Assembly: GCA_001462235.1 (NCBI GenBank)
Contig: LIUI01000154.1
Coordinates: 1 to 47,966, forward strand
Origin: Fibrobacteria bacterium GUT307
Lineage (GTDB): Bacteria; Fibrobacterota; Fibrobacteria; Fibrobacterales; Fibrobacteraceae
DNA length: 47,966 bases
Reading direction: 5' to 3'
This document shows, piece after piece, positions 1 to 47,966 of this stretch (within the stretch, counting starts at the first letter, position 1; every line of letters starts with the position of its first letter). Both the position numbers and the translations under genes were made by a program. The notes beneath the pieces are model-generated. The model did no database searches. It worked only from the letters and a program-made list of their open reading frames with translations, and had not been told where the DNA came from.

Positions 1-242
1 GCCTCCGCTTCCGATAAATTACAGCCGCTTTGTATGAGAACATCGGCCCCCATTTTATCCTTAATAATTTTCGCCAACCATGGTTGCATGGGGAGCGTTT
101 TCATAAGGCGATAATAACCTTCTTCATCACCTGCCTTGCTTAATAAACAAGCCTTGTACGCAACATCAAATTTTTCGTCAAAAGTCATAAGTTTTACTCC
201 CAAACTCTTTGGGTGCTTTGTTTTGCTTTGAACTCTTGCCAT
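1..242 (-). CDS. Hypothetical protein, C-terminus cut off by the window edge
   Basis: The reading frame stays open from an ATG at 242 to the window start, giving about 80 residues. An AAGGAG Shine-Dalgarno lies 7 nt before the ATG. The visible part is basic at the N-terminus and then has a helical, charged stretch including the segment MKTLPMQPWLAKIIKDK. I recall similar short proteins in spirochaetes and fibrobacters but cannot assign a function. It is divergent from the ATPase gene that starts near 414, and about 170 nt of AT-rich DNA lies between them. Confidence 0.6.
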   Translation of the reverse strand, partial: MARVQSKTKHPKSLGVKLMTFDEKFDVAYKACLLSKAGDEEGYYRLMKTLPMQPWLAKIIKDKMGADVLIQSGCNLSEAE

Positions 243-352
243 TTTCAATCTCCTTTTGTTTTGAATATAGAAATTTTATCATAGAATGCATTGATGCTCA
301 CCCAAATTCTGAGTTAATTCCATTTAATTTCACAGAGTAGCGAAAAAATCTA

Positions 353-398
353 TTTTTTAGACAAAACTTCTAAAAAATCTCAACTTTTGTCTAAAAAA
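353..398. promoter_or_regulatory. Perfect 14-bp inverted repeat before the ATPase gene
   Basis: Arms at 353-366 (TTTTTTAGACAAAA) and 385-398 are exact reverse complements with an 18-nt spacer. The second arm ends just before the first possible ATG of the ATPase gene. The position suits an operator or autoregulatory site. No T-run after a stem makes a terminator less likely. Confidence 0.5.
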
Positions 399-413
399 AT
401 GTATATTTATAGT

Positions 414-3087
<2,674 letters not shown>

Positions 3088-3092
3088 TAAAA

Positions 3093-4355
3093 ATGGATTC
3101 CTTTTTAATATCTCCCAATGGGCCGCTTAAAGGCTCTGTGCAAATTTCCGGTGCAAAAAATGCCGTGCTGCCTGTTATGGCTGCGGCTATGCTTGCAGAT
3201 GGAGTTTCCAAAATAAGCAATGTTCCGCAACTAAAAGACACTAAAACTATGTCTGATGTTTTGCGGGTAACAGGTTGCCGCATAAAGCAAAATGAAAATG
3301 ATTTGAGCATTGATTCCAGCGATATAAACCACTTGGAAGCCCCCTACGAATTGGTGAAAACCATGCGGGCAAGCTTTTACGTGCTCGGGCCATTGGTGGC
3401 TAAATTTGGGAAATGCAGAGTATCTTTGCCAGGCGGTTGCGCTTGGGGTCCGCGTCCGGTTGATTTGCATTTAAAGGGGCTAGAAGCACTTGGGGCAAAG
3501 ATAAATGTTACGCATGGATATGTTGAAGCTCTTTGCGACGGACGGCTCAAGGGTAATACTTTTTCTTTCCCTATAAGTTCTGTTGGAGCAACTGCGAATA
3601 TTCTTATGGCGGCAACTCTTGCAGAGGGAACTTCTATTTTGCAAAATTCTTCCATAGAACCGGAAATTACCGCTCTCGCAAACTATCTAATCGAAATGGG
3701 TGCAGAGATAAGCGGCGTTGGAACAAGAACCTTGATTGTAAAAGGCGTTGAAAAATTAAAACCCGGCAATGGGCAAACCATAGCAGACAGAATAGAAGCA
3801 GGAACTTTTTTAGCTGCGGCGGCAATAACAAGAGGAAAGGTAAAAGTAACAGCCATGGTTCCGGAACATCAAGGTGCTCTTCTGGAAGTTTTCAAAAATA
3901 TTGGCTGTGAAATATCCATTGGCGAAAACTGGGTTGAACTGGATGCAGAAAATAAAGAGCTTATGCCTACGCACATAACCACCCTGCCTTATCCCGGCTT
4001 CCCTACAGATATGCAAGCCCAGCTTATGGCGGTACTGGCAACGGTAAAAGGCACATCTTCAGTGCGTGATACCATTTACAACGATAGATTCAAACATGTT
4101 TCCGAGTTGGAAAGGCTTGGCGCAGAAATTTCCCTTAAAGAAGATACCGCTATAATAAACGGAGGCAATGAGTTAACGGGTGCGCAAGTGATGGCAAGCG
4201 ATTTGCGAGCGAGCGCAGCCCTTGTTTTGGCGGGGCTGGTAGCCAAAGGGCAAACGGAGATAAGCCGCATTTACCATTTAGACAGAGGCTATGAAAATTT
4301 TGAAGGCAAACTATCAAAGCTTGGAGCCAAACTGGAAAGAGTGCACAAAAGTTGA
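3093..4355 (+). CDS. murA: UDP-N-acetylglucosamine 1-carboxyvinyltransferase
   Basis: 420 residues, full length. It transfers enolpyruvate from PEP to UDP-GlcNAc, the first committed step of peptidoglycan synthesis. The N-terminus has SGAKNAVLPVMAAAML (substrate-binding Lys and Asn). The loop LPGGCAWGPRPVDLH carries Cys116, equivalent to the fosfomycin-sensitive cysteine. The C-terminal half has ADRIEAGTF, PYPGFPTDMQAQ and the DLRASAALVLAGL repeat of the second inside-out barrel. ATG 3093 is preferred over the in-frame TTG at 3084, which overlaps the guaB stop. An AGGG sequence in the guaB end may serve as a weak ribosome binding site. Confidence 0.97.
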   Translation: MDSFLISPNGPLKGSVQISGAKNAVLPVMAAAMLADGVSKISNVPQLKDTKTMSDVLRVTGCRIKQNENDLSIDSSDINHLEAPYELVKTMRASFYVLGPLVAKFGKCRVSLPGGCAWGPRPVDLHLKGLEALGAKINVTHGYVEALCDGRLKGNTFSFPISSVGATANILMAATLAEGTSILQNSSIEPEITALANYLIEMGAEISGVGTRTLIVKGVEKLKPGNGQTIADRIEAGTFLAAAAITRGKVKVTAMVPEHQGALLEVFKNIGCEISIGENWVELDAENKELMPTHITTLPYPGFPTDMQAQLMAVLATVKGTSSVRDTIYNDRFKHVSELERLGAEISLKEDTAIINGGNELTGAQVMASDLRASAALVLAGLVAKGQTEISRIYHLDRGYENFEGKLSKLGAKLERVHKS

Positions 4356-4403
4356 GAGTTATGGAGTTGAGAGTGGAGAGTTGAGAATTGAGAGTTATTT
4401 TAT
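4353..4403. repeat. Degenerate tandem GTTGAGAGT repeat
   Basis: Four to five imperfect copies of a 9-nt GTTGAGAGT-like unit lie between the murA stop and the start of the next gene. The last copy supplies the TTG start region of the lipoprotein gene. It may be a slippage-prone spacer. Confidence 0.55.
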
Positions 4404-6280
4404 TGGTGATGTTTGCGTTTTTCTTTAGCTTGCAGGGCTGCACTTGCTGTGCATATTTTAACCATGCGTGGAATATGGAAGTGGCTTATGAGCAAGCGGC
4501 AGAGCTTAGGCAGGCAAGGCAAGACTCGCTCCCCGGTGATTCTATTTTGAGAATGGGAAAGGAAAAAGGACTTTACGATAGGGTTATAGAAAAGGGTTCA
4601 CGCACGGTGGAGAGATTTCCAAAAAACGAAAGCCAGGTTCCAAAAGCCGTATTTATGATGGGAGAGGCATTTCGCTACAAAAGCGAATGCAAAAAAGCGG
4701 TTGAAAAATACGATGAACTTGAAAGATATTTCCCGCAATACGATTCCATGCCCAAAGCCGAATATCAACGCGTTTATTGCCTTTACAGGACTGAGGAATA
4801 CGCTTTGGCAAGATTTTCTGCGGAGCGAATTTTAGAGAAAGGCGAAAAGCATGAATTTTATTTGCCAACCTTGGAACTCATGTCTCTTTTGCAAGAAAAA
4901 GAAGGTTTGCCTAGCGATGCCATAGCATCTTTAGAAGCAGTGCTCGCCACCGATTTTGGAACTCCCTGGACAAGGGCAAAAGCGAGAATGCGGCTTGCAG
5001 ATTTGTATTACGAGCAAAAAAACCACGAAAAAGCCAGAGAACATTATTTAAACAAGGAACTTTCTATTTTGCCGGTTCCAGAGCGATACAAAGCACAAAG
5101 CACGGCAGCGGAGTGTTTGTTAGCCATAAGCGATAAAAACGGCACGGCGGCGGCAAACGAGTATAAAGCCCTTGCAGATTCGCTTGTGTTCAAGGACCAG
5201 AAAAACCTGAGTTTAATAAGGCAGGGCGAAATTCTTTTAAGCATAAACAACGAAAACGGAATTAGAATTTTGAGGGACTTGGCTTATAACTCGCCAAAAA
5301 GCGAAACTGCCGCAAGAGCATTCTTTGGCATTGGAGATTTTAGGCAAAAAGGCAGGTATTACCCCGATGCCATTTTGCTTTACGATTCGAGTTTTCAAAA
5401 CAAACCTTCTAGTTCTTGGGGTAAAGAGAGTTATAGCCGCAAAACCGCGCTTTCAAAATTATTAGCCTTAAAAGACACCGTTGCCGCATTGCAAAAAGAA
5501 GAAAAGCCGTTTTTCCCGCAAGAATTTCAAATTGCAGAACTATTTTTGCTAAAATTATCAGAAACAGACAGCGCGCTAGCCTTGCTTGCAAGAATGGATT
5601 CCACTCTTGAAGATTCCTCCTTGAGAGCCAGAGCCGCTTATACAAGAGCCTTTATCTACGATGAATTCAAACAAGACACCTCAAAAGCCTACCCGCTTTA
5701 CAGAGCGATAGTTGAGAATTTTCCGCAAACGGATTATGCAAAACAGGCACAGGCGAACATGGGTTTGCAAATAAGTGCAAAAACAAGAGAGGATTTTGCA
5801 TACAATGCCCTTTTGAAAGCCGAAACAGCATGGTTAAATACGCAGAAAATTCCGCTGGAAAATTTTGAAGAAATTGATTTGGCATATCAAAAGACCATTG
5901 CTCTTTACGATTCTGTTATAGTTGGGTTCCCGGAAACGCAAAACGCCGTGCGGGCTATGTATGCAAAAGCCAGTATTTTGGAAGATGAAATTGGCAACAT
6001 AGACAGCGCAAAAACCATTTATTCAAAATTAAGCAGAGAACATTCCCAAACCCCTTGGGGCAAAGCTGCTCTGGAAAAACTGAGAGGCAAACTCTCAACA
6101 GACTTAGGTGATTTGAACAGCCTGCGTAAAAGGGTTGAGCAATTTGAAATTTCCATAAAACAACAAAGCGATGCATACTGGCAAGAAGCAGAGAAAAAGA
6201 AAAACGAGCCTCCGCCGCTAAAAACGGAAGAAGACGAAATTTTGCTGAACGACTACAATACGCTTTATGATTTTAAGTAA
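4388..6280 (+). CDS. Outer-envelope lipoprotein with TPR repeats
   Basis: 630 residues from a TTG start. The N-terminus is a lipoprotein signal peptide: RVILLVMFAFFFSLQ followed by G-C (lipobox LQGC), so Cys17 would be lipidated. The rest is alpha-helical with repeated TPR-like units, for example KAVFMMGEAFRYKSECKKA, YYPDAILLYDSSF, AYPLYRAIVENFPQTDYAKQ and AKTIYSKLSREHSQTPWGK. The arrangement recalls BamD/YbgF/TolA-binding-like scaffolds but is much longer than either, so no specific function is assigned. It starts 32 nt after murA in the same direction and converges with nuoA 5 nt beyond its stop. No intergenic terminator is visible. Confidence 0.75.
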   Translation: MRVILLVMFAFFFSLQGCTCCAYFNHAWNMEVAYEQAAELRQARQDSLPGDSILRMGKEKGLYDRVIEKGSRTVERFPKNESQVPKAVFMMGEAFRYKSECKKAVEKYDELERYFPQYDSMPKAEYQRVYCLYRTEEYALARFSAERILEKGEKHEFYLPTLELMSLLQEKEGLPSDAIASLEAVLATDFGTPWTRAKARMRLADLYYEQKNHEKAREHYLNKELSILPVPERYKAQSTAAECLLAISDKNGTAAANEYKALADSLVFKDQKNLSLIRQGEILLSINNENGIRILRDLAYNSPKSETAARAFFGIGDFRQKGRYYPDAILLYDSSFQNKPSSSWGKESYSRKTALSKLLALKDTVAALQKEEKPFFPQEFQIAELFLLKLSETDSALALLARMDSTLEDSSLRARAAYTRAFIYDEFKQDTSKAYPLYRAIVENFPQTDYAKQAQANMGLQISAKTREDFAYNALLKAETAWLNTQKIPLENFEEIDLAYQKTIALYDSVIVGFPETQNAVRAMYAKASILEDEIGNIDSAKTIYSKLSREHSQTPWGKAALEKLRGKLSTDLGDLNSLRKRVEQFEISIKQQSDAYWQEAEKKKNEPPPLKTEEDEILLNDYNTLYDFK

Positions 6281-6285
6281 TTTTT

Positions 6286-6663
6286 CTATATGGTTGACCA
6301 GTTCAAAACACCTTTGCGAATAATGTAAAGATAGCCAACTTCTAAAATTAATAGGAATACTATCAAAAAGCCAAACATTTCCCAGCCGCCATTTGTAAAC
6401 TCAATTGCTAGCGGGTATAAGAAAGCTACTTCCAAGTCAAAAACCAAAAAAAGCATTGCCACCACATAATATTTCACAGGAAATCTCTCCGAGGCACTGC
6501 CTATAACATTTGAAAGCCCGCACTCGTAAGCATCTGTTTTGGTTTTGTTTTTAAGCTGAGTTTGCGGCGAAAGCACCCAATTTGCAAACATCATCCCAAA
6601 AGGAACCGCCACTGCCAGCAGTACAAGCACAAATATGGGAAAGAATATGTCAAAAGAGTCCAT
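6286..6663 (-). CDS. nuoA: NADH-quinone oxidoreductase subunit A
   Basis: 125 residues with three transmembrane helices (about 8-30, 66-88, 95-117). The family signature is clear: KTDAYECGLSNVIGSASERFPVKYY and FLVFDLEVAFLYPLA. It is a small membrane-arm subunit of complex I that contributes to the quinone-site and proton-channel region. Unusually, no nuoB or other nuo gene is adjacent; it is single, between a convergent lipoprotein gene and bioB. TAAATT lies 8 nt before the ATG, with no Shine-Dalgarno, which is close to the leaderless pattern of other genes here. Confidence 0.95.
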   Translation of the reverse strand: MDSFDIFFPIFVLVLLAVAVPFGMMFANWVLSPQTQLKNKTKTDAYECGLSNVIGSASERFPVKYYVVAMLFLVFDLEVAFLYPLAIEFTNGGWEMFGFLIVFLLILEVGYLYIIRKGVLNWSTI

Positions 6664-6683
6664 AAAGGGGAAATTTAGAAATT

Positions 6684-7664
6684 TTAAAGAGGGCTTATAT
6701 TATATCCCACAGACTTAAACATCTCATAGTCTTTATTTATATTTGAGCCTGGGGTTGTTAAAAGGCCGCCTACCAAGGATGCATTTATGCCCGATTGCAA
6801 CGCTTTTTTTTGCAAATTTTCGCTCATATTTATTCTGCCGCCGGCAAAACGGATAAAGGCATCCGGGAGTATAAAGCGGAATATAGCCATTGTGGTTAGG
6901 ATTTCTGTGTCTGAAAGGGGTTTGGCGTTTTCCAAGGCAGAACCTTTTATTGGGTTCAAAATGTTTATGGGGATGGATTTTACGCCGAGTTCCCTGAGTT
7001 CATAAGCTAGTTCAATTCGCTGCTCCATGCTTTCTCCCATGCCTATGATTCCACCGGAGCATATTTCCATGCCGCATTCTATGGCTAGGCGCAGGGTTTC
7101 TTTTTTTTCTTTGCTGGTGTGAGTTGTGCAAAGTTGCGGGAAAAATGAACTTGCGGTTTCCAAGTTGCATTCGTACCTGGTAACGCCTGCTTCTTTTAGC
7201 ATAAGCATTTCTTCCTTGCCTATTAAGCCCATTGAAGCACAGAGTTTTAGCCCCGTTTTTTCTTGAATGCGTTTGTACATTTCACAGAATTTTTCCATTT
7301 CTTTTTTTTCAACTCTGCGCCCGCTGGTAACCATTGAAAATCTTTTTACGCCTTTTATGTCGTTTTGCAAGGCACAGTCAAAAACTTCGTTTGCGTTTTT
7401 TATGGGATAGGTTTCTATCCCTGTGTTATGCTTTGCGCTTTGGGCACACCATTTGCAATCTTCGCTGCACATTCCGGAGCGGGCGTTTATTATTGAGCAG
7501 GTGTCCAGTTCATTGCCGCAAAATTTTTCCCTTATGCTGTTTGCAGCAGCGCAAAGTAAATCTTTGTCCGGGTATTTTGCGAGTTCAATGGCTTCGTTGT
7601 ACAAAACATCGCCTTTTTGTTCAAGCACTCTGAGAGTGATTTGTTCCAAATTTATTTGCTGCAT
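6684..7664 (-). CDS. bioB: Biotin synthase
   Basis: 326 residues, normal length. This radical-SAM enzyme inserts sulfur into dethiobiotin, the last step of biotin synthesis. The [4Fe-4S] motif CSEDCKWC is present, followed by the family segments VTSGRR, CASMGLI, YECNLETA, CSGGIIGMGES, INILNPIKGSALE and RFAGGR. ATG 7664 (MQQINLEQ) is chosen; an upstream extension to 7730 lies inside the preceding gene and is not family-like. The start overlaps the end of the hemolysin-III-like gene by 13 nt, so the two form an operon. No other biotin gene is in the window. Confidence 0.95.
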   Translation of the reverse strand: MQQINLEQITLRVLEQKGDVLYNEAIELAKYPDKDLLCAAANSIREKFCGNELDTCSIINARSGMCSEDCKWCAQSAKHNTGIETYPIKNANEVFDCALQNDIKGVKRFSMVTSGRRVEKKEMEKFCEMYKRIQEKTGLKLCASMGLIGKEEMLMLKEAGVTRYECNLETASSFFPQLCTTHTSKEKKETLRLAIECGMEICSGGIIGMGESMEQRIELAYELRELGVKSIPINILNPIKGSALENAKPLSDTEILTTMAIFRFILPDAFIRFAGGRINMSENLQKKALQSGINASLVGGLLTTPGSNINKDYEMFKSVGYNISPL

Positions 7665-8296
7665 ATTATTACCGAAATTAATACCGCTACATAATGGCAA
7701 ATAGCGGCACTGAGCACAAATAGATGCCATATAGCATGGTGGTGATAGATTTTTTTGTTCAAATAAAAAATACTGCCCAAGGTGTAAAGACCGCCGCCAA
7801 CCATAACCAAAATAAGCGATGGCGTTGGCAATTCCTCAAAAAAACGTTTCCCGCCCACAAGCAAGAGCCAACCCATTGCTACATATATCATTGTGCTTGC
7901 AACTTTGAAACGTCCTGTGAAAAATACTTTGAAAATAGTTCCCAGCAGCACTAGCGACCATTGTATTGAGAGCAAGGTTATTCCAAAAGCATCCAGCATA
8001 TACATCAGCAAAAAGGGCGTATATGAGCCGGCTATTAAAAAGTAGATTGAAATATGGTCAAATTTGCGAAGTATTCTTTTTGCATCCTGATTTTGCGTGC
8101 TGTGGTAAAGAGTGCTGGAAGTGAAAAGCATCAAAAAGCTAAAAGCATAAATAGTTGCACCCACAACGCCGGGAATATTGCCTGTTTTTGCACCTATGGC
8201 AGAAAGAAGCGGAATGGTGGCAACACCAAATAGTATTCCCATTCCATGAGTTAAAGCATTCGCCATCTCTCGGCGAAATTCCCTTATGACTTCCAT
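7652..8296 (-). CDS. Hemolysin III / PAQR-type membrane protein
   Basis: 214 residues with about seven transmembrane helices. Family motifs are present: N-terminal NALTHGMGILFG, then STLYHSTQ, RKFDHISIYFLIAGSYTPF, and C-terminal HHHAIWHLFVLSAAICHY. The conserved His and Asp residues form the zinc site of the hemolysin III/PAQR superfamily. The true cellular role in bacteria is uncertain, and the hemolysin name is historical. The start was moved to ATG 8296 because TAGATT lies exactly 6 nt upstream. It is followed by bioB with an overlap. Confidence 0.88.
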   Translation of the reverse strand: MEVIREFRREMANALTHGMGILFGVATIPLLSAIGAKTGNIPGVVGATIYAFSFLMLFTSSTLYHSTQNQDAKRILRKFDHISIYFLIAGSYTPFLLMYMLDAFGITLLSIQWSLVLLGTIFKVFFTGRFKVASTMIYVAMGWLLLVGGKRFFEELPTPSLILVMVGGGLYTLGSIFYLNKKIYHHHAIWHLFVLSAAICHYVAVLISVIICSK

Positions 8297-8302
8297 ACGC
8301 AA

Positions 8303-8322
8303 AATCTAGAAAATTCTATATT
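8303..8322. promoter_or_regulatory. Back-to-back divergent -10 elements (hemolysin III-like gene / fic)
   Basis: On the minus strand TAGATT (8308-8303) lies 6 nt before ATG 8296. On the plus strand TATATT (8317-8322) lies 6 nt before ATG 8329. Eight bases separate them, and the whole forms an imperfect dyad TCTAGAAAATTCTA. The two promoters must overlap, so simultaneous use is likely exclusive. Confidence 0.55.
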
Positions 8323-8328
8323 AACTCT

Positions 8329-9090
8329 ATGCCCGCCAAGTATTTGAACAAAACAGGCGAAGTGGATAAACTTAAACAGGAAATAGATTCCTATCGTCCT
8401 TTTGAAGAAAATCTGCTTTTAGAACTCAAGCAATTTTACCGAATAGGCTTTACATATTCAAGCAATGCCTTAGAAGGCAACTCGCTTACGGAATCAGAAA
8501 CCAAGGTTGTTATAGAAAACGGCTTAACCATTGGCGGCAAAAGCATTAGGGAACATAACGAGGCTTTGGGGCATAGCGATGCCTATTCTTTTTTGAATGA
8601 GCTGGCAAAAAATAATCAAATTGCAGAAAGCGATATTCTTGAATTGCACAGATTGTTTTATCATAGAATAAACGATGAAAAAGCCGGTAAGTATAGGCAT
8701 GAACAAGTTTTTATCTCCGGCACGGATTATTTGCCTCCCAAGCATGGGGAAATTCCGAATTTAATGAGAGAATTTATTTCAAAAATGCCGGAATGGAAAG
8801 AAACTTTACACCCTGTAACTTATGCTGCAAAACTGCACGAGCGTATTGCAAATATACATCCGTTTATAGATGGAAACGGAAGAACAGCTCGTTTGGTTAT
8901 GAATCTTGCATTATTGCAGGCGGGTTATCCTATTGCGGTTATTCCGCCGGTGCTAAGAGGCGATTACATATACTTGATAAGTTTAACAAACAAAGGCAAT
9001 TGCGAACAGTTTTTTAATTTTATTTCAAGCGTTGAATATGAAAGCGCAAGGGAATATTTAAGAATGTTAAAATATTTTTGCGGAGATTAG
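8329..9090 (+). CDS. Fic-domain protein (AMP/NMP transferase type)
   Basis: 253 residues. The Fic catalytic motif is HPFIDGNGRTAR, with His177 as the predicted catalytic residue. Upstream, SNALEG (Glu49) matches the (S/T)xxxE(G/N) inhibitory helix found N-terminal to the Fic fold in class II, self-inhibited enzymes. Such proteins transfer AMP or another NMP from a nucleotide to a target-protein hydroxyl; the target here is unknown. The C-terminal stretch after residue 200 is short and helical. ATG 8329 is supported by TATATT 6 nt upstream. The GH9 gene starts 3 nt after the stop, so the two are cotranscribed, an unusual partnership. Confidence 0.9.
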   Translation: MPAKYLNKTGEVDKLKQEIDSYRPFEENLLLELKQFYRIGFTYSSNALEGNSLTESETKVVIENGLTIGGKSIREHNEALGHSDAYSFLNELAKNNQIAESDILELHRLFYHRINDEKAGKYRHEQVFISGTDYLPPKHGEIPNLMREFISKMPEWKETLHPVTYAAKLHERIANIHPFIDGNGRTARLVMNLALLQAGYPIAVIPPVLRGDYIYLISLTNKGNCEQFFNFISSVEYESAREYLRMLKYFCGD

Positions 9091-9093
9091 CAT

Positions 9094-10977
9094 TTGACAA
9101 CCAAGGCGATAGTAATTTTTATGGCTCTATCCTTAAACACGCAGGCAGCCGTTTGGCTCAGAGTAAATCAAGCCGGTTATACACCAGACCGCGTAAAAAC
9201 CGCAGTGGTTCTATCCGATACCGATATTGCAGGGCACACTTGGAAATTGAAAAACGGTGAAAAAGTTGTTTTGAATGGAAAGCTGGACGTGGCAAAGCGT
9301 GGCGATAATTATCATGTAGCTCAACCTTTTTACTACATAATTGATTTCAGTTCGGTAAAAACAAATGCAACATACACTTTGGAATTAGCCGGGGCACGCA
9401 CCGAGCAAATCCGCATTTTGGCAGACCCATATTCTAAGTTTGCCACACAAGCACTTATACATCTGCGTGCCATGCGTAGCAGGCATTCTGGGGATAGCGC
9501 GGCAGCGGTTTATGTAGTAAAAGGGGATTGGAAGGCCGGTGCTTGGCAAGAGGCTAGCCCGCGTAGAACCTTGGATATGCTTGGGGGGCATTATGATGCC
9601 GGGGATTATATAAAATTTACCTTGAACGAAGCATATCTGGCATGGCATTTATTGACCGCTTATCAAGAGAATCCGTCTTTGTTTGCAAATGTTCTTGAAG
9701 AGGCAAAATACAGTTTGGATTATCTTGCAAAAACTTTCCCGGAAGAAAATACCTTTGTTATACAAGTAGGCGATGCCAAAGACCATGAGCAAGGTTGGCG
9801 TTTACCGGAGCAAGATGCTCTGAATGGCAAAAGACCCGCTTTGTGTGCCTTATCACGCGTACACATGGGAAGCACAGCTGCTGCTTTGGCTTTAGGGGGG
9901 CAGGTATTTCAAAATTTGGATTCAGATGCCGCAACGCTTTACGCAAACAAGGCTAAGGCTATTTATGCACGAGCCAGAAAAAAAGATACACAACTCTCTG
10001 CATTTGAACGGGACAAAGTCAATGACTTTTATTTTGATAAAACCGATAACGATAATATGGCTTTGGCCGCCGCCGAGCTTTTTCGCTTAACGGGGCAGCA
10101 GAGTTATTTTGACGAAGGAAAAGCAGATGCACCGGAAGCGGGATATTGGGTTAGCTGGGGAGAATGGAATTCTTTTGCCAACCACCTTTTGGCAAAACTG
10201 GGCGATGCCGGTGCAAAAAATCGTATGCTTACCGAAGTGCTCCGCTATGAGCAGGACAATGTGTGGAATGCTCCAAACGATTATACATGGGGTACTTTGC
10301 ACCGTTGGATTGGCATGGCTAATGCCCATTTACGTGCCAGGCGTGATTTACAGGATGCTAAACAATTAACTGCGCCTTTTTTGGGAATTTTAGATTACGC
10401 CTTTGGACGCAATAACTGGGGCGTAGCAATGGTGGCATCTCCTGAGCTTCCTCATAGCGTTCGCAATATTTACAACGGAATTTATCGTTTAACCGGCACT
10501 TTTCCGGTTGGCGCATTATCCGAAGGCCCGGGCGATAAAGCTACTCACGATGACATGAAAAAATATTTTGAGGCTTTTCCAAAATTCTCTCCTCTTGAAG
10601 AATTTAACACCGCTGCCGCCGTATTCTACGATAGCTCCGATGATTTTATGATTCAGGAATCCACAATAGGCGGGCAGGGAGATTTTATATTGATGCTGGC
10701 ACTCGCATCTGCACGGGTATTGCCCGCATTGCCTGCAATGTCTCAAAGGGGGCCTGCCTCTCTTTTTATAAACCGGAGCGAAAACCTGTTTACCATAACC
10801 CCTTCTCCAATATGCAAAGCAGACAGCCTATCCATAACCGACTATCAAGGCAAGCAAATTACCGTCCTTTATCGCAATGAGCAAAATCAGTATATTTGGA
10901 ATACACGCCATATTCCCCCTGGTGTATATAATATTATCCCGTCTGATGGCAGCCTGCCTTTGGTGCTTAGGAAGTAA
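9094..10977 (+). CDS. Glycoside hydrolase family 9 (endoglucanase/cellulase)
   Basis: 627 residues. A signal peptide (to about residue 18, after NTQA) is followed by an N-terminal Ig-like cellulase domain (about 20-110, VNQAGYTPDR) and the (alpha/alpha)6 GH9 domain. The base motif GGHYDAGDYIKF holds Asp168 and Asp171, and the catalytic acid candidate is the Glu in DDFMIQES near residue 520. It hydrolyses beta-1,4-glucan with inversion outside the cytoplasm. The last 70 residues (SITDYQGKQITVL, WNTRHIPPGVYNI) resemble a type IX secretion/FlgD-like C-terminal sorting domain. The TTG start has GGAG about 8 nt upstream, and a later in-frame ATG at 9121 would shorten the signal peptide. Confidence 0.92.
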   Translation: MTTKAIVIFMALSLNTQAAVWLRVNQAGYTPDRVKTAVVLSDTDIAGHTWKLKNGEKVVLNGKLDVAKRGDNYHVAQPFYYIIDFSSVKTNATYTLELAGARTEQIRILADPYSKFATQALIHLRAMRSRHSGDSAAAVYVVKGDWKAGAWQEASPRRTLDMLGGHYDAGDYIKFTLNEAYLAWHLLTAYQENPSLFANVLEEAKYSLDYLAKTFPEENTFVIQVGDAKDHEQGWRLPEQDALNGKRPALCALSRVHMGSTAAALALGGQVFQNLDSDAATLYANKAKAIYARARKKDTQLSAFERDKVNDFYFDKTDNDNMALAAAELFRLTGQQSYFDEGKADAPEAGYWVSWGEWNSFANHLLAKLGDAGAKNRMLTEVLRYEQDNVWNAPNDYTWGTLHRWIGMANAHLRARRDLQDAKQLTAPFLGILDYAFGRNNWGVAMVASPELPHSVRNIYNGIYRLTGTFPVGALSEGPGDKATHDDMKKYFEAFPKFSPLEEFNTAAAVFYDSSDDFMIQESTIGGQGDFILMLALASARVLPALPAMSQRGPASLFINRSENLFTITPSPICKADSLSITDYQGKQITVLYRNEQNQYIWNTRHIPPGVYNIIPSDGSLPLVLRK

Positions 10978-10982
10978 TTTTC

Positions 10983-10994
10983 TACATTCCCCTG
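10983..10994 (+). promoter_or_regulatory. Leaderless-type -10 element of uppP
   Basis: TACATT (10983-10988) after TTTTC lies exactly 6 nt before the ATG at 10995. No Shine-Dalgarno is present. It sits 6 nt after the GH9 stop, so uppP has its own promoter. Confidence 0.5.
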
Positions 10995-11759
10995 ATGTTT
11001 GAAGCCATAATTATAGGTTTAGTGGAGGGCTTAACGGAATTTTTGCCCATTTCCTCTACGGGGCACATGCTTATTGCAGAGGTTTTTTTGCAAAAAAGGT
11101 ATAGCGATGCATTCTACGTTTTAATACAGGTGGGGCCAATAGCCGCTTGCACCCTTGTTTTTTGGAAAGATATACTTGCACTCAATAAAGATTATATTAT
11201 AAAACTATTTGCCGCTTTTTTTATAACAGGATTAGGTGGCTTAATTGCAAAAAAATGCGGATTGAAATTGCCAGAAAGCATTTTACCGGTTACAATTGCG
11301 GTGCTAGTAGGTGCCTTTATCATTTTTGCGGTGGAATATAGATCTAAAAAAAGAACACTGAATTCAAATTTAACCTGGGCAGTTGTTGTGGCTGTTGCTC
11401 TTGGGCAGCTTTCTGCGGCTATTTTCCCCGGTGCATCGCGCTCAGGGATGGCTATTATGGGAGCACTTATAGTAGGCTTTACACGCCCGGATGCAGTTAG
11501 ATTTGCTTTTCTTGTTGGCATTCCAACCATGTTTGCTGCAGGTAGTTATGAACTCTTCAAGGAAGTTAAAGCGGGGAATACTTATGATTTATTTTCTGTA
11601 GAAGCTATTGTTGCATACGCAGTTGCAACAATCTCCGCATGGCTTTCTGTGGTATGGCTTTTGAAATTTGTTCAGAGCAAAAATTTTATTCCATTCGCGT
11701 GGTACAGAATTGTGCTGGGAATTGTGCTTTTAATTTTCTTTGGCACTAAAACTGCATGA
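10995..11759 (+). CDS. uppP: Undecaprenyl-diphosphatase
   Basis: 254 residues and about eight membrane helices. It dephosphorylates undecaprenyl pyrophosphate to recycle the lipid carrier of cell-wall synthesis. Motifs are EGLTEFLPISSTGHM near the N-terminus (conserved Glu residues and His) and FPGASRSGMAIM with the catalytic-region Arg. The C-terminus overlaps the end of the convergent phosphatase gene by 14 nt. Confidence 0.96.
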   Translation: MFEAIIIGLVEGLTEFLPISSTGHMLIAEVFLQKRYSDAFYVLIQVGPIAACTLVFWKDILALNKDYIIKLFAAFFITGLGGLIAKKCGLKLPESILPVTIAVLVGAFIIFAVEYRSKKRTLNSNLTWAVVVAVALGQLSAAIFPGASRSGMAIMGALIVGFTRPDAVRFAFLVGIPTMFAAGSYELFKEVKAGNTYDLFSVEAIVAYAVATISAWLSVVWLLKFVQSKNFIPFAWYRIVLGIVLLIFFGTKTA

Positions 11760-13641
11760 GAATACAGGTGATGTCATCGGTTTGAATGCCGTCTCCGCGC
11801 CAGTTTGATAAGGCTTGCGGCAGTAGTTTTTCTACGGAACTCTTGTTTATGGGGGTGTTCTTAAAAAAATCCTCAAGCCTGTCTAGCCCAAAAATTTCCC
11901 TAGCAGGATTGAAGGTCTCGGTAATGCCATCTGTGTATAAAATTACAGAATCCCCTTTTTCTACAACAAGCTCGCTGTTTTCTATATATGGGTCTATGTC
12001 TGCGTCCATCATCAGAGCCAGCCCGCCGGAGCGAACGCGTTTAATGGTTTTGTTTTTAGCCTCAAAATGCAAAATATGCTCATGCCCGCAACTCACATAA
12101 TGCAATTTGCGTTGCTTTGAATCCCATTCAAAAAATAGCAAGGTTACAAACATTCCTGTGTTTATTTTATTTGACAAATATCTATTCAAATTGACAATTA
12201 ACTTTTTTAGATTTTCCTCTTTTTTGTATTGACTTTGTAAGTACGTTTGCAAAATTGCAACCAGAATACCGGCAGATACGCCCTTTCCGCTCACATCCCC
12301 TATAACCACCGCAAGTTTATCGTCTTTTTCTAAAAAATCATAGTAGTCCCCGCCTATTTCCTTTGCCGGCAGCATAAGAAAAGAAACGTCTATTCCAGCT
12401 ACCTGAGGAACGCTATGCAAAAAGAGGGAATTTTGAAGCACATTGCCGGAACTCAGTTCTGTGGACATTCTCAAGTTCTCGTTCTTTTGCGAAGCTATGC
12501 GGCTGGTGTTCAAAATTATGGCGGCAAAATTGGCAAAACTCCTGGCTATGTTAAAATCCGTTTCCGTTAAATAATCGCTTCCAGACTTATTCTCCAAAAC
12601 AAGAACGCCCAAAAGCTCAGATTCCTGCAAAAGTGGAATCAATATTATAGAATGAATTTCCTGAGACAAATTCCCGAATATTACATCCATATCATCGGAA
12701 GAATGATTTAAGAGCAATCCTGTTTTGCTGCCATGGCCGCATCTCCAAATGATGGATTTATCGTCTTTTATATGTTGCTTATAAGCCATTTCTAACAGCA
12801 AGTCTGCTCTTGTGAATAATTTTTCGCTGCCTATGCCCAAAGGAAAATAAAGGCCTGCAACAGCTATGCAAGAGAAATATTTTTTATTGCCATCCCACTC
12901 ATAAATAGCCGCACCTCTAGCAGATAAAAAGCGGCACAGACTGCTTAAATAAGATTTTGCCGCATCTTTTTTATCGGAAAAATCCTTGATTGAATTGGAA
13001 ATCTCATCCATCATGCCTTCAAATTTGTCTTGCTCTGCAAGAAGATTTTCCATTGCCTTTTGCGAATCAACAAGCTCGTGCTGCCTCTTTTCCAAACACA
13101 AATAAAACACAAAAGACATAAAAATAAATTTGAAAAAATATGCATCAAACAAAAGGCACGGCATTATTGAAGCAATCAGCAAATATCTGGAAATTTTGGG
13201 GATATATGCGGTAAAATAATATTCTCTGCCTATGCAAAACGCAATGTAAACGGAAAACAGCATAGTGAACAAATCCAGTATATCGTAAAAATAAAATTTA
13301 TGCAAAACTTTATACACAATAGTTTGCAAAATCATATTTACAAATATCAAAAGCAAAATTCTCACATTGTTTTTTTTATTGATGGAATAAGACAAGTCTT
13401 TTTGGATTATAAACTGCAAAAAGAAAAGACCTACTATCTTAAAAGCGTGATTATAAGAATCAGATACCTTCAAGTGCTGGTGTGTAAAAAAAGAAATGAA
13501 AAAGAAAAATGAAAAAAAAGCAGCAAATTCCAGTGCTAACCGTTTATTTTTAAATGAAGCATTTCTCCATTTAATAAAGGCGATAACAGCAGGAAGAGCC
13601 GTTAAAAACGGCAAAATCAAATAAATGACATCCGATATCAT
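11746..13641 (-). CDS. Membrane-bound SpoIIE/PP2C-type serine phosphatase with GAF domain
   Basis: 631 residues. About seven transmembrane helices occupy residues 1-165. A short coiled coil and a GAF-like domain follow (about 215-380, SSLCRFLSARGAAIYEW to SFANFAAIILNTSR). The C-terminal SpoIIE-type PP2C domain spans about 395-631, with metal motifs GGDYYDF, VVIGDVSGKGVSAG and YTDGITETFN. These enzymes dephosphorylate Ser/Thr, often on anti-anti-sigma proteins. No partner kinase or STAS gene is visible in the window. The ATG overlaps the pilQ stop (ATGA), so it is the last gene of the pilus operon and may tune pilus function. Confidence 0.9.
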   Translation of the reverse strand: MISDVIYLILPFLTALPAVIAFIKWRNASFKNKRLALEFAAFFSFFFFISFFTHQHLKVSDSYNHAFKIVGLFFLQFIIQKDLSYSINKKNNVRILLLIFVNMILQTIVYKVLHKFYFYDILDLFTMLFSVYIAFCIGREYYFTAYIPKISRYLLIASIMPCLLFDAYFFKFIFMSFVFYLCLEKRQHELVDSQKAMENLLAEQDKFEGMMDEISNSIKDFSDKKDAAKSYLSSLCRFLSARGAAIYEWDGNKKYFSCIAVAGLYFPLGIGSEKLFTRADLLLEMAYKQHIKDDKSIIWRCGHGSKTGLLLNHSSDDMDVIFGNLSQEIHSIILIPLLQESELLGVLVLENKSGSDYLTETDFNIARSFANFAAIILNTSRIASQKNENLRMSTELSSGNVLQNSLFLHSVPQVAGIDVSFLMLPAKEIGGDYYDFLEKDDKLAVVIGDVSGKGVSAGILVAILQTYLQSQYKKEENLKKLIVNLNRYLSNKINTGMFVTLLFFEWDSKQRKLHYVSCGHEHILHFEAKNKTIKRVRSGGLALMMDADIDPYIENSELVVEKGDSVILYTDGITETFNPAREIFGLDRLEDFFKNTPINKSSVEKLLPQALSNWRGDGIQTDDITCILMQF

Positions 13642-15038
13642 TCCCAGCCATCTTCATCTTCTTCTTCATATTCCGGTTCTTCTTCCACAACTTTACTTGC
13701 AGCAGGAGCAGGAGCACTTTTGCTTTTTGCCGAAGCCATAGCTACCGGAGCATCAGATAGATAATTGCGCATTATACGTGGAGTTACAAATATTACCAAA
13801 TCCTTTTTATTTATCTCTTTTCTTGTGTGTTTAAACAGATACCCCAAAACCGGAATATCTTTAAGGAAAGGAATTCCCGTTTCTGCTTCTATTTCGTCGT
13901 TCTTGGTTAAGCCGCCTATCACAACTGTTTCTCCGTCAGAAACTACAACCTTGGTTTTTGCTTCTTGCTTGCTTATAACCACCTGTCCCTTGTCATCGTA
14001 GCTATAGCTGTTGTTTTCCGGGTGGAGTTCAAGCAAAATCCTGTTATCGCCTGCAACGTGAGGGGTTACGGTTAGTTTTATACCGCTCTCTACCAATTGC
14101 GTGGAAGATTGCCCGCTGTTGTCTATAACCCTTATGGAAATTTGGTCGCCCATAAAAATATTCGCTTCCGTATGGTCTAGCGTTGAAATTTGCGGGCTTG
14201 CCAAAATTTCTGAGCGGGAGTCGCTTAAAATATTTGCAATCGTAGCTTGCACATTCTGGTCAAATGCAGAAATTTTCAATTCGGTTGTAGGAATAACGCC
14301 GGCAGCAGCGGCTCCACCTCCGGTGCCATCCTGGCTGGCTATGCCAGCTGCACTTGGCTTATTAAAAAAACCTCCCTGAACTCTTGAATTCGGCCCACCG
14401 GCTGTTATTGGCCCACCGGCTGTGTTTGTCCAATCAACTCCCAAATCGTTTGCAAGGCGGCTATCTACAACAACCAGTTTTGCCGTGATAACTATTTGCA
14501 AAGTTTCAATATCCAATTCGCTTAAAGTATTTTGCATTTGCTGCAAACGCCTTTCTGTGTCGTAAACTATTATGGCATTATTGCGCTCTATTACAGAAAT
14601 GCGCCCGCGAGAAGATTTGATGGTTTCCAAAACCTTTGCCATTTCGCTAGCAGAAGCGTGCCTTACCTGAAAACTGCGCCTTGCTAGCGGCGCAACCATA
14701 TCGCTTTGCTCACGCTTCTCAGACTCCCTTATTATCTTTTGCTGGTAAGACTGGGTTTTTTGAACGCTTATATAATTGTTCTCAACCAGCCAAGTGAGGT
14801 CGTATAGGTTGCACACTATATCCATCATTTCTGGCCAAGTCTTTCGAGTGACCGTCATGGATAACCTTCCCTGAACATCTGGGGCAAGCAGAATATCCAC
14901 GCCCGCAAGCTGGGATATGGAGTAGAAAACGGATTGAAAGTCCGCATCTACAAAGTTAATATCGTACCTCTTGCTGCTACCCTGCAAGGCAGCAAAAGAG
15001 GAAACCGCGAGAAAGAGAACAAGCACTTTCATTTTCAT
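13638..15038 (-). CDS. pilQ: Type IV pilus secretin, short form
   Basis: 466 residues with a signal peptide (to about residue 20). An STN-like domain (about 25-95, INFVDADFQSVFYSISQLAGVD), a secretin N domain (FQVRHASASEMAKVLETI, about 120-190) and the C-terminal secretin beta-barrel domain follow (LASPQISTLDHTEANIFMGDQI, TVVIGGLTKND, DIPVLGYLFKH). It forms the outer-membrane pore for the pilus. It lacks the N-terminal AMIN domains of typical 700-residue PilQ proteins; an AMIN-like region is instead in the preceding gene. The tail is strongly acidic (EEEPEYEEEDEDGWE). Its start overlaps the upstream stop by ATGA. Confidence 0.92.
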   Translation of the reverse strand: MKMKVLVLFLAVSSFAALQGSSKRYDINFVDADFQSVFYSISQLAGVDILLAPDVQGRLSMTVTRKTWPEMMDIVCNLYDLTWLVENNYISVQKTQSYQQKIIRESEKREQSDMVAPLARRSFQVRHASASEMAKVLETIKSSRGRISVIERNNAIIVYDTERRLQQMQNTLSELDIETLQIVITAKLVVVDSRLANDLGVDWTNTAGGPITAGGPNSRVQGGFFNKPSAAGIASQDGTGGGAAAAGVIPTTELKISAFDQNVQATIANILSDSRSEILASPQISTLDHTEANIFMGDQISIRVIDNSGQSSTQLVESGIKLTVTPHVAGDNRILLELHPENNSYSYDDKGQVVISKQEAKTKVVVSDGETVVIGGLTKNDEIEAETGIPFLKDIPVLGYLFKHTRKEINKKDLVIFVTPRIMRNYLSDAPVAMASAKSKSAPAPAASKVVEEEPEYEEEDEDGWE

Positions 15039-16186
15039 TTTTCACCCCCGTATTTGTCGGGCAAAGCCATTGTGTAACGTCGGCTTACGCCATATTCCTG
15101 CAACAGGAACAGTACGTTGTTTTTTGAGATTTTAAGTATTTTTCCGTTTTTAACCGTATCACCTTCATAGAGGGTATAGGAACGGCCAACTCTTTTGTTA
15201 TCGGAAAGAAGAGCCATGGGTTTTTCGTTTTCGAATATAATGCCAGCAAGAGTTAGATTATCTACATTGATGCCATCACTGGAAAAACTCTTAGCTTCTA
15301 TAAAAGGATCTCTAAAGCCATAAGAGCTATAAATTATTTTATCAGTGTCTTTCCAGCCAAATTTCATAGCAACGCTATCTACTCCAGCAGGAACTTCTTT
15401 TTTAAGGCGGCGCAATTTATCTCTTAAAACGGTTGTAAGCTCGCTTTCTAAGAGAACACTGTGCGTGCGCACATAGCCATCCCTATTTTTATAACGAACC
15501 TTGTAATGCGGGGGCTGCTTTGAGAGAACCTTAAGGCGGTCTCCAAACTCCATTGCTTCCAAGGGCCTGCCCTCGTGAGGAGAAGCAAAAAGAGATGCAA
15601 TGTCTTCTATTACCACATAAGAGGCTTCCAGCCTTTTAACCTGTATGGCTTTAGAAAGAGAATTGTCTGCATCGCGCCTTTTGCCAAAACGCTGCGCAAA
15701 ATCTGCAGGCGTGGGAGCCAGAGGCTCAAAACTAGGTAAAAAATAAGTCGATTTTGTTAAACCAGTCGGGCGTGCTTGCCAATTTTCCAGCCTGCCCGGG
15801 CTTGTTTCGCTTTGCAAGAGTATCCTATTTTTCATAATCATTACAGCGGGATTTTTGCCCTTGTTCAAATACACAACCAATTTGCCCTCGGACCATGCTA
15901 CGCCCTTTGTAAAAGAGCAATTAGCCGTTTGGAATATAGCCGAATGTTGAGGTGCCCTTACTACCGATAGCTCTACGGTGGAATCAGTTACAACAGGAAC
16001 AAAATTCTTTGGAAAATTTGCGTCCAAAGTTATTAAAAGCACTTCCCATTCGGAATTTTTTTGCACAGAAATACTCGTAAGACGCGGCGGCATTACTGAA
16101 AAATCTTTTATATCCTGAGAATTAACTGGCATGGCTAGAAGCATAGCCAAAACCAGAGTATTCAATATAAATAATCCATTCCTCAT
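15035..16186 (-). CDS. pilP: PilP-like pilus protein fused to AMIN-like and SH3 domains
   Basis: About 383 residues with a signal peptide (to about residue 24, after MPVNS). Residues about 30-125 look like an AMIN beta-domain (VPVVTDSTVELSVV). Residues about 200-255 fit a bacterial SH3 fold (ASLFASPHEGRPLEAMEFGDRLKVL, then YKVRYKNRDGYVRTHSV). The C-terminal 90 residues (FRDPFIEA, LTLAGIIFENEKPMALLSDN, SYTLYEGDTVKNGKILKI) resemble PilP's beta-domain, which links PilN/PilO to the secretin. Assignment as PilP rests on this tail and the gene order. ATG 16186 is preferred; GTG 16192 would overlap pilO. Confidence 0.72.
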   Translation of the reverse strand: MRNGLFILNTLVLAMLLAMPVNSQDIKDFSVMPPRLTSISVQKNSEWEVLLITLDANFPKNFVPVVTDSTVELSVVRAPQHSAIFQTANCSFTKGVAWSEGKLVVYLNKGKNPAVMIMKNRILLQSETSPGRLENWQARPTGLTKSTYFLPSFEPLAPTPADFAQRFGKRRDADNSLSKAIQVKRLEASYVVIEDIASLFASPHEGRPLEAMEFGDRLKVLSKQPPHYKVRYKNRDGYVRTHSVLLESELTTVLRDKLRRLKKEVPAGVDSVAMKFGWKDTDKIIYSSYGFRDPFIEAKSFSSDGINVDNLTLAGIIFENEKPMALLSDNKRVGRSYTLYEGDTVKNGKILKISKNNVLFLLQEYGVSRRYTMALPDKYGGEK

Positions 16187-16188
16187 AA

Positions 16189-16788
16189 TCACTTTTTCCT
16201 TGAAGTAAATGTAGTTAAATCAAAAGAAACCCCCACTGTTACAGGTTCCCAACCATGGTCTTCGGCTTTTTTTACTTCTTGGCTTATTGCACCAGAGCGG
16301 TTAAGTTTAAGGTTATCTATGGTTGTTGGGTAATTAAAGTTTGCAATTTCTGCAAACAAATAACCCAGCATGTGGTAACCTGCATTAACAACAAAGGAGT
16401 ACTTGTTTTCTACAAAATGCTCCTGAGGCTGCGCACCAGTAGGTTTAAAAGACTGAATATTAACACCGGAAGCCCTTACTACCGAATATAAATCTTGCAA
16501 ACGCAAGGGGACTTTTTCTTCTTCTGGGAACATTTCCTTTAACCTTTCAAATTCTATTTCTGCCCTTTGTTTCTCGGCTTCCAATAAGGGCTTGCGAGGC
16601 CTTTGAGCATTTATTTTATCTAACTCAGCTTGAGCTTTTTTTTGCTCTTCTATAAGCCTCTCCTGTTCCTGCTGGAACTCCGTCCAAACCATATCGTAAA
16701 AAAGATAAGAAGAAGCTACACAAAGAATAACCACAACTATGAGGTATATGTTCTTTCTGTCTTTTATGTCAAATTTTTCAGCAGCCAT
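16189..16788 (-). CDS. pilO: Type IV pilus inner-membrane assembly protein PilO
   Basis: 199 residues. There is one transmembrane helix near residues 15-33 (IYLIVVVILCVASSYLFY), then a coiled coil (about 40-80, FQQEQERLIEEQKKAQAELD), then a ferredoxin-like C-terminal domain. This is the PilO layout, and PilO pairs with PilN in the periplasm. Position between pilN (8 nt upstream) and the PilP-like gene supports the call. Confidence 0.88.
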   Translation of the reverse strand: MAAEKFDIKDRKNIYLIVVVILCVASSYLFYDMVWTEFQQEQERLIEEQKKAQAELDKINAQRPRKPLLEAEKQRAEIEFERLKEMFPEEEKVPLRLQDLYSVVRASGVNIQSFKPTGAQPQEHFVENKYSFVVNAGYHMLGYLFAEIANFNYPTTIDNLKLNRSGAISQEVKKAEDHGWEPVTVGVSFDLTTFTSRKK

Positions 16789-16796
16789 AAAACTCC

Positions 16797-17393
16797 CTAG
16801 CGAACCCCCGTTTCCATTCCCAAATTTGAATTAAATCCTATACTAAGCGAAAAGGCATAAGCGTCTTCGTTGCTAACCTTGGTAGCACTTATGCTTGTAA
16901 GAGTAACATTGGTAACACTTTCTTTTTGTTCTAGCCTAAGCATGTAAAGCGCAACTTCTGGAAAATTCCATGTTGAGCAATTCATGTCCATTCTATCCCC
17001 GCTTTGGGTTATTCCAGTAATCCAAGTTCCGGGCGGCAGGGCTGTGGATAAATCCTCAAATAGAATCACCCAACGTTTGCGGCTAACCTGTATGGAACGT
17101 AGTGCATTGCTCTTTAACTCTATGCCTTTAAGATTTTCCTCTAGTTCCTTTATTTGATTCAGCAGGGGGCGCTCTTTTTCTACTGCCTGCTTGGTTTGCT
17201 CAACGGCTTTTTTTAAGTCGTTTGTGGTTTCAATAGAATGGTAATACATAAGGGATAAAACAGATGCCACTGCAATAAGAGCAAAAGTTGACCACACAAC
17301 ACGTGCATCAAAAATCCACGATAAATTCAACTTTCTTTGCTTGAATTCGGTAGGCAAAAGGTTTATTTCTATGATGTTGTTCCGGTATGCCAT
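16797..17393 (-). CDS. pilN: Type IV pilus assembly protein PilN
   Basis: 198 residues. The cytoplasmic N-terminus has EINLLPTEF, the conserved segment that binds PilM. One transmembrane helix lies at about 32-50, followed by a coiled coil (about 55-95) and a ferredoxin-like domain. Its ATG overlaps the pilM stop by one base (TAATG), indicating translational coupling. Confidence 0.92.
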   Translation of the reverse strand: MAYRNNIIEINLLPTEFKQRKLNLSWIFDARVVWSTFALIAVASVLSLMYYHSIETTNDLKKAVEQTKQAVEKERPLLNQIKELEENLKGIELKSNALRSIQVSRKRWVILFEDLSTALPPGTWITGITQSGDRMDMNCSTWNFPEVALYMLRLEQKESVTNVTLTSISATKVSNEDAYAFSLSIGFNSNLGMETGVR

Positions 17394-18499
17394 TAAAATC
17401 TCCTCAGGGCAAGACCAAGTGCCACCGTGTATATGCCAGCTTCCGTATCCCAGTCTTTTCCGTGAAAGCGGCGGCTGTCTATTTCCACAGACTTAAACGG
17501 ATTTAAGCGTACTGCTTCCATGGAAAGCCTGTTTGCAAGGAAAGCGAGCAAGCCCACTATATTTGAGCCACCACCGGTAATCACAATTTTAGCTGGCTTT
17601 CTGTAATTATCAGATGAACTGAAATAGCGAAGCGCATTATCCACTTTTAGGGCTACTTCTTCAAAAATATATTCCACCGCAGATTTTACTTTTGATTCAT
17701 CTAAGCCAATTTCTTTTGCACTCAAACCCATAAGTAGTTCGCCACATCTATCTGCAACAATATTTAATGGACCAGCCAACTGTTCTTGTAAGTCTCGAAC
17801 GCTACAACCAAGTATGGAGCGAGCCGTGTTAAAATGACCGCCTTGCAAAAGAGCAGCATAAGATTTGCTAAAACCTAAATTCAAAATCAAAGCAGAGTCA
17901 TCATCGTCTGGTAGCGAATCTGCGTCTGTTTGTGGGGCTTTTGCGGCAAAATATGCATTGGACAAGACAAAAGCATCCACATCTATTGCAAATAACTTTA
18001 TATTCAGAGCATGAAACAGATTTGTCCAAGACATTAAACTTTCTTTTTTAGCAGCCACTATCATCGCCTCTACGCCATCGTCTCTGCGGTCTAGAACGGA
18101 GAAGTCCAAAACATTGCCTGCATCGTCAAATGGACTTCTGCCCATGGCTGTTTGCAATATGAGTTCGTGTTCGGGAACTTTGGGAACGGGTTTCGCCACA
18201 ATTTTATCGCACAAAACTCCGGATGTCCAGTTTACCGCCATTACAAAGTCGCCTTCGGCACCGCCCGGCATGGCTCTAGCAATCAATATCTGAATTTTAT
18301 CCATTAAAACTTGGAGATTACGCACCTCGTTATCCACTACAACCCCATCGGGGAGTACCTCGTATTCCAGAGCGACCAAAGCAGGATCTGAATTTTGCCT
18401 ATGAGAAACAACAGCCATCCTTATCAGGCGATGGCCTATGTCCAATCCCACGGTTTTACTTTCACCGCGTATTCTTGAAATTAGTTCGTGTAGCTGCAC
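17393..18499 (-). CDS. pilM: Type IV pilus actin-like protein PilM
   Basis: About 368 residues. Actin-like ATPase motifs are visible: TVGLDIGHRLIRMAVV (phosphate 1), an Asp-containing central motif around LILNLGFSKSYAALL, and IVITGGGSNIVGL (adenosine). PilM sits on the cytoplasmic face and binds PilN. The GTG at 18499 was chosen because TATATT lies exactly 6 nt upstream, giving a leaderless start; TTG 18514 overlaps the -10 element. It is the first gene of the pilM-N-O-P-Q-phosphatase operon. Confidence 0.92.
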   Translation of the reverse strand: MQLHELISRIRGESKTVGLDIGHRLIRMAVVSHRQNSDPALVALEYEVLPDGVVVDNEVRNLQVLMDKIQILIARAMPGGAEGDFVMAVNWTSGVLCDKIVAKPVPKVPEHELILQTAMGRSPFDDAGNVLDFSVLDRRDDGVEAMIVAAKKESLMSWTNLFHALNIKLFAIDVDAFVLSNAYFAAKAPQTDADSLPDDDDSALILNLGFSKSYAALLQGGHFNTARSILGCSVRDLQEQLAGPLNIVADRCGELLMGLSAKEIGLDESKVKSAVEYIFEEVALKVDNALRYFSSSDNYRKPAKIVITGGGSNIVGLLAFLANRLSMEAVRLNPFKSVEIDSRRFHGKDWDTEAGIYTVALGLALRRF

Positions 18500-18511
18500 A
18501 AAGTAAATATA
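18500..18511 (-). promoter_or_regulatory. Leaderless-type -10 element of pilM
   Basis: TATATT on the minus strand (18511-18506) and six bases separate it from GTG 18499. A long A/T tract lies just upstream. Confidence 0.5.
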
Positions 18512-18567
18512 CAATTTTTTTTTTAAAAGTGTTAAGAAAATCTTTCTTTTTGCACGCTTTGTACGTT

Positions 18568-19629
18568 TTATTGCCGAGTTTGGGAATTTTGCCTTTGCTG
18601 CTCAAAGATGTATTGTATTATATGTTCTTGGGTTAGATTAACATCGCCGTCAAAAGCTACGCTATGCGTAAACCCAGCTACTCTCACAACTTTCACGGGC
18701 AGCCTAGTTACTGTACCTTGGCCCGGAAGCTCAAAACTAAGTAGCAATCTGGTTCCGCTCGGGAGTTTAATTGGAAGAGTCATGCCAAAGCCGCCGCCAG
18801 ACATATCTACTATTTTGCCTGCAAAAATATCCCCTATATTATTGGTAGCAGATATTTCGGTTACCTCAACGGGAATGTTCACTTCTATACGCACCCAATT
18901 CCTTTGCTGGGTGCGGTCAAGTTTATTCACATGGGTTAAAAGAAATTCACCATCGGAATCTTTTAGCACTTGGGCCTTGAAAACGTATTCCGCATCGCCG
19001 GCTCTGGTCAAATTCATGTATATTTGAGTGCCTGCCGGCACTTTTGGCCCGTCTGGACGGGTTATGGACCAGCATTGCTCATCTACGCTTACCACCTGGC
19101 ACATTCCTTTGTGGGTTATAGGTCTTTTTTCAGGAATTTGCACCACGCATCTTTCTCCCAAGTCAAACTGCCTTGTTGAGGTAAAAGCCATTTCTTTGGA
19201 TAAAGGCAAAAAGCCCATACGCTTTCTGAGTTCTCTTATTTCTGCAAGTTTTTCGCTTGATATTGACTCCATTTTTTTTACTTCGTAATAATTTTCAAGC
19301 GAAGTTTCAAATACGTGCGGAGATTTCATTATTGAACTTGGGTCTTGCAAGCTGGTTTCGTACAGGATTTCTTTTAAGAGGGCTATGCTGTTTTGATCCA
19401 ATTTTAGGTGTATTGCCCTGCTGTCGAATATTTTCCAAGCTAGGTACATTGATTCCCGCGTTGCCTTGTTTGTGCGGTGGATCTCGTAAAGCACTATTAA
19501 CACAACTAACAGCGATATTGCTACTGCAAATAGCAAAATTGCTTCTGTTGAATAGTTTTTTGACACAGCCTGCCTCAAAGACTCGGCAAATTGTTCGTAG
19601 GCGGTTACGCTATCTGGAGAAGGATTCAT
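18568..19629 (-). CDS. Membrane-anchored PilZ-domain protein (c-di-GMP effector)
   Basis: 353 residues. A transmembrane helix spans about 28-48 (AILLFAVAISLLVVLIVLY). A YcgR-like N-terminal beta-domain covers about 150-235, and a PilZ domain about 240-340. The c-di-GMP binding residues are RNWVR (RxxxR) and DMSGGG (D/NxSxxG). PilZ proteins transmit c-di-GMP levels to motility or adhesion machinery, and its place 70 nt before pilM suggests it acts on these pili. TATATT lies 8 nt before the ATG with TTTTC upstream, so it likely has its own promoter. Confidence 0.9.
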   Translation of the reverse strand: MNPSPDSVTAYEQFAESLRQAVSKNYSTEAILLFAVAISLLVVLIVLYEIHRTNKATRESMYLAWKIFDSRAIHLKLDQNSIALLKEILYETSLQDPSSIMKSPHVFETSLENYYEVKKMESISSEKLAEIRELRKRMGFLPLSKEMAFTSTRQFDLGERCVVQIPEKRPITHKGMCQVVSVDEQCWSITRPDGPKVPAGTQIYMNLTRAGDAEYVFKAQVLKDSDGEFLLTHVNKLDRTQQRNWVRIEVNIPVEVTEISATNNIGDIFAGKIVDMSGGGFGMTLPIKLPSGTRLLLSFELPGQGTVTRLPVKVVRVAGFTHSVAFDGDVNLTQEHIIQYIFEQQRQNSQTRQ

Positions 19630-19648
19630 CTAGGAGTAATATAGAAAA

Positions 19649-20977
19649 TTACGCAGATACAGCCATTTCGCTAATAGCTAGGCTTGGGACTTTTACGCCG
19701 GAAAAGGAATCGTTGTATTCATCGCCCATTCCAACTATGTTTTTTAGCAAATCAAAGAAATTCGCAGAAATGGTAAGGTTGTCTGCGGCGTGGAGTGGAG
19801 TGCCGTTTTCACACCAAAAGCCCTGCGCCCCTATGCTTATTTCTCCGCTTACTGCATTGCAGCCAGAACTTCCTTCTAAATGGTTTATGAGCAGGCATTT
19901 TGGAAATACAGTCAAAAGCTCTTTTTTAGAGAGTTCGCCTGGGGGAACAACAGCATTCATAAAGCTAGTAACCGCCTTGCCGGCAAAGCCTCTTGTGCCA
20001 TGCCCTGTGCTTTTGCGATTTTCCTTTGACGCAGATTCCATATTGTATAAAAAACTCTTGAACTCCCCATTTTCAACAACGCTTAAAGCGGCGGTTGGAA
20101 TTCCCTCGCTGTCCATGAGTGTTGAACCCGGCAAATCCGGTTGCAAAGGGTCGCTAAGAAGGGAAAATTTTTCGCTTGCAATTTTTTTGCCCAAACTTCC
20201 TTTTAATCTGGATAAACCCTTTTGCGCATTTTCTGCAAAAAAGGAAGAGAGGTATATAGACAAAATATTTGAAGAAATTCTCTTAGAGAGAATCACCGGT
20301 ATTTTACCGCTCTGTATGGGTCTGGGAGATAAGAGTTCCTTTGCTCTGGTAATAACCTCACCGGATATTTGTTCTGTGGAAACAACGCTAAAATCTCTGC
20401 CACCTTTGTTGTACCAGCCCATCTTCACAATGCCGTTTCGCTCTGCAACAGCACCTATGCCTATCCCAAAATTATTTCTTTGATCTTTGAAAAAAATACC
20501 CTTGCTGTTAGCAAAGATAGTTGTAGAAGAGGATATTTCTGCGCCCAAATCCGGGACGTTTTTTATCTCGCTTGCTGCCAAGACTTGTTTTTCAATGCTA
20601 AGACAGGTGTTCAGCAAATAATTTATATCTACGCTTTCCAGTTCCGGGTTATAGGTTGGCAGTACTTGGCTTATGGCTGTTGGCTTTGGCAACTCCACGT
20701 TTATGGGTTCTGTGTATTCGCTATTAGAAAGGGCATCTGCAAGGGTTTGCAACAGAGACTCTTTTGAAAATTTTTCCGTTGAGGCATAGCCGGGTTTTTG
20801 ATTTTTGAAAATGCGAATTCCTATTCCGCAAGAATTTGAAATCTCCGTGTTTTGCAATGCTCCGTTGAAAACGGAAATACCCCGGCTATCGTAGTTGCCT
20901 GCCAAAATATCAAACTGCTCGGCACCGCTTTTTTTAGCTATCTCGCTCAAATATTCTACCGATTCCTGCATGTTCAT
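19649..20977 (-). CDS. pmbA: PmbA/TldE-family metallopeptidase subunit
   Basis: 442 residues. Family features are SRGISVFNGALQNTE near the N-terminus, DLGAEISSSTTIFANSKGI in the middle, and PGELSKKELL with GEISIGAQGFWCENG in the C-terminal domain. TldD/PmbA proteins form a protease acting on modified peptides and unfolded substrates; PmbA itself lacks the metal-binding HExxxH of TldD. No tldD is visible here. Its ATG overlaps the PurO-like gene stop (4 nt). Confidence 0.93.
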   Translation of the reverse strand: MNMQESVEYLSEIAKKSGAEQFDILAGNYDSRGISVFNGALQNTEISNSCGIGIRIFKNQKPGYASTEKFSKESLLQTLADALSNSEYTEPINVELPKPTAISQVLPTYNPELESVDINYLLNTCLSIEKQVLAASEIKNVPDLGAEISSSTTIFANSKGIFFKDQRNNFGIGIGAVAERNGIVKMGWYNKGGRDFSVVSTEQISGEVITRAKELLSPRPIQSGKIPVILSKRISSNILSIYLSSFFAENAQKGLSRLKGSLGKKIASEKFSLLSDPLQPDLPGSTLMDSEGIPTAALSVVENGEFKSFLYNMESASKENRKSTGHGTRGFAGKAVTSFMNAVVPPGELSKKELLTVFPKCLLINHLEGSSGCNAVSGEISIGAQGFWCENGTPLHAADNLTISANFFDLLKNIVGMGDEYNDSFSGVKVPSLAISEMAVSA

Positions 20978-21657
20978 AGATTTCCGTTCCTCATAATAAT
21001 TTCACCATTGAAAGACACCAAAATAGAAACCCTGTATTTTGGGTTTAGCATATCCCAGTAAAAATTGAGATTTTCTTGAGCTGTGCTTTTTATGGGCATC
21101 CTGCGGGGGAGGCCTTTGAAGGATGGCAATGGGTCAAAGTCGCCTTCGTAAGTAGTGAGCATTTCGCCAAAGCCGGCTGTGCCGGCTTCTTTTTCAATGA
21201 AAAGAGATTCCCGCTTTGGGTTTTCTTTGCCGTTTGCTTTTATGATTGAAAGGGCATAAGAGCCGTTGGGGTAAAAAATGCCGGATATCCTTGGGGTGTA
21301 GTTTGGGGCATCCGGTTCGAACGTTCTGGTTTTAAGGGCTTCTTCGGCTGTTTTGCCGCTTTGCAAAAATTCCGCTATGGTATCGGTTTGGTTGCCGTTG
21401 CTTATTATGTGCGCTTCGTTTACTACCCTTAGCGGAGTGTAAATTATTAGGCTTGGGTCTGTGAGTTTTTTTTCGTCAAAGGCTTTGGTGCTTACGGAGC
21501 CGTCTTTGTTTTGGACAAAGATTCGATTTTTGCTGTTCTCGCTCCTGCCCATAATCCAATAAATTTGAACCCGCTCGCCGCCCGGCGCAAGCCCCATTAT
21601 TATGCCCCTCCCAGGGTAAGCATTGTTTTTTAGCCAATCCAAAGATAATTCCTGCAT
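20974..21657 (-). CDS. purO: IMP cyclohydrolase, PurO-like family
   Basis: 227 residues. The segments YPGRGIIMGLAPGGERVQIYWIMGRS and NRIF near the N-terminus, and YTPRISGIFYP in the middle, match the archaeal-type IMP cyclohydrolase family (PurO). That enzyme closes FAICAR to IMP, the last step of purine synthesis, which most bacteria do with the C-terminal half of PurH. No PurH is in the window, so whether PurO substitutes for it here is unknown. It lies 3 nt after lolA and overlaps pmbA. Confidence 0.8.
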   Translation of the reverse strand: MQELSLDWLKNNAYPGRGIIMGLAPGGERVQIYWIMGRSENSKNRIFVQNKDGSVSTKAFDEKKLTDPSLIIYTPLRVVNEAHIISNGNQTDTIAEFLQSGKTAEEALKTRTFEPDAPNYTPRISGIFYPNGSYALSIIKANGKENPKRESLFIEKEAGTAGFGEMLTTYEGDFDPLPSFKGLPRRMPIKSTAQENLNFYWDMLNPKYRVSILVSFNGEIIMRNGNL

Positions 21658-21660
21658 TCT

Positions 21661-22281
21661 TTACCTCATGTCTATTTCGTCTGTGCCGGAGGGTGCGGTG
21701 AATTTAAATTCTTTTTCGGAAAATTTTCCCTTGCTCAAATTCTCAATGGAATACCAAGTATCGTTGCCAAAGTTATCTATTGTGTGCAAGCGAACGGGTG
21801 AACAGTCCAAAGGCAAAAGCCACACTTCCATAGATTTGAACTGGTCTTTGTATTTATCCGGGTTAAGGCTCAGGGCATGAACGCTTTTATTTTTCCACAA
21901 TTCTTTTTTTGTGCTTATGGCTTTTGTGTTAAGGTAGCGAAAAAGCACCTCGCTGGGCTGCAATTTATTTTCCAAATCTGAGATGAGTTTTATGAGCACC
22001 TGTTTTTGCAAGGGGTTGTATTGCCACAAATTAACGCCGTCGCTTAAAATTTGCAAATCCGGCATAGTCAATGCAAAGCGGTTATTTTTTGAGGTTAGCA
22101 GGGTTCCGCTTCTTTGAATTTCTTCGCCTGTGCTTGCAACTCTGGTTAACATTTGAAAATTGAATTTGAATTCCGCATCTTTGCCAAAATAACTGGCAGA
22201 GCATTTGAGCAGGGAATCGGCTTGGTTTGCAAGGGCGTATGCTACGGTCAAAAGGAGCATAGTGAAAATTTTGCAAGTCAT
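21661..22281 (-). CDS. lolA: Outer-membrane lipoprotein carrier LolA-like protein
   Basis: 206 residues with a signal peptide (about 1-18, LLLTVAYALA). The beta-rich body has the family pattern of a concave lipid-binding sheet: FQMLTRVASTGEEIQRSGTL, RFALTMPDLQILSDGVNLWQYNP and WYSIENLSKGKFSEKEFKFTAP. LolA carries lipoproteins across the periplasm. Its ATG overlaps the stop of the glycosyltransferase gene (4 nt). Confidence 0.8.
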   Translation of the reverse strand: MTCKIFTMLLLTVAYALANQADSLLKCSASYFGKDAEFKFNFQMLTRVASTGEEIQRSGTLLTSKNNRFALTMPDLQILSDGVNLWQYNPLQKQVLIKLISDLENKLQPSEVLFRYLNTKAISTKKELWKNKSVHALSLNPDKYKDQFKSMEVWLLPLDCSPVRLHTIDNFGNDTWYSIENLSKGKFSEKEFKFTAPSGTDEIDMR

Positions 22282-24731
22282 AGAACTCCCATAGCTTTTG
22301 CCAATTCCGCTATATTTGAATTTTGCGAAAATTTTTCCTTTGCTTTTGAAATTATTTTTATAGCTTCCTGAATATCCCCGTTCAACGCCAAAGCCTGCAC
22401 ATAAAGGAATATAAAATCCGGGGTATCTTCCAAATCTTTTTTTAAGAATTTCAAATTATCCAATGCTTCTATGGCTCTATCTTTAGATACATAAATCTCT
22501 GCCAAGGCAAGGGGATTATGCGTAGCTCCAAGCATTACATTCTTGAGTGTTTTTAGAATATCTATGGCAAGAGCGGTTTCACCTATTTTGTTCCAATGCT
22601 CTGCCAAAAAATGCAAAGCGCTTGTATGGGCCTGTGCCGGGTTAGACGGCAAAAAACTTATTTTTGGAATAAAGGATGCCAAGTATCCATAGTATTTAAT
22701 CGCTTCTTCGTTTTGCCCAAGTTTAACTAAAAGCGATGCCTTTTTGCTTATAGAAGGTTCATAATAAGGGTCTGCTTTTAAGGAACTGTTTAAGTAATCC
22801 ATTGCTTCATCTGTTTTCCCTAGACGTTCCAAAATTCCTGCTATGCTTTGCGGAATTAAAATCTCAAAGAAATCATCGTAATGCTCTTTTTTTGCCTTTT
22901 CCATAGCATTTTTGAACCATACTAGGGCATTTTCATAATCTTCTATAATTTCATAGCTAACCGCATAATGGTACATAGCATTCGGGTTCATTTTCATAGG
23001 GTCCGGATATTCTTCATTGAACAATGCAAGATTGCGCGTCTGCTTTTCTTTTAGCAATGCAGGGTCTGCGTAACCTGTGTGGAAAACTTCCAGAAGCAAC
23101 CTCTCTTCTATCAATTTCAACTTTCTCACACTTGGCAAAATTTGTTCGTGAATTTTGCCTTCAAAACTTATTTTAGGGTTATTTGGGAATACCCTTATTT
23201 GTGAAAATTTTGTTCCCGTTTTACCTTCATTTGCAGAGTTGCAAACCACAAGAGAAAAGACCTTGTTTGGAATTTCTTGGCTCAGTTTTTTGCGGAGTTC
23301 CACAACTGTTTTTTGTGGTAGCCTGTCATCTGCATCTAGCCAGATTATCCAGCGGCTTGTAGCTTTTGAAATGGAATAATTCCTTGCTGCAGAAAAATCT
23401 TTGTTCCATTCAATATGTTCTATTTTTGCCCCGTAGCTCTGCGCTATTTCAATGGTTTTATCCGTAGAGCCGGTATCTGTAATTATAATTTCGTCTGCTA
23501 GGCCTTGCGCAGATTTTAGGCATTCCCCTATATTTTGTTCCTCGTCTTTAACTATCATGCAAAGGGAAAGCAAGGGGCGTTTATCGTTTTTGTTAAGCAA
23601 TGCCGAGTTTGCACGTTCAAATAACCATTGTGCTTCTTCATTATTTTTATCTTCCTTTAGCATTTGCTCTGCATAATTCTTTGATAATTTCATATTGCCT
23701 TGCTCAAATTCCCACAAGCTCAAATTTTTTAGAGCATCCATTTTCATAGCAAAATAATTTGTTCCACCAGAGGAAATATCCGCTTTCATGTTCAAAAATT
23801 TCTTATAAAAAACCATGCTCTCTGCTTTTTTATTTTCAGATATCAAAAGTAGAGCAAGCCCATAATACGCTTCTTCACTTTTTGGGAATTGCTTCATGCA
23901 TTTGTCGTACACTTCCTTTGCTTCTTCACACTTACCCAATGCAGTCAAATGCCTACCCAATTTGTTCATAGCATTCATTCTGAGTTCTAGCTGAATGGAT
24001 GTACATGGCAATTCCATGGCACGTTTGTAATAATCCGCAGCTTTTTCAAGTTCGTTCAATATGGAGTAGGAATCGCCAAATTCAATTAAACCCTCAAGGC
24101 GTTTTTCCTGTTCCGGGTCTGCTAATTGCAAGTCTAAATTTCTTCTGGCTTTTTTTTGCCGAATTTCCAGAGTCTCGTAGCCCATGTGCCAGATTGCAAT
24201 ATTGGTATTTACAGGATTAAGCCCCAAATTAAATGCAGATTTTATTATAGTCTCGTGTATGCGCCCCTCAAAGCGTATTTCCGGATGATTTGGAAACATC
24301 CTGGCTTGCATGAATCTTAAACCCGTAGGTTTGCCGGCTTCTGTATTGCAAATTGTAAAAGAAACCATGCGATCCAGAGGCGCGAGCTTTAATTTGTTAA
24401 AAGCACTAACTTGGTCCGGTGGAACATAGTCATCTGCATCCATCCATATAATCCAGGAGCAAGTTGCTTTTTCAAGGCTTAAATTGCGGGAATAGGCAAA
24501 ATCTCCAATCCATTCGGACTGTATTAAAACGGTCTTTGGAAAGGACTGAACAATCTCAATGGTTTTATCCGTGGAGCCTGTGTCGTTTACTACAATTTCG
24601 TCTGCAAAGGGCAAGAAACTTTTGATGGCACGCCCTATATTTGCTTCTTCGTTTTTAACTATCATGCAAATGGAAAGGGTGTTTCTTTTGCCAACGCAAG
24701 GCAAAGCTTTTTTTATGGTTCCAAAGGACAT
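22278..24731 (-). CDS. Double GT2 glycosyltransferase with TPR repeats
   Basis: 817 residues built as a tandem duplication. The first GT2 domain (about 17-190) has LSICMIVKNEEANIGRAIKS, NDTGSTDKT and DADD. A TPR block follows (about 195-370). The second GT2 domain (about 385-565) has LSLCMIVKDEEQNIGECLKS, TDTGSTDKT and DADD, and a second TPR block (about 580-800) ends the protein. Both copies keep the nucleotide-sugar aspartates. Each resembles SunS/WaaE-like transferases that often act on peptides or lipids; the acceptor is unknown. It is the first gene of the operon with lolA, purO and pmbA. Confidence 0.88.
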   Translation of the reverse strand: MSFGTIKKALPCVGKRNTLSICMIVKNEEANIGRAIKSFLPFADEIVVNDTGSTDKTIEIVQSFPKTVLIQSEWIGDFAYSRNLSLEKATCSWIIWMDADDYVPPDQVSAFNKLKLAPLDRMVSFTICNTEAGKPTGLRFMQARMFPNHPEIRFEGRIHETIIKSAFNLGLNPVNTNIAIWHMGYETLEIRQKKARRNLDLQLADPEQEKRLEGLIEFGDSYSILNELEKAADYYKRAMELPCTSIQLELRMNAMNKLGRHLTALGKCEEAKEVYDKCMKQFPKSEEAYYGLALLLISENKKAESMVFYKKFLNMKADISSGGTNYFAMKMDALKNLSLWEFEQGNMKLSKNYAEQMLKEDKNNEEAQWLFERANSALLNKNDKRPLLSLCMIVKDEEQNIGECLKSAQGLADEIIITDTGSTDKTIEIAQSYGAKIEHIEWNKDFSAARNYSISKATSRWIIWLDADDRLPQKTVVELRKKLSQEIPNKVFSLVVCNSANEGKTGTKFSQIRVFPNNPKISFEGKIHEQILPSVRKLKLIEERLLLEVFHTGYADPALLKEKQTRNLALFNEEYPDPMKMNPNAMYHYAVSYEIIEDYENALVWFKNAMEKAKKEHYDDFFEILIPQSIAGILERLGKTDEAMDYLNSSLKADPYYEPSISKKASLLVKLGQNEEAIKYYGYLASFIPKISFLPSNPAQAHTSALHFLAEHWNKIGETALAIDILKTLKNVMLGATHNPLALAEIYVSKDRAIEALDNLKFLKKDLEDTPDFIFLYVQALALNGDIQEAIKIISKAKEKFSQNSNIAELAKAMGVL

Positions 24732-24743
24732 GTGGGGAATATA
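24732..24743 (-). promoter_or_regulatory. Leaderless-type -10 element of the glycosyltransferase gene
   Basis: TATATT on the minus strand (24743-24738) preceded by TTTTTTC lies exactly 6 nt before ATG 24731. No Shine-Dalgarno is present. Confidence 0.5.
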
Positions 24744-24758
24744 GAAAAAACTACCGCA

Positions 24759-25199
24759 TCAATACGCCTTGTGCAATATAATCCCTATTGTAGCCATAGT
24801 GTCGCTTGCTTCGTTATACAATTTTAAAATTGAGTTCCATTCCCCAATGCTCATTTTTATTTTTTTCTCAAGAGCATCCTGCCTATAAGATGCCGCACGC
24901 CCAAGCAATTCTGCAACCTTATCCAGCGAATCAAAATATTCCGGCAATATATTCAAAAAAGGCAAATCTGCCTCCGGCGCATTCGCCCGCTCTTTTGCCA
25001 AAAATTCCTTTTGCTCCCTGCATTTTTCCTGCAAATGAGCCATCATCCTTGTTATGCGAATCCAATCGACCTGTGGCGCAATTAAATTTATAGGCCACAT
25101 TTTTTTTATGGAAAACTTGAACATGGAATCATGAGCTGCACGTTGAAGCCCCAGCATTTCCCGCAAATTAGCAAGCATAGTCTCTTTTAATGAAGGCAT
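24759..25199 (-). CDS. Hypothetical helical protein
   Basis: 146 residues, predicted mostly alpha-helical and basic, with no signal peptide or membrane helix. I do not recognise a family. Its ATG directly abuts the stop of the flippase-like gene, so it is the last gene of the glycoconjugate operon. Confidence 0.65.
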   Translation of the reverse strand: MPSLKETMLANLREMLGLQRAAHDSMFKFSIKKMWPINLIAPQVDWIRITRMMAHLQEKCREQKEFLAKERANAPEADLPFLNILPEYFDSLDKVAELLGRAASYRQDALEKKIKMSIGEWNSILKLYNEASDTMATIGIILHKAY

Positions 25200-26075
25200 T
25201 TACTTAATGTAGAAAACGCTGATTACCCACCCCTGCACCGCTTGCAAAATAATCACAGCATAGCCCAAAAACAGAGATGCGAGCAATTGCTCGGAATTTA
25301 TTGTATAAGCAGTTAAAGAAAGCATACTCCATTCTCTAACTCCAATTCCGTTAAAAGAGATAGGAATGGCCGTTATCAAAATAGTTGCTGGCACTATAAC
25401 AAAAACCAAAGCAAGCGAAAATTCTATTCCAACGGCATAAAACAATGAAATTTGCATAAATACAACTAAAATCTGCATTAACAGAGAACCAAACATTGCT
25501 ATTGCCAAACGTAATGGATATTCCTTATATTCTCTTAACTTCCCTGCAATTTCCCCCAATTTTCCTTTTTTGAACGGATTAAAAACAATGAATAAGCAAA
25601 ATACCACCAAAAGCAAAGAGGCTGCTGCCATAAATCCAATTGCCTGCTCAGGAATTTTTTCCGAATGCGGCAAGGCAAGCCAAAACAATAAACACACCGC
25701 TAACAATCCAAAAATCTTAGCTATAAAAACCGAAGCCACGCTACCGGCTATAACATTGTGTGCACGCCCAAGAGCAATGGAACGGTAAGCATCTCCACCA
25801 ATACCGCCAGGAGCCAGTATGTTAAAAAAATAACCAACTGCGGTATATTTTAATAAAATGCTAAATTTTGGTTTTTGCTCTTTAGGAACAATTAAAAGAT
25901 AATGCCAGCGAAATGCTTGATTCAAAATGATAAGCTCACCCAGCAGGAATGTCGCTAAAAACCAGCCGATTTTAGCATTTTGCAAATTATAAAAAATTTC
26001 AGATATTGGAAATTTCCATATCACTAAAACAATTAAAGAAATACTGACTAATAATTTTACGGCAAATTTCACCAT
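25200..26075 (-). CDS. Flippase-like integral membrane protein (lysylphosphatidylglycerol synthase TM family)
   Basis: 291 residues with about eight membrane helices. It shows the pattern of the AglD/MprF-type membrane domain: LNQAFRWHYLL, YFFNILAPGGIGGDAYR and IPISFNGIGVREW. Members are thought to move lipid-linked sugars or lipids across the membrane. Its start overlaps the GT8 gene end by 7 nt, which supports a role in glycoconjugate export. Confidence 0.85.
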   Translation of the reverse strand: MVKFAVKLLVSISLIVLVIWKFPISEIFYNLQNAKIGWFLATFLLGELIILNQAFRWHYLLIVPKEQKPKFSILLKYTAVGYFFNILAPGGIGGDAYRSIALGRAHNVIAGSVASVFIAKIFGLLAVCLLFWLALPHSEKIPEQAIGFMAAASLLLVVFCLFIVFNPFKKGKLGEIAGKLREYKEYPLRLAIAMFGSLLMQILVVFMQISLFYAVGIEFSLALVFVIVPATILITAIPISFNGIGVREWSMLSLTAYTINSEQLLASLFLGYAVIILQAVQGWVISVFYIK

Positions 26076-27091
26076 AACTTTGAAACCTTATACTGTATGG
26101 TTCTCAAAATTTTTTCAAGAAAATTCACAATTAAAACAACAAATAATCTTTGTGGTAGAATTTTGAATAGAATTCTTGTGATTTTCACATATATCCACAT
26201 ATATCCTTTGTTCTGCTTTTTGTGCATGGCATAGTTTGCCCAAGGCGAATCGCAAAAAAAAGAAAACCAAATTTGTGAACCTTTGCTATCAAAACAATCT
26301 TTAAACCACGGCCTGCCACTCAAATAATAGTTTGTGTAATGCAAAATTTTTGGATTTTCTCTGGCCTCATTCAATTCTTGTTCCGAATAAAAAGGAGTCT
26401 CGCTACGATATGCTATGCTGTATATGGACTTGTTGTTATACAGCCTTACTATTGGCGTTGTATTATAGGTCAATTGCAAAGTTCTTATTGTCCCCTTTAA
26501 AACTCTGCAAAATGCACTTTGGTCCGGATAGATAGTGGGGAAGTTCAAAATGTCATTTAAGATTGCATTGCCAGTGTTATGCTCTCTCCAAAAATCGAGA
26601 TTTATGAGTATAACGCCGGAATTATAATATTCGTAAATATTTTCCAAGTTAATTTTTTTCTTATACTTTTCTGAGCGAACATCTTTTGCCATTGCACAGG
26701 AATAATCTTTTATATCCATTTGCGCCAGTTCCGCCAAACTGCCGTTTACAACAGTATCGCCGTCTAGGTAAAGAACTTTTGAAACCTCAGCGGGCAAAAC
26801 TTCTGCAATGCATAATCTAGAATATGGAGCAAAAGCATTTGCATAACTTACCAAACCTTGATTTTTAATTTTTTCATTCAGAAATTTTGATACATCTATA
26901 AAATGCAGTTCTGCTTTGCCTTTTGCTATTTCCTCAAAATTTATTTTGTTATTTTCGCTTATTTCATTTGCCAAAATATAAACGCAAATATTCAAATCTT
27001 TGTTATTTTTAAGCAAACTGAGCAAACTCACTCCCGTTTGCATTGCAAAGGAATCATCGCTTGCGTAAACTATATTAAATTTTTCTGTCAT
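26069..27091 (-). CDS. Glycosyltransferase family 8
   Basis: 340 residues. NIVYASDDSFAMQTGVSLLSLL starts the nucleotide-binding fold, YLDGDTVVNGSL carries the DxD metal motif (Asp-Gly-Asp), and YYNSGVILINLDFWR and YPDQSAFCRVL follow. GT8 enzymes are retaining transferases using UDP-glucose or UDP-galactose, commonly in LPS core synthesis. The C-terminus has a basic amphipathic stretch that may contact the membrane. Neighbours are FkbM (3 nt upstream) and the flippase-like gene. Confidence 0.92.
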   Translation of the reverse strand: MTEKFNIVYASDDSFAMQTGVSLLSLLKNNKDLNICVYILANEISENNKINFEEIAKGKAELHFIDVSKFLNEKIKNQGLVSYANAFAPYSRLCIAEVLPAEVSKVLYLDGDTVVNGSLAELAQMDIKDYSCAMAKDVRSEKYKKKINLENIYEYYNSGVILINLDFWREHNTGNAILNDILNFPTIYPDQSAFCRVLKGTIRTLQLTYNTTPIVRLYNNKSIYSIAYRSETPFYSEQELNEARENPKILHYTNYYLSGRPWFKDCFDSKGSQIWFSFFCDSPWANYAMHKKQNKGYMWIYVKITRILFKILPQRLFVVLIVNFLEKILRTIQYKVSKLW

Positions 27092-27094
27092 TTT

Positions 27095-27943
27095 TTATAA
27101 TTGAGCGTACAAAACAGTTTCTGTAGAGTAATCTTTGTTATGCTGCCTTACATAAAAATTATATTCCGGAACGATTGAATGTATATATTCTGCTATAGAA
27201 ATCATATCTTGATCGCTGTGGTAAATGCAAATTGCAAGTTTTGGCTTGTCTCTTAATATAACTTTTTCTGCACCCTTCAGAGCCTCCAATTCAGCTCCTT
27301 CTATATCCATTTTTATAAGTGTGACTTTATCTCCTGAATTTTCGCAAACGCTATCTATGCTTTTTGTTGTTATGCTAAACTCTCCGTTTTCTTGTATGCA
27401 GCTAACGCTATCTTCGGTTGAGGAAAAATTCATTTGGCCATTGCTAGAAAATGCCCCAGCATTTAGAATATGTATTTGGGGATTGGAAGAGAATTTTTGA
27501 AAAAGTATTTTATAGTTAGTTAAATCTGGTTCAAATGCTATTATTTTTTTGTATTCTATATTCGGCAAATTCAAAAAATTCTCAATAGTATCTCCAGTAA
27601 AAGCACCGCAATCCACTAGCACTTCGTCTTTTTCATATTTAAAAAAATCATTTACAAAATATTGATTTTGCTCGCCGTGGTATGGGAATTTTTTTTTGCC
27701 ATTGCATCTAAAATCTATCATAGACAAATATGTTTTTTTGCTTTCTTCATCTGCCAGCAGATTTGCCACAAAATTTACCTTGTCTGCATTGATTTTAAAA
27801 AATTGCCGGCTTTGCGGTTGCATGTAAACTTTATGCTTGAATTTGAGCCAGTATGGTATAAGTTTTTTCCATAGAAAAGAATTTCTAAGCCATTTGTTGT
27901 TATCTCTTATTTTTCTAGCAAAATCAAAAAATGCTTTTTTCAT
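27095..27943 (-). CDS. FkbM-family SAM-dependent methyltransferase
   Basis: 282 residues. The SAM-binding fold is visible: VDCGAFTGDTIENF (motif I, near residue 105), IIAFEPD (motif II) and LIKMDIEGAELEALKGA (the characteristic FkbM segment). FkbM enzymes O-methylate sugars and polyketides, so methylation of a surface glycan is a reasonable inference here. It overlaps the YfhO gene end by 20 nt. Confidence 0.9.
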   Translation of the reverse strand: MKKAFFDFARKIRDNNKWLRNSFLWKKLIPYWLKFKHKVYMQPQSRQFFKINADKVNFVANLLADEESKKTYLSMIDFRCNGKKKFPYHGEQNQYFVNDFFKYEKDEVLVDCGAFTGDTIENFLNLPNIEYKKIIAFEPDLTNYKILFQKFSSNPQIHILNAGAFSSNGQMNFSSTEDSVSCIQENGEFSITTKSIDSVCENSGDKVTLIKMDIEGAELEALKGAEKVILRDKPKLAICIYHSDQDMISIAEYIHSIVPEYNFYVRQHNKDYSTETVLYAQL

Positions 27944-30332
27944 TTAGCTTTTTCCTTAAAACAATAGTTACCAAAAGCAATACCAAGCCTGCCAGTCCAA
28001 TCCATAGCGAAATTCTAACGCTATCCGATATATACCGCAGTTCCACAACGGATTTTCCCTGCGGAACGTCAACTGCCATGAATGTGCTGAACGCTCTGCT
28101 AATGTTTGTGGTTTCTCCGTTTACTATTGCTTTCCAATATTTATGGTAATTTTCCGAAACGAATAATTTTCCGGCGGCAGAACTTTCCACTTCAAAAATG
28201 ATGTTATCTGGTTTTGCTGCGGTGGTTTTAACATTTGCCGCGTCGGGTTGTTGTAAGGGCGTTGTGGATTGTTGTAAGGGCGTTGCAGGCAACGCCCCTA
28301 CAACAACGGGGATTTCCAACAATAAAATGTTTTTGTAATCAAAATTATTGTCTTTTAATTTTTTAATTATTTCTTCGCCGGAATTTTCATTTTCCCAACT
28401 GTAATAAACTTTTGCCCTGCCTAAATCGCCCGGATTTTTTTCTACTCCAATGCCACGTTCGCTATCGTATATTATGTAACCTACATTCATTAGGTCCAGC
28501 ATTGCCTGGTTTTGCAATTGCTCTTTGAAAATACGGTAAGTTGCTATTTCGTTATCGTGAAAACCAAGAGCATTCCTTAGGCCGTAAGATGCCAAGTTAT
28601 TCCCGCTCATTGCTGGATTCCTGGTCAAAGCAAAAATACGCGGACGCTCATTGTCATTTGGGCTGTCTTGTTTAATTGCCTGAACTGCTTGGGGATTGTA
28701 ATAAGCCGCTCTTGGAACCGTTTGAATATAGGGAAAATTTACCACCGCTAAATCTATAGCGGCAATCGCTATTAAAATCAGGGTGTTTTGGGTAGTAAGG
28801 GCGTTGCCTGCAACGCCCCTACCCAAAACAAAAAACGCCGCACCCAAAACAACAGCACATATAATAAAAGATTTAATAGAAAAAGAAGCCAATTCGCCGG
28901 CTTTGACAAAATTCACAGGTTTAAAATAATCTCCGCCAACAGAATTAAAAAAGAAACTCGCTAAAATCACAAAGGGGACAGACCAGAGAACTATATGCAA
29001 AATTGATTTTATATTTTGAACTTTTATAAAATATGCACCGAATAGTAGTATGAATATTGCTGTGGGAGCGCCGTTTAAGCTTTCCCATGCGTGACGGAAA
29101 ATTAAAATGGCGGTTAGTAGTATGCCGTATAAAATTGCACCTTGTTTGATAATTTTTTTGTTCTCTTCAAAATTTTTAAGAACTGGGGCTGCCAAAAATA
29201 AAAAGGCAAGGGGAAGCCAGAAAATAGCCATGCTAGGTGCACGGAAATTTTTAACGCCCGGAATAAAATTAAACCATGCACTGAATAAAAACGAATGCAA
29301 ACCAACAGCATAAGAGAGAGCTATAACACAACCGAAAAACCAAAATAACGCTTGCTTTCTGTTACTCGGTAACAAACAACCGCAAAGAGCTAAGAATGTT
29401 AAAAGGGTACCTGCGCCATCTGCATTTAACTTAAAGGAATTTTGCCCCCAATAACTATTTTCTGTTCCTTGCCCTTTGCCAACATCCGTTCCCAAAAAAC
29501 CCGGCAAAATTATGGCGGCAAGTTCTTCTCCATGCAAACTCCAGCTTGCGGAATGCTCAATGGTTGTTTTTTCTGCGCTTCCCCTAATAGATTCCGTTGT
29601 TGTATATAAATATGGTGGGAGTATTTGAAAAGCGGAAATCGCAAGGCCAATAGCCAAAGCCAAGGTAGCAAGCCCTAAACGAATGCTGCGAACTTTTGCA
29701 GAAAGCGGGTTTGAAAAGAGTTCAAATAAAGTATAAAGCCCGGCACCCCATAAAAAGAAATAGGTTAATTGCAAATGCGGGGAAAGCACCATCCAAACAA
29801 CAGAAAGCGAAAAATAAATTCCATGCTTTATAGAGCCTTCGCGGAGCAACCTCATCAAAGCATACATCGCAAAAGGAGCCGCTGCAAAAACCATCATTTT
29901 GCCATCGTGCCCGCCGTAGATATACGTGAAATATTGAGGACTGCACGCATATAAAAAGCCGAGCAAAGCCGCCCATTGCCACTTGTCTGTTAAATACCTT
30001 GCCAAAATATAGGCAGCAATAAATGCACACCAAATTGTCAATATAAACTTAAAGCCAGTTGCCCTATCCGGGTCTAAAATAAAATAGATTAAGGCAAGCG
30101 GATGATAAACATCTGCAAATAAAGCATCCATAGTTGGAATGCCGCCAAGCCTGGAAGCATCCCATTCTGGCAAAATAAAATTACTCGCCCTTACATAGCG
30201 GGCACCTATGCTGTTAAGCTGGTCGCTATTCAGCATAAGTTTTGAGCTATCAAAAACAAATTCGCTGAATACAAGCAAAAGCAACGCAAGGAAGGCAAGC
30301 GCCGCAATGGCTAAAACACCATTTTTAGTCAA
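27924..30332 (-). CDS. YfhO-family polytopic membrane protein
   Basis: 802 residues. A GT-C-like membrane part with about twelve helices fills residues 1-530 and a beta-rich extracytoplasmic part the rest, ending in one more helix and a basic tail. ADVYHPLALIYFILDP, YGGHDGKM and a C-terminal FVSENYHKYWKAIVNGE are typical of YfhO-like proteins, which are implicated in lipid-linked sugar transfer to polymers. The TTG start has GAGGATT upstream, and the gene follows a small membrane ORF by 6 nt. Two palindromic repeats lie inside the coding sequence. Confidence 0.85.
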   Translation of the reverse strand: MTKNGVLAIAALAFLALLLLVFSEFVFDSSKLMLNSDQLNSIGARYVRASNFILPEWDASRLGGIPTMDALFADVYHPLALIYFILDPDRATGFKFILTIWCAFIAAYILARYLTDKWQWAALLGFLYACSPQYFTYIYGGHDGKMMVFAAAPFAMYALMRLLREGSIKHGIYFSLSVVWMVLSPHLQLTYFFLWGAGLYTLFELFSNPLSAKVRSIRLGLATLALAIGLAISAFQILPPYLYTTTESIRGSAEKTTIEHSASWSLHGEELAAIILPGFLGTDVGKGQGTENSYWGQNSFKLNADGAGTLLTFLALCGCLLPSNRKQALFWFFGCVIALSYAVGLHSFLFSAWFNFIPGVKNFRAPSMAIFWLPLAFLFLAAPVLKNFEENKKIIKQGAILYGILLTAILIFRHAWESLNGAPTAIFILLFGAYFIKVQNIKSILHIVLWSVPFVILASFFFNSVGGDYFKPVNFVKAGELASFSIKSFIICAVVLGAAFFVLGRGVAGNALTTQNTLILIAIAAIDLAVVNFPYIQTVPRAAYYNPQAVQAIKQDSPNDNERPRIFALTRNPAMSGNNLASYGLRNALGFHDNEIATYRIFKEQLQNQAMLDLMNVGYIIYDSERGIGVEKNPGDLGRAKVYYSWENENSGEEIIKKLKDNNFDYKNILLLEIPVVVGALPATPLQQSTTPLQQPDAANVKTTAAKPDNIIFEVESSAAGKLFVSENYHKYWKAIVNGETTNISRAFSTFMAVDVPQGKSVVELRYISDSVRISLWIGLAGLVLLLVTIVLRKKLNEKSIF
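28248..28304. repeat. REP-like palindrome inside YfhO, with a partial direct copy
   Basis: A 34-nt hairpin (28271-28304) has two 16-nt arms with one mismatch and a 2-nt loop; the core is GGGCGTTGC/GCAACGCCC. A partial copy of its left arm lies directly upstream (28248-28264 repeated at 28269-28285). The insertion keeps the YfhO frame and encodes a Pro/Thr/Gln-rich stretch. Confidence 0.7.
28785..28829. repeat. Second REP-like palindrome inside YfhO
   Basis: A 45-nt imperfect hairpin with the same GGGCGTTGC / GCAACGCCC core as the copy at 28271-28304, flanked by GTTTTGGGTA and its complement. It also stays in frame and lies in a loop between predicted membrane helices. Confidence 0.65.
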
Positions 30333-30338
30333 AAGCTA

Positions 30339-30446
30339 CTAATCCTCTGCAGTTAATTGCCTATGTTTGTGCACAATAAAAAATGCAACCGCCCCGGAAA
30401 CTATTACTGCAGCGGCTAGGATAATATAGGTGACAACCTTGTTCAT
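30339..30446 (-). CDS. Small single-span membrane protein (35 residues)
   Basis: ATG 30446 is preceded by AAGGAG. The product starts MNKVVTYIILAAAVIVSG, continues as one hydrophobic helix to about residue 25, and ends with a short basic then acidic tail (HKHRQLTAED). The stop lies 6 nt before the YfhO TTG, and TAAATT upstream of the Shine-Dalgarno could serve as -10. It likely begins the glycoconjugate operon. The function is unknown. Confidence 0.6.
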   Translation of the reverse strand: MNKVVTYIILAAAVIVSGAVAFFIVHKHRQLTAED

Positions 30447-30479
30447 AACAACTCCTTTTTGAAGGTAATTTAGAAAAAT

Positions 30480-32141
30480 TTACTTTAACGCATCATGCTC
30501 CAGCATTAGCGTATAGTTTGTTACATCGCATACTTCGCTTGGGCCAAAATACTGTATGGGCCCCGGATACAAGTATTCCTCGCCTTTTTCCCAAGCGTCT
30601 CTATGCTCGGCAAAGTATTTAAAAGGCTTGCCGTTTAAGTCCACTAGGGCTTTTTGGATAACCGGTTTATCTGCACCGTGCCTGCGTTCTATATTCATCA
30701 TCATTGTGGTGGGAACTCCGCCCGCTACCCAGTTTTCAATACCTTTTGTTAAATTGCGAACAGAAGCCATATAGCCGGTTTTTTTATGCAACACCAAAAC
30801 GGAAGCCGCATATCCAAGGCCGTAGCAGTAATCGGCATCAAAATTGGAAGGAGCTGCGCAACGGCCTTCGTAGCCAAAAAAGTGGTTAAGAGCGGCAAAT
30901 TTACCCTTAAAGGCACGAACTTTGAGTTCTTTTGAAACCATTTCTATTAGCAGTTTTTCCGTTTCAATCAAGGAAACCTGAACATTGCCATGAGGGTCGC
31001 GGTCTAGCATGAGTTGCAACTGTATGCCTTCTGGCAGGCTCTTTAAGAGTTTCGCGGAGGCTTCGGAAATATGTTTGCCGGCTACCTCTACCATATCTGC
31101 TACTTTGCCTGCGTTTTTAATCTCGGCTTCATTATGGGCAAGAGCCTCATTGAGTTCGGAAATTAAAACTCCAAATTCCGGGATAAATTCAACCAGACCT
31201 TCCGGTATAAGGGCTACGCCAAAATTTTTGCCGGCGCCATAACGCCCCACAACAGCATCTGCTATGGAAAATACAACTTGTTCCAATGTCCATTTCTTTT
31301 CTTTTATTTCTTCGGAAATCAAGCAAACATTGGGATGGGTTTGAAGTGCCGCTTCTAAACCTATATGGCTGGCAGAACGCCCCATGAGTTTGATAAAGTG
31401 CCAGTATTTACGGGCAGAATTCGCATCGCGCTCAATATTGCCTATCAATTCCGAATAGGTTTTAACGGCGGTGTCAAAGCCAAAGGAGGTTTCTATATAT
31501 TCGTTTTTTAAGTCTCCGTCTATGGTTTTTGGGCAGCCTATAACGGAACAAGAAACCTTTTTTTCGGCAAAGTATTCTGCGAGCACCGCTGCATTTGTGT
31601 TGGAATCATCGCCACCGATAATCACAATGGCATTTAAGTCAAGTTTCTTTACCACTTCTATGCATTTGTCGAATTGTTCGGTGCTTTCTAATTTTGTTCT
31701 GCCGCTTTGGATTATGTCAAAGCCACCTGTGTTGCGGTATTGGCTCATAAGCGCGTGGTCTATTTCAATGTATTTACCTTCTACCAAGCCACCAGGCCCG
31801 CCTAGAAAACCATAAAGATTTGAGCTACCTATAACGGCTTTTATTCCGTCAAAAATTCCCGCTATCACATTGTGCCCACCCGGAGCCTGGCCGCCGGAGA
31901 GAACAACTCCAACATTGAGCGGGCCGCCGGTGATTTGCTTTTCTTCTGAGGCTTCAAATGTTAAAACGGGAGCACCGTAAGTATTTGGAAACAACTCTTT
32001 TATTTTTGCTTGGTCCCTAACCGATTCGGTTGCGGCACCTGAGTTAATTGAAACTTTTAAAGCACCATTGCGAAGCGATGGCGGCAATTTTGGTTTGTAT
32101 TCGGCACGAGCCTTGCCCAGAACAGAAAGAATTTCGGACAT
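30480..32141 (-). CDS. pfp: Pyrophosphate-dependent 6-phosphofructokinase, long form
   Basis: 553 residues, the length of plant-type/long PPi-PFKs. Motifs are [10 protein letters not shown] near residue 85, [11 protein letters not shown] with the GGDD signature that favours PPi over [13 protein letters not shown] (catalytic Asp), and [14 protein letters not shown]. It reversibly phosphorylates fructose-6-phosphate with pyrophosphate in glycolysis. It has an AGGAG Shine-Dalgarno, and its promoter (TACATT at 32169-32164) overlaps that of the divergent membrane gene. Confidence 0.94.
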
Positions 32142-32163
32142 TGGTTTTCTCCTATTTTTTTGT

Positions 32164-32190
32164 AATGTAGAAAATTTCTACGTTCCTTCC
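32164..32190. promoter_or_regulatory. Overlapping divergent promoters of pfp and the SpmA/B fusion gene
   Basis: Minus-strand TACATT (32169-32164) serves pfp, which has a leader with AGGAG. Plus-strand TACGTT (32179-32184) lies 6 nt before GTG 32191. Together they form the near-perfect palindrome GTAGAAAATTTCTAC (32167-32181). Confidence 0.55.
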
Positions 32191-33429
32191 GTGTTCTTAA
32201 ACATTATTTGGCTTCTATTTTTTGTTGGTGCTTTTGCGGCTTGCCTTGCACAGTGGCTTTATCTTGGTGATAGCGGTATTTTTAACACGGTAATGCAGAG
32301 CGTTTTTGATATGTCAAAGACCGCTTTTGAAATATCAATCGGCTTAACAGGCATTTTGGCTTTTTGGCTTGGAATAATGAAAATAGGAGAGCGGGCAGGG
32401 GCAGTTCAAATGCTGGCTAAATTAGTTTCTCCTTTGCTAAAAAGGCTTTTTCCAAGTATCCCTGCAAATCACCCTGCTATGGGCAGCATGCTCATGAACA
32501 TAAGCGCAAACATGCTGGGGCTAGACAACGCCGCCACCCCCCTTGGCTTAAAAGCCATGAAAGAATTGCAAGAAATAAATCCCCAAAAAGACATTGCAAG
32601 CGATGCCCAAATTTTATTTTTGGTTTTGAACGCAAGCGGTTTAACTCTTATTCCCGTTAGCATAATGACCTACCGAGCAAAGCTCGGCGCGGCAAACCCA
32701 GCAGACATTTTTTTGCCTATTTTATTCGCAACATTTTTCAGCACTGTGGCCGGCATTCTTATAACCTCTTTTTTCCAAAAAATTGAGATAAAAAATGTGG
32801 TTTTTATATCTTGGTTTACAGGTCTTTGTGCGGCTGTGTTCGGTTCGCTTTGGTATTTTTCCACGCTATCTGCACAAGAAATGGGGGTTGCCAGCGCATT
32901 TTTAGGCGGCATAATTTTATTTGCCATTGTTATATTCTTTTTGATTTTGGCCGCTATAAAAAAAGTAATGCCTTTTGATGCCTTTGTTGAGGGGGCAAAG
33001 GAAGGTTTTTCAACTGCCGTAATGGTGATACCTTACTTGATAGCCATTTTGGTGGGGGTAGCGGCTTTTAGGGCAAGCGGCGCTATGGGTTTTATCATGG
33101 ACGGGGTTACAACTGCTTTTAATTTCTTAGGCATTCCGGCAGATGTAGTGCCGAGTTTGCCAACAGCAATTATGAAACCTCTTTCTGGTAGCGGCGCGCG
33201 CGGAATGATGGTGGATGCCATGCAGCAATACGGTGCAGACAGTTTTGCAGGCCGTTTGAGCTGTATATTTCAGGGCACAACAGACACTACATTTTACATT
33301 TTGGCGGTTTATTTTGGTTCGGTTGCTGTTCGCAAATCCAGGCACGCGGTTTTTTGCTGCCTTGCGGCAGATATAGCCGGAGTTATTGCGGCAATAGCCA
33401 TAGCATACATATTTTTCCCGCCTATTTGA
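32191..33429 (+). CDS. Fused SpmA-SpmB-like nucleoside-recognition (Gate) membrane protein
   Basis: 412 residues and about ten transmembrane helices. The first half resembles spore maturation protein A (IGLTGILAFWLGIMKIGERAG, NISANMLGLDNAATPLGLKAM). The second half resembles SpmB (AVMVIPYLIAILVGVAAFRASGAM, MKPLSGSGARGMMVDAM, GTTDTTFYILAVYFGSV). In many non-sporulating Gram-negatives these two are one polypeptide of unknown transport function. GTG 32191 was chosen because TACGTT is exactly 6 nt upstream and the family starts there. The end overlaps comF by 8 nt in convergent orientation. Confidence 0.9.
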   Translation: MFLNIIWLLFFVGAFAACLAQWLYLGDSGIFNTVMQSVFDMSKTAFEISIGLTGILAFWLGIMKIGERAGAVQMLAKLVSPLLKRLFPSIPANHPAMGSMLMNISANMLGLDNAATPLGLKAMKELQEINPQKDIASDAQILFLVLNASGLTLIPVSIMTYRAKLGAANPADIFLPILFATFFSTVAGILITSFFQKIEIKNVVFISWFTGLCAAVFGSLWYFSTLSAQEMGVASAFLGGIILFAIVIFFLILAAIKKVMPFDAFVEGAKEGFSTAVMVIPYLIAILVGVAAFRASGAMGFIMDGVTTAFNFLGIPADVVPSLPTAIMKPLSGSGARGMMVDAMQQYGADSFAGRLSCIFQGTTDTTFYILAVYFGSVAVRKSRHAVFCCLAADIAGVIAAIAIAYIFFPPI

Positions 33430-34156
33430 GTTCCGTTTTCCATCCCAGCTTTTTATCTGCTGCCATATCTGCCGCCGCACTGGCGGGGAATTCGTAAAGC
33501 AGGGCGCAAACCTTTATGTTTTTAAAGCCGGCTCTTTTCAAAGCTCTTGCGCAAGAAGAGGTTGTAGCACCTGTTGTATAGACATCGTCCACAACAACAA
33601 TCCCGTTTTGCGGAACAAGTTTAAAACGCTCTGCGTTTTTTGCTTCAAAAGCTCCTGCAACATTGAGAGAGCGGGCATTATTGCCAAGCGTGGTTTGCGA
33701 GGGTTTGTAAATTCGCCTTTTTAGAATATTTTTTTGCAGTTTCCCGCCGCAATGCAAAGAGAGTTCAAAAGCAATCTGTTCGCTTTGGTTGTAGCCCCTT
33801 TCCCGCATTCTGGCTTTATGCACGGGCACGGGGATAAAGGACATATTTTTTCCCCAGCTTTCCAAAATTTGCAGGGCTTCGCCTTTGCGCCCTACGGATG
33901 AATGGGCAACGAGGTAAGATGCTATTTTTTGCATCCCTTTGTATTTCATGGCTAGAATTAATTTTCTGGTTAGAGAGTTCATTTGAAAAAGGCAAATGGC
34001 ATCTTCTTTGCTGGGCCACACGGGGTGTTCGCCATAAGCTATGAGTTCTTCTTTGCAATTGGGGCAAAGCCAGGGGTCTAATTTTTGAGAACTGCTCCCG
34101 CATGCAAGGCAGGCATTCCCAAAGAAAAAAAACGAAAGAGACTCTTTTAGGTCCAT
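33422..34156 (-). CDS. comF: ComF-family phosphoribosyltransferase-like protein
   Basis: 244 residues. The N-terminal zinc finger has Cys pairs CLACG and CPNC. The C-terminal PRTase fold has the PRPP loop GIVVVDDVYTTGATTSSCARAL. ComF proteins help DNA uptake during transformation, and with type IV pili in the same window a competence role is possible. TAAATT lies 9 nt before the ATG. Confidence 0.92.
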   Translation of the reverse strand: MDLKESLSFFFFGNACLACGSSSQKLDPWLCPNCKEELIAYGEHPVWPSKEDAICLFQMNSLTRKLILAMKYKGMQKIASYLVAHSSVGRKGEALQILESWGKNMSFIPVPVHKARMRERGYNQSEQIAFELSLHCGGKLQKNILKRRIYKPSQTTLGNNARSLNVAGAFEAKNAERFKLVPQNGIVVVDDVYTTGATTSSCARALKRAGFKNIKVCALLYEFPASAAADMAADKKLGWKTELK

Positions 34157-34178
34157 AGTACTGCTAATTTACAAAATT

Positions 34179-34205
34179 GCCCCGCTCAAGAAGGGTTGGC
34201 AGCGG
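34179..34205 (-). terminator. Possible weak terminator of the 34212 gene
   Basis: CCGCT and AGCGG arms enclose a 14-nt loop, followed on the minus strand by GGGCAATTTTG. It looks like a degraded relative of the strong hairpin at 35020-35045. Confidence 0.3.
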
Positions 34206-34211
34206 TAATTA

Positions 34212-34748
34212 TCACAGCCTTTCGCTTGCCGAATTCACATTCTCCGGAAACGCCATAAAGCACAAAGTCTCAAACACCATAACAAGAGCTTCCGAAGTGT
34301 AATTTCTCTCCCTCAGCAAATAAATAAACCGCTTGAACCAATCAGAAAACTCAACTCTAGAAACAAGATCTGCCATCAACTGGTGACCGGAACTGCTTTC
34401 GGCGGAATTAGCACAAATGCAAATACCGTAGTAAATCGCAAGAAGCTCATTGCAATCAACGTTCTCTATATCTTGCTGCCTTCCATTGATAGGAACCACT
34501 GGCCTGAATTTCGTAATAGCATTAGCCATAAGCCCCGCAATCTTCGGGGCCTGCACCTTGTCTGGAATGCCGTATCTCGTTTTCAAAACTTCTATGTCTT
34601 GCGCATAGTAGCGAATGACTTTTGTCGCTATGGAATGGTTCAAAATGAAAATATCTTTGTCTATCCTGCCCGCAAACGCCAACTTAGCCCATGCCCTAGC
34701 GAGCGTTTTCATTCTGTTTCCAAGCATCTGCTCCCTTTCAGTTTGCAT
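34212..34748 (-). CDS. Hypothetical protein
   Basis: 178 residues, mostly alpha-helical, no signal peptide or clear membrane helix. No family is recognised. It contains a Cys-rich patch (YYGICICANSAESSSG) in the middle. It overlaps the end of the 66-residue gene by 11 nt, so the two form a small operon. Confidence 0.6.
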   Translation of the reverse strand: MQTEREQMLGNRMKTLARAWAKLAFAGRIDKDIFILNHSIATKVIRYYAQDIEVLKTRYGIPDKVQAPKIAGLMANAITKFRPVVPINGRQQDIENVDCNELLAIYYGICICANSAESSSGHQLMADLVSRVEFSDWFKRFIYLLRERNYTSEALVMVFETLCFMAFPENVNSASERL

Positions 34749-34938
34749 ACGCCCTTTCCACAGCTTTCGAGAATGGGCCTATCAGGGCATCGGCCGCCGC
34801 TCCAAAATCCTCCTCGGAAACCTCTTTTGCATGGTTGGGATATTTCAGCGTATCAGAAAGTTTTTCCATACGGCTTTCCATATACGCCGCCGCAGAGGCT
34901 ACCTCATGCTCTTCAAAGTCTTTTTGAAATTTTGTCAT
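34738..34938 (-). CDS. Small hypothetical protein (66 residues)
   Basis: An acidic, helical, cytoplasmic protein starting TKFQKDFEEHEVASAAAYME. A GGGAGATAAG Shine-Dalgarno lies close to the ATG, and TATTTTT about 35 nt upstream could be the -10. The pairing of a small acidic first gene with a larger overlapping second gene resembles toxin-antitoxin layout, but no family similarity supports that. Confidence 0.6.
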   Translation of the reverse strand: MTKFQKDFEEHEVASAAAYMESRMEKLSDTLKYPNHAKEVSEEDFGAAADALIGPFSKAVERAYAN

Positions 34939-34976
34939 TTTCTTATCTCCCGGATTTGTGGCTACCCTAAAAATAG

Positions 34977-34995
34977 AAAAAACCTTCGGTGAAGG
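34977..34995 (-). terminator. Second terminator behind the left pilin operon
   Basis: On the minus strand a CCTTC-ACC-GAAGG hairpin is followed by six T. It lies 25 nt beyond the first hairpin and gives the left operon tandem terminators. Confidence 0.7.
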
Positions 34996-35019
34996 CTTAA
35001 AAAATCTCAGAGAAAATTA

Positions 35020-35045
35020 CCCCGCTCAGGAGGTGGAGCGGGGCA
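35020..35045 (-). terminator. Terminator of the left pilin operon (repeat family copy 1)
   Basis: On the minus strand CCCCGCTC pairs with GAGCGGGG across an 8-nt loop, followed by TAATTTTCTC. It is the same element as at 46320-46346 and 47094-47120, with one G missing. The bases before it (GCCATAAACCCGAA after the stop region) also match the end of the right operon, so the two operon ends are homologous in inverted orientation. Confidence 0.75.
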
Positions 35046-35060
35046 GTGAAGAGTTCGGGT

Positions 35061-37871
35061 TTATGGCGGCCAACAATCATGTATTTTCAAACCACCACCA
35101 GAAATAATTATCTCAGTACCTGCGGTAAATATGATTTCTTCACAATTATACCCCGGAGAACTACCACAGCTGCCTCCTACTCCTGCGATTGAACAAGTAT
35201 TACTGTTGTTTAAACAAGCTCCTTTGCACGTAATGGTGTTATTTACTATATAAGTTCCATTTTCAAAACTTCCTGCAGTAATAGTAATGCTACCGCCGCT
35301 GGAAGAACTGGCTCCACCCACGCTTGAGGAACTGCTGGCACTGGAAGAACCACCGCCGCTGGAAGAAGATGCCGCTGCAGAAGAACTGCTTGAACCGCTG
35401 GCAGACGAAACTACAGAAGGGGTTATGTTTATGTAGAATGAATTGCTGCAGAGACCGCTTGCACTAGTGCAATTATTGGGATTACTCAAATCCACAGTGC
35501 ACCTTGACGCTCCTATCGCAGTGAGAGCCGTTACACAGCTTGTGAGTTGATTTTTTATTACACTTTCACTAGCTCTGCTACCTTTATATGCTCCGTTAAG
35601 ATAAAGCACATTGAACCGCTTGTAGAGTTCGTCCACAGGGCTTATCCCAACTCCGTTTATTTCGTCTATGCTCATATAAACAATCCTTGGCATTATCAGT
35701 ATTGCCGGTTCGGCGGGTACATCATTGCCTCGGTCTTCTTCGTTTGCGTATTGGCTTTGTAGCTTTACTTTTAAGTGCGGAATGGCTGGGACGTAAGATG
35801 GGTCGCTTGTTGAAGTGCTTGAAATGGGGTCAACAGGCTCATTACTGCTGCTACTGCCGCCACTGCTACTGCTATTGCTGCATCCACCGCTTCCATCGTC
35901 AAGGCCGGTTCCTGCACACTTGTCCACGTTGTCTTTTATTATTCCAGCATTGCTCAAGGCATCGAAAAGTGCTTCGTTGGCTTCAATTCTAGGATCTTGC
36001 ATGGTCTCAACTATTGCTCCATCTTTCATAAAAAGATTACCGCTCAAGTGAAGTTCACCAACTATTTTTGTTATATTTCCTGCACTGTATATAAAATAAT
36101 TTCTATAGCAATCCGTTGATAGCAACGGAGGAGTACTACTGGAATTAGGGCAACCGTCACTGGGTTTCTTACTTTCAATTGTCTCTGCGCCTTGCATCAA
36201 GTATAAAAGAACATTGGCAGATTGTGCTGTTCTCGGTAAGGCAATTACACTGTTGCCAGGTCTATTGACTACGATAATTATAAAATTGCCATCGAGAACA
36301 TAATTCTCAAATTGGTTGTAAAACTGATCCCAATCTATTCTAAGCACAACCCAATCACTATTCCAGTTAGCGGCACAGCTATTTAGCTTTGGTACAAATT
36401 CATTCGCTTTATTTTGCGCTTTGCTAACTTTAACAACATCCTTGAAAGTAACGCCATTTACAATAACTTCATCCACTGCATACGTTGCAAGCGCAGGGCA
36501 AATATCAGCTTGCAACCATTGACCTTCAAATCCCAAAACAATTGGATCTGGAATTTTGTAAGGAGGGCTTGTTGTTATCTGGTTACCCAAATAGCTTAGA
36601 AGGCTTGCCTCTTTCAAGCCGTTACTTGCAGGTGTGCCAGCTGGTATTGTATTTCCACAAGTGCTGCCGTTACTGCAATCAGAAACATTGAATTCTCTCC
36701 CGTTTAGAAGGCATTTATTGCTGTTATTTGGATCTGGGTAACCTAAAGTGCGCATGTAAAGAATAGGAGTAGTGGCAGAAGTATTGGAGCAGAAATTTAA
36801 GTTGCTAGCATTCGTTCCAGACACGGAAGCATTAATCCAAACTTTTCCACCGATATATCCTCCATTTAAGTTGTTAATTATAAAAGAAGTATTATTTGGC
36901 ATCACAAAGTCACCTTTAATAGTAACACTACTTTCAACTCTAAAATCACCTTTGACGGTTACGTTGCCATGGACCACAAGTTTATTGGTTGAGGATAAAT
37001 CCCCTTCTACATATAGATCACCCCATATTACTATCTCACTAATCGTCTCGAAATTGCCACCTACATAAACACTCCCACAAAATCCTCTGGTTTGCGAGTT
37101 AAAATTTCCTTTCACATAAAAATTGCCGTATTTTGTAGGATCGTTTAGAACCTCGGCTTCATAAGTTGATGGACGCGGATCGCTTATAGGTTTGTATCTG
37201 GTAGAACCGCCGGGAATTATTTCTGGGCAGCCAATTCCATTATTTGCATCTGATATCATTGTTGCATTCCCTGTGACTATAACATCGCCTTTGCTGCTAA
37301 ATCCTGACGTTGCATTTAAATCTCCAATAACATTGGCACTTTCCCAGAGTCCCTGAGTTGAACCGCCTACACCGCCATGGAATGGCGGCACTCTCTGTGC
37401 CATTCCACTAGGCGAAGTTGGCATTTCTACTTTGTACAAACCCTCAACACTAAAAATACCCACCTGGCTATGCTTTGAATTATCCCGCGCCGTGCCAATG
37501 CTCAGAAACTTTAGCTTGTATGGCTGATTTGGATTTTTTGTATCCACTCCAGTAAGAAAAACCTCAAACTGCTGCTGCTTGCTGCTGCCTGTGAAACTCA
37601 TCAGCACACTTGTCAAATCAACAGGTTTTTTTTGTTCTTCAAAAACCCTTATCATTGCACCCGCATCTGCACCCTTATTGGTAAGCCAGCCCTGCACCGC
37701 TTCCAAACCTGCTTGGGACGCCTGATATGCCTCGCTTGCTTTAAGCCTTGAGCCGCTTGAAAAATTCTCTTGCGCAACCCACTTGAAAACTACTATGCTA
37801 GCCGTGGTTGCCGCAAGCATGAACATCAAAACTGCGATTAGCGATACGCCTGACTTAAAATCATTTTTCAT
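35061..37871 (-). CDS. Giant PilX/GspK-like minor pilin with polyserine linkers (left operon)
   Basis: 936 residues. The N-terminus KSG|VSLIAVLMFMLAATTASIV looks like a class III leader and pilin helix without Glu5, as in PilX/GspK. Residues about 150-700 are beta-rich and include repeated VxGNxxVxGD-type strands (about 200-320) like the bactofilin or polymer-forming fold. Polyserine/glycine linkers lie near 695 and at 815-860. The last ~75 residues form a separate Cys-rich domain (CKGACLN to IHDCWPP) that the right paralogue lacks. ATG 37871 has AAGGAG 5 nt upstream; GTG 37886 is less likely. Probably a pilus-tip adhesin, by inference. Confidence 0.8.
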   Translation of the reverse strand: MKNDFKSGVSLIAVLMFMLAATTASIVVFKWVAQENFSSGSRLKASEAYQASQAGLEAVQGWLTNKGADAGAMIRVFEEQKKPVDLTSVLMSFTGSSKQQQFEVFLTGVDTKNPNQPYKLKFLSIGTARDNSKHSQVGIFSVEGLYKVEMPTSPSGMAQRVPPFHGGVGGSTQGLWESANVIGDLNATSGFSSKGDVIVTGNATMISDANNGIGCPEIIPGGSTRYKPISDPRPSTYEAEVLNDPTKYGNFYVKGNFNSQTRGFCGSVYVGGNFETISEIVIWGDLYVEGDLSSTNKLVVHGNVTVKGDFRVESSVTIKGDFVMPNNTSFIINNLNGGYIGGKVWINASVSGTNASNLNFCSNTSATTPILYMRTLGYPDPNNSNKCLLNGREFNVSDCSNGSTCGNTIPAGTPASNGLKEASLLSYLGNQITTSPPYKIPDPIVLGFEGQWLQADICPALATYAVDEVIVNGVTFKDVVKVSKAQNKANEFVPKLNSCAANWNSDWVVLRIDWDQFYNQFENYVLDGNFIIIVVNRPGNSVIALPRTAQSANVLLYLMQGAETIESKKPSDGCPNSSSTPPLLSTDCYRNYFIYSAGNITKIVGELHLSGNLFMKDGAIVETMQDPRIEANEALFDALSNAGIIKDNVDKCAGTGLDDGSGGCSNSSSSGGSSSSNEPVDPISSTSTSDPSYVPAIPHLKVKLQSQYANEEDRGNDVPAEPAILIMPRIVYMSIDEINGVGISPVDELYKRFNVLYLNGAYKGSRASESVIKNQLTSCVTALTAIGASRCTVDLSNPNNCTSASGLCSNSFYINITPSVVSSASGSSSSSAAASSSSGGGSSSASSSSSVGGASSSSGGSITITAGSFENGTYIVNNTITCKGACLNNSNTCSIAGVGGSCGSSPGYNCEEIIFTAGTEIIISGGGLKIHDCWPP

Positions 37872-37882
37872 ACAGTCTCCTT

Positions 37883-38377
37883 TCACCTGATTATAGCCGA
37901 TACATCTATCGACTGGTCAGAATCTTTAAATTTCCATTTAATTGTGACATCAACCTGCTTTGATAATTTATGCTCAACAGTAATTACATCTCCACTACTA
38001 GCGGAGGACTGAGCTCTAATAAAATCCGTTGAATCGTTCACAACTTGAAGCGGGTCTGTTGTTGCAGGTTTTACATTAACCACTGCCGAATACTGCACCT
38101 TAACTTTACTATCATTATAAGTGCGTTCCCTGCATAAATCATGCAATGCACCATATCCAGGGCATTCTCTTTTGTTTTCCATCACGCTCGCAGACCCAAT
38201 AGCGGAGATTGAATCTATTATCTCTTGCGCAACCACATTAGCCCCATCACGTGCCCTTACCCTGAGTATGCTCTCCCTATTTCCCTTTTGCATGATGTTA
38301 AGCCCTACAATCAAAAGACCCAAAACAAGAGCCGCCACAAGCACTTCCATTAGACCAAAACCACGTTTGCGATTCAT
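37883..38377 (-). CDS. PilV-like minor pilin (left operon)
   Basis: 164 residues. The leader MNRKRG|FGLMEVLVAALVLGLLIVGLN has the prepilin cleavage site and Glu5. The body resembles PilV/GspI minor pilins (REAVLRVRARD-like helix end, then a small beta-sheet). ATG 38377 lies inside the ATGA overlap with the fimT-like gene and has GGGAGG upstream. The N-terminal half is close to the right-operon copy at 41925. Confidence 0.85.
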   Translation of the reverse strand: MNRKRGFGLMEVLVAALVLGLLIVGLNIMQKGNRESILRVRARDGANVVAQEIIDSISAIGSASVMENKRECPGYGALHDLCRERTYNDSKVKVQYSAVVNVKPATTDPLQVVNDSTDFIRAQSSASSGDVITVEHKLSKQVDVTIKWKFKDSDQSIDVSAIIR

Positions 38378-38868
38378 AATTCCTCCCAAGCGTCGGAGTT
38401 TTTTTTCTTTATGTATGCTGTGAATGTATTTTTTTGGGGTATTTTTACTGCGCTACCGCAATAGTTGGCTGTATTGCATACAACAAAACAACCGGGACCG
38501 TTTATGCCAGAGATACCTATTTTAACTTGTGATGTGATGCCACTGTTGTAAAAATTTTCTTCACATTTACCAGGAGCATCATCTGTGTTAGCTAAAAAAC
38601 CATCTGCTAAAGACTGGCTGAACTCGTGGCTTGTGGCTGGTTCGGCTTTTATAGTATTTCCGGTTACTGTTATTTCCACGGCTTCTTTACGTGTTTTGCC
38701 TTCTGCTACTGCTCGCTCCGCAAAAGAAACCATAGTTCTTGCTGCCTCTTTTGCCTTGTTCGTTTGGATTAGGTCGTTCAGGTTGGACCAGCCAAGGGCA
38801 GCCAGGATGCCTATTATAATTATCACCACAAGCACTTCTAATAGAGTGAAACCTTTTTTACTGCTCAT
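38374..38868 (-). CDS. FimT/GspH-like minor pilin (left operon)
   Basis: 164 residues. MSSKKG|FTLLEVLVVIIIIGILAALGW is a canonical type IV prepilin N-terminus with Glu5. The middle has NLNDLIQTNKAKEAARTM, a GspH-type helix, then a Cys-containing beta-domain that ends NSDAWEEL. ATG 38868 follows GGAGG by 8 nt. It starts just before the pilW-like stop and overlaps pilV by 4 nt. Confidence 0.87.
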   Translation of the reverse strand: MSSKKGFTLLEVLVVIIIIGILAALGWSNLNDLIQTNKAKEAARTMVSFAERAVAEGKTRKEAVEITVTGNTIKAEPATSHEFSQSLADGFLANTDDAPGKCEENFYNSGITSQVKIGISGINGPGCFVVCNTANYCGSAVKIPQKNTFTAYIKKKNSDAWEEL

Positions 38869-38869
38869 A

Positions 38870-40303
38870 TCAGGAGCCTCCAGCCAAAACACCATTGTTG
38901 GGAACAGGAATTACCGTGACTGCTTCACTTTTTTCGCCTTTTTTGTCTATCTCTAGAGTTAGCTCAAATGCCTTTACAGAAGCCTTGTCTGCATCTGTAG
39001 GATTGTAATCCAGTTCGCTTTGGTCAAAGTGGTAAACTTTGTCTGTTTTTCTGGACACTCTGAAATTCCTAATATCAAGATGCCCCCCGGCTGCAGGGCT
39101 GTAAAATGCAGCGGTTATGCCAATACAAGCAGGGGTGGTGCTCGGAACGCTGAACTCAAAATGCCTTGCAAGGCTGTCTGCACTTTTATCTTGCGGTGGG
39201 TAAAACAGAAAATCCGGAATACCGGCTATGGGCTTTTTGCTGTCCGGGTCTCGCAAGCCTACGGATAAATGGTCGCGGCCTGGCTGGAACATTGCCATTT
39301 TGTTATACCTGGCACTGTGGGTGAGGGGGGTACTGGGAGTGCAACTGCTAGCGGTTCTGCATGGGTCGCTAGCATTCACTTGATGGAGCAATTTAAAATC
39401 TATGGCGTATTCTTCGCCGGCATTGAAAGTAAAAGGACGGCAGACCGTTCCGCTTGGCTCAGCGAGGTAAAAATCTGAGCGTATATCACCGCTGGAAGAG
39501 GAATTTTGCGTGAAACCCTTAAGAGTAAATACATCACCCACAAGGTCAAATGAACTATTCTCAGGAATCAAACCAAAGGAACTACCGGATGAAGCCGGAA
39601 ACGGCAAATCACCTGATGCTGATGAATTACCTGCTGCACCGGGTTTTGACGGAAGGAATTGAAACGTCGCAACATTGCGAGCCATTTCTACCTCTTCGGG
39701 ACATTGCTGTTCTTCATCAAAGATACCACCTGTGCATTTGGAACCTTGAATAGTAATAGTAGTGCATTTGCGTATAAGCACACTGTCCGGTAATTTTACA
39801 GACCACTCTATTTCCATCACAGCCCCGCAAATTCCATTTGCATCAAAGTAAGCTTTTCTAAAAACAAGTTTATCAAAGTTGCCACTGCGCACCAATTCGT
39901 ATGAACTGAAATCTCCGCCGGTGGCAGCAGGGTTAATGTAAACTTCTTCTGCCACTACAAAGTCGCTACCGCTTGTGCTGGATTTCCCCCAACTCTTTGC
40001 ACCCATCTGCGAAATATCCTCTTTTAAGAGTGCAGAAACGCGCCCCGCTTCTTCTGCGCTGTTAAGCATATTCTGGCTACGGAGGCGCATGGATGTGGAA
40101 TCTGAGAAAACACGCCCCGCAACCACTATTATAAACCCCATTATTGCTATGTAAACTAAAAGTTCTATGAGAGTAAAGCCTCCGGTGCAAGCTCTTTTAT
40201 TTGCCAAAAAATTATCTAAATTCCGCTCCAAGCAATTCGCTTGAACTGCCTGCGCGGCAGTCTTCCGAGCTGAATTAGGAGTTTTGTTAATGGCAAATAT
40301 CAT
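38870..40303 (-). CDS. PilW-like minor pilin with long switchable leader (left operon, first gene)
   Basis: 477 residues. The leader is unusually long, about 41 residues, before the cleavage site GG|FTLIELLVYIAIMGFIIVV. Residues 15-20 (TAAQAV) are encoded by the inverted 18-bp site at 40244-40261. The body is PilW-like (RVFSDSTSMRLRSQNM, then a Cys-containing beta-domain) and ends in a jelly-roll-like region. ATG 40303 is chosen because GGAGG lies 12 nt upstream; ATG 40381 sits only 13 nt below the -10 element and has no Shine-Dalgarno. This gene leads the operon pilW-fimT-pilV-pilX and is transcribed from the promoter at 40394-40422. Confidence 0.8.
   Translation of the reverse strand: MIFAINKTPNSARKTAAQAVQANCLERNLDNFLANKRACTGGFTLIELLVYIAIMGFIIVVAGRVFSDSTSMRLRSQNMLNSAEEAGRVSALLKEDISQMGAKSWGKSSTSGSDFVVAEEVYINPAATGGDFSSYELVRSGNFDKLVFRKAYFDANGICGAVMEIEWSVKLPDSVLIRKCTTITIQGSKCTGGIFDEEQQCPEEVEMARNVATFQFLPSKPGAAGNSSASGDLPFPASSGSSFGLIPENSSFDLVGDVFTLKGFTQNSSSSGDIRSDFYLAEPSGTVCRPFTFNAGEEYAIDFKLLHQVNASDPCRTASSCTPSTPLTHSARYNKMAMFQPGRDHLSVGLRDPDSKKPIAGIPDFLFYPPQDKSADSLARHFEFSVPSTTPACIGITAAFYSPAAGGHLDIRNFRVSRKTDKVYHFDQSELDYNPTDADKASVKAFELTLEIDKKGEKSEAVTVIPVPNNGVLAGGS
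40244..40261 (-). repeat. Left inverted recombination-site candidate
   Basis: On the minus strand ACTGCCGCGCAGGCAGTT, identical to 41410-41427 on the plus strand. Arms ACTGCC/GGCAGT surround an asymmetric centre GCGCA, so the sites have direction and are inverted to each other. The first base begins codon 15 (Thr) of the PilW-like gene. Confidence 0.75.
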
Positions 40304-40338
40304 AAAAGCTGTATGCCTCCGGGTATGTGAACAACGGC

Positions 40339-40358
40339 TAGCTGTTGCCAAACAGCTA
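40339..40358 (-). promoter_or_regulatory. Leader hairpin of the left pilin operon
   Basis: An 8-bp perfect stem (TAGCTGTT/AACAGCTA) with a 4-nt loop lies in the 5' leader, upstream of the GGAGG and ATG 40303. No T-run follows, so it is not a terminator; it may protect or regulate the mRNA. Confidence 0.45.
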
Positions 40359-40393
40359 ACTTCGTGCACGGGAACGTCCATTAGGATAAATAT

Positions 40394-40422
40394 ATATTAT
40401 TTTACGGCAAAAAAGCAATCAA
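40394..40422 (-). promoter_or_regulatory. Sigma70-like promoter of the left pilin operon
   Basis: On the minus strand TTGATT (40422-40417), 17 bp, TAATAT (40399-40394). It lies inside the segment between the two 18-bp sites. Its -35 abuts the recombinase ribosome binding site on the other strand, and a plus-strand TATATT (40393-40398) overlaps its -10, so the two directions probably compete. Confidence 0.65.
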
Positions 40423-40434
40423 GGGGGAGGTTTT

Positions 40435-41406
40435 TTGGAAAAAAAATTAATTTTAGGTGATTTTCTCGTTAAAATTTCTGATTTGGGCAATAACAGAAAA
40501 TTATGGAGTGACATTTTTGAAGATTACCTTGCAGATTTTCTTAAAACAGCTAAAGCGAAAGAAGACTGGAAGGTTCAGGTAGAAAGACAAATCGGCACCA
40601 TAAAAAATTGGTTCGCTGGGCAAGAAATAATCTATTATGACGATCTTACTAGGGAAAAAGCCAGATGCTATGCTAATTGGCGGGGCAAAAGATCTGCCTC
40701 TACTGTGAATAAAGAGCTTCTGAGAATCAGAGCTATTCTCAAATTTGCGGAGAGATTTCTCGGGCAATCGCCGAATTTTGCATTTGATGGGATAAATGTG
40801 AGCGAAACAACCGAAAATACGCGATTTGTTACGCCATTTTCCATCATGGAATGCAAAAGGATTTTGCAATGGCTCAAAAAATATCCCTATTACCATGATA
40901 TGATTTTGCTCATGCTTTTGACCGGCATGGAAAGCAAAGCTGTGTCTCTTATGACTAAGGAATGGTGGAATATTAAAGAGAAAGTTCTTTTTGTGTTTCC
41001 GCAAAAAATTTCCGGGGTTATAGATGCAAAAACCCAACACAGAGCTAGAAAACTACCTATTAGCAAAACTATGCTTGAAATTTATAATCGAGGGTTCATC
41101 TTTGGCAGCCAAACCCAAAAATTCAATGTCAAAAGCCAAAAATTGCTGATAAGATGTTCCGACCAAACGGGGGTAAAAAATGTCCATTGCCATAGATTCA
41201 GGCACACCTTTGCCAGCCAATCTCTGAGTGCCGGGCAAGATATTATCAGAGTATCAAAGATGCTTGGCCACAAGAACATAAATGTGACCTTGAAGCACTA
41301 TGCAGACTTTGTTTTTTCGGAAAGCGACACAGGTTTTGAAGGGATGTTCAGGGTGCATAAAAAATGGGTGAAATACCTAAATGAGGAGTATTTTTTAATA
41401 CAGTAA
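40435..41406 (+). CDS. Tyrosine recombinase (phage-integrase family), predicted inversion enzyme
   Basis: 323 residues from TTG, with AGGGGGAGG 4 nt upstream. The N-terminal SAM-like core-binding domain covers about 22-110, and the catalytic domain about 135-310. The box II residues are present (HRFR, His253 and Arg256; LGH, His279; HY, Tyr289), and Lys199 suits the beta-hairpin lysine. The box I position, normally TGxR, reads TGME with Glu166, so the first catalytic Arg is absent. The gene lies between inverted 18-bp sites that it may recombine, and the fimT-like frame continues directly after its TAA. Confidence 0.88.
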   Translation: MEKKLILGDFLVKISDLGNNRKLWSDIFEDYLADFLKTAKAKEDWKVQVERQIGTIKNWFAGQEIIYYDDLTREKARCYANWRGKRSASTVNKELLRIRAILKFAERFLGQSPNFAFDGINVSETTENTRFVTPFSIMECKRILQWLKKYPYYHDMILLMLLTGMESKAVSLMTKEWWNIKEKVLFVFPQKISGVIDAKTQHRARKLPISKTMLEIYNRGFIFGSQTQKFNVKSQKLLIRCSDQTGVKNVHCHRFRHTFASQSLSAGQDIIRVSKMLGHKNINVTLKHYADFVFSESDTGFEGMFRVHKKWVKYLNEEYFLIQ

Positions 41407-41928
41407 CTAACTGCCGCGCAGGCAGTTAGTCATTCCTTTTCTGTACGTGGGGGTAATTGTGGGTTTAGTTTGATAGAAATTCTTGTTGTAATCATCATAA
41501 TAGGAATTCTATCTGCCCTGGCTTATAGCAGCCTCATAGACCTAATTTCCACAAATCGCGCAAAAGAAAGCGCCCAAACAATGAGAGCATTCGCCGAACG
41601 CGCCCTTGCCGAAGGCAAAAGGCAGGGTAAAGAAGTCAAAATTGAGTTGGATGGCAACAATATAATCTATTCAATAGGGAATGACACGAAAAGCGAACCT
41701 TTGAGCGATAGCTTTTCCAGCTCAAGTACTGGCGGCCCCGTTGCCGGAGATTTCAATTCAGGAGTAACAGCGGAATCTAGTCTAGGGCTTTCTGGTATAG
41801 TAAGCGAAGGTTCTTTTGTTGCTTGCGGAGCAAGAAATTACTGCGCAGCGGCGGTAAAAACCAAAGAGAAAAACTTCTTCGTGGCTTATATAAAGCGAGG
41901 AAACTCAGCAGACTGGGAGGAATTATGA
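41407..41928 (+). CDS. FimT/GspH-like minor pilin without start codon (right operon, OFF state)
   Basis: The frame is open from the recombinase TAA to 41928. It encodes TAAQAV, a short spacer, then NCG|FSLIEILVVIIIIGILSALAYSS, a canonical prepilin site with Glu5. The body parallels the left copy (ISTNRAKESAQTM, FVACGARNYCAAAVKT, ADWEEL). No ATG, GTG or TTG precedes the cleavage site in frame; the first candidate is TTG 41470, which lies inside the pilin helix and would remove the cleavage motif. I infer the start is supplied by inversion. The next gene overlaps by ATGA. Confidence 0.75.
   Translation, partial: LTAAQAVSHSFSVRGGNCGFSLIEILVVIIIIGILSALAYSSLIDLISTNRAKESAQTMRAFAERALAEGKRQGKEVKIELDGNNIIYSIGNDTKSEPLSDSFSSSSTGGPVAGDFNSGVTAESSLGLSGIVSEGSFVACGARNYCAAAVKTKEKNFFVAYIKRGNSADWEEL
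41410..41427 (+). repeat. Right inverted recombination-site candidate
   Basis: Exact 18-bp copy of the left site in opposite orientation, 3 nt after the recombinase stop. Here the dyad is longer: ten-base arms at 41406-41415 and 41421-41430 around GCGCA. It is in frame with the fimT-like gene (codons ACT GCC GCG CAG GCA GTT). As a hairpin it may also attenuate transcription leaving the recombinase gene. Confidence 0.75.
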
Positions 41929-42374
41929 GATTACCCCACACCCCAAGTCTGAAGTCTGGCTTTGGCCTTCTTGAAGTTCTTGTTGCCACTGTTGTGCTCG
42001 GCTTTTTGATTGTTGGCTTAAACAGGTTGCAGCTAGGCAACCGCGAGGCTGTTCTAAGAATTCGTGCAAGAGACGCCGCCCAAATTGTAGCACAGGATTT
42101 TATAGACAGTCTAAGCCGCATTGGCATATCTTCTATACCTTCTGAAGGAGATACTATCATAGGAACAAGGAATTACGAATGGGAAAACAAAAACGGAACA
42201 ACCAGTAAAATTGAATACACCATAGGGGGAAATGTAATTGCTCAAGACAGTTCACTTGAAACTAGCAATTTTGCAAATACAACGCATATTACTGCGAAAA
42301 AAGTTGATTTAAAGATCAGTTGGCTATTTAAAAATTCCGAACAAAGCATAAGCGTATCGAGGATATTAAAATGA
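41925..42374 (+). CDS. PilV-like minor pilin (right operon)
   Basis: 149 residues. LKSG|FGLLEVLVATVVLGFLIVGLN gives the cleavage site and Glu5. The helix continues LGNREAVLRIRARDAAQIVAQD, nearly as in the left copy, while the beta-domain differs. ATG 41925 overlaps the upstream stop and has GGGAGG 6 nt before it. Confidence 0.85.
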   Translation: MRLPHTPSLKSGFGLLEVLVATVVLGFLIVGLNRLQLGNREAVLRIRARDAAQIVAQDFIDSLSRIGISSIPSEGDTIIGTRNYEWENKNGTTSKIEYTIGGNVIAQDSSLETSNFANTTHITAKKVDLKISWLFKNSEQSISVSRILK

Positions 42375-43756
42375 AAAAGGCTTTTACTTTGATAGAACTT
42401 CTTGTTTTTATGCTTATCTTGGGCTTTATAATTGTAGTTGCAGGGCGTGTATTTTCAGATTCTACAGGGATGAGGGTACGCACCCAAAACATGACAAAGG
42501 CAACAGAAGAGGTAAATAAAATTGCCGAGCTTATCAAAGAAGATATGAGCCAAATGGGTGTAAAAGCATGGGGGATATCAGGTTCAAGCAGCACAACTTT
42601 TGACACAGTTGCAAATGTGCATATCCTTTTCAATAACCCAAATCCTGATTATAGTTCCTATAAATTAACACGCAACAACCCCGGCAACTTTGACCACTTG
42701 CTTTTTCGCAAAGCGTATTACGATGATAACGGGGTTTGCGGGGCTGTGATGGAAATAGAATGGTTTGTAAAAAAAGTAAACAATATCGATGTACTTATTC
42801 GTAAATGCACTCCTCTTGAAAATCCCAAATGCACAGGTACCTTTGATGAAGAGCAATGTAAAGAGGTAGAGGTAGAAATGGCTACCAATGTACAAACTTT
42901 TGTCCTATTGCCAAGTTTACCCAACGATGATCCCCTTGCCTTTGGCGGTGTGCCGGCTACTCCAGGCACTCCAACATTTGGTCTTTTAAACCGAGGTGAT
43001 AATATTACTACTTGTACAGATATTTGCGAAACAGTCATAACTCCAAACACAAATACATTAAGCAACTTTGTAAGAAACGCTAGTACCTCCGAAAAGAAAA
43101 AACACCAAGTTTTTGTTGCACAACCAGGCGTAACGGGAGACTATACAAAGTGCGAAGCATTTGAATTCAAAAAAGGCGAAACTTATGCGGTGACATTCAA
43201 AACGCCAAAAATCCAAAGTGTTGCCGATAGCATGGCTCTTTTTCAACCGGGAGTGGATCACATGGCGGTTGGTTTAAGAGATTCCGATAATGGTTATGCC
43301 CAAATAGGAACGGATTTTATGTTTTACCCGCCACAAGAAAACGGTGCGAATGACATAAATCAATATTTTGAGTTTTCTGTTCCTAATGATGTAGAAAAGG
43401 CGTGTATTGCCTTTACCTTTGCTTTTTACAGCGGCACTGAAGACATAGGTCCGCACAAAGGTTCGCTAAAAATTCAAGATTTTGAATTGTCCCATAAAAA
43501 AGACGAAGCATATACTTTTGCTGACATCTACGATCCTACCGCTGATAATTATGATCCTGTTTACGCAACCGAATCGGATGGAGCAAATAAACTGAAAAAC
43601 AAGAAGAATGTAAAAGCGTTTAGATTAATTTTAGAAGTCAACAAAAGAGGGGAAGTTGCCAGTACGCGGAATATTAACCAAGGCGGTTATATTATCCCAA
43701 CACCAAACAATGGCGTTACAGCAAAATCAACTCCGTCACCAATTCCACCACCATAA
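42371..43756 (+). CDS. PilW-like minor pilin (right operon)
   Basis: 461 residues. A normal short leader MKKA|FTLIELLVFMLILGFIIVV contrasts with the long one of the left PilW. RVFSDSTGMRVRTQNM, FRKAYYDDNGVCGAVMEIEW and the C-terminal region (FQPGVDHMAVGLRDSD, FYPPQENG) align with the left copy. It is third in this operon but first in the left one. Its ATG overlaps the pilV stop by 4 nt. Confidence 0.87.
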   Translation: MKKAFTLIELLVFMLILGFIIVVAGRVFSDSTGMRVRTQNMTKATEEVNKIAELIKEDMSQMGVKAWGISGSSSTTFDTVANVHILFNNPNPDYSSYKLTRNNPGNFDHLLFRKAYYDDNGVCGAVMEIEWFVKKVNNIDVLIRKCTPLENPKCTGTFDEEQCKEVEVEMATNVQTFVLLPSLPNDDPLAFGGVPATPGTPTFGLLNRGDNITTCTDICETVITPNTNTLSNFVRNASTSEKKKHQVFVAQPGVTGDYTKCEAFEFKKGETYAVTFKTPKIQSVADSMALFQPGVDHMAVGLRDSDNGYAQIGTDFMFYPPQENGANDINQYFEFSVPNDVEKACIAFTFAFYSGTEDIGPHKGSLKIQDFELSHKKDEAYTFADIYDPTADNYDPVYATESDGANKLKNKKNVKAFRLILEVNKRGEVASTRNINQGGYIIPTPNNGVTAKSTPSPIPPP

Positions 43757-43773
43757 ATTTAATGGGAGGATTT

Positions 43774-46305
43774 ATGAAACGAGGTATTTCTTTAATAGCA
43801 GTTTTGATGTTTATGCTTGCAGCGACTACATCGAGCGTTGTGCTTTACAAGTGGCTTAGTTCCGAGAATTTCGCAAGCGGTGCCCGTTTAAAACATAGCG
43901 AGGCTTATCAGGCAAGCGAGTCTGGCTTAGACGCTGTGCGTGCCTGGCTTTCTTACAATGCAGCAGATGTTGGCGGTGTTTTGAAAGAGCATTTTGATAA
44001 TGCACAAGCTCCTTACCACTTAAACAACCAGGCAAACAATGTGATTAGCAAAGCACTTGGCAGCTTAGACAACAACCAGAATTTCAATGTTTATTTGATA
44101 GGAGCAGATATTAGCAATCGCCATAAATTATTAAAATTTATGAGCATTGGAACAGGACGAGATGGTTCAAAAGTTAAACAGACAGCTATTTTCAACGTGG
44201 AAGGCTTATACAATGTTAAAATTCAATCTCCAAAAGGAAGTACCGATTTTAACGACGATTTCTGGGGAAACATGGGAACTGTAAACATTATAGAATCAAT
44301 GAACGTTGTTATGACACAAACTGCAGAGATTAAAAATGCAGGCGGGCAGGGTTTAAATGAAATTAAAATAGGAAAAGATATCGACAATCCTGGTTATTTG
44401 ATACTGGATGGAAATTATTATGTAAATCACGGCATGAATATTTATGGTGATATGTACGTAACGGGTGATTTTGATTTTTGCTCAACAGGTAGCCTTGATA
44501 ATGATTACATAAATGGCTACTTGTACATAGGGGGTATATTTCATCCAAAGGGGGCTTTGACTATTCAAAAAGATGCTTTTTTTAAAGGCGGGGTGAATCC
44601 AAATGCAGCTATAACCGTCACAGGCAACAGTTGTTCAGGGACGGCAAGTGCAGGAACTATAAAAGTTGAAGAAAACAGCACAATTCAAGGAGACTTTTTC
44701 TATTGGAATCACAGCGACGGTAGCCAATTGGGTTTCCATGTGGGCGGTAATTTGGTTATGGATAATGGTAATATTATTTTGACAAGACAAGATAACAATT
44801 CTGATTCACTCGCTGCCATGGGTAATGTTTATATTGCAAATAACCTTACAGGTACAATTCCCGCTGATAATAACGCATCGGTTACCAGAAAAGCCATTCC
44901 TTATTTTGGGCAAAATCCTTCAAGCATTGTTTGCGTACCAAACATGACTTCAGAAAATTCCCCAGACGCACCACCATATTATTACCGCGATAATACCAGC
45001 AATACTATTAAAATGCGTTCCGACCGCTCCAACGTAGCAAGTATCAGTACCTCCTGTGCTGATTACACAAACTGGGGTGCAGATCCGCTGGACGGCTCTA
45101 AAAATAACGCCAAAGACCTGAAAGGAAAACTTGAAGAAGCTGGCGGACTTGGCGATAGAAGTTGCGAAAATACTCCTATAAAATTTGATATGACTATTTA
45201 CGAAGCAGCCAAGCAGGATAACCCACCGACTTGGGTTCACAGAAAAGATAAATGGGGAGCTTGCAAAAAAACTACTGATCCAAATCCATGTACTGGGTCG
45301 GAATGCAAGTTAAAATTGGCAGATCCAAATGCTTGGATAAATTTAGGAGCGGAACTTCAGGATTGCAGGGATAGAACGACTACACTTAGCTCACTTTACA
45401 ATGATGAATGGCTGGTTATTTATATGAAAGACAGAGTTTCATTTAATGATAATCCATCGTCTTTGTCATCGGGTAAATATATTATCATATTGGATATGGA
45501 GACTATAACTGCATACGACCCGAATCATATTTTGAAGCTTCCACCGACGGCTCAAAATGTGCAAGTTATGCTTTATTTGCCAAAAGGTTATCCTTCTAAA
45601 ATAGAACTTTCAGGCACTGGTCAATACTACAATTACTTCATTTTCAGCGATGGTAACATATATCAATTCGACACCACAAACGAAAGAAAGCTTACTGGCA
45701 ATGTTTTTATGAATAACTGCAGCGTTATGAATTCCCCAACAGCACAAGGCAATCCGCATTTTATATCCGAAGGCAATAGAAGTTTAATTGAAGAATTGAT
45801 GGCAAACGAAATTTTACAAAAAAATGAAGCTCCATCTTCCTCATCTTCATGTGAAGGCGAAAACTGCCCATCTTCCTCTTCAACTCAAACAGCTAACTCC
45901 CAACAAGACCCCTACCTAATCCCCCTAAGCCCCCGCCTAAAAGTAGAACTAGAAAGCAAATATATCAGCAAAGAACCGGAACCATCAGAGGATGTAGAAA
46001 CTGTGAAGGGCTCTATTCTAGTAATGCCACGCATTATTCGCTTAACGCAGGAAGTTTATACTGAAGCTACTACTACTTCAGATGCTGATAAGAAGCTTAG
46101 TAAATACTACAATCTCCTCTACTTGAACGGAGCCACAAAACAACCAGGAACAGAAGGAAACCCGCCGCCAGAGCCAACGCCAACATGCACTCCTTCTGGC
46201 ACCGGAGTTTATAAATGCACATTTGGCGAGGGGTCAGGAATAAGCGAATTCTACGTAAAAATAGGAGCCGCCCCAGCAACTCCTTCATCATCCTCTTCGC
46301 CATAA
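43774..46305 (+). CDS. Giant PilX/GspK-like minor pilin (right operon)
   Basis: 843 residues. MKRG|ISLIAVLMFMLAATTSSVVLYKW matches the left paralogue. The central beta-rich region has the same plan (VxGNLVMDNGN-like strands, WLVIYMKD, LPPTAQNVQVMLYLPKG, YYNYFIFSDGNIYQ), and the near-C-terminal RLKVELESKY, ILVMPRI and YNLLYLNGA segments are conserved. It ends SSSSSP where the left protein continues with a linker and Cys-rich module. ATG 43774 follows GGGAGGA closely. Probably a pilus-tip protein, by inference. Confidence 0.8.
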   Translation: MKRGISLIAVLMFMLAATTSSVVLYKWLSSENFASGARLKHSEAYQASESGLDAVRAWLSYNAADVGGVLKEHFDNAQAPYHLNNQANNVISKALGSLDNNQNFNVYLIGADISNRHKLLKFMSIGTGRDGSKVKQTAIFNVEGLYNVKIQSPKGSTDFNDDFWGNMGTVNIIESMNVVMTQTAEIKNAGGQGLNEIKIGKDIDNPGYLILDGNYYVNHGMNIYGDMYVTGDFDFCSTGSLDNDYINGYLYIGGIFHPKGALTIQKDAFFKGGVNPNAAITVTGNSCSGTASAGTIKVEENSTIQGDFFYWNHSDGSQLGFHVGGNLVMDNGNIILTRQDNNSDSLAAMGNVYIANNLTGTIPADNNASVTRKAIPYFGQNPSSIVCVPNMTSENSPDAPPYYYRDNTSNTIKMRSDRSNVASISTSCADYTNWGADPLDGSKNNAKDLKGKLEEAGGLGDRSCENTPIKFDMTIYEAAKQDNPPTWVHRKDKWGACKKTTDPNPCTGSECKLKLADPNAWINLGAELQDCRDRTTTLSSLYNDEWLVIYMKDRVSFNDNPSSLSSGKYIIILDMETITAYDPNHILKLPPTAQNVQVMLYLPKGYPSKIELSGTGQYYNYFIFSDGNIYQFDTTNERKLTGNVFMNNCSVMNSPTAQGNPHFISEGNRSLIEELMANEILQKNEAPSSSSSCEGENCPSSSSTQTANSQQDPYLIPLSPRLKVELESKYISKEPEPSEDVETVKGSILVMPRIIRLTQEVYTEATTTSDADKKLSKYYNLLYLNGATKQPGTEGNPPPEPTPTCTPSGTGVYKCTFGEGSGISEFYVKIGAAPATPSSSSSP

Positions 46306-46319
46306 GCCCGAATTCCGCT

Positions 46320-46353
46320 GCCCCGCTCCACCTCCTGGAGCGGGGCGGTTTTT
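46320..46353 (+). terminator. Terminator of the right pilin operon (repeat family copy 2)
   Basis: A perfect 11-bp stem (46320-46330 with 46336-46346) with loop CCTCC, followed by GGTTTTTG. A 38-nt stretch around it (46318-46355) recurs exactly at 47092-47129. Confidence 0.85.
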
Positions 46354-46394
46354 GAGAAAAATCCTTCAACACAGCTACTGAATTACAAACGTAA

Positions 46395-46538
46395 TTACAA
46401 CGTAACTCGTTTTTGTTCTTTTTTTATATTAGCGACAATTTTTCCAATCTCTGAAAAATATCTTGCTGTATGCCTTTTATTAGGGATGCCAACGAACCCA
46501 ATATCATCCAAAGCATAATAGTTACGATTAGTTTTCAT
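46395..46538 (-). CDS. Small basic protein (47 residues)
   Basis: ATG 46538 overlaps the stop of the upstream gene (ATGA), and GGAGG lies 4-5 nt before it. The product starts MKTNRNYYALDDIGFVGIP and ends basic (KKEQKRVTL). No family is recognised. Coupling to the 175-residue gene suggests they work together. Confidence 0.6.
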   Translation of the reverse strand: MKTNRNYYALDDIGFVGIPNKRHTARYFSEIGKIVANIKKEQKRVTL

Positions 46539-47062
46539 GTTTCCTCCTTTTTTGGGAAATATTTGCCCATTAACTCAAAAGCGGACACTTTATCAACAAT
46601 CATTCTCTGCCCTCCTATATGTATAGCTCCAAAAGACTTCTTGTAATGTTCTATCAAAGCTGTTTTTGCCTCAAAAGACAGATAACCTTCAAAGCCATAT
46701 TCCACAGATAATTTGCATCCATAAGCAATAAGGTTAGCACAAACCCCTTGGTATAGCTTATCTTTCCCAATGTTAAAAGGTGCATTTTCTATTAAATGCA
46801 TAAAAATAAATCCATCTTTTTCTCGTATTTCCAACGATACCAGCCCTTGAATTAAGTTAATCTCTTTTTCTGTTGCAAGTCTATACACTCGTCTTTGTTG
46901 TTGTTCTAGCTCTTGCTTCCAATTAAATTTCCAACCATTTGTTTTAGTTACAGTTTTCAAGTCTTGTTCTTTTACGGAAAAAACAACTGTTTCAAATCGC
47001 TCACCGGTTTTAGCAAGCTCTATTGATTCTGTTATTTTATCTATTTCAAAAGACAATTCCAT
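46535..47062 (-). CDS. Hypothetical protein, possibly GNAT-like
   Basis: 175 residues. The C-terminal half (LYQGVCANLIAYGCKLSVEYGFEGYLSFEAKTALIEHYKKSFGA, given as a region, residues about 103-146) has the spacing of an acetyltransferase fold: a helix after a V-like region, then strand GYLSFEA and a helix into a GA turn. The pyrophosphate loop is not obvious, so the call is tentative. TATATT lies exactly 6 nt before ATG 47062. It is flanked by the two direct terminator repeats. Confidence 0.55.
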   Translation of the reverse strand: MELSFEIDKITESIELAKTGERFETVVFSVKEQDLKTVTKTNGWKFNWKQELEQQQRRVYRLATEKEINLIQGLVSLEIREKDGFIFMHLIENAPFNIGKDKLYQGVCANLIAYGCKLSVEYGFEGYLSFEAKTALIEHYKKSFGAIHIGGQRMIVDKVSAFELMGKYFPKKEET

Positions 47063-47074
47063 ATAAGTAATATA
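47063..47074 (-). promoter_or_regulatory. Leaderless-type -10 element of the 46535-47062 gene
   Basis: Minus-strand TATATT (47074-47069) with six bases before ATG 47062. No Shine-Dalgarno is present. Confidence 0.5.
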
Positions 47075-47093
47075 GTAAAATCTTAATTCCTCT

Positions 47094-47127
47094 GCCCCGC
47101 TCCACCTCCTGGAGCGGGGCGGTTTTT
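47094..47127 (+). terminator. Extra terminator-type hairpin (repeat family copy 3)
   Basis: Same 11-bp stem, CCTCC loop and GGTTTTTG as at 46320. Its T-run points rightward although no rightward gene ends here. The stem can still affect the leftward gene that ends at 47134. It may be a relic of a duplication or insertion. Confidence 0.65.
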
Positions 47128-47133
47128 GAAAAC

Positions 47134-47529
47134 TTATTGCGACTTTTTATTCTTTAGGATTTTTTCAATCTGCTCATAGTTGTAACCTTTTTTCACAAGG
47201 TCAAGGACTCTAGTCTCAGCTTCTTCCCTCTCAACTTCAAGAGCATCTTTCAAATTCCAGTCTGTAAGCAACATGTTTTCAACCTCCGAACCATGCTTTG
47301 TCAAGAAATCTACAAAAATGCCACGGCCAAGAAAACTGCGAATGGAAAACTTTATAGCTTCCGACAATGGCATGGTTTTAAGGTTCAAGCGTATATCCGC
47401 TATGAACTCCTCGTAATTGTCAGAACCCCGATGCCCCCGATTTTTGGGATTTCCCGCAAAAACACAAAAACGCCCTTCTATAAATGCTTTACCAAGTCTG
47501 CAGGTATACTTATTAGGGGATTTCAACAT
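47134..47529 (-). pseudogene. C-terminal fragment resembling Rpn/PD-(D/E)XK transposase-like proteins
   Basis: 131 residues. From about residue 37 the sequence (NYEEFIADIRLNLKTMPLSE, FVDFLTKHGSEVENMLL, then a Glu-rich helix) resembles the C-terminal tail of the Rpn-like family, whose full members are about 300 residues. The N-terminal 35 residues are unrelated and the nuclease domain is missing. Just upstream a separate 12-codon frame with a good AGGAG starts at about 47617 and stops early, which also suggests decay. Confidence 0.55.
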
Positions 47530-47605
47530 TTAATGCTATTTCGCTATTTTGCTATTTCATGTTGCATAATCGAGAACATCCTCTTCATCGGGGGCATCGG
47601 GGTTC
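47423..47605. repeat. 19-bp inverted repeat
   Basis: Arms at 47423-47441 and 47587-47605 are exact reverse complements (core CCCCGATGCCCCCGAT). One arm is inside the fragment gene and one in its upstream region, so a small inversion or insertion may have broken the gene. Confidence 0.65.
47535..47558. repeat. Three tandem copies of GCTATTTY
   Basis: An 8-nt unit repeated three times directly upstream of the 47529 start codon (GCTATTTC, GCTATTTT, GCTATTTC). Copy number could vary by slippage. Confidence 0.5.
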
Positions 47606-47653
47606 AGACGTTTCCGTTTCCATAGATAAACTCCTATTTGGGTTATTTATCTA

Positions 47654-47786
47654 TTAGACGCGTTTCGGAGGGAAAAAGTTCCAAAAAGCATGATTTTGCA
47701 ACAACTGTTGACGGATTTTAAAAAAAATAAAAAAAATAAAAAAAAATTCACTTTTTTTGAACTTTTTTGCTCTGAAACGCGTCTAA
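47654..47786. mobile_element. 133-bp element with ~35-nt imperfect inverted arms (MITE-like)
   Basis: The ends are TTAGACGCGTTTC and its exact complement. With a few mismatches the arms extend to about 35 nt through GGAG and AAAAAGTTC. The centre contains TTGACGG and a long A-rich tract. No gene is inside. No clear target-site duplication is seen, so it may instead be a large regulatory hairpin upstream of the next gene. Confidence 0.45.
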
Positions 47787-47809
47787 GTATATATAGACAG
47801 GAGCAAACA

Positions 47810-47966
47810 TGAATTCTTTGCCATTATGGAAAAAAGCCATCCTCGCCGGCCCGGACTCTTTTGGGGTAATGCCGGCAGATTTTTCGCCCGAGCTGCCATT
47901 GGCGGCTAAAAATACGTTGGCAGAAAAGGAAAATTTGAAAAACGAGGAAAAAGCCACGCTTTACTA
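47810..47966 (+). CDS. Hypothetical protein, N-terminal 52 residues, cut by the window end
   Basis: ATG 47810 is preceded by ACAGGAG with 5-6 nt spacing. The product begins MNSLPLWKKAILAGPDSFGV and becomes charged. No family is recognised. It starts 24 nt after the MITE-like element. Confidence 0.6.

Follow-up and report, generated by a model that had tools for sequence, protein, structure and literature searches.

The window analyzed here is a 47,966-nucleotide stretch of DNA from Fibrobacteria bacterium GUT307, in which two divergent minor-pilin operons of four genes each flank a tyrosine recombinase gene. An 18-bp repeat brackets this 323-aa recombinase gene as exact inverted copies at 40244-40261 and 41410-41427, coordinates that were reported in a first-pass annotation and that we confirmed. 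The left operon begins with an ATG and is referred to as on, and the right operon, whose first gene has no start codon, is referred to as off. The features of the locus are as follows.

35061-37886, minus strand: on operon gene 4, large tip protein that occupies the GspK/PilX position and lacks Glu5, with a beta-solenoid (structure model and Foldseek)
37883-38389, minus strand: on operon gene 3, PilV/GspI-like prepilin (PF07963; PilV 1e-4, below cut-off)
38374-38895, minus strand: on operon gene 2, GspH/FimU-like prepilin (PF07963; gspH 3.5e-8, below cut-off)
38870-40303, minus strand: on operon gene 1, GspJ/PilW-like prepilin (PF07963; weak gspJ)
40244-40261, minus strand: left putative crossover site, ACTGCCGCGCAGGCAGTT on the minus strand, encoding TAAQAV within the prepilin leader and in phase with the prepilin
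40262-40303, minus strand: putative mobile leader with ATG start, MIFAINKTPNSARK, within the predicted invertible segment
40336-40360, minus strand: 5′ UTR stem-loop, GTTAGCTGTTTGGCAACAGCTAGC; a stem-loop of other sequence is in the same place in five other genomes
40387-40412, minus strand: AT-rich promoter-like block, lying between the leader and the recombinase gene, kept in eight of eight genomes and missed by a consensus scan
40435-41406, plus strand: tyrosine recombinase gene, TTG start, GGGGGAGG ribosome-binding site, 323 aa (PF00589, E=1.6e-12)
41410-41427, plus strand: right putative crossover site, 3 bp past the recombinase stop, encoding TAAQAV; the orthologous site follows the stop in eight of eight genomes
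41407-41928, plus strand: off operon gene 1, GspH-like prepilin, no start codon; its open frame extends from the recombinase stop
41925-42374, plus strand: off operon gene 2, PilV/GspI-like prepilin
42371-43756, plus strand: off operon gene 3, GspJ/PilW-like prepilin (N_methyl just under the Pfam cut-off; alignment with 15 relatives)
43762-46305, plus strand: off operon gene 4, large tip protein sharing ~29% identity with its left counterpart

The four genes of each operon resemble GspH/FimU, GspI/PilV and GspJ/PilW, together with a large protein in the GspK/PilX position. As the H, I/PilV and J similarities fell below curated cut-offs, the genes are named by position and resemblance. The K-position protein has the sequence GISLIAV, lacks Glu5 and gave no gspK match. 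The roles of GspH/I/J/K-type minor pilins and the cleavage of prepilin leaders have been described (PMC7248040). Two gene orders were found, J-H-I-K (type A) and H-I-J-K (type B); in the window type A is on and type B is off.

Codon reading of the two 18-bp copies gave ACT GCC GCG CAG GCA GTT (TAAQAV) in frame with the adjoining prepilin in both cases, in agreement with the first-pass annotation. The right copy is also terminator-like by score. A scan of the window genome with up to two mismatches (2.62 Mb, 157 contigs) found no exact 18-bp copies beyond these two, which argues against a dispersed repeat family or a terminator only. When the window was shuffled 20 times by mononucleotide, inverted repeats within 2.5 kb reached a maximum of 16 bp. 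Because inverted pairs longer than 18 bp are present elsewhere in the window, repeat length by itself is not decisive, and conservation has to decide; a chance repeat was ruled out by the genome scan, the shuffles and recurrence of the repeat in eight genomes. The prediction of inversion rather than deletion had been based on the asymmetric centre GCGCA. The prediction stands, but the inverted placing of the sites supports it more than their centre does.

On the left side, the minus strand reads from the ATG at 40303 through the leader MIFAINKTPNSARK and the TAAQAV site into the prepilin. This ATG and a GGAGG sequence both lie between the two sites, as the earlier description had it. The promoter that had been placed there as well is less secure, as a sigma-70 consensus scan found no promoter at the promoter-like block. 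What remains is the conserved AT-rich block itself (TTTTGCC.TAAAATTATATATATTTA), which occupies the corresponding position in all eight genomes. A second in-frame ATG lies upstream at 40381 in the window, and the relatives favour the start at 40303. Comparison of the 5′ UTR with known RNA families gave no match above the gathering score.

On the right side, the recombinase stop is followed by a site that opens LTAAQAVSHSFSVRGGNC-GFSLIEIL and is read straight into the prepilin. No ATG, GTG, TTG, CTG or ATN codon is present from the recombinase stop to the GFSLIE motif in the window, which bears out the claim that the right prepilin has no start codon of its own. A sequencing error masking a start codon was rejected because eight genomes have no start codon before the site. 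Possible starts after the right site were found in relatives (ATG in G014 and G013, TTG in G006), and some off prepilins in these three genomes could have a weak start.

The catalytic domain of the recombinase matched PF00589 at 48 bits, against a curated cut-off of 27.1. The HxxR motif, the second His and the Tyr nucleophile are present in all eight orthologues (HCH[RK]FRHT, GHKN and LKHYAD). Catalytic Arg I (TGxR) is absent and is replaced by Glu (TG[MI]E in all orthologues); aligned phage-like relatives have [TS/A]GxE. IntDOT is a tyrosine recombinase that also lacks Arg I. The AlphaFold model of the recombinase (pLDDT 42) was too poor for use. Orthologues with 74-77% identity were found in 7 of the 11 other genomes of the genus, one of them JAITFP010000036.1 (Candidatus Fibrimonadaceae). 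The wider order yielded distant integrases only and no orthologue, plasmids yielded distant integrases only, and no relatives were found in viral contigs. Recombinase paralogues (37-46% identity) had no such sites or prepilins within 400 bp upstream or 260 bp downstream. For most genome pairs dN of the recombinase was ~0.15 with dS near or at saturation, from which we conclude that the recombinase and the in-frame arrangement are kept by selection.

Comparison of the locus in relatives, which the first-pass annotation had proposed as a check, revealed in-frame sites and a start-less off side in all eight recombinase-bearing genomes. The on side of each consists of a divergent AT-rich promoter-like block followed by an ATG, the leader, the site and a prepilin. 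On the off side of each, the recombinase stop is followed by the site a few nucleotides on and then by a prepilin, with no ATG, GTG or TTG before the site. The recombinase has a TTG start and a strong ribosome-binding site in all eight loci. Counting third cassettes and genome G008, both described below, there are 20 sites in total. The 16 that were tabulated by script share a single phase, their distances to the prepilin taking 11 distinct values in codons, and the four sites of G012 and G013, which the script pattern missed, are in the same phase by eye (AGAAV and AGASV). When inversion was simulated, with the leader fused at the site to the opposite operon, an open in-frame prepilin resulted in all eight recombinase-bearing genomes, as had been predicted for the right prepilin of the window, and the displaced prepilin was in all eight left without a start before the site.

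The site core is GCGCA in the window, GGCGC in G012 and G013 and GCCCC in the other genomes. Thus the core differs between genomes and is identical on both sides within each genome, the latter being what strand exchange would require. Identity between paired sites extends over 9-18 bp, with one mismatch in the left site of G013. The first G of GCC and the bases that follow it are always part of the block common to both sides, and exchange is therefore placed there; the exchange point would be expected to lie within GCCGCGCAGGCA.

We consider it very likely that the locus is a mobile self-inverting expression cassette that selects between pilus-tip operons, with inversion itself being inferred in the absence of reads. 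According to this model, the ~1.15-1.2-kb segment between the sites would constitute the cassette and would contain the promoter, the 5′ UTR, the start codon, the leader peptide and the recombinase gene. The recombinase, whose responsibility is inferred, would invert the segment by strand exchange within the shared site core. In one orientation the leader would be fused in frame to the left prepilin such that the left four-gene minor-pilin operon is on, whereas in the other orientation the leader would be fused to the right prepilin and the right operon would be on. The first prepilin of the displaced operon would be left without a promoter, a ribosome-binding site and a start codon. The predicted result is a switch between alternative pilus-tip complexes, with only one set made at a time. 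Prepilin peptidase cleaves at Gly-Phe, thereby removing the leader. The site is upstream of this cleavage point, so prepilin peptidase would remove the leader and the site together, and because crossover would take place in the removed leader, the mature pilins would carry no scar. The related genomes support the earlier proposal of a recombinase-driven selector of minor-pilin sets with crossover within coding sequence; flipping within a clone is inferred.

An alternative is that the two operons are fixed divergent paralogues beside a resident integrase, and that a single ancient rearrangement left the repeat and the start-less gene behind, with no flipping now. Each assembled switch is in one orientation only, and the window genome has no contig of the other orientation, as this alternative would have it; the replacement of Arg I and the degraded left site of G013 are also in its favour. 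However, open in-frame start-less prepilins are kept in all eight genomes despite near-saturated synonymous divergence, the same core is found on both sides in each genome, and the on states are opposite among species. In G015, type B is on, with tip and PilV-like genes that best match the right operon of the window, and type A is off and matches the left operon of the window. Type A is on and type B off in the window genome (G000) and in G013, a state with which the short G006 contig is also consistent. Both states of the switch were caught, in different species. A single orientation in deep read sets and related genomes had been named as an observation that would refute the switch, and the related genomes did not show this.

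The assembly of G008 also bears on fixed operons. Its bin contains no recombinase orthologue or contig. Contigs C38 and C10 of this genome end at the identical site base, GCCGCACAAGCAGTTA, beyond which they carry different prepilins, and no other exact copies of GCCGCACAAGCAGTTA are present in the genome. The segment ends diverge at the same G in G006, G007 and G015 (CC/GCC versus CT/GCC, with the slash at the point of divergence), and operon contigs should stop at this position if the reads contain both orientations. Without reads, we infer that the G008 contig ends are the assembly scar expected if both orientations coexist, which counts against fixed operons. A repeat of 16 bp would not be long enough to interrupt an assembly on its own. 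Shufflons belong to the regions that are hardest to assemble (PMC5430464). By inference the missing segment is ~1.2-1.6 kb, short enough to escape binning, and both of its ends would be expected to consist of the site GCCGCACAAGCA. Contig C276 of G005, whose first base lies ~16 bp beyond where the site core begins, was excluded as a possible strain variant or repeat. On this evidence we judge fixed operons to be very unlikely.

RecA-dependent recombination or gene conversion between paralogues might instead exchange the operons, the recombinase being incidental. Such exchange would be consistent with operons that share 84% identity across the 259 bp starting at the site in G012 and are partly 97% identical at the protein level in G007, and with the faster turnover of pilin operons relative to the genes around them. 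Nevertheless, identity between the two sides is only 9-18 bp in most genomes, which is too short for efficient homologous recombination, and the recombinase is conserved and always inside the segment, leaving this explanation with very little to recommend it. Insertion of an integrase-bearing mobile element into a prepilin gene at its 5′ end, in which case the repeats would be attachment sites, is hardly credible: an integrase gene does adjoin the repeats and phage-like recombinase relatives occur elsewhere in the genomes, but insertion attachment repeats are direct whereas this pair is inverted, two complete divergent operons rather than the halves of a single gene form the flanks, and other start-less operons have a site without an integrase.

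The proposed self-inverting cassette had been described as biphasic, which holds for the two cassettes of the window but not strictly for all members. G015 has a third operon 7.8 kb beyond its right site that starts TAG GGG ATA TCT GCC GCC CCA GCA GTT, its copy of the site directly following a stop codon with no ATG, GTG or TTG. In G005, contig C176 contains a start-less operon behind its own site, adjoining unrelated genes. These third operons look like silent cassettes. Several silent cassettes per recombinase, a trait resembling the R64 shufflon, are thus found in G015 and G005, whereas the window has only two cassettes. We lean toward a leader-exchange shufflon acting on whole operons, in which one cassette with its own recombinase would serve at least two complete tip operons and any number could be swapped without a scar.

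Since the left and right tip proteins are ~29% identical, a flip would exchange the tip. The model of the left tip protein (mean pLDDT 59) contains a long N-terminal helix and a beta-solenoid predicted at 80-89 (residues 240-320). Tapirins bind cellulose. The best Foldseek matches of this model were the C-terminal domain of a Caldicellulosiruptor tapirin (E=7e-4), a possible adhesin according to its database entry, and the Thermus competence pilin ComZ (E=6e-3). Because the TM-scores were low, this likeness is a lead only, and a sequence profile search of the PDB with the tip proteins gave no match. Type IV pili have been reported to aid attachment of Fibrobacter to cellulose (PMC4704652). The alternative tips probably have different adhesive ends for plant polymers, the adhesive role being inferred.

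The first-pass annotation knew of no described system with such a layout; as a claim of novelty this is too strong, as vsa moves a 5′ end and Moraxella inverts pilins. Tyrosine recombinases and short inverted repeats are known from surface structures controlled by FimB/FimE fimS and by the invertible promoters of Bacteroides. In those systems the promoter alone flips and the sites are non-coding, whereas the Fibrobacteria sites are coding and the segment that would flip includes the ATG and leader. Salmonella Hin resembles the Fibrobacteria switch in that the recombinase gene and a promoter lie together inside the invertible segment. However, Hin is a serine recombinase with crossover upstream of the gene, controlling one regulated operon plus a repressor, rather than a tyrosine recombinase with inferred crossover in a coding leader. 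In Moraxella, crossover is within the pilin gene, Piv is not a tyrosine recombinase, the pilin genes move, the promoter is fixed and the major pilin is switched, whereas the Fibrobacteria switch would change the tip set. Choice of the type IV pilin of Moraxella bovis and lacunata (tfpQ/tfpI, Piv) by pilin gene inversion is described in PMC11868660, citing Marrs 1988.

In the R64/IncI shufflon, the tyrosine recombinase Rci acts at short sites within coding sequence and chooses the pilV type IV pilus tip adhesin (PMC11852207, PMC5430464). A tyrosine recombinase beside short coding-sequence sites and a choice of pilus tip are common to both systems (homology to Rci was untested). Rci, however, swaps C-terminal ends after a constant N-terminus, whereas the Fibrobacteria sites are in the 5′ leader, such that the region from promoter to leader would be swapped and the whole mature tip set would change. 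Inversion of Mycoplasma pulmonis vsa (HvsR) supplies silent genes with a promoter, a ribosome-binding site and 5′ coding sequence (PMC2268961). Site-specific inversion, crossover inside coding sequence and start-less silent genes are the points of likeness (PMC2268961), which is one of mechanism and not of homology. Judged by movement of the promoter, ribosome-binding site and start onto start-less genes, the anatomy and in-frame products of all eight genomes fit the vsa type, with the inversion event unobserved. In vsa 714 nt of coding sequence move, whereas in the Fibrobacteria switch only a cleaved-off leader would, the recombinase would travel within the segment that moves, and complete pilus-tip operons of four genes would be selected. 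Movement of a 5′ end onto silent genes is known from vsa, pilin choice by inversion from Moraxella, and tip-adhesin choice by a tyrosine recombinase from R64. The proposed combination of operon-wide tip selection, crossover in a discarded leader and a recombinase inside the cassette was not found in the open-licence literature searched.

Placing the crossover in a cleaved leader would solve the usual constraint that recombination within a gene imposes on the protein, and potential tools include a recombinase that acts on short sites and a design for scarless swaps. No phase-variation system of Fibrobacterota was reported in the open-licence literature searched. If our model is correct, phase variation would occur in this phylum, and a wood-fibre degrader would pick its whole pilus tip by DNA flipping, and it could be tested whether fibre degraders of the termite gut maintain mixed populations with different adhesins.

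Downstream from the AT-rich, promoter-like block, the leader mRNA contains a stem-loop, which in the window lies as follows:
40336-40360, minus strand, stem-loop
Six of the eight genomes have the stem-loop, 21-26 nt past the AT-rich block, and its pairing is kept across genomes although the sequences differ. No match for it was found in Rfam. It may have a regulatory role in the leader mRNA. We also observed a small additional ORF of ~87 aa upstream of the recombinase gene in three genomes (L011, L041 and L044), where it sits within the invertible segment in the order promoter, ORF, leader. Its product, which reads MEV..LRTLVILVAM.., has one likely membrane segment, and Pfam gave no match for the ORF from these three genomes.

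At the other end of the segment, in the region 41406-41430, the right site forms part of a longer, 10-bp stem with CATTCCTTTT behind it, and so may double as a terminator downstream of the recombinase gene. The recombinase itself (40435-41406) has Glu at the position of catalytic Arg I. The orthologues share this residue, and so do phage-like relatives within the order (L045-L054), which suggests that there is an entire subfamily lacking Arg I. Elsewhere in the window, inverted 31-nt repeats GTAAGGGCGTTGCAGGCAACGCCCCTAC (28274-28304 and 28792-28822) look like a dispersed palindromic repeat family.

Another pilin operon of G008 (contig C10; L123 ~10700-10800, reverse complement) adjoins a TrmH-like gene and lacks the first prepilin; of the site it retains no more than a possible remnant, TTGGCAGTTATACC. 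A TrmH-like gene also precedes the third, start-less operon of G015.

Finally, we compared the locus in G012 and G013 (contigs L055-L057 and L061-L062). With the same flanking genes, the adjoining operon is in the on state in G012 but in the off state in G013. Within its left pilin operon, G012 also carries a gene for a 23S rRNA intervening-sequence/bAvd-like four-helix protein (L003 6433-6810). Identity between the two species is 80-94% for the flanking genes, and the recombinases are nearly as alike (dN 0.04), whereas the pilin operon proteins are mostly only ~40-50% identical. Because these proteins are far less alike than the flanks and recombinase, the pilin cassettes are either being replaced or diversifying very fast.
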